A stretch of 44,661 nt of DNA from Arcobacter sp. CECT 8986 (GTDB taxonomy: Bacteria > Campylobacterota > Campylobacteria > Campylobacterales > Arcobacteraceae). The notes under the pieces were generated by a model. It ran no database searches, was not told the origin of the DNA, and saw nothing but the letters and a program-made list of their open reading frames with translations. The DNA lies in contig NZ_PDKG01000013.1 of the NCBI RefSeq assembly GCF_004116725.1, positions 1-44,661 of the forward strand. The letters are read 5' to 3'. Below, in pieces: positions 1 to 44,661 of the stretch. A program made the position numbers and the translations under genes. Each line of letters opens with the position of its first letter. The first letter of the stretch is position 1.

Positions 1-116
1 GGTGGAAAAAGCGAAGTGGAAATACCCAGCTCCATTCCGAACCTGGAAGTCAAGCACTTCAGCGCTGATAATACTGCACCTTTCAGGTGTGGAAACGTAG
101 GTCTCTGCCAGCTCTT
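1..116 (+). rRNA. rrf: 5S ribosomal RNA, 3' part (5' end outside window)
   Basis: The first ~116 bases align by eye with the bacterial 5S rRNA consensus: the GCGAAGTGG segment, the CCATTCCGAACCTGGAAGTCAAGC loop region, the AGCGCTGATAATACTGCACC helix and the closing CTCTGCCAGCTC strand. Only about five or six bases of the 5' strand of helix I appear to be missing upstream. The exact 3' end is uncertain by a few bases. It is followed by a strong terminator, so this is the end of an rRNA operon. Confidence 0.92.
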
Positions 117-128
117 GAGTTTATTTTA

Positions 129-179
129 GGCTTAGTTATTTATACTTTCTCAAGTGTCTTTAACTAAGCCTTTTTTTTT
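129..179 (+). terminator. Rho-independent terminator of the rRNA operon
   Basis: A perfect 10-bp inverted repeat, GGCTTAGTTA (129-138) and TAACTAAGCC (161-170), is followed directly by nine T residues. It lies 12 bases after the end of the 5S rRNA. Confidence 0.93.
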
Positions 180-452
180 ACCTATTTTTATTACTATTTT
201 TATTGTTGTTTCTATTTCTTTTATCTTATTCATTTATTCTTGTTTCTGTTTATTTTTATATGATTCATCTTTCTCTTAACAGTATAGTTACTTTTAATTA
301 TTTTAAGCTATTTCTATAATATAAATGACACTCTTTACTTTTATTCATTAAATATATGTTTTGTTGTTTGAAGATTTAAAACAATTAGGTTATAATAAGT
401 AAATAACTGTTTATAGGCATAATGTAATATTTAGATAGGGGAGATGGCAATA
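180..452. other. Gene-free AT-rich gap after the rRNA operon
   Basis: This stretch between the rRNA terminator and the response-regulator gene is very T-rich on the plus strand and contains no convincing reading frame, RNA gene or repeat. Its only supportable content is the promoter of the downstream gene (TATAAT at 391-396). Confidence 0.6.
391..396 (+). promoter_or_regulatory. -10 box for the orphan response regulator
   Basis: A perfect TATAAT preceded by GGT lies 57 bases before the preferred start codon at 453. No clear -35 box is visible, which is normal for the main sigma factor of Campylobacterota, which tolerates a loose T-rich upstream region. Confidence 0.55.
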
Positions 453-1250
453 ATGGAAAATAGTCTAAAAGATTTAGTGGTACTATATGTTGAAGATCAA
501 AAAGAGGCACAAATAGAATTAAAACATGTTTTTGATAAAACTTTTAAAAAAACAATTATTGCAAATAATGGTGAAGAGGGATTAAAACTTTTTTTAAGTC
601 ATAAAAAAAGAAATTATAATATTGATATTATAATTACAGATATTAATATGCCAAAGCTTAATGGTATAGATTTAATAAAAGAAGTTAAAAAATATGATAC
701 AAATGTAAAGTTTGTCTTAACAACTGCATATACTGAGGTAGAATATCTATTGGAAGCAATAGAATTAGGTGTAACTGCATATATAGTAAAACCTATTAAT
801 ATAGTAAAACTATTAGAAAAAATAGAGTGTGCTTATAAAGAAAAAATTGATAATGATAAGTTAAATAATATTGTATCAAAAATGAAAGAACATAATATAA
901 AAAATGTAGATGAGTTTTTTACAGTATTAGATGATACAAAAAAAGATGACAGTGATATAATTAATTTGTCTGATGGTTTTTCATATAACTATAAAAATAA
1001 GGTATTAATAAAAGAGGGTAAAACTATAGCTTTAGTAAATCAGGAGATATTACTACTAGAGTATTTTATTCAAAATCCAAATAAGATATTGACTTATGAA
1101 GAATTATTAGAAGCAATAACTGTTAATACAACTAACACAAGTTTAAATAATTTAAGAACAGTAATAAAGTCATTAAGAAAAAAATCTTCAAAAGAGTTAA
1201 TAACAAATTTATCTGGTGTGGGATATAAATTAATACTAGACAAAAATTAG
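453..1250 (+). CDS. Orphan OmpR/PhoB-type response regulator
   Basis: DNA-binding two-component response regulator of 265 aa. The N-terminal receiver domain (about 8-125) has the acidic pair E14-D15, the probable phosphoacceptor D63 (in ITDINMP), T91 and K113 (VKP). After a linker, a C-terminal winged-helix domain (about 180-262) ends in the typical GVGYKL motif. An in-frame ATG lies at 444, but the ribosome binding site AGGGGAG (437-443) touches it, whereas it is 9 bases from the ATG at 453, so 453 is the better start. No histidine kinase is adjacent, so its partner is elsewhere or it acts as an orphan. The winged helix resembles those of the two regulators at 37.8 and 42.2 kb but is more divergent. 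The regulated genes cannot be read from the sequence. Confidence 0.9.
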   Translation: MENSLKDLVVLYVEDQKEAQIELKHVFDKTFKKTIIANNGEEGLKLFLSHKKRNYNIDIIITDINMPKLNGIDLIKEVKKYDTNVKFVLTTAYTEVEYLLEAIELGVTAYIVKPINIVKLLEKIECAYKEKIDNDKLNNIVSKMKEHNIKNVDEFFTVLDDTKKDDSDIINLSDGFSYNYKNKVLIKEGKTIALVNQEILLLEYFIQNPNKILTYEELLEAITVNTTNTSLNNLRTVIKSLRKKSSKELITNLSGVGYKLILDKN

Positions 1251-1289
1251 TAAATTATATAATAATATAAAAGAGGACAGAAATAATAG

Positions 1290-2291
1290 ATGTTAAAAAG
1301 AGTATATAATATTGATAGTAAAGAGTTGACGTTCTCTTTTTCTCAAAATGAAGATGATTTTATAGTTGAAGAGATACCTATAAAGTTTTCAAATAAAGGT
1401 AATTTTTTAATTTTAAAGATAAAAAAAAGAAATTTAAGTACTTGGGATTTAATTACTATATTATCAAAAAATCTAAATATATATGAAAATGAGATAGGAT
1501 ATGCAGGGCTAAAAGATAAAAATGCAACTACAATACAGTATATATCAATTCCAAAAAAATATTCAAAAGATATAAAAAAATTTAAAAATAAAAAAATAGA
1601 GATACTAGACACAATTTTACATGCTAATAAATTAAATATTGGGGATTTATTATCTAATAGATTTTTGATTAATTTAAAGGGTGTAGATTATATAACTTTA
1701 AATAAAATAGAAAAAAATATTAAAACAATTTTAAAAATTGGGATGCCAAATTATTTTGGATTTCAACGTTTTGGTAAAGAAGTAGAGATAAATTTACAAA
1801 AAGCAAAAGATTTAATAGAAAATAAAATTCATATAAAAGATAGAAAACTTGAAAAAATGTTAATTAGTGCATATCAAAGTTATTATTTTAATTCATGGTT
1901 AATTGAAAGACTAAAATTAAATAAAGATAGATTTGAATTAATAAATGGTGATATATTTAATAATAAAATAGATAATAAGCTATTTACAGCAAAAAATATA
2001 AATAAAAAGATTGAAGAAGATTTTACTTTAAATAAAATTGTACCAACAGGATTACTTCCTGGTAAAAAAGTATTTAGATCAATTTTAAATGCAAGACAAT
2101 TAGAAGAGAAGTTTGATAATAGTGATATATATGAAAAAGGTTATAGAAGAGATGCTGTTGTCTTTCCAAAAGTATTAAATATAAAATACAATAAAGATGA
2201 AAAAGTTTGTAACTTAGATTTTATTTTGCCAAAAGGTTCTTATGCAACTGTTTTTATTGAAAATATAGCAAATAAAAATTTTAATTTTTAA
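1290..2291 (+). CDS. truD: tRNA pseudouridine(13) synthase TruD
   Basis: Converts uridine 13 of tRNA(Glu) to pseudouridine. The 333-residue protein carries the family signature YAGLKDKNATT with the catalytic aspartate at D76, and the later motif NYFGFQRFG typical of TruD. Length is close to the family norm (about 350). An AGAGGA ribosome binding site lies 12 bases before the ATG, a rather long spacing. The gene follows the orphan response regulator by 39 bases and may be co-transcribed. Its 3' end overlaps by 11 bases the convergent gene for the Mla auxiliary lipoprotein, with no separate terminator. Identification is firm from the motif. Confidence 0.95.
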   Translation: MLKRVYNIDSKELTFSFSQNEDDFIVEEIPIKFSNKGNFLILKIKKRNLSTWDLITILSKNLNIYENEIGYAGLKDKNATTIQYISIPKKYSKDIKKFKNKKIEILDTILHANKLNIGDLLSNRFLINLKGVDYITLNKIEKNIKTILKIGMPNYFGFQRFGKEVEINLQKAKDLIENKIHIKDRKLEKMLISAYQSYYFNSWLIERLKLNKDRFELINGDIFNNKIDNKLFTAKNINKKIEEDFTLNKIVPTGLLPGKKVFRSILNARQLEEKFDNSDIYEKGYRRDAVVFPKVLNIKYNKDEKVCNLDFILPKGSYATVFIENIANKNFNF

Positions 2292-2865
2292 TTTTGCTAT
2301 ATAATCTATTTGATAAATTATGGACTATTTTATTAAATAATATATTTTCATTTTTAACAAAATCATATGGTTTTAGACTTTTGTTTTCTAAAGATTCATT
2401 ATAAAAATATGTATCAATAAGTTTTTTATCTTTGTAAATCTCAAATTTTATACTAAGTTGAGCAAAAGATTTATTTTCAGCAATTTTATTTTCAATATTA
2501 TAAATATGAGTATTTATAATATAATCTGCATTTGATTTATTTGGATAAATATATACTGTATTAAAAAGTCTATTTTTATCAAAACTATTCATTAGTTCTT
2601 GGTGTATAATTAAGCTAGGAAGTTCGCTCCATTTGTTTTTACTATATGACTTAACTTTATACTCTTTTTGACTGTAAAGCATATCTGTAGTGTTATAAAT
2701 AGGATTTATTGTTGGTTTATTTATTATGATACTTTTGTCAAGGGAATTAAACTTATCAGTATTACTATATTTAATTGTGTATTTATCTAAAGTGTAAGTT
2801 GTTTGTTTTAAACTACATGCATTAAAAGTAAATATTATTAATAAAAATAAAAAAATATGTTTCAT
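2281..2865 (-). CDS. Mla/MCE-system auxiliary lipoprotein (PqiC-like)
   Basis: Predicted outer-membrane or periplasm-facing lipoprotein of 194 aa. A short signal peptide ends in the lipobox FNAC with C17 as lipidation site; the rest is soluble and resembles the ABC-type auxiliary component family (DUF330/PqiC-like) in length and pattern. It is the last gene of the mlaE-mlaF-mlaD operon; its ATG follows the mlaD stop codon directly, using a GGAGAAG binding site within the end of mlaD. In such operons the lipoprotein is thought to link the MCE protein to the outer membrane. The family assignment rests mainly on context and general pattern. Confidence 0.75.
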   Translation of the reverse strand: MKHIFLFLLIIFTFNACSLKQTTYTLDKYTIKYSNTDKFNSLDKSIIINKPTINPIYNTTDMLYSQKEYKVKSYSKNKWSELPSLIIHQELMNSFDKNRLFNTVYIYPNKSNADYIINTHIYNIENKIAENKSFAQLSIKFEIYKDKKLIDTYFYNESLENKSLKPYDFVKNENILFNKIVHNLSNRLYSKIKN

Positions 2866-3792
2866 CTATTCTTCTCCTGGAGCTAGTTTTTTAATCTCTT
2901 TTTTAAATATTATATCACTTGGACTATCAGAAATATTTTGAATTAATCCTTGAGTTTTAACAACTGTATTTTCTAATGTATCAAGTGTAGAATTTAATTT
3001 AAAAATTGTATCTTCAGATATTGATTTAATATCATAAGTACCTTTTTTTATCTCAGTTATTAAAACATTAGATAAAACTTTTACACTATTTGCAGCATCT
3101 TTAACTTGTGTTGCAGCATTTGACATATTATCAAAAGATGTACTACCTCTTTTTGAGATATCATTTATATTTACCAATAAGTCATTTAAAGTTTTTTCTT
3201 TATTTGCTATATATTTAGAGAATTTTTCAATGTTATCTGCACTTTGTTGACTTTTATTTAATATTTTAGAAATATTATCTATATTTTTATTATCAAAAAG
3301 TTTTTTCATCTGGGATAGAACTTCATTTATCTGTTTTGAAATAGTTTCTGTTGTATTTTCTAAAGAAGTAAAGACTGATATTTTAGCTTTGATGACTTTT
3401 TGTCCTAAATCATTCTCTTCTAATAAATTTGAAGACTTACTTCCACCTTTTAATTCAATATATTTTAAACCTGTAAGTCCTAATGTTCCAAGTGTTGCAA
3501 AGTTATCCTCTTTTATTGGAGTTCCTTTATCTACTTTTATATCTATTTGTATTTGTTCTGAGTTTTTAGGATTGATTTTTATATCTTCGACTTTTCCTAC
3601 TTCTACACCTTTAAATTTAACTGCAGAATCAATATTTAGTCCAGAAACAGACTCATTTATATATATAACATAGTGATCTGATTTTACATTTTCTAGTCCA
3701 AATTTTCCCAACCAAAAAATAAAAGCAAGAATAAGAATAAAAAATGAGATGACAAATATTCCTATTTTATAATAATTAATTTTAGTGTCCAT
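2866..3792 (-). CDS. mlaD: MCE/MlaD-family lipid-binding protein
   Basis: Substrate-binding subunit of a phospholipid ABC transport system. The 308-aa protein has one N-terminal transmembrane helix (about 8-28) anchoring it in the inner membrane, an MCE domain (about 38-118) with the characteristic stretch SAVKFKGVEVGKVEDI, and a long helical C-terminal tail rich in Asn, Ser and Lys that would form the hydrophobic tunnel or coiled coil. It overlaps the upstream ATPase gene by 11 bases, indicating translational coupling. Known MCE proteins carry lipids between inner and outer membranes; the direction is not deducible here. Confidence 0.9.
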   Translation of the reverse strand: MDTKINYYKIGIFVISFFILILAFIFWLGKFGLENVKSDHYVIYINESVSGLNIDSAVKFKGVEVGKVEDIKINPKNSEQIQIDIKVDKGTPIKEDNFATLGTLGLTGLKYIELKGGSKSSNLLEENDLGQKVIKAKISVFTSLENTTETISKQINEVLSQMKKLFDNKNIDNISKILNKSQQSADNIEKFSKYIANKEKTLNDLLVNINDISKRGSTSFDNMSNAATQVKDAANSVKVLSNVLITEIKKGTYDIKSISEDTIFKLNSTLDTLENTVVKTQGLIQNISDSPSDIIFKKEIKKLAPGEE

Positions 3793-4531
3793 TATTATCC
3801 TTTTTTATTGTTAAAAAATCTTCCAAAAATTCATCATTTTTATCTAAAGCCATTTGAATATTTCCTTCGAATGCAATTTTTGTATCTTTTAATATAATAA
3901 ATCTATCAAGAGTGTGTCTAATAGTACTTAAATCGTGTGTAATTATTATAATAGTTAAATTTAACATCTCTTTTAAATTTGATACAAGTTCATTGAATTG
4001 TTCTGCACTTGCTGGGTCAAGTCCACTTGTAGGTTCATCTAAAAATAATACTTTTGGTTCAATTGCTATTGCTCTTGCTAAAGCAACTCTTTTTTTCATT
4101 CCACCACTTAATTCAGAAGGATATAAAAGTGCATGTTCTTCTTTTAATCCTACTAGTTTTAAATTTGTTAATGCAACTTTTTCTATTAAGTCATTTGGCA
4201 GATTTGTATACTCTTTTAACATTACTTCAATATTTTCTAATACATTTAAAAATGAAAAAAGTGCTCCAAATTGAAAAAGATATGAAAAATCATTTTTTAG
4301 ATTTAGTGATTCTTCTAATGATAAATTTGATACATCTTTATTTAAAAATAGAATCTTACCTTTTTGTATTTTTTGAAGCATTACTATTTGTTTTACTAAA
4401 GTTGTTTTACCAGAACCACTTCCACCTAAAATACCAAATATTTCACCTTCATTTATTTCAAAAGATATATTATCATGAATAGTTCTATTTTCAAATTTTG
4501 TGGTTAAATTTTCTATTTTTATTATACTCAT
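3782..4531 (-). CDS. mlaF: Phospholipid ABC transporter ATP-binding protein MlaF
   Basis: ATPase subunit (249 aa) of the MCE transporter. Walker A is GGSGSGKTT (36-44), the ABC signature is LSGGMKKR, Walker B is VLFLDEPTSGLDP and the switch histidine lies in IIITHD. The GGMKKR form of the signature is typical of MlaF/Ttg2A rather than general importers. It follows mlaE without a gap (mlaE stop at 4532) and overlaps mlaD, so the four genes form one operon. From memory, the orthologous genes in Campylobacter jejuni include iamA/iamB, first described as invasion-associated. Confidence 0.93.
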   Translation of the reverse strand: MSIIKIENLTTKFENRTIHDNISFEINEGEIFGILGGSGSGKTTLVKQIVMLQKIQKGKILFLNKDVSNLSLEESLNLKNDFSYLFQFGALFSFLNVLENIEVMLKEYTNLPNDLIEKVALTNLKLVGLKEEHALLYPSELSGGMKKRVALARAIAIEPKVLFLDEPTSGLDPASAEQFNELVSNLKEMLNLTIIIITHDLSTIRHTLDRFIILKDTKIAFEGNIQMALDKNDEFLEDFLTIKKDNNGH

Positions 4532-5617
4532 TTATATTCCACTCTCTGTTAAAATTACTGAGAAAATTGCATTTAATGCAATAACTGTAAAAATTGCATT
4601 TACAACACTAATAGTTGTATATTTCCCAATACTTGTTGTGTTACTTTTAACTTGAAAACCTCTATAACATCCAATAATTGCAATAACAATTCCAAAAAAT
4701 GATGATTTAATTACTCCTATTAGAAAATGCTTTAGTTCAACTTCTTGATACATTCTACTTACAAATTCATAAAAAGTAATCTTTAAATCAAAAAAAGCAA
4801 CAATCATTCCTGATAAAACACCAATTGCATCTGCAAAAAAAACAAGAAGAGGCAAAGATATAAAAAGTGCAAAGACTCTTGGTAATGTTAAAAAAACAGT
4901 AGGTTCAAATCCCATAGTTTTCATAGCATCAACTTCTTCTGTAATTTGCATAGCTCCAATTTGTGCTGTATATGAACTTGCTGTTCTACCTGCTATTACA
5001 ATTGCTGTAACTAGTGGAGCAATCTCTCTAAACATTGTGATACAAATCATTTCTACAATATATATATTTGCACCAAATTTTTCTAATTGTACTGCTCCTT
5101 GATATGCTATAACAATTCCAACTAAAAATGACGTTAATGCAATTATTCCTAATGCACTAATTGCAGAAGTCTCTATTGATTTTAGCATCTCTTTAAATCT
5201 TATTTTTTTAGGATTTATTAGTGTATAGATGAAAAAATAGATTAATTTTCCAAAAAAGTATATAAATTGATTTAATTCAATAATCTTTTCATATGTAGAT
5301 TTACCAATTTTTTCAAAAAAATTAAGAGAACCTCTTTTTTTTAAATCTTTATTTGAAGTATAATATTTTTTGTAATATTTAATTTGTTTAAGAAATTTAT
5401 CTTTATTTATTATATTGATTTTGTCTAAAGATATTAAATATATTGTTGAAATTGAATCGATTTTTTCTAGGTGTTCTAAGTTTAATTCTAAAAAAATATA
5501 TTTAGTTTTTTCAAGATAACTTATAAGTTGAGGCAGAGTACTTTTATTTAAAGTTCCATATAGAGTGATTTTTAAAGTTTCATTATATAAAATTGGTTTA
5601 AAATCAAAACTTTGCAA
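4532..5617 (-). CDS. mlaE: MlaE-type permease with N-terminal STAS-like domain
   Basis: Integral membrane permease of the MCE transporter, 361 aa. Residues about 1-105 form a soluble segment resembling an MlaB/STAS domain (strand-helix pattern around LELNLEHLEKIDSIS), and residues about 130-361 are the MlaE domain with about five membrane helices and the conserved cytoplasmic stretch ITEEVDAMKTMGFEP. Thus MlaB and MlaE functions seem fused. The start is a TTG at 5617, placed 8 bases after AAAGG; no earlier ATG in frame has a binding site. It is the first gene of the operon and no MlaA or MlaC gene is nearby. Confidence 0.9.
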   Translation of the reverse strand: MQSFDFKPILYNETLKITLYGTLNKSTLPQLISYLEKTKYIFLELNLEHLEKIDSISTIYLISLDKINIINKDKFLKQIKYYKKYYTSNKDLKKRGSLNFFEKIGKSTYEKIIELNQFIYFFGKLIYFFIYTLINPKKIRFKEMLKSIETSAISALGIIALTSFLVGIVIAYQGAVQLEKFGANIYIVEMICITMFREIAPLVTAIVIAGRTASSYTAQIGAMQITEEVDAMKTMGFEPTVFLTLPRVFALFISLPLLVFFADAIGVLSGMIVAFFDLKITFYEFVSRMYQEVELKHFLIGVIKSSFFGIVIAIIGCYRGFQVKSNTTSIGKYTTISVVNAIFTVIALNAIFSVILTESGI

Positions 5618-5639
5618 ACTTTAGCCTTTTTTATTTATA

Positions 5640-5687
5640 AAATTATTCTATACTCTTTTTGCTAAAATAAAAGAGATAGAATAATTT
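5640..5687 (-). terminator. Terminator hairpin after the YfgM/BamB-like operon
   Basis: A long imperfect hairpin: AAATTATTCTAT (5640-5651) pairs with ATAGAATAATTT (5676-5687), and after a one-base bulge CTCTTTT (5653-5659) pairs with AAAAGAG (5669-5675). On the minus strand it follows the stop codon at 5706 by 18 bases and is followed by a T/A-rich tract. It also lies just upstream of mlaE, so it separates the two operons. Confidence 0.75.
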
Positions 5688-5705
5688 AAAAGAAGAGCAA
5701 AGTGA

Positions 5706-6680
5706 TTATTTAACAGTGAAATATTCGTTATCTAAGTAAAAAGTATTTCCTATTGCAATAACTTTATCTTCTTGGTCAAATGAGAAATCATAAATTTTTT
5801 CAGAGTTGAAGTCGTTACTAATATTGATTAAGTATCCTTGAGATTCTAATGCATATAATGAATCTCCAAATGCAAGTGCATAAAATTTCGCATATTTATA
5901 TTTTCTTCTGTTTTGAACATTTAATGAAATATCAGTTTTAATAATTTGTCCATCAATTGTTGCAATGTAAATATCATTATCATGTGAAATTATATCTCTA
6001 ATATTATATTTTTTTAGATTAACTGCACCTGCTCCAACAGAAACAACTTTATTTGAAGTTGCAGCAATCAAACTATCATTTACAACATCTAAGAAAATAA
6101 TATTATTAAATTTTCCATCTGCATCAACAACAATAGTTCTGATAACTCTATTTGTTCTTGCATTAACAACAATTACTTTACCATCTAAAGTAGGGAATAA
6201 GATAAGATTGCCCATAAAATAAGGGTTTGCAACTCTAGTATCATTTGCTAATGATTTAGAGTAGTACTCTTTCATCAATGTTCTTTTTGCTTGTGTATCA
6301 TATAAAGCAATAGAGTTATCCATAAATACAACCGCTAAAACATTATCTTTTAATGTTGCTGCAACTACACCAGTTTTAAAATCAATTTCTGATTTATTTA
6401 GTAATACTTTCCCTAAATAATTTGTAGAGATTATCACATCACCGCTAACATTTATGAATTCAAAACCTTCTGGAAGTTTAAAATCAGAAACACCTCTTTT
6501 TGTAATTACTTCACCATTTTCTAATGTTGCTCCATCTTTATTAAAAGATAAGATATCATCATTAAGTGAAGTTATATTTGTTTCATAATCACCTAAAGTA
6601 TCATCTACTTCAAAATATTTTTTACTAGAACAACCAGTAAAAATAAGTAGAGATGTTAATAGTATTAAGAAATATTTCAT
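5706..6680 (-). CDS. BamB-like beta-propeller lipoprotein
   Basis: Predicted lipoprotein of 324 aa with lipobox FTGC (C17). The mature part is a chain of short beta-strand repeats (for example the segments GKVLLNKSEIDFKTGVV, NSIALYDTQAKRTL, GKVIVVNARTNRVIRT, GQIIKTDISLN), as expected of a PQQ-type beta-propeller. The gene follows, with 11 bases between, a gene for a YfgM-like protein; the same order yfgM-bamB occurs in Enterobacteria, where BamB is an outer-membrane assembly lipoprotein. Sequence similarity to BamB is weak by eye and the protein is shorter than E. coli BamB (about 390 aa). BamB function is inferred from fold pattern and gene order. Confidence 0.65.
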   Translation of the reverse strand: MKYFLILLTSLLIFTGCSSKKYFEVDDTLGDYETNITSLNDDILSFNKDGATLENGEVITKRGVSDFKLPEGFEFINVSGDVIISTNYLGKVLLNKSEIDFKTGVVAATLKDNVLAVVFMDNSIALYDTQAKRTLMKEYYSKSLANDTRVANPYFMGNLILFPTLDGKVIVVNARTNRVIRTIVVDADGKFNNIIFLDVVNDSLIAATSNKVVSVGAGAVNLKKYNIRDIISHDNDIYIATIDGQIIKTDISLNVQNRRKYKYAKFYALAFGDSLYALESQGYLINISNDFNSEKIYDFSFDQEDKVIAIGNTFYLDNEYFTVK

Positions 6681-6691
6681 TTATTTTCCTT

Positions 6692-7273
6692 CTATTTTGT
6701 AAGTAAGTAGTGATTTAAAATTTTCACTAGTTCATAAACTTTTGATTCTTTTGGAATAAGTTTTAAAGTTGCTTTTGCATCACTATATTTACCATTTGTT
6801 GCTTCTAATAATGCTTTATTAAATAGAGCAAACTCTTTTAGTAAAAAGTCTCTTTGCATTGATACATCATTTAATTGAGATAAATTTTTATCTTCAAGAG
6901 CTTTTTTATATTTTGATAAAGTATCAAAAAACATAACATCAACATCAGCAGTTTTACCTTCATCTTTTGCTTTTAAATATAAAGCAACTTCATAAAGTTT
7001 TTTGTTTGTATCTTCTAATGTTTTTAAAGCATCTTTATTATCGAAGTCTTTTAACACTTCTTCAAATGCTATATTTGCTTTTATTTTATTTTGACTATCA
7101 AAATAATTTTTAACGTTAAGTCCAATAACTGCAGCAATAATTACTACAAGAAGTACGATTAATAGTAGTTTATATTTTTTGTAAAATCTTTCTAATTTTA
7201 CAAAACTTTCAAGAAATTTTTCTTCACTATCTAATTCATTTTTTACAAAATCAACATTTTCTTTTAAACTCAT
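6692..7273 (-). CDS. YfgM-like membrane-anchored TPR protein
   Basis: 193-aa protein with a cytoplasmic N-terminus of about 33 residues, one transmembrane helix (about 35-55, LLLIVLLVVIIAAVIGL) and a helical periplasmic domain with tetratricopeptide-like character (SDAKATLKLIPKESKVYELVK). This topology and size match YfgM/ancillary SecYEG translocon subunits, which in E. coli help hand over periplasmic proteins to chaperones. It is the first gene of a two-gene operon with the BamB-like lipoprotein, and is divergent from ctpA. Assignment is by architecture and neighbour; no catalytic motif exists to confirm it. Confidence 0.7.
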   Translation of the reverse strand: MSLKENVDFVKNELDSEEKFLESFVKLERFYKKYKLLLIVLLVVIIAAVIGLNVKNYFDSQNKIKANIAFEEVLKDFDNKDALKTLEDTNKKLYEVALYLKAKDEGKTADVDVMFFDTLSKYKKALEDKNLSQLNDVSMQRDFLLKEFALFNKALLEATNGKYSDAKATLKLIPKESKVYELVKILNHYLLTK

Positions 7274-7345
7274 AAATTTCCTTTTGAAAAATTAGTATTA
7301 TGTTACAAAAATTTTTATAAAATCTTACTTTTATGAAAAGTTCTA

Positions 7346-7351
7346 TATAAT
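7346..7351 (+). promoter_or_regulatory. -10 box of the ctpA-pur operon
   Basis: A perfect TATAAT lies 31 bases before the preferred ctpA start, in the 109-bp divergent gap between the YfgM-like gene and ctpA. Confidence 0.6.
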
Positions 7352-7382
7352 ACAAGCCTTATACAAACAAAAAAGGTTGATA

Positions 7383-8672
7383 ATGAAGAAATTTCTATTA
7401 GCTTCTTCAATTGCTCTTATTTTTTCACAAGTTGCATTTTCTAATGAGCAAAAAGAGGAGTTACCGCAAAGTAGATTTGAATCATTAACAAAATTAACAC
7501 AAGTTATAGGTACTGTTGAAAAGTACTATGTTGATGATATAAAGCTTGAGGCGATTGTTAATAAAGCAATCAAAGGTTTGATGGAAGAATTAGATGCTCA
7601 TTCAACTTTTTTAGATAAAAAATCTACAAAAGAGATGTCAATTCAAACTAATGGAGAATTTGGTGGTTTAGGTATCACTGTTGGTATGCGTGATGGGGCA
7701 CTAACAATTATCTCTCCAATCGATGGTACACCTGCTTATAAAGCTGGAGTAAAAGCCGGAGATATTATTCTAAAAATCGATAACAAATCAACACTAAACA
7801 TGACTCTTGATGAAGCAGTTGGTCTAATGAGAGGGAAACCTAAGACTAAAATAGATTTAACTGTAGTAAGAAAAGGCGAAAATAAACCTTTAAAGATTAC
7901 TATTACTAGAGATATTATAAAAATTGATTCTGTTTTTGTAAAAACTATAAATAAAGATTTATTATATTTAAGAATTACAAGTTTTGATAAAAATGTTACT
8001 AAAAGTTTAATAGATGGATTAAAAGAACATAAAAATATTAAAGGTATTATTTTAGATTTACGTAATAATCCGGGTGGTCTTTTAACACAAGCAATTGGCA
8101 CTGTTGATTTATTTGTTAACTCAGGTGTTATTGTTTCTCAAAAAGGAAGAGATGTAACGGATGAAGAAAAATTTTATGCAAAAAGTTCAACTACATTAAC
8201 TGATGCACCAATGGTTGTATTAGTAAATGGTGGTTCCGCATCTGCTTCAGAAATTGTAAGTGGTGCATTACAAGACCATAAACGTGCAGTTATTGTGGGT
8301 GAAAAAACTTTTGGTAAAGGTTCAGTTCAAGCAGTATTACCAATTGTAAAAGATAGAAGCGAAAATATTAAATTAACAATTGCAAAATACTATTTACCAA
8401 GTGGAAGAACTATTCAAGCAAAAGGAATTACTCCAGATATTACTTCGTATCCTGGAAAAGCTGTAGCTGATGATGATAGTCAATTCCAAATCAAAGAAGC
8501 AGACTTAAAAAAACATTTAAAGGGAGAATTAGAAAAGGTTGATGGCATAAATAAAAAAGATGATAAAAAATCTAAAGATAAAATGGTTATAACAAATGAG
8601 GATATTGCTAATGACAATCAACTAAATTCGGCAATAAATATTTTAAAAAGTTTAATAATTATGAATAAATGA
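7383..8672 (+). CDS. ctpA: Carboxy-terminal processing protease (S41 family)
   Basis: Secreted serine protease of 429 aa that trims or degrades periplasmic proteins from their C-terminus. A signal peptide (about 1-20, cut near AFS-NEQ) is followed by a PDZ domain (about 90-175, with GGLGITVG) and the S41 catalytic core. In GGSASASEI the likely nucleophile is S287, exactly 25 residues before K312 in TFGKG, the spacing known for the Ser-Lys dyad of E. coli Prc. A TTG at 7377 is in frame, but AAAAGG (7371-7376) is correctly spaced for the ATG at 7383. The stop overlaps a possible ATG for purC at 8669; the gene heads the purine/lipid cluster, an order also found in Campylobacter jejuni as I recall. 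Confidence 0.94.
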   Translation: MKKFLLASSIALIFSQVAFSNEQKEELPQSRFESLTKLTQVIGTVEKYYVDDIKLEAIVNKAIKGLMEELDAHSTFLDKKSTKEMSIQTNGEFGGLGITVGMRDGALTIISPIDGTPAYKAGVKAGDIILKIDNKSTLNMTLDEAVGLMRGKPKTKIDLTVVRKGENKPLKITITRDIIKIDSVFVKTINKDLLYLRITSFDKNVTKSLIDGLKEHKNIKGIILDLRNNPGGLLTQAIGTVDLFVNSGVIVSQKGRDVTDEEKFYAKSSTTLTDAPMVVLVNGGSASASEIVSGALQDHKRAVIVGEKTFGKGSVQAVLPIVKDRSENIKLTIAKYYLPSGRTIQAKGITPDITSYPGKAVADDDSQFQIKEADLKKHLKGELEKVDGINKKDDKKSKDKMVITNEDIANDNQLNSAINILKSLIIMNK

Positions 8673-8683
8673 TAGGAGAATCT

Positions 8684-9634
8684 ATGAAAATAAGTGAAAT
8701 TGTAGCACTTGGTCTTTGGCCAGAGACAAAAAAAACTACAACTAAAAAAGGTATAAAAGAGTTAGAAGATTTAGGATACAATTTATTTTATATAGGTAAA
8801 AATGCAGACCTTTATACTTGTCCAGGTGAAGATGCAAAAGTATTATTAGTAAGAAGTGATAGATGTTCAGTATTTGATATTCCTTTAAATCTTCAAATTG
8901 AAACAAAAGGTATTTTACAAACTGCTATTTCTAATCATGGTGCTGAGTTTGCTAAAAAAGAGGGAATTAGAACTGCAATTTTAAGTGAAACAGTAGACCA
9001 AAGCTTATCTGTTGCTCCAAGATGTCAACTAATGGAATTATGTAAAGCACTAGAAGCGGAAATTGATGGTGAAACAGTTCAATTTGAATTAATTTTTAGA
9101 AACTATTTAACAGGTTCTTTATATGAAGCTTGTCAAAATGGAAAAGATCCTTATGGTTTAAATTTATCATCTGATTTAAAACAATGGCATAAATTTGAAA
9201 CACCAATTTTTACTCCAACAACAAAAGGTGTAAAAGATATTCCATTAAACTCTTCAAAAGTAAGAGAAGTATTCCCTGAAATTGTATCAAGTTTAGAAAA
9301 ATTATTTAAAGATTTTACAGCTTATGCTGATGAAAATGGAATTATTGTAGTAGATACTAAACTTGAAGTATTTGTTAACTCTAAAGGTGAATGGGTACTT
9401 GGAGATGAAGTATTAACTCCAGAAAGTTCAAGATTTATCTCTAAAGAGAATTTTGAAAATCAAGAATATATCTCTATGGATAAACAAATTCTTAGAAATT
9501 TTGCTAAAGAAAATAACTGGAAAGAAAAAGCAAAAGATTTAAAACCAGGTGAAAAACTTGATGTAGAAGTTCCTACTTCTATTAAAAATAAAATTTTAGA
9601 AGGGTATACAACTATTTTAGATAGATTAAAATAG
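8684..9634 (+). CDS. purC: SAICAR synthetase, long form
   Basis: Phosphoribosylaminoimidazole-succinocarboxamide synthase: joins CAIR and aspartate with ATP hydrolysis in purine synthesis. Family motifs include FRNYLTGSLYE (the usual xNxxTGSL), LSETVDQSLSVAPRC and VDTKLEVFVNSKGEWVLGDE followed by TPESSRF. The protein has 316 aa, much longer than the ~237-aa form typical of E. coli and, from memory, of Campylobacter jejuni. An upstream ATG at 8669 overlaps the ctpA stop, but AGGAG (8674-8678) sits 5 bases before the ATG at 8684, so that start is preferred. It is translated from the ctpA operon; a hairpin follows the stop. Confidence 0.93.
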   Translation: MKISEIVALGLWPETKKTTTKKGIKELEDLGYNLFYIGKNADLYTCPGEDAKVLLVRSDRCSVFDIPLNLQIETKGILQTAISNHGAEFAKKEGIRTAILSETVDQSLSVAPRCQLMELCKALEAEIDGETVQFELIFRNYLTGSLYEACQNGKDPYGLNLSSDLKQWHKFETPIFTPTTKGVKDIPLNSSKVREVFPEIVSSLEKLFKDFTAYADENGIIVVDTKLEVFVNSKGEWVLGDEVLTPESSRFISKENFENQEYISMDKQILRNFAKENNWKEKAKDLKPGEKLDVEVPTSIKNKILEGYTTILDRLK

Positions 9635-9656
9635 TTATACAACACACAAATTATCC

Positions 9657-9676
9657 AAACTGCTATAAGGCAGTTT
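9657..9676 (+). terminator. Hairpin between purC and purS
   Basis: AAACTGC (9657-9663) pairs perfectly with GCAGTTT (9670-9676) around a six-base loop and is followed by TTAG rather than a full T tract. It may end or thin out transcription after purC. Confidence 0.5.
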
Positions 9677-9680
9677 TAGA

Positions 9681-9686
9681 TATAAT
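9681..9686 (+). promoter_or_regulatory. -10 box for purS-purQ
   Basis: A perfect TATAAT lies 32 bases before the purS ATG and directly after the hairpin that follows purC, so purS and purQ probably have their own promoter. Confidence 0.6.
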
Positions 9687-9712
9687 CGCAAAAAATTAAT
9701 TGAAGGTAGTAA

Positions 9713-9958
9713 ATGAAAGCAATTGTAAATGTAGCATTAAAACAAGGTGTTTTGGACGATCAAGGTAAAGCAACTCATCATGCATTAGATACATTAGGGT
9801 TTAAAGAAATTGTTAAAGATGTAAGAATTGGTAAACAAATTATTTTAGAACTTAATTCAGATAATGAAAAAGATGCTAAAACTGAAGTAACAAACATGTG
9901 TGAAAAACTTCTTGCTAATACTGTAATTGAAGATTATAGTATCGAAATTATAGGTTAA
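9713..9958 (+). CDS. purS: FGAM synthase subunit PurS
   Basis: Small 81-aa subunit of formylglycinamidine ribonucleotide synthase, which with PurQ and PurL converts FGAR to FGAM in purine synthesis. The sequence starts with the PurS pattern MKAIVNVALKQGVLDDQGKA and continues with HALDTLGF and VRIGKQIILEL, all characteristic. It bridges PurQ and PurL in the complex; PurL is not in this window. It has a GAAGGTAG binding site, its own likely promoter, and purQ begins 5 bases after its stop codon. Confidence 0.95.
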   Translation: MKAIVNVALKQGVLDDQGKATHHALDTLGFKEIVKDVRIGKQIILELNSDNEKDAKTEVTNMCEKLLANTVIEDYSIEIIG

Positions 9959-9963
9959 TAGTG

Positions 9964-10635
9964 ATGAATGTAACAGTATTACAATTTCCAGGTACAAACT
10001 GTGAATATGATACAAAATATGCTTTTGAAAAGTTAGGTTGTAACGTAACTATTCTTTGGCATAAAGAGACAAAATTACCTGAAGATACAGAATTATTAGT
10101 TATTCCTGGTGGATTTTCATATGGAGATTATTTAAGAAGTGGTGCAATTGCTAGATTTGCGAATATTATGGACTCTGTTCAAGAATATGCAAAAAATGGC
10201 GGAAGAGTATTAGGTATTTGTAATGGATTCCAAATTCTTTTAGAAGCAGGTCTTTTACCTGGAGCTATGAAAAGAAATTCATCATTAAATTTTATTTCTA
10301 AATATAATCATTTAAAAGTAATCAATAACGATAACTGTTTTTTACAAAAACTAAATTTAGGTGAAGTCGTAAATATTCCAGTTGCACATCATGATGGTAA
10401 CTATTTTATTGATAATGATGGATTAAAACAATTAGAAGAGAATAATCAAATACTTTTAAAATATTGTAATAAAGAAGGTGAAATTGAGAATTTAAATGGT
10501 TCAGTTGCTCAAATCGCTGGAATTTGCAATAAAGAGAAAAATGTATTTGGTTTAATGCCTCATCCTGAAAGAGCTATTGAAGATTTATTAGGTTGTGATG
10601 ATGGTGTTAAAATGCTACAAGGATTCTTAAAATAA
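9964..10635 (+). CDS. purQ: FGAM synthase glutaminase subunit PurQ
   Basis: Class I glutamine amidotransferase (223 aa) that supplies ammonia to PurL. The nucleophile is C86 in LGICNGFQ and the His-Glu pair lies in MPHPERA near the C-terminus. The N-terminal VLQFPGTNCEYD is the PurQ signature. GTG at 9961 and ATG at 9964 are adjacent possible starts; ATG is preferred. It follows purS closely and is followed by a hairpin (10637-10666) before the next gene. Confidence 0.95.
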   Translation: MNVTVLQFPGTNCEYDTKYAFEKLGCNVTILWHKETKLPEDTELLVIPGGFSYGDYLRSGAIARFANIMDSVQEYAKNGGRVLGICNGFQILLEAGLLPGAMKRNSSLNFISKYNHLKVINNDNCFLQKLNLGEVVNIPVAHHDGNYFIDNDGLKQLEENNQILLKYCNKEGEIENLNGSVAQIAGICNKEKNVFGLMPHPERAIEDLLGCDDGVKMLQGFLK

Positions 10636-10636
10636 C

Positions 10637-10666
10637 AAGTGAAGATAGATAATTCTATCTTTACTT
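10637..10666 (+). terminator. Hairpin after purQ
   Basis: AAGTGAAGATAGA (10637-10649) pairs with TCTATCTTTACTT (10654-10666) over 13 positions with one G-T pair and a four-base loop, followed by TTCT. It starts two bases after the purQ stop and may act as a partial terminator before the next gene at 10682. Confidence 0.65.
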
Positions 10667-10681
10667 TTCTAAAGAGTATAC

Positions 10682-11884
10682 ATGAAAGTTTTATTACTAC
10701 TATTAATTTTTTTACAGCTGTGTTTTTCTAATATTGAGTTTACAAATAAAGAAAAGCCAGTCTTTCAAGAAGACCCTTACAAACAATTAAATACACAAAA
10801 TGAAGAAGACTCTTTTTCAAATGCTTTAGATTATTTAAATGAAAAAGATGTAAAAGAAGTACCTACATCAAAAAATTTATATTTATCTTATATTGAGTTT
10901 CCAGAAAATATATATAAAAATCAAAGATTTGAGGTTGTTTTAAAAGCTTTAATTACAACAGATGACTTTGATAGAATTGAAACTCGATTTGTAGATTCAA
11001 AAAATATGAATGTTTTAAATCCAGAAGAGCCTTGGATGGCAGTGGATAAAAATAGTTTTGAAAATAGATATTTTTTTAAAGCATATGAAGAGGATTTTAT
11101 CTTACCAACATTTCAAGTATTATTATATAAAGATGACAGATTAGTTGATTTTGCATATTTAAAATCTAAAGAAGTTAGATTTTCAAAGTTAGCACAAGGT
11201 GATAATACTTTTTCAAACGTAATAGCAAAAGAGCTTACAGTAAATACTCATAAAACAAAACAGTATAATAATAAAGAGTTATTAACTATATTAGATATAG
11301 ATGCAAAAGATTCAAATTTAGAAGATTTTTATTTGAAAGAGTTTTCTAAAGACCAAGGAATCTCAAGTATTGAAGATAACTACCCAGACCAACATATTTT
11401 GTATTATGTTGTTGCACCAATTTATAAGAAAAAATTAGAGTTTACATACTTTAATACAACATCTAATAGTTTTAAAACAATATCTCTTCCTTTGAGTTTA
11501 GAAAATGAGTTAGTAAGTACACAAACTGATTTAAATCCAAATAACTCAAATTATGAGTTGTATAAAAAAATTGCTCTTTTAGTTATTTTACTTATATTTT
11601 TAATTCTTTTTATTTGGAAAAGAAGATTTATATATTTAGTTATTGTTTTGGTATTAATTGCCCTAGCAATTTTATATTTGATGCCAAATAAAAAAGTTTC
11701 ATTAAAAGAAAATACAATGGTTTATATTTTACCTACGAATAAATCAACAGTTTTTTATCAGTTGGAAAATCCTGAAGTTGTTGAGATTTTAAATAGTAAA
11801 AGAGATTTTAAAAAAGTCATGTTTGATGATAATGGAAATAAAATTATTGGATGGGTAAAGGAAGAAAACATTGGCAAGAATTAG
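10682..11884 (+). CDS. Periplasmic protein with two C-terminal TM helices and an SH3-like tail
   Basis: 400-aa protein of unknown function. It has a signal peptide (about 1-17), a long periplasmic region (about 18-290) beginning with an acidic low-complexity linker, two closely spaced membrane helices (about 296-313 and 316-334), and a C-terminal domain (about 340-400) whose strand pattern and final GWVKEENIG resemble an SH3-like domain. It overlaps plsC by 14 bases. A protein in the same place, between purQ and plsC, exists in Campylobacter jejuni as I recall (annotated periplasmic protein), so it is a conserved Campylobacterota family. Its position suggests envelope work, but this is inference. 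Confidence 0.8.
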   Translation: MKVLLLLLIFLQLCFSNIEFTNKEKPVFQEDPYKQLNTQNEEDSFSNALDYLNEKDVKEVPTSKNLYLSYIEFPENIYKNQRFEVVLKALITTDDFDRIETRFVDSKNMNVLNPEEPWMAVDKNSFENRYFFKAYEEDFILPTFQVLLYKDDRLVDFAYLKSKEVRFSKLAQGDNTFSNVIAKELTVNTHKTKQYNNKELLTILDIDAKDSNLEDFYLKEFSKDQGISSIEDNYPDQHILYYVVAPIYKKKLEFTYFNTTSNSFKTISLPLSLENELVSTQTDLNPNNSNYELYKKIALLVILLIFLILFIWKRRFIYLVIVLVLIALAILYLMPNKKVSLKENTMVYILPTNKSTVFYQLENPEVVEILNSKRDFKKVMFDDNGNKIIGWVKEENIGKN

Positions 11885-12557
11885 AGCTTTATTAGTAGTA
11901 ATTCAATTTTCAATTACTGTTGCAATTACTATATTTTTTATGTATACATTTAGAAATCATACACACAAAGTAATAAAAATTTGGATGAAATTTCAAGTAT
12001 TTTTTTTAGGAATTAAAATTCAAGAAGTTGGTAAACTTGATGAAAGTTGCGATATGCTTCTTTTAAATCATCAAAGTATACTTGATATAATCGTAATGGA
12101 GTATATTCATTCACGAGATTTAGCATGGGTTGCTAAAAAAGAGATAACTGATTTACCTTTTTTTGGTCATATTATTAAAGCTCCTAGAATGATATCTATT
12201 GATAGAGAGAATAAAGCAGGTCTAATAAAACTATTAAAAGAATCAAAAGATAGATTATCAAAAGGAAGACCAATTGCAATTTTCCCTGAAGGAACAAGAA
12301 CTGATGGTAAAAAACTTTTAAAATTTAAATCAGGTGCAAAAATAATTGCAAATAAACTTAATTTAAAAGTACAACCAGCTGTTTTATTTAATACAAAAAA
12401 TATATTAGACTCTCAAAAACTTACATGTAAACCAGGTATTGTAAAAATAATTTACTTAGAGCCTGTACAAGCTTCAAAAGATACTAATTGGTTTGAAGAA
12501 ACAGAAAATAAAATGAGAGAAGTAATAGAGCAAGAGAGCAAAAAAAATGAGCTTTAA
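11871..12557 (+). CDS. plsC: 1-acyl-sn-glycerol-3-phosphate acyltransferase
   Basis: Adds the second acyl chain to lysophosphatidic acid, giving phosphatidic acid for membrane lipids. The 228-aa protein has one N-terminal membrane helix (about 6-26), the acyltransferase HX4D motif at H67-D72 (NHQSILD), and FPEGTRT as substrate-binding motif. The start is a TTG at 11871 within the end of the preceding gene, with AAGGAAG upstream at suitable spacing. Its 3' end overlaps crcB by 11 bases. The acyltransferase family is certain; acyl-donor preference cannot be read. Confidence 0.92.
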   Translation: MARIRALLVVIQFSITVAITIFFMYTFRNHTHKVIKIWMKFQVFFLGIKIQEVGKLDESCDMLLLNHQSILDIIVMEYIHSRDLAWVAKKEITDLPFFGHIIKAPRMISIDRENKAGLIKLLKESKDRLSKGRPIAIFPEGTRTDGKKLLKFKSGAKIIANKLNLKVQPAVLFNTKNILDSQKLTCKPGIVKIIYLEPVQASKDTNWFEETENKMREVIEQESKKNEL

Positions 12558-12939
12558 TATACAAACAATTCTAGCAATTGGTTGTGGCGGATTTTTAGGT
12601 GCACTTCTTAGAGCTTATGCAATTCATATTGTAAATAAACATATACCGTTAGAATTCCCATTGGGAGTATTAGCTGTAAATGTGGTTGGTAGTTTTGCAA
12701 TGGGAATAATCTTTGCAATATTTGCACACTATTCATTAAGTGGGAATTTAAAAGTATTTTTAACAACAGGGTTTTTAGGAGCTTTGACTACTTATTCTAC
12801 TTTTGCTATTGAAACATACTTTTTATTTGAGACATCTTTATTTATAGCTCTTGCAAATATAGTTCTCAATGTTACTGGAACTATACTTGCTGCAGCTTTA
12901 GGATACAAACTTTTACAGTTCTTATTAGTTAATCATTAA
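12547..12939 (+). CDS. crcB: Fluoride channel CrcB/Fluc
   Basis: Small four-helix membrane protein (130 aa) forming a dual-topology dimeric fluoride exporter. Conserved motifs are GCGGFLGALLRA near the N-terminus, NVVGSFAMG in helix 2 and GFLGALTTYSTF in helix 3, including the Ser/Thr-Phe segment that lines the pore. It is translationally coupled to plsC and its stop codon overlaps by 4 bases the end of the convergent HTH gene. No fluoride riboswitch is visible, as the gene lies inside an operon. Confidence 0.94.
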   Translation: MSFNIQTILAIGCGGFLGALLRAYAIHIVNKHIPLEFPLGVLAVNVVGSFAMGIIFAIFAHYSLSGNLKVFLTTGFLGALTTYSTFAIETYFLFETSLFIALANIVLNVTGTILAAALGYKLLQFLLVNH

Positions 12940-13427
12940 TAAGTATCTGTAAACTCTTTTATCTCTCTAACTTTTTTTACTACATTATCATATAGTGCAT
13001 CTGGCATATATGGTAATAGAGAAATTAGTTCATCAATTTTGTCTTTGTTTGTTTTATAAGTATATATTTTCTCTACTTGTTCTGTCATTGCTTCTTCCCA
13101 ATGACATAAGTCTTCTATTCTATTTTTAATTAATTCTAGCTCATTTTTTGATAAATCTTTTAATATATACTTTAAATATCTATTTCTATTATTTGAGTTA
13201 TCTTCAAATAATTCTTGTTCTGCAACATTTAATGCTTCTGCAATAAAAGGAATAAAATCAGCTTTTATTGATGATGTACCATTTAAATATGCATAAATTG
13301 ATGAAACTGACGGTGCTTCTCCTAATCTATTTACCTTGGGATTGATTGCTAAGAGTCTTGCTGCAAACTCTTTTTTTGTCATTTTCTTCTCTTTTAATAT
13401 TTGATTTATTCTTTCGTAAATCTCCAT
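12936..13427 (-). CDS. Small helix-turn-helix transcriptional regulator
   Basis: 163-aa protein with an N-terminal Xre/Cro-type HTH domain (about 6-70; MTKKEFAARL forms the first helix and PSVSSIYAYLNGTSS the recognition part, followed by the usual FIPFIAEALNVAEQELF). The C-terminal 90 residues are charged and helical without a recognised domain and might serve in oligomerisation. It has a good AAAGG binding site before the ATG. It reads away from a 584-bp AT-rich gap with palindromes, which may contain its operator. The target genes are unknown; it could be a genomic-island-type or host regulator. Confidence 0.85.
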   Translation of the reverse strand: MEIYERINQILKEKKMTKKEFAARLLAINPKVNRLGEAPSVSSIYAYLNGTSSIKADFIPFIAEALNVAEQELFEDNSNNRNRYLKYILKDLSKNELELIKNRIEDLCHWEEAMTEQVEKIYTYKTNKDKIDELISLLPYMPDALYDNVVKKVREIKEFTDTY

Positions 13428-13593
13428 TTTTAACCTTTTAAATTTTTTATAAAGTGTCTTACAGTTAAACTAATCAAAATATATCTTGAAAAATATATTA
13501 TATAGTTTAATTGAAATTATTACTTAAAATCTTAAATATTTTTTTATTATAATATAAAAAAGTAAACAAAATATGACTTTTTTAATAATGAAA

Positions 13594-13646
13594 AAATATA
13601 TCTTATAAATTTAAATTTATAAAAATATCATAAATAAGATATATTT
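13594..13646. repeat. Nested palindrome in the AT-rich gap
   Basis: AAATATATCTTAT (13594-13606) and ATAAGATATATTT (13634-13646) form a perfect 13-bp inverted repeat. Between and partly overlapping its left arm lies a perfect 20-bp palindrome with AAATTTAAATTT at its core (13603-13622). The two are mutually exclusive structures in a single strand. AT-rich DNA gives palindromes by chance, but two perfect ones of this length overlapping is notable. Confidence 0.6.
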
Positions 13647-13882
13647 ATAATAATGACATTTTATAGACAAAAAGTCGACAAAATAGGGCTTTTTTCTTAT
13701 AAAAGTCAATAGATATAAGTTAAATTGTATAGTATTATAAAAAATTATAATCTTTTATTAATTTATAAAAATTTGATAAAAAATTTATAAAATAATTTTA
13801 TTATATATAAATATTGATGAATAATAATATTCTAATTCAGCATATTTAATTTTTTTAGATAAACAATAATAAAAAAATAAAT

Positions 13883-13896
13883 GACACCTTTGTGTC
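13883..13896. repeat. GACAC/GTGTC inverted repeat upstream of tatA
   Basis: GACAC (13883-13887) and GTGTC (13892-13896) are separated by CTTT, about 85 bases before the tatA -10 box. It is one of the few G/C-containing words in the gap and could be a protein-binding site. A further GTGTC occurs at 13454-13458 next to the HTH gene start. Confidence 0.35.
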
Positions 13897-13979
13897 GAAA
13901 AATAAAATTTTATATTTTTAATTCTTTAATTAATTGAAGTATAAAAAATTTAAGAAAAAAATTTTAAGTATTAAAAAGA

Positions 13980-13985
13980 TATAAT
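13980..13985 (+). promoter_or_regulatory. -10 box of tatA-argS
   Basis: A perfect TATAAT lies 26 bases before the tatA ATG; an AAGGAG ribosome binding site (14000-14005) follows. Confidence 0.65.
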
Positions 13986-14011
13986 TTGTTAAAAATTATA
14001 AGGAGTCTACT

Positions 14012-14242
14012 ATGGGTATGCCAGGTGGAATGGAATGGGTATTAATCGCATTAGTAATTTTATTATTATTTGGTGGTAAGAAAATCCCTGAGCTTGCTAA
14101 AGGATTAGGAAGTGGAATTAAAAACTTTAAAAAAGCAGTTAAAGACGACGATGAAACTGTAGCTGAAGATAAAAAAGATGAAATAGAGAAAAAAGCTGAA
14201 TCTTCAACAGAAACTAAAAAAGAAGAAAATAAAACAGTATAA
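14012..14242 (+). CDS. tatA: Sec-independent translocase subunit TatA
   Basis: Pore-forming subunit of the twin-arginine translocase (76 aa), which exports folded proteins. One N-terminal membrane helix (about 8-22, [14 protein letters not shown]) is followed by the [14 protein letters not shown] hinge and the amphipathic helix with [11 protein letters not shown], then a highly charged Lys/Glu tail. These are standard TatA features. TatB and TatC are not here. It is followed after 9 bases by argS, an order also recalled from Helicobacter and Campylobacter. Confidence 0.95.
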
Positions 14243-14251
14243 GAGTATATC

Positions 14252-15841
14252 TTGCAAAGAATAGTAAAAAAATATATAGAAGAAATTTTAGAAAAAGAAA
14301 TAGTATTAGAAAAACCTAAAGATATGTCTTTAGGTCATTTCGCAACGCCTGTAGCATTCTCATTAGCTAAAGAGTTGAGAAAGTCTCCTATGATTATTGC
14401 ACAGGATTTAGCTTCAAAATTTGAAAATAGTGAGATGTTTGAAAAAGTAGAAGCTGTTAAAGGTTTTATAAACTTTAAATTATCTAACTCTTTTTTACAA
14501 ACTTTATGTGAAGAGTCATTATCTTTAGGTGATGATTTTGCAAAAGGTGAAAATAAAAATGAAAAGATATTATTAGAGTACGTAAGTGCAAATCCTACTG
14601 GTCCTTTACATATTGGACATGCAAGAGGAGCAATTGCAGGAGATACTTTAGCAAGAGTAGGTAGACATCTAGGTTTTGATATCACTACTGAATACTATGT
14701 AAATGATGCTGGTGCACAAATGGATCTATTAGGTTTATCTTTAGCATTAGCAGGTCAAGAATCTATTTTAAAACAAGAAGTTCAATATCCAGAGAAATAT
14801 TATAGAGGTGATTATCTTTTTGATATTGCAAAAGATGTTGAAAAAGAGTTTGGAAAAGAGATTTTTAATGATGAGAGTAAACATAAAGAATTAGCATTAT
14901 TTGCAAAAGATAAAGTTCTTGATATTATCAAAAAAGATATGGCTGATATAGGTATTGAATTTGACAACTATGTTAGTGAAAAATCTTTATATTCATCTTG
15001 GGATGAAACTAAAAGTGTACTAGAGAAAAATGGTTCACTATATGATAAAGATGAAAAAGTTTGGATTAAATCAACTGAATTTGGGGATGATGTAGATAGA
15101 GTTGTTGTAAGAGACAATGGAATTCCTACATATTTAGCTGGGGATATTATTTATCATAAAAATAAATATGATAGAAAATATGATAAATATATAAATATTT
15201 GGGGTGCAGACCACCATGGATATATCACAAGAGTTAGAGCAGCTATTGAATTTTTAGGATATGATTCTAAAAAATTAGAAGTTTTACTTTCTCAAATGGT
15301 TCAATTACTAAAAGGTGGAGAACCATATAAAATGAGTAAAAGAGCTGGAAATGTTATTTTAATGAGTGATATTTCAAATGAAATTGGTTCTGATGCATTA
15401 AGATTTGTATTTTTAACTAAAAAAAGTGATACTCATTTAGAGTTTGATTTAGATATCTTAAAAAATCAAGATAGTTCAAATCCAATATTTTATATTAATT
15501 ATGCATATGCAAGAATCAATCAAGTATTTAAAAAAGCGCAATTAAATTTTGATGATGTTGCTAGTGAGAGTTTTGAAAACTTAAATCAAGATGCTTTAAA
15601 TCTTGTTTATGAATCTTTACTTTTCCCATCAATTTTAGAAGAGGCATTCTCAAAAAGAGATATGCAAAAAATAACTGATTATTTACATTCAATTGCAGCT
15701 TCAGTTCATAGATTTTATAATGAACATAAAATTATTGATTCAGATGAACAAAATCAATATTTAAAAGCTTTAAGTTTAGTTGCATTGACAATAAAAGTAG
15801 CATTGCACCTATTAGGAATAGAGGCTAAGGAGATTATGTAA
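14252..15841 (+). CDS. argS: Arginyl-tRNA synthetase
   Basis: Class I aminoacyl-tRNA synthetase charging tRNA(Arg), 529 aa, the length usual in Campylobacterota. It has the N-terminal Add1 domain (about 1-85), HIGHARG in ANPTGPLHIGHARG as the HIGH motif, GADHHGYITR in the catalytic domain, KMSKRAG as the KMSKS motif, and the C-terminal DALR anticodon-binding domain. The start is a TTG at 14252, matching the expected N-terminus; no ATG in frame is better placed. It is probably co-transcribed with tatA and followed by a 40-residue reading frame. Confidence 0.94.
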   Translation: MQRIVKKYIEEILEKEIVLEKPKDMSLGHFATPVAFSLAKELRKSPMIIAQDLASKFENSEMFEKVEAVKGFINFKLSNSFLQTLCEESLSLGDDFAKGENKNEKILLEYVSANPTGPLHIGHARGAIAGDTLARVGRHLGFDITTEYYVNDAGAQMDLLGLSLALAGQESILKQEVQYPEKYYRGDYLFDIAKDVEKEFGKEIFNDESKHKELALFAKDKVLDIIKKDMADIGIEFDNYVSEKSLYSSWDETKSVLEKNGSLYDKDEKVWIKSTEFGDDVDRVVVRDNGIPTYLAGDIIYHKNKYDRKYDKYINIWGADHHGYITRVRAAIEFLGYDSKKLEVLLSQMVQLLKGGEPYKMSKRAGNVILMSDISNEIGSDALRFVFLTKKSDTHLEFDLDILKNQDSSNPIFYINYAYARINQVFKKAQLNFDDVASESFENLNQDALNLVYESLLFPSILEEAFSKRDMQKITDYLHSIAASVHRFYNEHKIIDSDEQNQYLKALSLVALTIKVALHLLGIEAKEIM

Positions 15842-15842
15842 G

Positions 15843-15965
15843 ATGAAATGGTTTATTATAATTTTTCTTATTATCGTGGGTTATGCATTGATAACTGGTA
15901 ATATGGGTGGGGCAAAATATGCCGCAGGAAATTACAATAAACTTCTTACTGGAAGAGGAGATTAA
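15843..15965 (+). CDS. 40-residue single-helix membrane microprotein
   Basis: A short open frame starting with ATG one base after the argS stop, with AAGGAG (15827-15832) 10 bases upstream. The product has an N-terminal hydrophobic helix (about 2-18, WFIIIFLIIVGYALI) followed by a small Gly-rich tail containing NMGGAKYAAGNY and ending GRGD. The strong binding site, tight spacing and codon use like its neighbours support translation. Function is unknown; it may be an accessory to the Tat system or a general small membrane protein, but nothing in the sequence decides. Confidence 0.65.
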   Translation: MKWFIIIFLIIVGYALITGNMGGAKYAAGNYNKLLTGRGD

Positions 15966-15971
15966 CAAAGG

Positions 15972-16298
15972 TTAAGCTTTGTGTTCTCCCAACTCTTCTA
16001 AAAACTCTTCAAGATTATATTTTTCTCTATGAGATTCGCTCATTAAGTGAATAAAAACATCACCTAAATCAATAATTGTCCAGTCTTCATTATCATCAAC
16101 TCTTAAAAACTCTTCACCAAGTGGTTTTAAATCAGTTTTTAAATAATTTAAAAGAGAAAATGCATGTTTTGAGTTTAATGTAGTTGCAATTACTACATAA
16201 TCAACAATGTAATCTTTTCCATTTAAGTCAATTACTTCAATATTTTCTGCTTTTTTGTCATCAAGAATAGTTTTAATTCTTTCAATTCTTTCGTTCAA
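15972..16298 (-). CDS. rsfS: Ribosomal silencing factor RsfS
   Basis: 108-aa protein of the RsfS/Iojap family, which binds ribosomal protein L14 and blocks subunit joining when nutrients are scarce. Characteristic segments are DYVVIATTLNSKHA, EDWTIIDLGDVFIHLM and REKYNLEEFL. The start is a TTG at 16298 with AAAGGTAA upstream. It lies 11 bases downstream of nadD on the same strand; nadD-rsfS is a widely conserved pair in bacteria. Confidence 0.93.
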   Translation of the reverse strand: MNERIERIKTILDDKKAENIEVIDLNGKDYIVDYVVIATTLNSKHAFSLLNYLKTDLKPLGEEFLRVDDNEDWTIIDLGDVFIHLMSESHREKYNLEEFLEELGEHKA

Positions 16299-16309
16299 AT
16301 TAATTACCT

Positions 16310-16852
16310 TTATTTTGTTTTGTACAATGATTTAACATCATCTTTTATTTTTTTAGGAATAAACTCTAAATCAATAGAGTTCCTCAAATTTGTTGAACTT
16401 ATATCTATTTCAACGTTTAAAGTTTTTATCTTATCCAAATTTTCATTTAAAAAACCTATTCTTTTTGCAATAACAAATTCAACTTCATTTTTTAATTCAT
16501 CATATTTATACCACTTAGATAAACTATTATAATTATCTGTACCGATAATAAAATAAATTTTTGATAATTCATATTGATGTTTTAGAAATTGAATAGTTTC
16601 AAAAGAAGGAACTTTTCTTTTTTGATTAATTTCATAATCACATATAACTACTTTACTATTATTTTCAAATAGCTTAGACAAAAGAGAAAATCTTTTTTCA
16701 GGTTTCAAATGAAAATCATCTTTAAAAGGGTTAAGATAAGTTGGCACAATAAAGATTTTATCAATATTTAATTCTTCTAATGCAATATTAACAATCTTTT
16801 CATGTGCAATATGTGGTGGGTCAAAACTTCCTCCAAATACTGCTATACGCAC
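16310..16852 (-). CDS. nadD: Nicotinate-nucleotide adenylyltransferase
   Basis: Forms deamido-NAD from nicotinate mononucleotide and ATP. The 180-aa protein begins with the nucleotidyltransferase motif FGGSFDPPHIAH (HIAH as the HxGH variant), has FIIGTDNYNSLSKW as the substrate loop, and ISSTNLR as the C-terminal ISSTxxR motif. The start is a GTG at 16852 with AAAGGA upstream. It is divergent from gapA, which needs NAD, an arrangement recalled from Campylobacter jejuni. Confidence 0.95.
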   Translation of the reverse strand: MRIAVFGGSFDPPHIAHEKIVNIALEELNIDKIFIVPTYLNPFKDDFHLKPEKRFSLLSKLFENNSKVVICDYEINQKRKVPSFETIQFLKHQYELSKIYFIIGTDNYNSLSKWYKYDELKNEVEFVIAKRIGFLNENLDKIKTLNVEIDISSTNLRNSIDLEFIPKKIKDDVKSLYKTK

Positions 16853-16885
16853 TTAATTTATCCTTTTACTTTATGATTAAATAAT

Positions 16886-16891
16886 ATTATA
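16886..16891 (-). promoter_or_regulatory. -10 box of nadD-rsfS
   Basis: TATAAT on the minus strand lies 34 bases before the nadD GTG, in the 91-bp divergent gap shared with gapA. Confidence 0.5.
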
Positions 16892-16903
16892 GCAATTTTT
16901 GGA

Positions 16904-16909
16904 TAAAAT
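16904..16909 (+). promoter_or_regulatory. Possible -10 box of gapA-pgk-tpiA-fabI
   Basis: TAAAAT in GGATAAAATC lies 35 bases before the gapA ATG. It is a one-mismatch -10 box and is the best candidate in the short divergent gap. Confidence 0.4.
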
Positions 16910-16943
16910 CTCTCAAAATTACAAATAAATATAAAGGTATATT

Positions 16944-17942
16944 ATGGCTGTAAAAGTTGCAATAAATGGTTTTGGAAGAATAGGAAGATGCGTTGCAAGA
17001 ATTATTGCTAATAGAGATGATGTTGAATTAGTAGCAATTAATGATACTGCATCTATTGAGATGCTAGAGTATATCACTAAATATGATACTGTACATGGTA
17101 CATTTGATGGTGATGTAAAAGTTGAAGATGGTTATTTAAAAATGGGAAATATAAATGCCAAATTATATTCAACTAGAGACGCAAGTGAACTTACATTTAC
17201 AAAAGATTGTGGTGCAGAGGTTATTTTAGAGTGTACTGGTGCATATTTAACAACTGAGAAATGTCAAGTACATTTAGATAATGGTGCAAAAAAAGTAGTT
17301 ATGTCAGCACCTGCAAAAGATGATACTCCAACATTTGTTTTAGGAGTAAATGAAGATAAATATGAAGGTCAAGCGATTGTTTCAAATGCTTCTTGTACAA
17401 CTAACTGTTTAGGACCAGTTGCAAAAGCACTTGATGATGCATTTGGAATTGAAAAAGGTTTAATGACAACTATTCACTCATATACAAATGACCAAAATAT
17501 TTTAGATGTAAAACACAAAAAAGATAAAAGAAGATCAAGAGCTGGTGCTTTAAATATGATTCCAACAACAACAGGTGCAGCAAAGGCTATGAAACTTGTT
17601 ATGCCTCAACTTGATGGTAAATTACATGGTCAAAGTGTAAGAGTTCCAACTCCAAATGTTTCAATGGTTGATGTAAACTTACTTGTAAGAAAAGATACAA
17701 CAAAAGAAGAAGTAAATGCATTATTTGAATCAAAAGCAAAAGAGTTAGCTGGAATTATTGCAGTTGACAATGATATGATGGTTTCAAGTGATTTAGTTGG
17801 AAATACTAATTCTACAATTGTTGCAGCAGATTTAACACAAGTTATTGGTGGAAATATGATTAAAGTTATGACTTGGTATGACAATGAGTGGGGTTACTCT
17901 TCAAGACTTATAGATATGGCTGTTTACGTATCTAATAAATAG
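16944..17942 (+). CDS. gapA: Glyceraldehyde-3-phosphate dehydrogenase
   Basis: Interconverts glyceraldehyde 3-phosphate and 1,3-bisphosphoglycerate with NAD(P). The 332-aa protein has the Rossmann start INGFGRIGR, the active site SNASCTTNC with C151, and the C-terminal [11 protein letters not shown]. The residue after the second beta strand is in AINDT, so an acidic residue for NAD preference is plausible (ND). First gene of a four-gene operon with pgk, tpiA and fabI; in Campylobacterota lacking phosphofructokinase it serves mostly gluconeogenesis, which is family knowledge. Confidence 0.97.
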
Positions 17943-17950
17943 GGAAGTTA

Positions 17951-19147
17951 ATGAATTTACAAGAGATTAAAAATTTAGATATAACTGGAAAAAGAGTTTT
18001 CATAAGATGTGATTTTAATGTTCCTATTGATGAATATAGTAATATTACAGATGATAGAAGAATTAGAAGTGCATTAAATACAATTAGATATTGTATTGAT
18101 AATGATTGTTCTATTATTCTTGCATCACATTTTGGAAGACCTAAAAATGGTTATGAAGAAAAATACTCATTAAAGCCAATTGCAAAAAGATTACATACTT
18201 TATTAAAACAAGATATAAAAATGGCAGAAGATGTAATTGGTGAAAAAACTTTAAATACTGCATCATCTTTAAAATCAGGTGAAATTCTTTTACTTGAGAA
18301 TATGAGATTTGAAGCTGGTGAAACAAAAAATGATGAGACTCTAAGTAAAACTCTTGCTTCAATGGCAGAAGTATATATCAATGATGCATTTGGTGTATCT
18401 CACAGAGCACATGCTTCTGTTGAAGGTATAGCTAAATATTTTGATATAAATCATAAAGCAGCAGGATTTTTATTAGCAAAAGAGATTAAATTTTTCCATC
18501 ATATTGTACATAATCCAAAAAGACCTTTTGTATCAATTGTTGGTGGGTCAAAAGTATCTGGAAAATTAGAAGCTTTACATAACTTAGTTCCAAAAGTTGA
18601 TAAGATAATTATTGGTGGAGGAATGGCTTTTACATTTTTAAAAGCATTAGGTTATGAAGTTGGTAAATCTTTAGTTGAAGATGATTTAATTCCTGAAGCT
18701 ATTAAAATAATGGATCAAGCAAAAGAACTTGGTGTTAAATTTTATTTACCTGTTGATGTTGTTGTTGCAGAAACTTTTGACTCTGAAACAGTTGCAAAAG
18801 CTACAACAATACAAGAGATTCCACAAGATTGGATGGGATTAGATATTGGTCCAGCTTCAGCGCTTTTATTTGAGCAAGCTTTAACAGATGCAAATACAAT
18901 TCTATGGAATGGCCCTATGGGTGTATATGAAATGGAAAAATTTGCAAAAGGTAGTGCAAAAGTTTCTCATGCTGTTGCTAGTTCTTATGCTACAACAGTA
19001 GTTGGTGGTGGAGATACTGCTGACTTGGTTAGAGTTACAGGCGATGAAGATAATATGACTTTTATAAGTACAGGTGGTGGAGCTTCATTAGAATTAATTG
19101 AAGGAAAAATACTTCCTGGTGTAAAAGCATTATTAATTGAGGATTAA
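17951..19147 (+). CDS. pgk: Phosphoglycerate kinase
   Basis: Transfers phosphate between 1,3-bisphosphoglycerate and ADP, 398 aa as usual. The N-terminal [14 protein letters not shown] is the PGK signature, SHFGRPK and GVSHRAHAS bind substrate, and GGGDTADLV plus [14 protein letters not shown] form the nucleotide-side C-terminal motifs. It starts 8 bases after gapA with an AGGGAAG binding site and is followed at 2 bases by tpiA. Confidence 0.97.
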
Positions 19148-19149
19148 TA

Positions 19150-19860
19150 ATGGCAATAATAGCATCAAATTTCAAAACAAACCATACTAGAAAATCTACA
19201 AAAGAGTTTATTTGTACTGTAAATGATTTTTTAAAGAAGAATGAAATATCAACAGAAGTAGTTGTTTTCCCAACGGCTACTTCTTTAGATAATTTTGATA
19301 CAATTCCTTCTTTTTGTGTAGGTGCACAAAATGCATATCCAACACAAAAAGGTTCATTTACTGGTGAAATTGGAACTGAACAATTAGATGAATTTGGTAT
19401 AAAAACAATTTTAATTGGTCACAGTGAAAGAAGACACATCTTGGGTGAAACGCAAGAGCATGTAGCCCAAAAATTTAATTTTTATAAAGAGCTAGGTTAT
19501 AAAATAATCTACTGTATTGGTGAGCCTTTAGAAGTAAAAGAACAAGGATTAGAAAGTACTTTAGAATATATATATGAGCAATTTGTAGGAATTGATACAA
19601 ACTATGAAAATTTAATTTTAGCATATGAACCTGTTTGGGCCATAGGAACAGGCGTTACAGCTACAAATGAAGATATAATTAATATCCACAATGCAATAAA
19701 AGAAAAAATTTCAAAACCTCTACTATATGGAGGTAGTGTAAAAGTAAATAATGTTAAAGAAATTTGTTCTTTAGGAAATGTGGATGGAGCCTTAATTGGA
19801 ACAGCTTCTTGGAATCAAGAAGACTTTATAAAAATAATAGAAAATACAAAGGATATATAG
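19150..19860 (+). CDS. tpiA: Triosephosphate isomerase
   Basis: Interconverts dihydroxyacetone phosphate and glyceraldehyde 3-phosphate. The 236-aa protein has NFKTN in place of the usual NWK(M/G)N around the catalytic Lys, IGHSERR with the catalytic His, AYEPVWAIGTG with the catalytic Glu, and GGSVK as phosphate loop. It is slightly short of the 250-aa norm, as is usual in Campylobacterota. Lies between pgk and fabI with almost no spacing. Confidence 0.96.
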   Translation: MAIIASNFKTNHTRKSTKEFICTVNDFLKKNEISTEVVVFPTATSLDNFDTIPSFCVGAQNAYPTQKGSFTGEIGTEQLDEFGIKTILIGHSERRHILGETQEHVAQKFNFYKELGYKIIYCIGEPLEVKEQGLESTLEYIYEQFVGIDTNYENLILAYEPVWAIGTGVTATNEDIINIHNAIKEKISKPLLYGGSVKVNNVKEICSLGNVDGALIGTASWNQEDFIKIIENTKDI

Positions 19861-20688
<828 letters not shown>

Positions 20689-20714
20689 TTTTATCTTTTA
20701 TATCCAGTAATTTT

Positions 20715-20750
20715 AAATCTTTACTAGCTTTTAGTTAGTAAAGATTTTTT
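20715..20750 (+). terminator. Terminator of the gapA-fabI operon
   Basis: A perfect 12-bp inverted repeat, AAATCTTTACTA (20715-20726) and TAGTAAAGATTT (20736-20747), runs into further T residues, 26 bases after the fabI stop. Confidence 0.88.
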
Positions 20751-20831
20751 ATTTATAGAAAAATATGGAAGTTTTAATTTGAAATTTTATAGGAATTTTA
20801 ACTTAAGATTTTAATAATTACAGGGAAAAAT

Positions 20832-22040
20832 ATGAATATAAATTTTAAAGAGTTAGCAAACAAATATGAAACACCTTATTATGTATATGATTTTGATTAT
20901 ATATCGGAAAAATATACTGAATTAAAAACAGCATTTAAAGCAAGAAAATCATTAGTTGCATATGCTGTAAAAGCAAATTCAAACTTGAGTGTGATTAAAC
21001 ACTTAGCACAACTTGGCGCTGGTGCAGATTGTGTAAGTATTGGAGAAGTAAAAAGAGCACTAAAAGTAGGTATTGCACCATACAAAATTATCTTTTCTGG
21101 TGTAGGTAAAATTGATAGTGAAATTAAAGCTGCATTAGAACTTGGTATTTTGATGATAAATGTTGAGAGTGATGCAGAGTTAAATAGAGTTGAGCAAATA
21201 GCAAAACAGTTAGATGTAGTAGCTAGAATTTCAATTAGAGTTAATCCAAATATTGATCCTCAAACTCATCCATATATTTCAACAGGACTTCATGAAAATA
21301 AATTTGGAGTTGATATTGATACTGCAAAAAGAATGTACATTCAATGTAAAAATTCAGAACATTTAGAACCAACTGGTATTCATTTACATATAGGTTCTCA
21401 ATTAACACAATTAGAACCAATTAAAGAGTCTGTAAAAATAGTTGCAGATTTAGTTAGAAATTTAGCTGCAATAAAAATTGAACTTAGTTTCTTTGATGTT
21501 GGTGGTGGATTAGGAATTATCTATGATGATGAAAAACTTATTGATACAAATGAGTATGCACAATCAATTTTAGAGTGTTTATTTGGTTTAGATATTACAG
21601 TTGTTTGTGAGCCAGGAAGGTTTATTGTTGGTAATGCAGGAACATTTATAACAAAAGTTTTATATGAAAAAGTAAATGGTAATAAAAGATTTGTAATTGT
21701 TGATGGAGCAATGAATGATTTAATTAGACCATCTTTATATAATGCATATCATAAAATTGAAGTGTTAAATGATAATGAAGAGTTTAGTGATTGTAATTTA
21801 GTTGGTCCAGTTTGTGAAAGTGGAGACTTTTTTGCAAAAAATATTCAATTACCAAAAACACAAAATAGTGATTTAGTAGCAATTTATAGTGCTGGAGCAT
21901 ATTGTTTTACAATGGCAAGTAACTATAATACTAGAGGTAGAGTGGCAGAAATTGCAATTGAAAATGGTAAAGATAGATTAATCAGAAAAAGAGAAACTTT
22001 TGAAGATATTATCGCATTAGAAGAGGAATTTATAAAATAA
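20832..22040 (+). CDS. lysA: Diaminopimelate decarboxylase
   Basis: PLP-dependent last step of lysine synthesis, 402 aa. The PLP lysine is K47 in AYAVKANSN; HIGSQ, GGGLGI and CEPGRF are the fold III decarboxylase motifs, and GPVCESGDFFA holds the active-site cysteine contributed across the dimer. It has an AGGGAAA binding site and starts a tight cluster lysA-HAD-pheA-hisC-dxs whose order matches Campylobacter jejuni in memory. Confidence 0.96.
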   Translation: MNINFKELANKYETPYYVYDFDYISEKYTELKTAFKARKSLVAYAVKANSNLSVIKHLAQLGAGADCVSIGEVKRALKVGIAPYKIIFSGVGKIDSEIKAALELGILMINVESDAELNRVEQIAKQLDVVARISIRVNPNIDPQTHPYISTGLHENKFGVDIDTAKRMYIQCKNSEHLEPTGIHLHIGSQLTQLEPIKESVKIVADLVRNLAAIKIELSFFDVGGGLGIIYDDEKLIDTNEYAQSILECLFGLDITVVCEPGRFIVGNAGTFITKVLYEKVNGNKRFVIVDGAMNDLIRPSLYNAYHKIEVLNDNEEFSDCNLVGPVCESGDFFAKNIQLPKTQNSDLVAIYSAGAYCFTMASNYNTRGRVAEIAIENGKDRLIRKRETFEDIIALEEEFIK

Positions 22041-22041
22041 A

Positions 22042-22821
22042 ATGTTTTTCATTGATGTTCAAGGTACTTTAATTGATGATATAAATAAAAAGCCAATTGA
22101 TGGTGCATGTGAATTTATAGATAAGTTAAATAAAGAGAATATACCTTATGTAGTAATTACAAATAATACTAAGAAGTTAAGTAGTGATTTTTTGAAATTT
22201 TTACAAGACTTGGGATTTAATATAACTGAAAAAAATTATATTGACCCTTTTGTTATTTTGAAAGATATTGCAAAAAATAAAAAAGTTGCTGCTTTTGGTC
22301 AAGAGAGTTTTCCAAAAGTTTTAACACAAATGGGTTATGAACTTGAATATGAAAATCCTCAAACACTAATGGTTTCTATTAGTAAGGATTATACAAACGA
22401 AGATTACTCTCAAATGATAGAATGTGCATTAAAAACTGATGATTTAATTGGTATGCATGAAACATCAATATACTCAAAAGAAGGCTCAAGATATCCAGGT
22501 GTTGGTGCTATTATGAGTATGATAAAATTTGCTGTAAATAAAGATTATAAAGTTGTTGGAAAACCAAGTTTTAATTTTTATAATGAAGCAAGAAAACTTT
22601 TAAAAACAGAAGATTTCAAAGATATCACTATTATAAGTGATGATATGATGGGTGATTTAGTGGGAGCTAAAAAACTTGGTATGAAAGCAGTTTTAGTTTT
22701 AAGTGGTAAGATTAAAGATGCAAATGAAGTAATACCAACATTAAATGAGGAAGAAAAACCAGAATATATCTGTAAAAATATGAGTGAAGTTTTACAGTTA
22801 CTAGTTAAGGAAAAACTATGA
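22042..22821 (+). CDS. HAD-IIA (NagD-like) hydrolase with altered motif I
   Basis: 259-aa haloacid-dehalogenase superfamily protein, NagD-like subclass: motif II lies in YVVITNNTKK, the cap follows (about 65-175), VVGKPSFNFYN matches the VGKP motif, and the Mg-binding motif IV is in IISDDMMGDL. Motif I reads FFIDVQGTLIDD, so the usual second Asp of DxDGT (general acid/base) is Gln. The nucleophile Asp remains. It starts 1 base after lysA and its end overlaps pheA by 4 bases. The substrate is unknown; altered catalysis or a regulatory role is possible. Confidence 0.85.
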   Translation: MFFIDVQGTLIDDINKKPIDGACEFIDKLNKENIPYVVITNNTKKLSSDFLKFLQDLGFNITEKNYIDPFVILKDIAKNKKVAAFGQESFPKVLTQMGYELEYENPQTLMVSISKDYTNEDYSQMIECALKTDDLIGMHETSIYSKEGSRYPGVGAIMSMIKFAVNKDYKVVGKPSFNFYNEARKLLKTEDFKDITIISDDMMGDLVGAKKLGMKAVLVLSGKIKDANEVIPTLNEEEKPEYICKNMSEVLQLLVKEKL

Positions 22822-23885
22822 GTGAAGAGGGATTAAAAAACTTAAGAGATCAATTAGATAAGATTGATGATGATTTACTTGAACTAATAAATAAAAGAAT
22901 GGATATTGTTTATCAAGTTGGAGTAGTAAAAGCACACAGTGGCGGTTCAATTTATAGACCAGAAAGAGAAAAAGAGATAATTGAAAGATTAACTAAGTTA
23001 AACGAAGGAAGATTAAATAAAAGCGCAATTGAAGCACTATTTTTAGAAATATTTGCTATTTCAAGAAATATTGAACTTCCAGAAAATATAGCATTTTTAG
23101 GACCAGAAGGTAGTTTTACTCATCAAGCAGCAGAGACAAGATTTGGAGCAATGAGTTCATATTTACCAATTGGTTCAATCAAAGGTGTTTTTAGAGAAGT
23201 AAATACTAAAAAAGCAAGATTTGGTGTTGTTCCTATTGAGAACTCATCAAATGGAATTGTAAGTGATACAATAAATTGTTTAACAAAATATAATCTAAAA
23301 ATTATTGCCGAAGTGATTCTTGATATTCATCATACATTAGCAACTACTTGTGATAGAGTAAAAGATATAAAAAGAATATATTCAAAAGATATTGCATTTG
23401 AACAGTGTAGAAAGTTTTTAGAAAATGTAGGACTTGATGAGGTTGAACATATTCCAGTTGAGTCAACTACTAAAGCAGCAAAATATGCATTAAAAGAAAA
23501 AGGTAGTGCAGCAATTTGTTCTCATGTTGGAGCAAAACTTTATAATCTTCCTATTTTATTTGAAAATATAGAAGATAAAGATAATAATAGAACAAGATTT
23601 TTTATTGTAAGTGATTTTGAAAATGCAAAAAGTGGAAATGATAAAACATCAATCTTAGTTAAATTTGAAAATAGAAAAGGTATTCTAGTAGAGTTTTTAA
23701 CAGATTTTGATAAAGCTGGAGTAAACCTTACAAAAATTAAATCTCATATTATTGAAGGACACTCGATTTTCTTTATAGATTTTGATGGTCATAAAGAAGA
23801 TGAGCATATTCAAAAGATATTTGATAAATATAAAGATAATATAAAATTCTTAGGATCTTATGTAAAAGAAGCGGATGATATCTGA
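22818..23885 (+). CDS. pheA: Bifunctional chorismate mutase / prephenate dehydratase
   Basis: Makes phenylpyruvate from chorismate in two steps (355 aa). An AroQ-type chorismate mutase domain (about 1-88, with LRDQLDKIDDDLLELINKR) is followed by prephenate dehydratase (about 92-265: FLGPEGSFTHQA, VVPIENSSNG and the catalytic NRTRFF) and a C-terminal ACT domain (about 275-350). In the ACT domain the usual phenylalanine-binding words are altered: KIKSHI stands where KIESRP is expected, and RKGIL where RPGAL is expected. It overlaps the HAD gene by 4 bases. Confidence 0.95.
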   Translation: MSEEGLKNLRDQLDKIDDDLLELINKRMDIVYQVGVVKAHSGGSIYRPEREKEIIERLTKLNEGRLNKSAIEALFLEIFAISRNIELPENIAFLGPEGSFTHQAAETRFGAMSSYLPIGSIKGVFREVNTKKARFGVVPIENSSNGIVSDTINCLTKYNLKIIAEVILDIHHTLATTCDRVKDIKRIYSKDIAFEQCRKFLENVGLDEVEHIPVESTTKAAKYALKEKGSAAICSHVGAKLYNLPILFENIEDKDNNRTRFFIVSDFENAKSGNDKTSILVKFENRKGILVEFLTDFDKAGVNLTKIKSHIIEGHSIFFIDFDGHKEDEHIQKIFDKYKDNIKFLGSYVKEADDI

Positions 23886-23949
23886 AGGGAAGATTTAGTT
23901 ATATTTAAACCTAAATTGTTAAAATCAGATTATAAAGATGGAGAAAAAT

Positions 23950-25056
23950 ATGAAATTTAATAAAGTATTAGATGATGTTAAAATATATGAAGCTGGTAAA
24001 CCAATTGAATTGGTTGTAAGAGAGTATGGAGTAGATACAAAAGATATTATAAAACTTGCATCAAATGAGAATCCATACGGTACTTCACCAAAAGTTGTGA
24101 AAAAAATACAAGAACTATCTCAAAATATGTTTATGTATCCTGATGATTCTATGTTTCAATTAAAAGAGTCATTAGCAAATAAATATAATGTAGAAAGCGC
24201 AAATATTATTATAGGTGCAGGAAGTGACCAAATTTTAGAGTTTGCAATTCATGCAAAATGCAATAAAGATTCAAAAATATTAATGACTAAAACTACATTT
24301 GCTATGTATGAAATTTATGGAAAACAAACAGGTGCTACAATTATAAAAACAGAAGATGCAGAGCATAATTTAGAGCAATTTAGTAAATTATATAAAGAGC
24401 ATAAACCAGATATGGTATTTTTATGTTTACCTAATAATCCTTTAGGTGAGTGCTTGAATACTAAAAATGTTTATGAGTTTTTAAAAGAGATTGATAGTGA
24501 AACTTTGGTTGTTGTAGATGGAGCTTATCAAGAATATGCAGCTTATAAAGACGAAGATAAAAAAATAGTAGTTGATGATTTAATATCAAAATTTCCTAAT
24601 GTTATTTATCTTGGAACATTCTCAAAAGCTTATGCTTTAGGTGGAATGAGAGTAGGTTATGGAATAGGAAGAAAAGAGATTATTCAAAATTTCTATAAAT
24701 TAAGACCACCATTTAATATTACAACTTTATCATTAGCAGCAGCAATTGAGGCTTTAAATGATGAAGAATTCGTAAAAGAGTGTATTGTTAAAAACTTTGA
24801 AGAGATGACAAGATATGAAGATTATGCAAAACAAAAAGGTTTTGAATATATCAAAAGTTATACTAATTTTATTACAATTAAATTTGATGACAAATATATC
24901 TCATCAGAAGTTGCACAAAATTTACTTGAACGAGGTATAATTGTAAGAGATTTAACAAGTTACTCAATGAATGCAATTAGAATAACTATTGGAAGAAAAG
25001 AACAAAATACAAAAGTATTTGAAAAATTAGATGAAGTATTAGACATTTTAAAATAG
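23950..25056 (+). CDS. hisC: Histidinol-phosphate aminotransferase
   Basis: PLP enzyme converting imidazole acetol phosphate to histidinol phosphate (368 aa). Key features are LASNENPYG near the N-terminus, [19 protein letters not shown] and the PLP lysine in [17 protein letters not shown]. An in-frame ATG at 23938 exists, but the AGATGGAG word lies 7 bases before the ATG at 23950, which gives the better start. It is followed 9 bases later by dxs. HisC enzymes of this group may also transaminate aromatic keto acids, which would suit the pheA neighbour. Confidence 0.93.
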
Positions 25057-25065
25057 AAGAGTGCC

Positions 25066-26871
25066 ATGAATATAAAAAACAAAAATTTAGGTGAATTAGA
25101 AGAACTTTGTACAGATATAAGAGAGAGAATAATAGATGTTGTTTCTAGAAATGGAGGACATTTTAGTTCTACTTTAGGTGCTGTTGAATTAACAGTATCA
25201 ATGCATAAAGTTTTTGATGTTCAAAAAGATCCATTTATATTTGATGTTTCACATCAATGTTACCCTCATAAGTTATTAACAGGAAGATGGGAAGAGTTTG
25301 AAACAATCAGACAATTTGAAGGGTTAAGTGGATTTACAAAACCTAAAGAGAGTGATACTGACTATTTTGTTGCAGGACACAGTTCAACATCAATATCATT
25401 AGCCGTTGGTGCTGCAAAAGCAAAGAAGCTAAAAAAAGAAGATAGTATTCCTGTTGTTATGATAGGTGATGGTTCAATGACAGCTGGTATGGTTTATGAA
25501 GCCTTAAATGAATTAGGAGATATAAAATTACCTGTTGTGATTATCTTAAATGATAATGAAATGAGTATTGCAAAACCAATTGGTTCTATATCAAAATATT
25601 TGAGTAAAATTCTTGCTGGAAGATTTTACCAAAAATTAAGAGAAAGAATTGATAAAAGTATCATTCAAAAACTTCCTCAAGGCGCTACTTATTTAGCAAA
25701 AAAAATAGAAGAGAGTATGAAATTAATTACTCCTGGTATTATTTTTGAAGAGATGGGAGTTGATTATATTGGTCCAATTGATGGGCATAATTTAGAAGAA
25801 ATAATCGAGACTTTAGAAATTGCAAAAAGTATGAATAAACCTGTAATTGTTCATGCAAAAACAGTTAAAGGTAAAGGTTATGAAATAGCAGAAGGTCAAC
25901 ATGAACAATGGCACGGTGTTGGTCCTTTTGATGTAGAAACTGGTGAATTTAAGAAAAAAGCATCAGCAAAATCTGCAACTGCTGTATTCGCAGATGCTTT
26001 AATAGATTTAGCAACTAAACATGAAAATGTAGTTGGTGTAACTGCTGCAATGCCAAGTGGTACAGGAATTGACAAACTAATGGAAAAATTTCCTGATAGA
26101 TTTTGGGATGTTGCAATTGCAGAACAACACGCAGTAACATCAATGGCAGCAATGGCAAAAGAGGGATTTAAACCTTTTGTAACAATTTATTCAACATTTT
26201 TACAAAGAGGGTATGACCAAATAATTCATGATGTTTGTATTTTAGGTCTTCCTGTGGTATTTGCAATAGATAGAGCTGGAATTGTTGGAAATGATGGAGA
26301 GACTCATCAAGGTGCATTTGATATCTCATATTTAAGATTTTTACCAAATATGATACTTTTTGCTCCAAGGGATGATGAAACATTAAATTATGCAATTGAG
26401 TTCTCTTATACTTTAGATAAACCATGTGCTATTAGATATCCAAGAGGTGCATTTGCTAAATTAGATTTTAAACCTTCTGTTTTTGAATTAGGGAAAGCAG
26501 AAGTTCTAAAAGAAGGAACATCAAATAAACTATTTATTGGATATGGTGCAGGAGTATCAAGAGCATGTAAAACAGAAGAGTTACATGAAGAAGATATTAC
26601 AATAGTGGATTTAAGATTTGTAAAACCTCTTGATTCTGAGCTATTATTAGAATTATCACAAAAATATAATGATTGGTATATTTTTAGTGATTCTCAAAAA
26701 CAAGGTGGAGTTGCAAGCGCTATATTAGAGATGTTAAATGATAATAAAGTCTCTAATATAAATGTAACTTCTTTTGAATATGAAGATAGTTTTATTCAAC
26801 ATGGTGACACTAAAAAAGTTGAAGAAAAATTAGAATTATTACCTGAACAATTAGTAAATAAAGTAAAATAG
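25066..26871 (+). CDS. dxs: 1-deoxy-D-xylulose-5-phosphate synthase
   Basis: Thiamine-diphosphate enzyme that condenses pyruvate and glyceraldehyde 3-phosphate, the entry to the MEP isoprenoid pathway. 601 aa with three transketolase-like domains: VSHQCYPHKLLTGR and the ThDP motif GDGSMTAGMVYEALN...ILNDNEMSI in domain I, the catalytic Glu in VAIAEQHAVT and DRAGIVGNDGETHQGAFD in domain II, and a C-terminal domain (about 465-600). The substrate glyceraldehyde 3-phosphate comes from the operon just upstream, though that may be coincidence. It ends 9 bases from the convergent tautomerase gene. Confidence 0.96.
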   Translation: MNIKNKNLGELEELCTDIRERIIDVVSRNGGHFSSTLGAVELTVSMHKVFDVQKDPFIFDVSHQCYPHKLLTGRWEEFETIRQFEGLSGFTKPKESDTDYFVAGHSSTSISLAVGAAKAKKLKKEDSIPVVMIGDGSMTAGMVYEALNELGDIKLPVVIILNDNEMSIAKPIGSISKYLSKILAGRFYQKLRERIDKSIIQKLPQGATYLAKKIEESMKLITPGIIFEEMGVDYIGPIDGHNLEEIIETLEIAKSMNKPVIVHAKTVKGKGYEIAEGQHEQWHGVGPFDVETGEFKKKASAKSATAVFADALIDLATKHENVVGVTAAMPSGTGIDKLMEKFPDRFWDVAIAEQHAVTSMAAMAKEGFKPFVTIYSTFLQRGYDQIIHDVCILGLPVVFAIDRAGIVGNDGETHQGAFDISYLRFLPNMILFAPRDDETLNYAIEFSYTLDKPCAIRYPRGAFAKLDFKPSVFELGKAEVLKEGTSNKLFIGYGAGVSRACKTEELHEEDITIVDLRFVKPLDSELLLELSQKYNDWYIFSDSQKQGGVASAILEMLNDNKVSNINVTSFEYEDSFIQHGDTKKVEEKLELLPEQLVNKVK

Positions 26872-26880
26872 ATTACTTTA

Positions 26881-27273
26881 TTATGCTAATGGGTCTTCAC
26901 CTTTTTCCCATGAGGCTAAATATCTTTCAATAAGATGAAAATCTTTTCCATCATGTTGTGTAAATGTAATATATTGGTTTCTATTATCTATCTCAAATAA
27001 ATTATTAACAATTGACATAAACCTAAGTGCTAGTTCTCTTCTTTGTTCTATGGATCTTCCTTCTCTAATATCTAAATCCATAATACAAATTTCATCACCT
27101 TCTATTGCTCTTCCAATACTTAAGTCATATTTCTCAACTTCATTGATGCTAATAGCTATATGGTCAGTTTTTGTTTGCATAACTTCTGAAAAACTATTTT
27201 GAATTTGTTTGATAAATTCTCTTTTTACTCCATCAATTAGCTTTTTGTTTATTTCAAATTTTAAATGAGGCAT
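26881..27273 (-). CDS. Tautomerase-superfamily protein (Pro-1)
   Basis: 130-aa protein whose initiator Met is followed by Pro, as needed for the N-terminal catalytic proline of the 4-oxalocrotonate tautomerase/MIF superfamily. The chain shows two similar beta-alpha-beta halves (about 1-60 and 61-118), as in 5-carboxymethyl-2-hydroxymuconate isomerase-like and MIF-like members. It follows maf by 11 bases on the same strand. The substrate is unknown; no aromatic catabolism genes are nearby. Confidence 0.75.
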   Translation of the reverse strand: MPHLKFEINKKLIDGVKREFIKQIQNSFSEVMQTKTDHIAISINEVEKYDLSIGRAIEGDEICIMDLDIREGRSIEQRRELALRFMSIVNNLFEIDNRNQYITFTQHDGKDFHLIERYLASWEKGEDPLA

Positions 27274-27284
27274 AATAAACTCCT

Positions 27285-27830
27285 TTATAAATAAGGTATT
27301 AATTTTTCTACACTTAATCCCATCGCTGTTGATTCATAACCTCTTACATCTTTTATATATGGTTTACAAAAACCTTCTACCATAATTGCTCCAGCTTTTC
27401 CCATACATTCACCAGAACTAATATACCTATTCATATCTTCAATGTCAAATTTTTCAAATTCATATGTAGTTGATGAAATATCTATAAGTTCAATATCTTT
27501 AGTTTTATATATCATACAAGTAATTACAGAAGTTTTATTTGCACTTTGTAATTTTAGCATTCTTCTTGCATCATCTAAATCTTTTGCTTTTCTTAATAAT
27601 ATATTATCACATGTAACTACACTATCAGCAACAAGTAAAGGCATCTCTTCTACGCCATATTTTTTATATAGTTCTTCAAATTTTCCTTTTGTTGCTTCAT
27701 AACAAAAAGACTTAGGGTTTTTTACAGTTATGCTATCTTCATCAAAAGTTCCACCATTTTGAATAAAATCAATATTAAATTTGTTTAAAAGTAGAGCTCT
27801 TGTAGGTGAATTAGAACCAAGTCTTATCAC
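27285..27830 (-). CDS. maf: Maf-family nucleotide pyrophosphatase
   Basis: Hydrolyses non-canonical or modified nucleoside triphosphates (house-cleaning) and in some bacteria arrests septation. The 181-aa protein has the Maf N-terminal motif LGSNSPTRALLL, VADSVVTCDN (usual ADTVV), and the YISSGECMGKAGA motif near the C-terminus. The start is a GTG at 27830, 8 bases after AAAGGAA. From memory, maf directly follows alaS in Campylobacter jejuni; here they lie 4.7 kb apart with plus-strand genes between. Confidence 0.92.
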   Translation of the reverse strand: MIRLGSNSPTRALLLNKFNIDFIQNGGTFDEDSITVKNPKSFCYEATKGKFEELYKKYGVEEMPLLVADSVVTCDNILLRKAKDLDDARRMLKLQSANKTSVITCMIYKTKDIELIDISSTTYEFEKFDIEDMNRYISSGECMGKAGAIMVEGFCKPYIKDVRGYESTAMGLSVEKLIPYL

Positions 27831-27867
27831 AAAAATTCCTTTTTATTTTTATTATACACAATTTGTA

Positions 27868-27873
27868 TATAAT
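27868..27873 (+). promoter_or_regulatory. -10 box of panE
   Basis: A perfect TATAAT in TTGTATATAATAAG lies 29 bases before the panE ATG in the 72-bp divergent gap with maf. Confidence 0.6.
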
Positions 27874-27902
27874 AAGATTTAAAAAAAACATTAGGACTAA
27901 AT

Positions 27903-28850
27903 ATGAAATTTATAGTAATAGGAGCTGGCGGAGTAGGTTCATTTTATGGTGTTAAATTAAAAATGATAGGACATAATGTAACTTTTGTAGCAAGAAATGA
28001 GAATTTAGAATATTTAAAAAATAATAAATTGAAACTGACTCATCCAGATTTTTTATTTGAAGATTATGTTGATGCAATATCAATAAAAGAGTTAGAAAAT
28101 ATAGACCCAAGTGATATTGATGCAGTTTTTATTGCAACAAAATCTATGAGTACAAACTCAATATCAAAAAGTTTAGCAAAATGGATAGAAAATAGTAAAG
28201 AGATTCCATATTTTATATCTTTACAAAATGGTGTAGAGAATGAAGATAGAATGTGTGAGTATCTACCAACACACAAAGTTATAGGTGGATTGACAAGACT
28301 TATAGCTGCACATATAATAAAAATTGGAGAAGTTGAATCAGTTGGAGAAGTACAAACAATTTTAGGTGCAATAACTCAAGATAAAAATAGTGATGAATTT
28401 TTAGAATTATTAAAAAAAGAGTTAGATAAAACAAATACAACAACTATACTAACAAATAATATAAAATTAGAGTTATGGAAAAAACTAATTATTAATAATG
28501 GAGTAAATGCAATATGCGCATTACTTGAAGAAAAATCAGGAACATTAATAAATGATGAAAAAACATCTGTTATAGTTTATAATCTTATGAAAGAAGCAGC
28601 TATTGCCTCTCATGCAGTTGATGTTAATATATCTGAAGATGATGCAAATGAAATGTTTGAACTAATGAAAAGTTTTGAATCTATTGTTCCTTCAATGTGG
28701 ATGGACAAAAAAAATAATAGAGATTTAGAGTTGGATGATATATGTGGAGTAGTGATAAAAAATTGTGAAAAACAAGGAATAGATGCATCATATACAAGAA
28801 CAATATCTACTATTTTAGAGTATCAATATAAAAAAATTCAAAAATTTTGA
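27903..28850 (+). CDS. panE: Ketopantoate reductase family protein
   Basis: NADPH-dependent 2-dehydropantoate 2-reductase (pantothenate pathway), 315 aa. The N-terminal nucleotide-binding motif is GAGGVG (7-12), FISLQNGVEN is the family's conserved Asn motif, and the active-site Lys is in ELWKKLIINNGVNA. A C-terminal helical domain (about 180-312) completes the fold. Divergent from maf with its own promoter. It could be a paralogue acting on a related keto acid, as ApbA/PanE members vary in substrate. Confidence 0.88.
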   Translation: MKFIVIGAGGVGSFYGVKLKMIGHNVTFVARNENLEYLKNNKLKLTHPDFLFEDYVDAISIKELENIDPSDIDAVFIATKSMSTNSISKSLAKWIENSKEIPYFISLQNGVENEDRMCEYLPTHKVIGGLTRLIAAHIIKIGEVESVGEVQTILGAITQDKNSDEFLELLKKELDKTNTTTILTNNIKLELWKKLIINNGVNAICALLEEKSGTLINDEKTSVIVYNLMKEAAIASHAVDVNISEDDANEMFELMKSFESIVPSMWMDKKNNRDLELDDICGVVIKNCEKQGIDASYTRTISTILEYQYKKIQKF

Positions 28851-28860
28851 CAAAATGATA

Positions 28861-28901
28861 TAAAAGTTATCTAAAGTCATACTAAAGTCACCTAAATATA
28901 C
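28861..28901. repeat. Tandem 10-11 bp repeats over a -35 region
   Basis: Four successive words in helical phase: TAAAAGTTAT (28861), CTAAAGTCATA (28871), CTAAAGTCAC (28882) and CTAAATATAC (28892). Two copies of CTAAAGTCA are identical at 11-bp spacing. The array lies directly before a TATAAT box, where direct repeats of this period are typical of response-regulator or other activator sites. Confidence 0.55.
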
Positions 28902-28907
28902 TATAAT
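28902..28907 (+). promoter_or_regulatory. -10 box upstream of the AEC cluster
   Basis: A perfect TATAAT directly follows the tandem repeats and predicts a transcript starting near 28914. This would give the AEC gene a leader of about 200 bases, or a separate small RNA. Confidence 0.55.
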
Positions 28908-28917
28908 TACAGCAGTT

Positions 28918-29031
28918 GAAGTAAATGTGAAGTATATTTGTTACTACAAAATATATATACATAGTGTAATTATTATAAACTTATTCTGGATTTTTCTCCC
29001 TCTCCATGATTTTTATTATCACATTTACTTC
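28918..29031 (+). repeat. 114-bp segment bounded by 13-bp perfect inverted repeats
   Basis: GAAGTAAATGTGA (28918-28930) and TCACATTTACTTC (29019-29031) are perfect inverted repeats. Inside, TATATTTG (28933-28940) can pair with CAAAATATA (28947-28955, one bulge), and the right part holds a pyrimidine run TTTTTCTCCCTCTCC (28991-29005). It begins about four bases after the predicted transcription start. It could be a structured leader, a small RNA, or a tiny mobile remnant; no flanking target duplication is seen. Confidence 0.5.
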
Positions 29032-29111
29032 TATCCCTTCATATAAACAAAAATCATAATAAATTATAAATATATTTTTTGCTATATTGTTCTTTTAGAA
29101 CAAGGAATAAA

Positions 29112-30038
29112 ATGGCTCTTTTTTTTATGCTACTTGGTAAAATTATACCCTTATATTTTAATATAGCAATTGGTTATTTATTAACAAAATATTTAAAAGT
29201 AAGAAGAGATATAGTTGCTTTTTTGTTAGTATATATTTTAGGGCCTGCTGTAATACTTTTTGCAACACTATCTATAAAAATTGATTTACAAATTGCTTTT
29301 TTACCTATTATTGTATTTTTATTTGGAAGCTTTTTAGCTTTTTTTGTATTAATAAAACATAGTAAAAAATGGAATGATTCAAGTATTAATACTTTGGCTT
29401 TTACTTGTGGGACAGGAAATACTGGTTATTTTGGTATTCCTTTAGCGATGATACTTTTAGAGCCTCATGTTGTAAATATATTTATTTTTGTAACTTTAGC
29501 TTCATTGTTATATGAAAATACAACAGGATTTTTTATAACTGCAAAAGGTGCTTTTTCTGCAAAACAATCAATATTAAAAATACTAAGATTGCCTTTAGTA
29601 TATGCATTTATTTTAGGTTTAGTATTAAATATTAATGGATTTGAACTACCACAAAAAGTTATTCCTTATTTTGAAAATTTAAAATGGGTATATGGAATAT
29701 TAGGTATGATGATGTTAGGAATGGGTCTAAAAGGTTTTAATTTAGATGAAGACTTTGATAAAAAGTATATAAAAATAGCCTATTTTTACAAGTTTTTTAT
29801 TTGGCCATTATTTATGTTAGTGCTTATTTATTTAGATAAAAATATTTTTATGTATTTAAATAGTGATATTTATGATGTTTTATTTATGATGTCTATCGTT
29901 CCTTTAGCTGGTAATACTGTAACTTTAGCAATATTATTAAAAGCAAAACCTGAAAAAGCAAGTTTTACTGTATTGTTAAGTAATTTAGTATCTGTTATAT
30001 ATATTCCTTTAACTTTAAGTATTTATCAAGGATTTTAA
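29112..30038 (+). CDS. AEC-family transporter (first copy)
   Basis: 308-aa membrane protein of the auxin efflux carrier (AEC/bile-acid-arsenite-like fold) family with about ten hydrophobic helices. The GTGNTGYFGIPLA segment and the C-terminal MMSIVPLAGNTVTLAI, with the broken helices typical of this fold, are conserved. A TTG at 29079 is in frame, but AAGGA lies 5 bases before the ATG at 29112, and the paralogue at 30.6 kb starts at the equivalent residue. Family members export or import carboxylates such as malate; substrate here is unknown. It forms a cluster with a lipoprotein gene and a second AEC gene. Confidence 0.88.
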   Translation: MALFFMLLGKIIPLYFNIAIGYLLTKYLKVRRDIVAFLLVYILGPAVILFATLSIKIDLQIAFLPIIVFLFGSFLAFFVLIKHSKKWNDSSINTLAFTCGTGNTGYFGIPLAMILLEPHVVNIFIFVTLASLLYENTTGFFITAKGAFSAKQSILKILRLPLVYAFILGLVLNINGFELPQKVIPYFENLKWVYGILGMMMLGMGLKGFNLDEDFDKKYIKIAYFYKFFIWPLFMLVLIYLDKNIFMYLNSDIYDVLFMMSIVPLAGNTVTLAILLKAKPEKASFTVLLSNLVSVIYIPLTLSIYQGF

Positions 30039-30039
30039 A

Positions 30040-30618
30040 ATGAAAAAAAGTATATTTATTGTTTTTATTATTGCTCTTTTTAGTGGATGTACTGCACTTC
30101 AAGTAGATAATATCTCTATGTGGAATAAAGATTTAAAATTAACAAACAAAGAAGTAACTACAACTTTTCATCCATGTACAACATTCTCTTATTATGTAAA
30201 AGATAATAATAAAAAGTATGGAAAGCTATTTATTGAGTATGTTGATTTAAGTTCAGATTGTATGTGGAATGGTTTTGCAAGAGGTTTCTTTGAAGAGTTA
30301 TTTAAACAAACACAAAAGATCAACAGTATGAAAATAGTAGAGCAATATGATTATGATAATTTTGAATTTACGACTTATTTAATAGATAATAGTAGTTATG
30401 TAAATCTTATCTATAATTTTACAACATCAAAATCTATATTTATTTTAGATTATAGTGGTAAGTTATCAAATGAGTATATAAAATCATATAATAAAGATTA
30501 TGTAAGTAAATATATAAATAAAAAAAGATACTCAAAAGATTATGAAAAAAGTTTAGTAACTATGGGTAATTTTTATAGCTATTTTTCAAGAGATAGTGAT
30601 TCTTATGTAGGTGATTGA
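30040..30618 (+). CDS. Lipoprotein of unknown function between two AEC genes
   Basis: 192-aa protein with a signal peptide ending in the lipobox FSGC (C17). The mature part is soluble, rich in Tyr, Lys and Asn, with paired cysteines in HPCTTFSYYV and SSDCMWNGFARGFF that might form a disulfide. No family is recognised. The gene starts 1 base after the first AEC gene and its end overlaps the second, so the three are co-translated. Its role could be as periplasmic partner of the transporters or simply passenger. Confidence 0.75.
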   Translation: MKKSIFIVFIIALFSGCTALQVDNISMWNKDLKLTNKEVTTTFHPCTTFSYYVKDNNKKYGKLFIEYVDLSSDCMWNGFARGFFEELFKQTQKINSMKIVEQYDYDNFEFTTYLIDNSSYVNLIYNFTTSKSIFILDYSGKLSNEYIKSYNKDYVSKYINKKRYSKDYEKSLVTMGNFYSYFSRDSDSYVGD

Positions 30619-30619
30619 T

Positions 30620-31549
30620 TTGAGTTTATTTTTTATTCTTTTATTGAAAATTACGCCTTTATATATAAATATAATATTAGGGTATTTAAGTGTTAAATTT
30701 TTAAATGTAAAAAAAGAATCAATTGCTACTTTGGTTATTTATATAATAACACCATTAGTGGTTTTTTCTTCTACAATTAGTGTACAAATTGATACAAAAC
30801 TTGCACTATTACCTTTTATGATATATATCTTTTGCTCTTTTACGGCAATAGTTGTATATAGACTCTTTAGAAATCATTGGGCAGATGCAACATCAAATAT
30901 TTTAGCATTTAATGCAGGAACAGGAAATGCTGGATATTTTGGAATACCTCTTGCTTTACTATTTTTTGATAATCATGTTGTAAATGTTTTTATTTTTGCA
31001 CAGTTAGCATTTATCTTTTATGGAAATACAACTGGTTTTTATATAACTGCAAAAGGTAACTTTACAGTAAGACAATCACTAAAAAAAGTACTTAGACTAC
31101 CTGTTATTTATGCTTTCATTTTTGGGCTTGCTTGTAATTTTTATGGATTATCAATTCCCGATGAGTTAATAGTTTATACATCTCAATTTAAAGCAGTATA
31201 TGGAATTTTAGGTATAATGATACTTGGTATGGGCTTAGTAGGATTAAGACAAAGTGGAGAGTTAGATAAAAAGTTTGTACTTTTAAACTTCTTTTTTAAA
31301 TTTGTTTATTGGCCTGTATGTGCTTTAATATTTATCTATTTAGATAAAAATCTATTATATATATTTAATGATGAAAATATTTATAAAATTATATTTTTAT
31401 TTTCAATTGTTCCAGTTGCAAATAATGGCGTGACATTAGCTATAATAAATGGATTAAAACCAGAAAAAGCAATAGTAACTGTACTATTAAGTACAATATT
31501 TTCATTGGTTTATATTCCTTGTATGATAGTTTTATATGGTGGTTTCTAA
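30620..31549 (+). CDS. AEC-family transporter (second copy)
   Basis: 309-aa paralogue of the transporter at 29112, with the same layout and near-identical words GTGNAGYFGIPLA, NTTGFYITAKG and FSIVPVANNGVTLAI. A GTG at 30611 could start it, but AGGTGA (30609-30614) is spaced 5 bases before the TTG at 30620, and starting there gives MSLFFILLLK, which lines up with MALFFMLLGK of the first copy. The two arose by duplication around or with the lipoprotein gene. Two similar AEC proteins in one operon might form a heteromer or have split substrates. Confidence 0.85.
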   Translation: MSLFFILLLKITPLYINIILGYLSVKFLNVKKESIATLVIYIITPLVVFSSTISVQIDTKLALLPFMIYIFCSFTAIVVYRLFRNHWADATSNILAFNAGTGNAGYFGIPLALLFFDNHVVNVFIFAQLAFIFYGNTTGFYITAKGNFTVRQSLKKVLRLPVIYAFIFGLACNFYGLSIPDELIVYTSQFKAVYGILGIMILGMGLVGLRQSGELDKKFVLLNFFFKFVYWPVCALIFIYLDKNLLYIFNDENIYKIIFLFSIVPVANNGVTLAIINGLKPEKAIVTVLLSTIFSLVYIPCMIVLYGGF

Positions 31550-31567
31550 TTTTAGATGAGGTTAATA

Positions 31568-32077
31568 ATGAAAAAAATATTTCTTAAAAGTACTATTGTT
31601 ATTTTACCAATACTTTTTTCAGGATGTTCTATGTCAATGAACTCATTAACAAGTGGTTTTTCAAAACCTAAAAAAGATTTGACTAAAGGTATAGAAGATA
31701 ATCATATTACAAGAGTTCTTCTCTCTCAATATCGTGAATGGAAAGGTGTTGAGTATAAATATGGTGGAAATTCAAAGGATGGAATTGATTGTTCTGCTTT
31801 TATTCAACGAACTTTTTATACAAAACTACATAAAAAATTGCCAAGAACTACATATTATCAATCTAGATTAGGAAAAGCTGTAAAGAAAAAAGATGCAAAA
31901 GCTGGTGATTTAGTCTTTTTTAAAACAGGAAGAAAAAGTAGACATGTTGGAATTTATTTAGATGATGGAAAGTTCTTACATGTTTCTACAAGTAAAGGTG
32001 TAATAATCTCAACTTTAGATAATGTATATTTTAAAAGACACTTTTGGAAAATAAAAAGAGTCTTAGAGGATAATTAA
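31568..32077 (+). CDS. NlpC/P60 peptidoglycan hydrolase lipoprotein
   Basis: 169-aa lipoprotein (lipobox FSGC, C20) with a C-terminal NlpC/P60 cysteine-peptidase domain (about 55-165). The catalytic triad is visible: C75 in DGIDCSAF, H126 in SRHVGIYL and H138 in FLHVSTS. Such enzymes cut D-Glu-meso-DAP bonds in the cell wall (Spr/MepS type). An ATG at 31556 is in frame, but GAGG (31558-31561) fits the ATG at 31568. It ends the AEC cluster; its 3' end overlaps the convergent gene by 4 bases. Confidence 0.9.
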   Translation: MKKIFLKSTIVILPILFSGCSMSMNSLTSGFSKPKKDLTKGIEDNHITRVLLSQYREWKGVEYKYGGNSKDGIDCSAFIQRTFYTKLHKKLPRTTYYQSRLGKAVKKKDAKAGDLVFFKTGRKSRHVGIYLDDGKFLHVSTSKGVIISTLDNVYFKRHFWKIKRVLEDN

Positions 32078-32088
32078 AACCCTCTAAG
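32062..32088. terminator. Hairpin across convergent gene ends
   Basis: CTTAGAGG (32062-32069) pairs perfectly with CCTCTAAG (32081-32088) around an 11-base loop. It covers both stop codons of the convergent NlpC/P60 and four-TM genes and may terminate in both directions, though neither side has a clear T tract. Confidence 0.45.
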
Positions 32089-32553
32089 TGTTACACCTAA
32101 ATATATTGCAACAATTCCCAATAGAATATTTAATGGAATAAAGTATTTAGCAATAGGAGCTAATTGTTTTTTACAATTAGCAAAGTCATTGTTATCAAAA
32201 TATTTTTGTGCTTTATTTCTTTTCATATAAATAGTAATAAATACTATTGTCATAATAGTCCAAATACTCTCTTTAGCAATAGCAATTGAGTGAAGAGGAC
32301 TTTGCTTTAAATTTAATGCAATTATCATAATTATAGCAGTTAGCAAAATTATTAATATCGCTGGAATTACCATATTAAAAAATCTTCTTAAATTTTCTAA
32401 TGTTCTTTCAAGTTTTATTTTTGGTTCTTGAATATCTTGTATAGAGTAATGAATAGCAAATCTAATTGCTATCATTCCTCCTACCCATAATACTGCACTA
32501 ATAACGTGTAAAAATACAATAATTGATGAGTAGTTATTAAATAGTGTTTGCAT
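32074..32553 (-). CDS. Four-helix membrane protein, CopD-like
   Basis: 159-aa integral membrane protein with about four helices (roughly 8-30, 55-78, 88-108 and 135-155). The first helix reads FLHVISAVLWVGGMIAIR; this His-x(7)-Trp-x-Gly-Gly pattern is typical of CopD-like and related small heme/copper-linked membrane proteins. It overlaps the alaS stop by 1 base on the same strand and is probably co-transcribed. Function is not known. Confidence 0.65.
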   Translation of the reverse strand: MQTLFNNYSSIIVFLHVISAVLWVGGMIAIRFAIHYSIQDIQEPKIKLERTLENLRRFFNMVIPAILIILLTAIIMIIALNLKQSPLHSIAIAKESIWTIMTIVFITIYMKRNKAQKYFDNNDFANCKKQLAPIAKYFIPLNILLGIVAIYLGVTLRGF

Positions 32554-35108
32554 TATATATTTGCTTTTACAAACTCTAAAGCTTTTTGTTTTGCTTCATC
32601 TATTTTTGAAACATCTTTTCCACCAGCTTGTGCGAAGTCAGGTCTTCCACCACCTCCACCACCAACAATTGGAGCTATATTTTTAATCCAATCACCAGCT
32701 TTAACTGAAGTGTTTTTACATCCTGCAACCATCATTACTTTATCACCTTTTGGTTGTAAAAGTAATACTGCTAATTTTTCATTTGCATTTTTTAAATCAT
32801 CAACGATTTTTTTGATGTCTCCATTTTTTACAATATCAACAACAACTTTTACATCATTAATAACTTCTTCTTTTATTGGAGAAGAAGATGCACTTTGTGC
32901 TGCTTCTAAATCTTTTTTTAACTCTTTTACTTGGTCTTTTAATTTTTTAACACCAACTAAAACATCTTGATTTTTCACTTCATGTTGTAGTTCATTGTAT
33001 TTATTTATTATCTCATTTGTATAGTTAATTGCAGCAACTCCACAAACTGCTTCAATTCTTCTAACTCCTGCACTAACACCAGATTCTTTTATAATATAAA
33101 AACTTCCAATATCAGAACTATTTCTTACGTGAGTTCCTCCACAAAATTCGATACTAACTCCACCAAAATCAACAACTCTTACTCTATCACCATATTTTTC
33201 ACCAAACATAGCAATAGCACCTTTTTTCTTAGCTTCTTCAATTGGTAGTTCTTCAATATTAGATGAAATACCTCTTACAATCATTGAGTTTACTAAATCT
33301 TCAACTTCTTTTATTTGTTCATTTGTCATTGCTTTTGCATAAGTAAAGTCAAATCTTAATCTTGAAGAGTCATTTAATGAACCAGCTTGAGCTACATTAT
33401 CACCTAAAACCATTTTTAGTGCAGTTTGTAAAAGGTGAGTTGCACTGTGGTGTTTAGCTATTTCATATCTATTAACAACAACAGCATCAACAGTTTCTGA
33501 AACTTTTAAACTTGAGTTTGAAACTTTTACTTGAGATAGATTTAAATCAAAGAATTTTTTAGTATCAACTACTTCTGCAATATGGCTTTCATCCTCGATA
33601 ACTCCAATATCACCAGCTTGACCACCAGATTGAGCATAAAAAGGAGTTTTATCTAACATAACCCAACCTTCTTCACCTTTTTCTAGACAATCAACTTCTT
33701 TGAAATCTTTATCTAAAATACTAATAATCTTAGCAGTGTGTGCAGTTTTTTCATAACCTACAAATTCATTTTTACCATATTTTTCAAGTAATGATTTAAA
33801 ATCACCCTCAGCTAAAGTGTCTCCACTTCCTTTCCATGCTGCTTTTGCTTTATTTCTTTGTTCAGCCATTAACTCTTCAAATTTTTCAATATCAATATCA
33901 AGATTTTTATCTCTTAACATATCTTGAGTTAAGTCTAAAGGGAATCCAAAAGTATCATATAGTTTAAAAGCAATTTCACCTGAAAATTTTACTTTTGTAT
34001 TTTTTAGTTCTTCTTCAAATAAAGACATACCAGAATCAATTGTTTTAAAGAATCTATCTTCTTCAAGAGTTATTTGCTCTTTTATGTACTCTTTTTGTTC
34101 TTTAATTGCTGTATAGTGTGCACCCATTAATTCATCTAAAGTATCAACTAATTTAGCTAAAAAAGGCTCTCTAAAACCTAGTAAATAACCATGTCTTACA
34201 GCTCTTCTTAAAATTCTTCTAAGAACATAACCTCTACCTTCTTTATCAAATAAAATACCTTGACTTATCATAAAGCTAACAGCTCTTAAATGGTCAGCAA
34301 TTACTCTAAAACTTCCGATGTTTGAATCAGTAAGCTCTTTATTTGCTAATTTAGTAGTTTTTTCAATTAAAGGCATAAATAAAGAAGAATCAAAGTTATT
34401 AAACTTACCTTCTTTTATTGCAACAACTCTTTCAAGTCCCATACCTGTATCAATTGAAGGTTTTGGTAAAGGATTTAATTTTCCATTTGAATCTCTTTCA
34501 TATTGCATGAAAACAAGATTCCAAATCTCTAAAAATCTATCACCTTCTCCACCTAAATAATCTTCATTGCTTCCAAAGTTTTCTGCCCCTTGGTCATAGA
34601 AAATTTCAGAACAAGGTCCGCAAGCACCTGTATCACCCATAGACCAAAAGTTATCTTTATCCCCAAATCTTTTGATTCTATCTGCACTTATATGCTCTTG
34701 CCATAATTCAAAAGCTTCATCATCACTTTCATGAACTGTTACCCATAATTTGTCTATTGGTAACTCTAAGTTTTTAGTGATAAATTCCCATGCATATGCA
34801 ATTGCTTCTTTTTTAAAGTAATCTCCAAAAGAGAAGTTTCCTAACATTTCAAATAGTGTATGATGTCTTGCTGTGTAACCCACATTTTCTAAGTCGTTAT
34901 GTTTTCCACCAGCTCTTACACATAGTTGGCAACTTGTTGCAGTTTTGTTTTCTGGTGCAGGAACTGCTCCTGTAAATATATCTTTAAATTGTACCATACC
35001 AGCATTTGTGAATAGTAAAGTTGGATCATCTGGAACCAAAGGCATACTTGAAACTACCCTGTGACCTTTACTTTCGAAAAATTCTAAATACTCTTTTCTT
35101 ACGTCCAT
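32553..35108 (-). CDS. alaS: Alanyl-tRNA synthetase
   Basis: Charges tRNA(Ala), 851 aa as usual. The class II catalytic domain (about 1-440) begins with [15 protein letters not shown] and holds [12 protein letters not shown] (motif 1) and GMGLERV; the editing domain has the zinc-binding HHSATHLLQ and the later CGGTH; the C-terminal domain includes the Gly-rich [15 protein letters not shown]. It is transcribed away from trxA across a 129-bp divergent gap. Often followed by maf in related genomes; here a four-TM gene follows. Confidence 0.97.
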
Positions 35109-35198
35109 TTAATTATCCATTATTAATTTAAGGCTTATATTTTACCCAAATAAAAATTTATAGAAGATTAGTAAAACTTACATTTAAGTTTAGCTTAG

Positions 35199-35204
35199 TA
35201 TAAT
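35199..35204 (+). promoter_or_regulatory. -10 box of trxA
   Basis: A perfect TATAAT in TTAGTATAATTTG lies 33 bases before the trxA ATG. It may also serve the histidine kinase gene 51 bases downstream of trxA. Confidence 0.6.
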
Positions 35205-35237
35205 TTGTAATTAATATTTTGAAATAAGGGAATTAGT

Positions 35238-35555
35238 ATGGGTAAGTATATTGAATTAACTCAAGAGAATTTTGATAGTACAGTTTCAAATGGTGTATCT
35301 TTAGTAGACTTTTGGGCTCCATGGTGCGGACCTTGTAGAATGCTTGCACCTGTTATTGAAGAGTTAGGTGAGGAATTTGATGGTAAAGCTAACATTTGTA
35401 AAGTAAATACAGATGAACAACAAGATTTAGCTGTAAAATATGGTATTAGATCTATTCCTACAATTATCTTTGTTAAAGATGGTGAAGTTGTAGAACAAAT
35501 GGTTGGTGCAACATCTAAACAAGCACTAGCTGATAAAATTAACTCACTATTATAA
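35238..35555 (+). CDS. trxA: Thioredoxin
   Basis: 105-aa cytoplasmic thiol-disulfide reductant with the active site WCGPC (C30, C33) in VDFWAPWCGPCRM, the cis-proline in RSIPTIIF, and the usual length. Ribosome binding site AAGGGAA. In Campylobacter jejuni, as I recall, trxB is the next gene; here trxB begins 8.9 kb downstream, separated by two sensor/transporter modules. Confidence 0.97.
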   Translation: MGKYIELTQENFDSTVSNGVSLVDFWAPWCGPCRMLAPVIEELGEEFDGKANICKVNTDEQQDLAVKYGIRSIPTIIFVKDGEVVEQMVGATSKQALADKINSLL

Positions 35556-35562
35556 AAAATAT

Positions 35563-35589
35563 ATTCTAAGAGGTATTTTCTCTTAGAAT
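35563..35589 (+). terminator. Hairpin between trxA and the first histidine kinase
   Basis: ATTCTAAGAG (35563-35572) and CTCTTAGAAT (35580-35589) form a perfect 10-bp stem with a seven-base loop, 8 bases after the trxA stop. No T tract follows, so it may attenuate rather than end transcription. No promoter is evident between it and the kinase gene. Confidence 0.55.
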
Positions 35590-35606
35590 TCCACTTCAAA
35601 ACAAGA

Positions 35607-37784
35607 ATGAAATTTAAAAAAATACTTTTTATTTTAATACTATTTAACACAATATTTTTATGTGCACAAACTTCAAAAAATATATTAATTTTAAACTCCT
35701 ATCATAAAGGTTTTATATATGGTGATAATATAATTAATGGTATTGAGAATATATATAAAGATGAAGAAAATATAAAAACTGATATTTTATATATGGATTC
35801 AAGAAGAGTCAAAGTTAGAGATTATAAAACTCTTTTATCAAACTTTTATAAGGCAAAATTAGAAAATAGAAAATTTGATATTGTTATTTGTATTGATAAA
35901 TTTGCATATGATTTTGCTATTGATAATAAATCAAAACTTTTTAATAATAGTAAAATTATCTACTCTCAAACAGAAAATAAAAAAATCAATAATCCAAATG
36001 TTTATACAATTAGCTCTAATGTTGATGTAAAAGAGAATATAGAATTTATATATACAGTTATGAAAAAGTTAAAAAAATTATATGTAATAAATAGTTCACT
36101 AGAAAAAGAAAAAACAAATTTAGAAGTAGAAAAAGCATTAACAAAATTAAAAAAACGTTTTGAAATAGATTATATTGAGCACTCATCTATAAATCAACTA
36201 AAACAAAAGTTTAGTGTATATAAAAAAAATGAAGCTATTTTATTTGTAAAATTTTTAGAAGATAATGAATCTAATAGTATAAAAGATACAAATATTATTA
36301 GTTTTATAAAATCTTCACATATTCCTATTTTTGTTGTAGATGATTTATTTTTAAATAAAGGTGTAGTTGGAGGTAAGATTATCTCTTCAAATAAATTGGG
36401 AGAAAAAATTGCAACTTTATCTAAAGATATTTTAGATGATAAAGATGTGAAAAAGTTTTATAAATTAAAGTATGATTATAAGTTTGATAGTTTAGTTTTA
36501 AAAAAATATGCTATCAAACCATACTATTATTACAATAGTTATAAGATTGTAAATAAACCTCAAGACTTTTTTCAAAAACATAGAGACCTTTTTGAAATAC
36601 TATTTTTACTTTTCCCTTTACTTTTATTATTAGTAATTGGGCTTTTACATAATATTTATTATAGAAAAAAGACAGAAAAACTACTTCAAGAGAGAATTGA
36701 TTTTGATGATACTTTATTAAATGCTATTAAAAATCCAATTTTTTGGCAAAATAAAGATGAAAAAATAGTTGATTTCAATAATAAATTTAGTTCAATGTTG
36801 GGTATTTCTGAAGAGAAATTATATTATACAAGTCTAAAAAAATTAAGAAGTTATAAAAGAGCAAGAAGATTACTAGAAGCACTTGAAAAATATAATAAAA
36901 AAGAGAAAGATTCTTTATTTATGTTTGAAACAGAACAAAAAGAGAAGAAAATATATTTAATTAACCAAGCCAAGTTTAAAGATGAAAAATCACAAAGCTA
37001 TGGAACTGTAACTATTTTAACTGATATTACAAAAGAAAAACAGATTGAAAAAGAGAAAGAAAGAAATCAAGAGTTTTTAATACAACAATCAAAACTTGCA
37101 GAAATTGGAGAGATATTCTCAGCAATTGCTCACCAATGGAAAGCTCCACTTCTTGAAATAACAACAATTGCTCAGGAGAGCTTTTATTCAAATGAAGATG
37201 ATGATAAAGAAAGAGAGTCTTATGTAAAAGATATAATGACTCAAGTGAAATATATGAATGATACAATAAATGATTTTCAAGATTTTATAAAGCCTTCAAA
37301 TAAAAAAACAAAGTTTGATATTCATGAGGCAATTACTTCTTTATTAAAAATTATAGACCATAATATTAGATTTAACTATATTGATGTAAATATAGATTTA
37401 AAAGAGAATACAAATGTTGCAGTTTATGGATATAGAAATGAATTTATGCAAAGTTTACTAAATATAATAAATAATGCAAAAGATGAATTAGTAAATAATG
37501 ATTTCAAAAATAGAAAGATATATATAGAGATTTTTAATAAACAAAATAAATTATATGTAAATATAAAAGATAATGCAGGTGGAATAAGCACAAAAAATAT
37601 AGAAACAATTTTTACTCCTTACTACTCTACAAAAAAAGATGGAAGTGGAATAGGTTTATATATGACAAAAGTTATAATAGAAGATAAGATGAATGGTAAA
37701 ATAAGAGTAAAAAATACTAAAATTGGTGCGTGTTTTACTATAATATTGGAGCAGGGAAATGAAAATATTAGCACTAGAGGATAA
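35607..37784 (+). CDS. Sensor histidine kinase with periplasmic ABC-substrate-binding-like domain (module 1)
   Basis: 725-aa membrane kinase. A signal sequence (about 1-20) precedes a periplasmic domain (about 21-325) that opens with NILILNSYHKGFIYGD, typical of ABC_sub_bind-type sensor domains; one membrane helix (about 330-352) follows, then a PAS domain (about 370-480) and the kinase core with H509 in FSAIAHQWKAPL, the N box NIINNAKDE and the G2 box GSGIGLYMTK. The G1 box reads DNAGG rather than DxGxG. It overlaps its regulator gene by 26 bases. The ligand is likely a small molecule related to the convergent dcuB gene, for example a C4-dicarboxylate, but this is inference from position. 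The ribosome binding site is weak. Confidence 0.9.
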   Translation: MKFKKILFILILFNTIFLCAQTSKNILILNSYHKGFIYGDNIINGIENIYKDEENIKTDILYMDSRRVKVRDYKTLLSNFYKAKLENRKFDIVICIDKFAYDFAIDNKSKLFNNSKIIYSQTENKKINNPNVYTISSNVDVKENIEFIYTVMKKLKKLYVINSSLEKEKTNLEVEKALTKLKKRFEIDYIEHSSINQLKQKFSVYKKNEAILFVKFLEDNESNSIKDTNIISFIKSSHIPIFVVDDLFLNKGVVGGKIISSNKLGEKIATLSKDILDDKDVKKFYKLKYDYKFDSLVLKKYAIKPYYYYNSYKIVNKPQDFFQKHRDLFEILFLLFPLLLLLVIGLLHNIYYRKKTEKLLQERIDFDDTLLNAIKNPIFWQNKDEKIVDFNNKFSSMLGISEEKLYYTSLKKLRSYKRARRLLEALEKYNKKEKDSLFMFETEQKEKKIYLINQAKFKDEKSQSYGTVTILTDITKEKQIEKEKERNQEFLIQQSKLAEIGEIFSAIAHQWKAPLLEITTIAQESFYSNEDDDKERESYVKDIMTQVKYMNDTINDFQDFIKPSNKKTKFDIHEAITSLLKIIDHNIRFNYIDVNIDLKENTNVAVYGYRNEFMQSLLNIINNAKDELVNNDFKNRKIYIEIFNKQNKLYVNIKDNAGGISTKNIETIFTPYYSTKKDGSGIGLYMTKVIIEDKMNGKIRVKNTKIGACFTIILEQGNENISTRG

Positions 37785-38415
37785 TGAAAGGCTTTTAAAG
37801 CTTATAAAAAGTTCTTTAGAAAAAGAAGGGTATGAAGTAGATTGTTTTTCAAATGGTGATGATGCTTTAGATGTATTAGAAAATGGTTATAACTGTTTTA
37901 TACTTGATATAAATGTACCATCAATTGATGGACTAACATTATTAGAGTATATAAGAGCTAAATCATCTGATGTTCCAGTTCTTATTATAAGTTCAAATCA
38001 TGATTTAGAAAAAATAGAGAAATCATATAAGTTTGGATGTAATGACTATATTAAAAAACCTTTTTATATTATTGAGTTAGTTGAAAAAGTAAAAAAGATG
38101 TGTAGTCCTAAATCTAATAAATTTGAATTATGCGAAAATACTGTATTTGATTTAAAAGAGCATAAGTTATATATTGATGGTGATGAGGTAGAACTTACTA
38201 AAAAAGAGATACTTTTTTTAGAACTATTTGCACAAAATCTTAATAAAATCGCAAGCTATGATGAAATGATTGATTATGTATGGCAAGGTGAAGAGACAAA
38301 TCTTACAAATATAAGAGCAATGATAAAAAGACTTAGAAAAAAACTTCCTACTGATAGTATTGTTATTGTAAAAGGGATGGGATATTCATTAAATAAGAGT
38401 GCAAAATTTATATAA
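37759..38415 (+). CDS. OmpR-type response regulator (module 1)
   Basis: 218-aa DNA-binding regulator, partner of the overlapping kinase. Receiver domain about 1-118 with E7-D8, phosphoacceptor D50 (ILDINVP), S78 and K100; winged helix about 128-213 with the recognition helix NIRAMIKRLRKKLP and final GMGYSL. The binding site CAGGGA precedes the ATG. Over residues 1-101 I count 67 identities with the module 2 regulator, and the recognition helices differ at only one position in that 14-residue stretch. A hairpin overlaps the stop codon. The likely target is dcuB or its own operon, by position. Confidence 0.93.
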   Translation: MKILALEDNERLLKLIKSSLEKEGYEVDCFSNGDDALDVLENGYNCFILDINVPSIDGLTLLEYIRAKSSDVPVLIISSNHDLEKIEKSYKFGCNDYIKKPFYIIELVEKVKKMCSPKSNKFELCENTVFDLKEHKLYIDGDEVELTKKEILFLELFAQNLNKIASYDEMIDYVWQGEETNLTNIRAMIKRLRKKLPTDSIVIVKGMGYSLNKSAKFI

Positions 38416-38437
38416 GAGGAAGAACCTCTTATATAAA
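38407..38437. terminator. Hairpin overlapping the stop of the module 1 regulator
   Basis: TTTATATAAGAGG (38407-38419) pairs perfectly with CCTCTTATATAAA (38425-38437) with a five-base loop; the TAA stop (38413-38415) is inside the stem. No long T tract follows. The same hairpin, slightly shorter, overlaps the module 2 regulator stop at 42885-42910. Confidence 0.65.
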
Positions 38438-38514
38438 AGTAAGATTTAGTATTTGATTTTTAAGTAGCACAAGTCCGCGTTTGCTAAATTAAAGAACTTA
38501 ATACTAAAGCAAAT

Positions 38515-38545
38515 TAAAAAAGCAAAGAGAAAATAGTTTCTCTTT
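38515..38545 (-). terminator. Rho-independent terminator of dcuB
   Basis: On the minus strand, 8 bases after the dcuB stop, AAAGAGAAA and TTTCTCTTT (plus-strand 38524-38532 and 38537-38545) form a 9-bp stem with a four-base loop, followed by GCTTTTTT. Confidence 0.82.
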
Positions 38546-38553
38546 AAACTTTC

Positions 38554-39897
38554 TTAGATAATTCCGTAGATTTTTGCTAGGATAAATCCTACAGTTGAAG
38601 CAGTACCTACTCCAATGATACCTGGGATAATGAAACTGTGATTGATAACAAATTTACCAATTCTTGTTGTACCAGATCTATCGAAACTAATAGCTGCTAA
38701 GTCACTTGGGTAAGTTGGTAAAATATAGTACCCATAACAAGCAGCAGCAAATGCAGCAATTACACCAGGATCAACACCAACAGATAATGCAATTGGAACA
38801 ATCGCAGCTAATGCAGCACCTTGTGAGTTAACAAGTTTAGAAACAAAGATTAATACTAATGCATATGCCCATGGATATTGAGCAACAATCCCACCAAGTA
38901 CTTCTTTGATATCACCAATGTGTGCACCAAACATAGTTTTAGTCATCCAAGCTACACCATATACCGCAATAAGTGCAACCATACCTGATTTAAATACTTC
39001 GTTACTTGAAATTGCAGAAGGTTTAACTTTAGCAACAACAAAGATAATAGCACCAGCTGTTAACATAAACATTTGAATAACATAAACCATAGATAGAGGT
39101 TTACCATGAATTACTGGTCTTAATTCTGGGAACGCACCTAAAATAGCAACTACCGCAATTGAAGCAAGGAAAATCCACATTGCATTCCATTGAGTTTGAG
39201 GTAATTTGTTATTTAATAATGTTTTATCTTCACCATAAATGTATTTTTTCATTTCTGGGTCTTTAATTTTTTCTTGGAATTCAGGATCATCTTCTAAGTT
39301 TTTACCTCTGAACATACTCCAGAAACCGATAACTAAAACACCACAGATAGCACCTGGAATTGTGATTGATAGTAATTGAACTAAGTCTAATTCTTTACCA
39401 TTAATCATCGCATGACCTGATAACATTGCAACTAATGAAACAACTGCAACTGATACAGGAGATGTAATAATACCCATTTGAGCTGCAATTGTACTTGCTG
39501 CCATTGGTCTTTCTGGTCTTACCCCTTTTCTAATAGCAATGTCATAAATAATTGGTAACATTGTATATACTACGTGACCTGTACCACAAAGGAAAGTTAA
39601 AGTTAACGTAGTTAACGGAGCTAAGAATGTAATATGTTTAGGATGTTTTCTTAACAATTTTTCTGCTAATTGAAGCATAACATCTAATCCACCTGATGCT
39701 TGTAAAGTTGCACCAGCAGTAATAACTGCAAGCATTACTAACATAACTTTAATTGGAGGGTTACCTGGAGTCATCCCAAATCCAAAAACAAGTACAACAA
39801 CACCGATACCACCGAATAAACCTAATGCTAAACCACCTTTTCTAGCACCAAGGAATAATACGGCCAAAACAATGATTAATTGAATTGTAAATTCCAT
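38554..39897 (-). CDS. dcuB: Anaerobic C4-dicarboxylate transporter DcuB
   Basis: 447-aa inner-membrane carrier, usually exchanging fumarate or other C4-dicarboxylates for succinate during fumarate respiration. It matches E. coli DcuB closely by eye from the start ([25 protein letters not shown]) through [32 protein letters not shown] and [18 protein letters not shown]. Codon use has more C-ending codons than the neighbours, suggesting strong expression. It converges on the module 1 regulator and diverges from the module 2 kinase across a 174-bp gap with inverted repeats. RBS AAAGGA. Confidence 0.95.
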
Positions 39898-39943
39898 AAT
39901 TTGTCCTTTAATTTTACATATGTGAATATGTATTCATATTGGA

Positions 39944-39949
39944 ATTGTA
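39944..39949 (-). promoter_or_regulatory. Possible -10 box of dcuB
   Basis: TACAAT on the minus strand, in CATATACAATTCC, lies 47 bases before the dcuB ATG. The inverted repeat at 39961-39976 would cover its -35 position. Confidence 0.4.
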
Positions 39950-39960
39950 TATGGCTAATA

Positions 39961-39976
39961 TGTCATTAGTATGACA
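39961..39976. promoter_or_regulatory. Candidate operator TGTCAT-TAGT-ATGACA
   Basis: A perfect 6-bp inverted repeat with a four-base spacer in the divergent gap between dcuB and the module 2 kinase. It is richer in G/C than its surroundings and sits where the dcuB -35 box would be. A likely regulator site, but which protein binds is unknown. Confidence 0.45.
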
Positions 39977-40019
39977 AATTGAAAAATTTATAAAATAATC
40001 AAACTTAATTTTAAAATTA

Positions 40020-40041
40020 ATACTAAATTAAGATTTAGTAT
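40020..40041. promoter_or_regulatory. Inverted repeat overlapping the module 2 promoter
   Basis: ATACTAAAT (40020-40028) and ATTTAGTAT (40033-40041) form a perfect 9-bp inverted repeat with a four-base spacer; its right arm enters the -10 box. The word AAGATTTAGTAT also occurs at 38441-38452, just after the module 1 regulator, with an opposing AATACTAAA near 38500. Confidence 0.4.
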
Positions 40042-40044
40042 AAT
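40039..40044 (+). promoter_or_regulatory. -10 box of the module 2 kinase-regulator operon
   Basis: A perfect TATAAT in TTTAGTATAATTAAT lies 28 bases before the preferred ATG at 40072. Confidence 0.55.
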
Positions 40045-40071
40045 TAATATAGTATTGTGTATAATAATTAC

Positions 40072-42237
40072 ATGAGAAAGATTATTTTATTTTTATTTTT
40101 TATCAATATACATCTATTCGCATATTCTGTACTTATTATTAATTCATACCATAAAGGTTATCAATGGGGTGATAAAGTAATAAAAGGCTTAGAAGATGTT
40201 TTAGTTCAAAAAGATTATATTGATTTTAATATACTTTATATGGATTCAAAAAGAATATCTTCAAAAGAGTATTTTGACAGTTTAAAAAACTTATATAAAA
40301 TTCAATTAAAAAATAGAAAATATGACTTAATAATTCCTATTGATAGATTTGCGTATGATTTTGTTGTTGAAAATTATCAAGACCTTTTTAAAAATGAGCC
40401 TATTTTAGCTGTTGGTATAGAGAAATTTTCCCATGAAAAAGTAAGGAAATATTCATTAGAAGATAAAGTATCTGCAATTTTAGAGAAAAGAGACCTCTTT
40501 GGTAATGTGGATATGATAGAAAAAAACTTTTATAATATAAAAAAACTATATATTATAAATGACAAAAGTATAAATGGAAAACATACAGAACCACTAATAG
40601 AAAATCTAATAAAAAATTTCAAAAATAGAATAAAATTAGAATATATAAAAGAAGATGATTTATCCTCTTTAAAAAATTATCCTTTTGAAATTGATAGTGC
40701 TGGGTTATTTATTAGATTTTATAAAAATAAAAATGGAAAATTAAATAAAAATAGTGAAATAATTAATTTTATAAAAAACTCAAAAATTCCTATATTTGTT
40801 ACAGACTCCTTATTTGTTGGTAAAGGTGCAACAGGTGGAAAAATTGTAGATTTATATAAATTAGGAAAAGAATCAGGTGAAATGGCTTTAGAAATATTAG
40901 GTGGAGCTGAAGCTAGAATAACTACTTATAAAGAGTTTGAATACTTTTTTGATTATCAAAAGTTAAATGAGTTTTTACTTTCAATTGTAAATTTATCAGA
41001 GCCATATACTATTGTTCATAAAAAGAAAACATTCTTTGATAATTACAGAACACTTATTGATTTTGTTTTTACAATTTCTCCTTTATTGGTATTTTTAATT
41101 TTAGGATTGATTCATAATATATATAAAAGAAAGAGTTTAGAAAAAGATTTAAGAAAAAGAATTGAATTTGATGCAACAATGTTAAATGCAATTGATAGTC
41201 CAATTTTCTGGCAAGATGCTGAAGGTAGAATTGTTGATTCAAATAATACTTTTTGTAATTTACTAGAGTTATCTTCTGATTATTTATATGGAAGAAAGCT
41301 TATTGATTTAAAAGATAATCATAATGTAAAACAAATAGTAAGAATGATAAGTAATTACACTTTAAATAAAAACAATAATGAATTTAATTTTGTAGATAAA
41401 AATAATAATAAAAAAATCTACTTAATTAAACAGGCAAAATTTAAAGAACAAAAAATAAAATATGAAGGTTATGTGACTATTTTTACTGATATTACAAGGG
41501 AAAGAGAGATTATTTTAGAAAAGCAAAAAAATAGACAATTTGCTATTCAACAAAGTAAACTAGCTGAAATTGGTGAGATATTCTCTTCTATTGCACATCA
41601 ATGGAAAACACCGTTAATTGAGATAACTGCAATTGCTCAAGAACTTTTTTATACAAGAAAATCAAAATCACAAAATATAAATGAAGATGATAGTTTTGTT
41701 AAAGATATTATGCAACAAGTAACTTATATGACTGATACTATCAATGAATTTCAAAAGTTTATTATGCCTTCAAATAAGAAAGTAGATTTTAATATTGAAG
41801 AAGCAATCGAAACAATGCTTGAAATAGTTAATCATAATTTAAAGTATAATAATATAAAAATGTCTTTGAATATTGAAGAGGGTACAAATTTAATTGTACA
41901 TGGATATAAAAATGAAGTAATGCAGTCAATTTTAAATATAATAAATAATGCAAGGGATGCACTATTAAATAACTATTATAAAGATAGAAAAATTGAAATA
42001 TCTCTTTTTAATGAAAAATCAGATTTAATTATAAAAATAATTGACAATGCAAAAGGCATAAATACAAAAAATATAAATAAAATTTTTGAACCATATTATA
42101 CAACAAAAGAGAAAGGACATGGAATAGGCTTGTATATGACAAAAGTAATAATTGAAGATAAAATGAATGGTAAAATATCAGTTGAAAATGTAGAAAGGGG
42201 AGCTATGTTTACAATAAGGTTGGCACAAAGAAGATGA
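40072..42237 (+). CDS. Sensor histidine kinase with periplasmic ABC-substrate-binding-like domain (module 2)
   Basis: 721-aa paralogue of the kinase at 35607 with the same architecture: signal sequence, periplasmic binding domain opening VLIINSYHKGYQWGDKVIKG (about 20-325), one membrane helix (about 335-355), PAS domain, and kinase core. The phospho-His is H509 in FSSIAHQWKTPL, the same number as in the first copy. N box NIINNARDAL, G1 box DNAKG (not DxGxG), G2 box GHGIGLYMTK. A GTG at 40057 is in frame, but the ATG at 40072 starts the signal sequence properly. It overlaps its regulator by 4 bases. The ligand is unknown; the convergent amino-acid symporter hints at an amino acid or organic acid. 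Confidence 0.9.
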   Translation: MRKIILFLFFINIHLFAYSVLIINSYHKGYQWGDKVIKGLEDVLVQKDYIDFNILYMDSKRISSKEYFDSLKNLYKIQLKNRKYDLIIPIDRFAYDFVVENYQDLFKNEPILAVGIEKFSHEKVRKYSLEDKVSAILEKRDLFGNVDMIEKNFYNIKKLYIINDKSINGKHTEPLIENLIKNFKNRIKLEYIKEDDLSSLKNYPFEIDSAGLFIRFYKNKNGKLNKNSEIINFIKNSKIPIFVTDSLFVGKGATGGKIVDLYKLGKESGEMALEILGGAEARITTYKEFEYFFDYQKLNEFLLSIVNLSEPYTIVHKKKTFFDNYRTLIDFVFTISPLLVFLILGLIHNIYKRKSLEKDLRKRIEFDATMLNAIDSPIFWQDAEGRIVDSNNTFCNLLELSSDYLYGRKLIDLKDNHNVKQIVRMISNYTLNKNNNEFNFVDKNNNKKIYLIKQAKFKEQKIKYEGYVTIFTDITREREIILEKQKNRQFAIQQSKLAEIGEIFSSIAHQWKTPLIEITAIAQELFYTRKSKSQNINEDDSFVKDIMQQVTYMTDTINEFQKFIMPSNKKVDFNIEEAIETMLEIVNHNLKYNNIKMSLNIEEGTNLIVHGYKNEVMQSILNIINNARDALLNNYYKDRKIEISLFNEKSDLIIKIIDNAKGINTKNINKIFEPYYTTKEKGHGIGLYMTKVIIEDKMNGKISVENVERGAMFTIRLAQRR

Positions 42238-42890
42238 AAATACTACTTTTAGAAGATAACGAAAGATTGTCAAGTGTAATAAAATATGCTTTATTAGATG
42301 AAGGATACAGTGTAGATTGTTTTTTTGATGGTGATGATGCATTAGATTCTATTGGTAATGGATATGCTTGTTTTATTCTTGATATAAATGTACCTAACTC
42401 TGATGGAATATCAATTCTTGAATATATAAGATTAAATCATAGCAAAATTCCTGTTTTAATAATTAGTTCAAATCACGAGTTAGATAAAGTTAAAGAATCT
42501 TATGAAAAAGGTTGTGATGATTATTTAAAAAAACCATTTTATATTATTGAACTTCTTCAAAAAGTAAAAAAATTATGTGGAGATAGAAAACAGTTTTTAA
42601 TTTTTGATGAAACTTGTAAATATAGCTTTATTGACCATAGATTATATAAAAATGAAGAAGAGATAGAATTAACTAAAAAAGAGATTTTATTTTTAGAATT
42701 ATTTGCTAGAAATATCCATTTTGTAGCAACTTATGATCATATTGAGGAGTATGTTTGGGAAGGTGAAGATACAACACTTGCAAATATACGTTCTATGATA
42801 AAAAGATTAAGAAAAAAATTACCAACAGATAGTATAACAATTATTAAAGGAATAGGGTATTCTTTAAATAAAACAGTGAAGTTTATATAA
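42234..42890 (+). CDS. OmpR-type response regulator (module 2)
   Basis: 218-aa partner of the preceding kinase and paralogue of the module 1 regulator, same length and same key residues (E7-D8, D50, S78, K100). Winged helix with recognition segment NIRSMIKRLRKKLP and GIGYSL, ending KFI as in the first copy. Start by ATGA overlap with the kinase gene. The near-identical DNA-reading helix suggests the two regulators bind similar sites and may cross-regulate. A hairpin overlaps the stop. Confidence 0.93.
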   Translation: MKILLLEDNERLSSVIKYALLDEGYSVDCFFDGDDALDSIGNGYACFILDINVPNSDGISILEYIRLNHSKIPVLIISSNHELDKVKESYEKGCDDYLKKPFYIIELLQKVKKLCGDRKQFLIFDETCKYSFIDHRLYKNEEEIELTKKEILFLELFARNIHFVATYDHIEEYVWEGEDTTLANIRSMIKRLRKKLPTDSITIIKGIGYSLNKTVKFI

Positions 42891-42910
42891 GAGGGAAACT
42901 CCTCTTATAT
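42885..42910. terminator. Hairpin between the module 2 regulator and the symporter gene
   Basis: ATATAAGAGG (42885-42894) pairs with CCTCTTATAT (42901-42910), six-base loop, and on the plus strand is followed by TTATTTATTTTT. It fills exactly the gap between two convergent stop codons and includes the regulator's TAA, so it may serve both genes. Confidence 0.7.
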
Positions 42911-44236
42911 TTATTTATTTTTAAAATATCTTTTAGTCTCAGAAGCTACTACATTTGATAATAGTAATAATCCAATTAAGTTTGGAATAGCCATAAGTCC
43001 ATTTGCAACATCTGAAAAGTTCCATACTAAATCAAGTTTTAGCATCGCTCCTATTAAAATAAAACTTACAAAAACGATTCTATATAGTCTTATAGATTTA
43101 TGTCCAAATAGGTATTCAAATGCTCGTTCACCATAATATGACCAACCAAGAATAGTAGAATAACCAAAAAGTATAGTTGCAATTACAATTATTATTGCTC
43201 CTGTATCTCCTAAGAAAAATTCAAAACTTTTTAGTGTTAATTCTCCCGCATCAACTCCTTGTTGCCAAACTGGAGACATTAAAATAATAATTGCTGTAAT
43301 AGTACAAACAATTATAGTATCAATGAATGTTTGTGTCATTGAAACTAAAGCTTGAGTTACTGGGTCTTTTGTTTTTGCTGCTGCTGCTGCAATTGGCGCA
43401 GAACCAAGTCCTGATTCATTCGAAAACACACCTCTAGCAAGACCATAACGTATGGCTGCTGCAACTGCTGCTCCTGCAAATCCTCCAGTAGCTGATATTG
43501 GATTTATTGCATGATAAAAAATAAGTGAAAATGCATTACCAACTTTATCTAAATTAGTAAAAATAATAGCAAATGCAGTTACTAAATAGATTGCAATCAT
43601 AAATGGAATTAAAAAAGAAGTTGTTTTTCCAATTGATTTAATTCCTCCTAAAATTACAAAAGATGTAATAGTTAAAAGAATAATTCCAGTAACCCATGTA
43701 GGAACTGCAAATTGAGTATCTAAAGCTTTTGCTACTGCATTTGATTGTGACATATTCCCAATACCAAATGATGCTAAAATTGTAAATAAAGCAAATATCG
43801 CACCTAGTTTTGGTAAATTAGCACCCTTAGCAATATAATACATTGGACCACCCTTGAATCCATGTTTTCCTTCTTCTCTATATTTTACTGCTAAAATAGC
43901 TTCAGAATATTTTGTTGCCATACCAACTAAACCTGTTACCCACATCCAAAAAACTGCACCTGGTCCACCAAAAGATATGGCAGTTGCAACACCTACAATA
44001 TTACCAATACCAACCGTTGCAGCAAGTGCTGTTGTTAGTGCTGAGAAGTGTGAAATATCACCTTTCGCACCTTTTTCTTTTACAAAAATAAGTCTTAAAG
44101 CATGCCCCAATGCCCAAAATTGCATCCCTTTTAATCTTATTGTTAAATATAATCCTGTACCAACCAGAAGCGTTAGCATAGGAACACCCCATACAAATGA
44201 TGAGATTGATGAAATAACATTATTCAATGTTTCCAT
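42911..44236 (-). CDS. Alanine/glycine:cation symporter family protein (AGCS)
   Basis: 441-aa sodium-coupled amino-acid symporter (AGCS/AlsT/DagA family) with about eleven membrane helices. Family motifs are GNIVGVATAISFGGPGAVFWMW, KYREEGKHGFKGGPMYYI, and RGVFSNESGLGSAPIAAAAAKT. Members usually take up alanine or glycine with Na+, some glutamine. RBS AAAAGGAG lies 9 bases before the ATG. It converges on the module 2 regulator with only a hairpin between, and is divergent from trxB. Regulation by the adjacent two-component pair is plausible from position only. Confidence 0.93.
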   Translation of the reverse strand: METLNNVISSISSFVWGVPMLTLLVGTGLYLTIRLKGMQFWALGHALRLIFVKEKGAKGDISHFSALTTALAATVGIGNIVGVATAISFGGPGAVFWMWVTGLVGMATKYSEAILAVKYREEGKHGFKGGPMYYIAKGANLPKLGAIFALFTILASFGIGNMSQSNAVAKALDTQFAVPTWVTGIILLTITSFVILGGIKSIGKTTSFLIPFMIAIYLVTAFAIIFTNLDKVGNAFSLIFYHAINPISATGGFAGAAVAAAIRYGLARGVFSNESGLGSAPIAAAAAKTKDPVTQALVSMTQTFIDTIIVCTITAIIILMSPVWQQGVDAGELTLKSFEFFLGDTGAIIIVIATILFGYSTILGWSYYGERAFEYLFGHKSIRLYRIVFVSFILIGAMLKLDLVWNFSDVANGLMAIPNLIGLLLLSNVVASETKRYFKNK

Positions 44237-44379
44237 GACAAATTTCTCCTTTTAAGTCGTATTAAAATATCAAAAATTCAATTAAAATTAAGTGAGAATT
44301 CAAATTGTGTGTCTAAAAATAAAACTTAAGTAATTAAATTAGGGGTCTTTGATTAACCTTCTACTTAATATTTTTTTAG

Positions 44380-44385
44380 TATTAT
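44380..44385 (+). promoter_or_regulatory. -10 box of trxB
   Basis: TATTAT in TTTAGTATTATTC, one mismatch from consensus, lies 35 bases before the trxB ATG, in the 178-bp divergent gap with the symporter gene. Confidence 0.45.
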
Positions 44386-44414
44386 TCTTTCTTAATATAA
44401 GAAAGGAACTTCAA

Positions 44415-44661
44415 ATGTTAGATTTAGCGATAATAGGAGGAGGGCCAGCAGGATTAACAGCTGGGTTATACTCAACAAGAGGTGGATTAAAAGACGTAGT
44501 AATGTTTGAAATGGGGATGCCAGGAGGACAAATTACTGGTAGTTCAGAAATAGAGAATTATCCAGGACAAGCAGAAGTTGTATCTGGATTAGATTTAATG
44601 CAATCATGGCCACAACAAGCTATGAAGTTTGGATTAAAACATGAAATGAAAAAAATATCTT
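44415..44661 (+). CDS. trxB: Thioredoxin reductase, 5' part (runs off window)
   Basis: The first 82 codons of an FAD/NADPH disulfide reductase. The FAD-binding motif [14 protein letters not shown] begins at residue 6, followed by the [18 protein letters not shown] segment characteristic of bacterial TrxB. RBS AAAGGAA (44402-44408). The redox-active CxxC lies beyond the window end, so ferredoxin-NADP reductase-like relatives are not fully excluded, but the N-terminal match is strong. Confidence 0.92.

Follow-up and report, generated by a model that had tools for sequence, protein, structure and literature searches.

The segment at positions 28918-29031 of the window, the whole stretch of 44,661 nucleotides from Arcobacter sp. 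CECT 8986 (contig NZ_PDKG01000013.1) that was analysed, most likely encodes a small regulatory RNA with its own gene, as judged from sequence comparison. We consider it likely that this is a stand-alone, trans-acting RNA, which is driven by a regulator and whose C/U-rich loop pairs with the starts of acetate genes. An earlier sequence-only reading of the DNA had proposed a small RNA with a C/U-rich loop aimed at ribosome-binding sites, and this proposal is now well supported by comparison across genera. The element and its immediate surroundings contain the following features.

28873-28890, + strand: direct repeat AAAGTCA-N4-AAAGTCA (11-bp), invariant in six species, with a geometry shared with other genera
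28902-28907, + strand: -10 element TATAAT, predicted start at about 28914; seen in the sequence and invariant in six species
28918-29031, + strand: body of the small RNA, with the 13-bp stem closing it; invariant at 111 of its 114 positions, fold z -3.72
28918-28930, + strand: 5' arm of the closing stem; compensatory pairs, two in G019/G115 (by eye) and many in sister genera
28987-28990 and 29003-29006, + strand: UGGA/UCCA hairpin stem around the C/U-rich loop, from the fold
28991-29002, + strand: C/U-rich loop UUUUUCUCCCUC, the presumed base-pairing site; from the fold, invariant, with equivalent loops in g15, g10 and the sister genera
29019-29031, + strand: 3' arm of the closing stem; many sister-genus homologues have a T run after it, not clearly so in the window
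29083-29088, + strand: TATATT preceded by TG, probably a separate AEC promoter; seen in the sequence and kept in relatives
29112-30038, + strand: gene for an AEC-type membrane transporter adjoining the element (Pfam Mem_trans)

The two ends of the segment had been read as perfect 13-bp inverted repeats, and GAAGTAAATGTGA (28918-28930) and TCACATTTACTTC (29019-29031) are indeed exact reverse complements. TATAAT is located upstream of them at 28902-28907 (+), so transcription is predicted to start at about 28914; the segment thus begins some four bases past the predicted start, as had been claimed. A simple sigma-70 scan, which also wants a -35 hexamer, did not list this promoter because it has no such hexamer. 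No terminator-like site was found by a simple scan of 28500-29500, and a transcript end is accordingly not evident for the window itself. The inverted repeat by itself is only mildly unusual. Counting repeats with at least 4 G+C and a gap of at most 110 nt, there is one in the window vs a mean of 0.08 in shuffles, and 5 of 100 shuffled windows contain one or more; without the G+C condition there are 4 vs a mean of 1.1 (30 shuffles). The fold of 28912-29040 has an energy of -24.7 kcal/mol (z -3.72) that none of 200 shuffles equals; the opposite strand folds well too (z -3.18; 1 of 200 as good). The statement that the C/U-rich run is unpaired held only in part: TTTTTCTCCCTCTCC (28991-29005) is C/U-rich, but its first 12 bases are predicted to form a hairpin loop on a TGGA/TCCA stem, so the run is not entirely unpaired.

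The element was present upstream of the AEC gene in all six genomes of the window's genus (g1, probably Malaciobacter), where the copies were found by DNA similarity. In the six-species alignment 111 of the 114 positions are identical and one species has a single-base insertion; TATAAT and the direct repeat AAAGTCATACTAAAGTCA are invariant as well. The sequence flanking the element can hardly be aligned among these species, and the neighboring AEC proteins share 76-93% identity with the AEC protein of the window. The fact that 111 of 114 positions are invariant while the flanks diverge establishes that the element is real. Note that in the assembly of G003 a contig break falls within the element (L012 and L028; contigs C73 and C78), and the two contigs overlap there by about 99 bases.

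A further 30 Arcobacteraceae genomes yielded diverged homologues, 26 of them through a covariance model and four by eye, and related elements stand upstream of AEC orthologues in other genera. At the start of the g15 element (G019, G115 and G116) are TATAAT and GAAGTAAA; its interior is longer, and it carries the loop CCUUUCUCCCU. By eye, its closing stem in G019 and G115 has two pairs exchanged on both sides and one mismatch. The element of G014 (g10) is similar to the g15 form. Inspection by eye identified all four: for G019 and G115 it was combined with a short DNA match, and G116 and G014 were recognized from their place, box, stem and loop. In the sister genera g6 (G119 is Poseidonibacter lekithochrous) and g11 (Aliarcobacter; its member G063 is listed as Arcobacter caeni) the element takes a compact form of about 75-85 nt.

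The covariance model, R1, was built from 13 compact-form (g6/g11) sequences. A search of 104 family genomes, with filters that lose weak matches, gave one match each in 26 (15 g11, 9 g6, 1 g3 and 1 g18). Loci L095, L102 and L108, which were omitted from the first alignment after being misplaced by MAFFT, were all recovered by R1. Together with the six g1 and the four g15/g10 genomes, the element is found in 36 of 104 genomes, a lower bound for diverged forms. Because R1 does not find the g1, g15 or g10 forms, their grouping with the R1 type is based on shared anatomy and place and not on model score; on these grounds they appear to belong together. The upstream regions of AEC genes were read at 30 loci and in 40 further stretches, a part of all AEC matches.

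Some related observations were made along the way. In the Colwellia MAG DT_18 (L421, about 1900-2001) an AEC gene of the same family is preceded by a stretch like the end of the g15 element (3' arm and tail), where R1 finds nothing; several Colwellia records carry the same AEC type, which suggests gene transfer. In g14 (L134, L135) a similar type of box, TCATACATATTTCATACAT, stands before the AEC gene itself, and no element was seen between the two. Upstream of the RNA in Aliarcobacter and Poseidonibacter is a permease-like gene of about 430 aa (L102:2590-3891, - strand, and homologues) with no Pfam match above cut-off.

The search for covariation in relatives that the sequence-only reading had proposed was positive for the closing stem. 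On the 26 sequences, aligned by fitting to the R1 model, 89.0% of the pair cells are standard and 41 cells are changed on both sides, vs 12.7 in shuffles; none of 500 shuffles reaches 41, and sliding the structure by 1-3 columns leaves no more than 12 such cells. The closing stem has double changes in 7 of 12 pairs and 94.8% of its cells paired, and this covariation points to a conserved RNA structure of the sort expected for a base-pairing small RNA. The inner stem is weaker (78.9% of cells paired), and RNAalifold unaided predicts the closing stem only. The loop CUUUCUGCUUCCU is identical in 25 of the 26 sequences and has one inserted base in the remaining one. A T run, probably a terminator, follows the closing stem in many sister-genus homologues but not in all (it is absent, for example, from G118, G121 and G007).

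In the sister genera the loop is complementary to the ribosome-binding sites of genes for acetate uptake and acetate activation. Searching 10 genomes for its reverse complement with at most 2 mismatches gave 692 matches vs 506 for the reversed pattern. Thirty matched loci were retrieved, of which 10 were the RNA gene itself; among the other 20, four (G065, G087, G007 and G010) fell on the ribosome-binding site and start of a DUF485 gene, and the rest were mostly intragenic. One DUF485 gene was read in G010, where it is followed by actP (cation/acetate symporter).

Paralogue B of DUF485 was read in 19 of the 26 compact-RNA genomes; G076, G077, G078, G081 and G121 were left unread, and G061 and G117 yielded paralogue A alone. 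GGAAGCA precedes the ATG of paralogue B in 18 of the 19 (G069 has GGGAGCA). The duplexes with the loop have energies of -12.9 to -23.0, values which ignore accessibility. Fifteen genomes were scored against 4 to 29 control starts each, and paralogue B beats all of these in 14; in G060 two of 11 control starts are as good. In 18 of the 19 genomes at most 5 of 300 composition-shuffled loops match it; in G069, 32 do. Loops from other genera lose the pairing (in g6 it falls from -19.5 to about -6.5), a loop-swap specificity which holds for the sister-genus loop only. Pairing with paralogue A varies among genomes, being strong in some (G010 -21.3, G069 -20.3, G117 -19.2) and weak in others (G122 -6.7, G065 -6.3).

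The same kind of complementarity exists at pta. In 12 of 19 genomes its start carries AGAAAGGAU(A/G)AC, which is complementary to the 5' half of the loop, UAUCCUUUCU; three have the variant AGAAAGGAUUAC and four lack AGAAAGGA. The pattern picked up the pta start for scoring in 12 of the 19, and the remainder were read by eye. For ten of the 12 scored starts no more than 3 of 300 shuffled loops do as well; for G063 and G080 the numbers are 51 and 146. G064, which is without the RNA, keeps AGAAAGGA at pta (-11.5). A site at ackA occurs in some genomes (G010, G007, G118 and G120) and is missing from most others. Complementarity between loop and target was found in the sister genera for DUF485-actP, at the 3' half of the loop, and for pta. 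Many Poseidonibacter and Aliarcobacter genomes have acetate clusters with two to three acetate-kinase paralogues within a few kilobases (L442-L457).

In the window's own genus the link to acetate is only suggestive. It is from here that most of the support comes for another explanation, namely that the RNA does pair in trans but that its acetate sites are fortuitous, since C/U loops pair with any Shine-Dalgarno sequence, and that its true targets are others. The energies in this genus are near those of shuffled loops: for DUF485-A, 73-202 of 300 shuffled loops are as good, and 18 of 164 other starts of the window's own genome score as well. DUF485-B was found in three of six species (G001, G003 and G004), with -17.0 to -18.6 and 22-30 of 300 shuffled loops as good. 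One acetate-kinase (ackA) paralogue reaches -15.4 to -20.2 in all six species, with 3-41 of 300 shuffled loops as good. Every C/U-rich loop tried pairs with the sites of g1 and g10, which are G-rich. Two g19 genomes in which no RNA was found still score -13.6 at DUF485-B with the sister-genus loop, a result that counts against specificity. Against fortuitous pairing, a C in the DUF485-B site faces the G of the loop in all 19 sister-genus genomes read, and GGAAGCA is absent from this site in all five Aliarcobacter genomes without the RNA that were read. Taking both sides together, we regard fortuitous acetate sites as unlikely.

Other searches in the genus of the window and in g15 added little. 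A search of six genomes of the genus for GGAGAGGGAGAA gave fewer matches than the reversed pattern in every one, and of 30 such loci retrieved, one (G003) was at a ribosome-binding site, with no recurrence in another species. The response-regulator gene at 37759 scores -17.5 with the loop; it was dropped as a target because this score is kept in only two of five species. G019 and G115 (g15) carry the element, and no DUF485 gene was found there. Because the loop is frozen in the window's genus, its conservation argues for further targets there.

There is also a small chance that the RNA acts mainly by binding a protein, as a sponge or a 6S-like RNA, and not by base pairing. Its closed-stem architecture would suit such a role, as would the fact that the whole body is frozen within the genus, beyond the needs of a pairing loop. 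Yet the loop matches the actP and pta sites specifically in the sister genera, and no Rfam family was matched: Rfam 15 gave no hit of any family up to E 5 in 28850-29130, and none at curated thresholds in 15 homologous loci. The absence of a 6S match in the former search led us to reject 6S RNA. Elsewhere in the window, 8058-8362 (-) gave an unexpected Rfam match to Rp_sR47, a Rickettsia small RNA (62.4 vs a cut-off of 60 bits).

Even less probable is the structured 5' leader of the AEC transporter gene, an attenuator or riboswitch-like element, which the sequence-only reading had named as an alternative. AEC does come directly after the element in g1 as well as in g15 and g10, and so it does in 16 of the 26 R1 genomes; readthrough into AEC is possible in the window, where no terminator-like site was found. 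However, AEC retains a promoter-like sequence of its own (by eye), and in the other 10 R1 genomes (G010, G118, G121, G076, G077, G007, G065, G060, G061 and G022) no AEC gene follows. The next gene there is convergent and, by its likeness to the gene at 31556 in the window, probably encodes an NlpC/P60 lipoprotein. In these 10 the element does not stand in the 5' untranslated region of an AEC gene, which excludes an obligatory leader role, and the leader or riboswitch was discarded. In addition, many homologues have a T run behind the stem, which suggests that the transcript ends there. The convergent neighbor in 10 of 26, a box and -10 element in register and this T run are what a gene with its own promoter and end should have.

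The remaining suggestion of that reading, the remnant of a small MITE-like mobile element, is extremely improbable: its terminal inverted repeats are perfect, but the search for further copies that was to reveal a mobile origin found a single full copy in the own genome, R1 gave one match per genome in 26 of 26, and the stem covaries.

The small RNA gene, as preferred here, has a promoter box of two half-sites 11 bp apart, which ends 11 bp before the -10 element. This direct repeat is probably the box of a response regulator; an excerpt of PMC4415409 describes the same architecture for PhoB boxes. Control by PhoB was rejected as unlikely because 13 family pstS upstream regions (L194-L207) carry a different box, with repeats of the GTAACC type and not GTCATA/ATCATA. 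The Pho box of the family appears to be GTAACC-N5-GTAACC with 11-bp spacing.

A pattern of box plus -10 element was searched in 18 genomes. It recovered the small RNA promoter exactly in 12 and with one mismatch in four, and did not recover it in G019 and G116. The box pattern exceeded its reversed control in 17 of the 18 (not in G117), with a small margin in several (G000, 8 vs 6). A one-mismatch box recurs before LutA/LutB-type lactate oxidation genes; downstream of these are genes for a sensor kinase, which has an ABC substrate-binding domain, and for an OmpR-type regulator. Such a one-mismatch box also recurs before a DctP TRAP transporter with an FAD-linked dehydrogenase (GlcD-like, below cut-offs). 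Further boxes of this kind stand before lactate permease in the own genome, before formate dehydrogenase gamma subunit, and before a DASS transporter with a kinase/regulator pair that is 8 kb from the small RNA in Poseidonibacter. The box of the window's genus resembles those of dcu, DASS and formate dehydrogenase; the Poseidonibacter/Aliarcobacter box resembles the lactate boxes. Within the window the relevant features are these.

35607-38415, + strand: sensor kinase (35607-37784) and OmpR-type regulator (37759-38415), candidate controller; open reading frames, the regulator by Pfam and the kinase by likeness
39961-39975, - strand: box GTCATACTAATGACA upstream of the DcuA/DcuB gene (38554-39897), first half-site the same as in the small RNA promoter
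40057-42890, + strand: second sensor kinase (40057-42237) and OmpR-type regulator (42234-42890); family matches below curated cut-offs

The DcuA/DcuB gene is thus located between two kinase/regulator pairs (35607-42890), the second of which is divergent from it. The GTCATACTAATGACA box upstream of dcu is also present in two of four other species examined. A scan of the window for the box alone was at chance level (35 vs 36).

Taken together, these data suggest the following mechanism. The OmpR-type regulator of an organic-acid-sensing two-component system would bind the 11-bp repeat and drive transcription from TATAAT. The RNA would fold by its long closing stem, which is probably also its terminator, and display the C/U-rich hairpin loop. 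In the sister genera this loop would pair with Shine-Dalgarno and start regions, with DUF485-actP through its 3' half and with pta through its 5' half. Such pairing should block ribosome entry, and therefore acetate uptake and activation would be held down while another organic acid is sensed. Genome comparison supports the structure, the stand-alone gene, the shared box and the complementarity in the sister genera; from these we infer the expression of the RNA, an activating regulator, repression as the direction of regulation and the same targets in the species of the window. Whether the element defines a new Arcobacteraceae small-RNA family that acts as a carbon-source switch under organic-acid two-component systems, with a loop (about 19 nt) that serves several genes of one pathway through its two halves (the 3' half DUF485-actP, the 5' half pta and sometimes ackA), we judge to be an even bet.

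If this is true, the Arcobacteraceae gain a defined small RNA that has a promoter box and a structure and whose targets can be tested, and it suggests how these bacteria rank organic acids. The Aliarcobacter species that miss both the RNA and the actP site are a ready natural control. An excerpt of Stav et al. 2019 (PMC6429828) reports unnamed structured intergenic motifs of Arcobacter sp. L, confined to Arcobacter, which may include the element. With this reservation the small RNA is most likely previously undescribed: the literature excerpts retrieved on small RNAs of Arcobacter, Aliarcobacter, Malaciobacter and Campylobacterota, on an actP sRNA and on carbon-source small RNAs held no description of it (some searches were uninformative), nor did they mention a carbon-hierarchy small RNA for the Arcobacteraceae.

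Among known systems, RepG of Helicobacter pylori is alike, as far as the excerpts of its description go, in that its C/U-rich hairpin loop base-pairs with a G-rich run ahead of a coding region. It differs in lying between hp1043 and hp1044, in using its terminator loop and in targeting the tlpB G-repeat; its authors, in the same excerpts, report no homologue beyond Helicobacter, Arcobacter being among the groups searched. With neighbors and targets that differ, the likeness, which is drawn from the description and not from a sequence alignment, should be taken as an analogy only. Spot 42 and SdhX are enteric small RNAs of carbon metabolism that repress metabolic and transport mRNAs by base pairing, and SdhX targets ackA. 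They belong to a different bacterial group with different regulators, and homology to them was compared through Rfam scans only. In the CbrAB-CrcZ system of Pseudomonas, according to the abstracts and excerpts retrieved, a two-component system likewise drives a small RNA that sets the order of carbon sources. CrcZ works by titrating the Hfq/Crc repressor, whereas direct antisense pairing with acetate mRNAs is predicted for the RNA described here.
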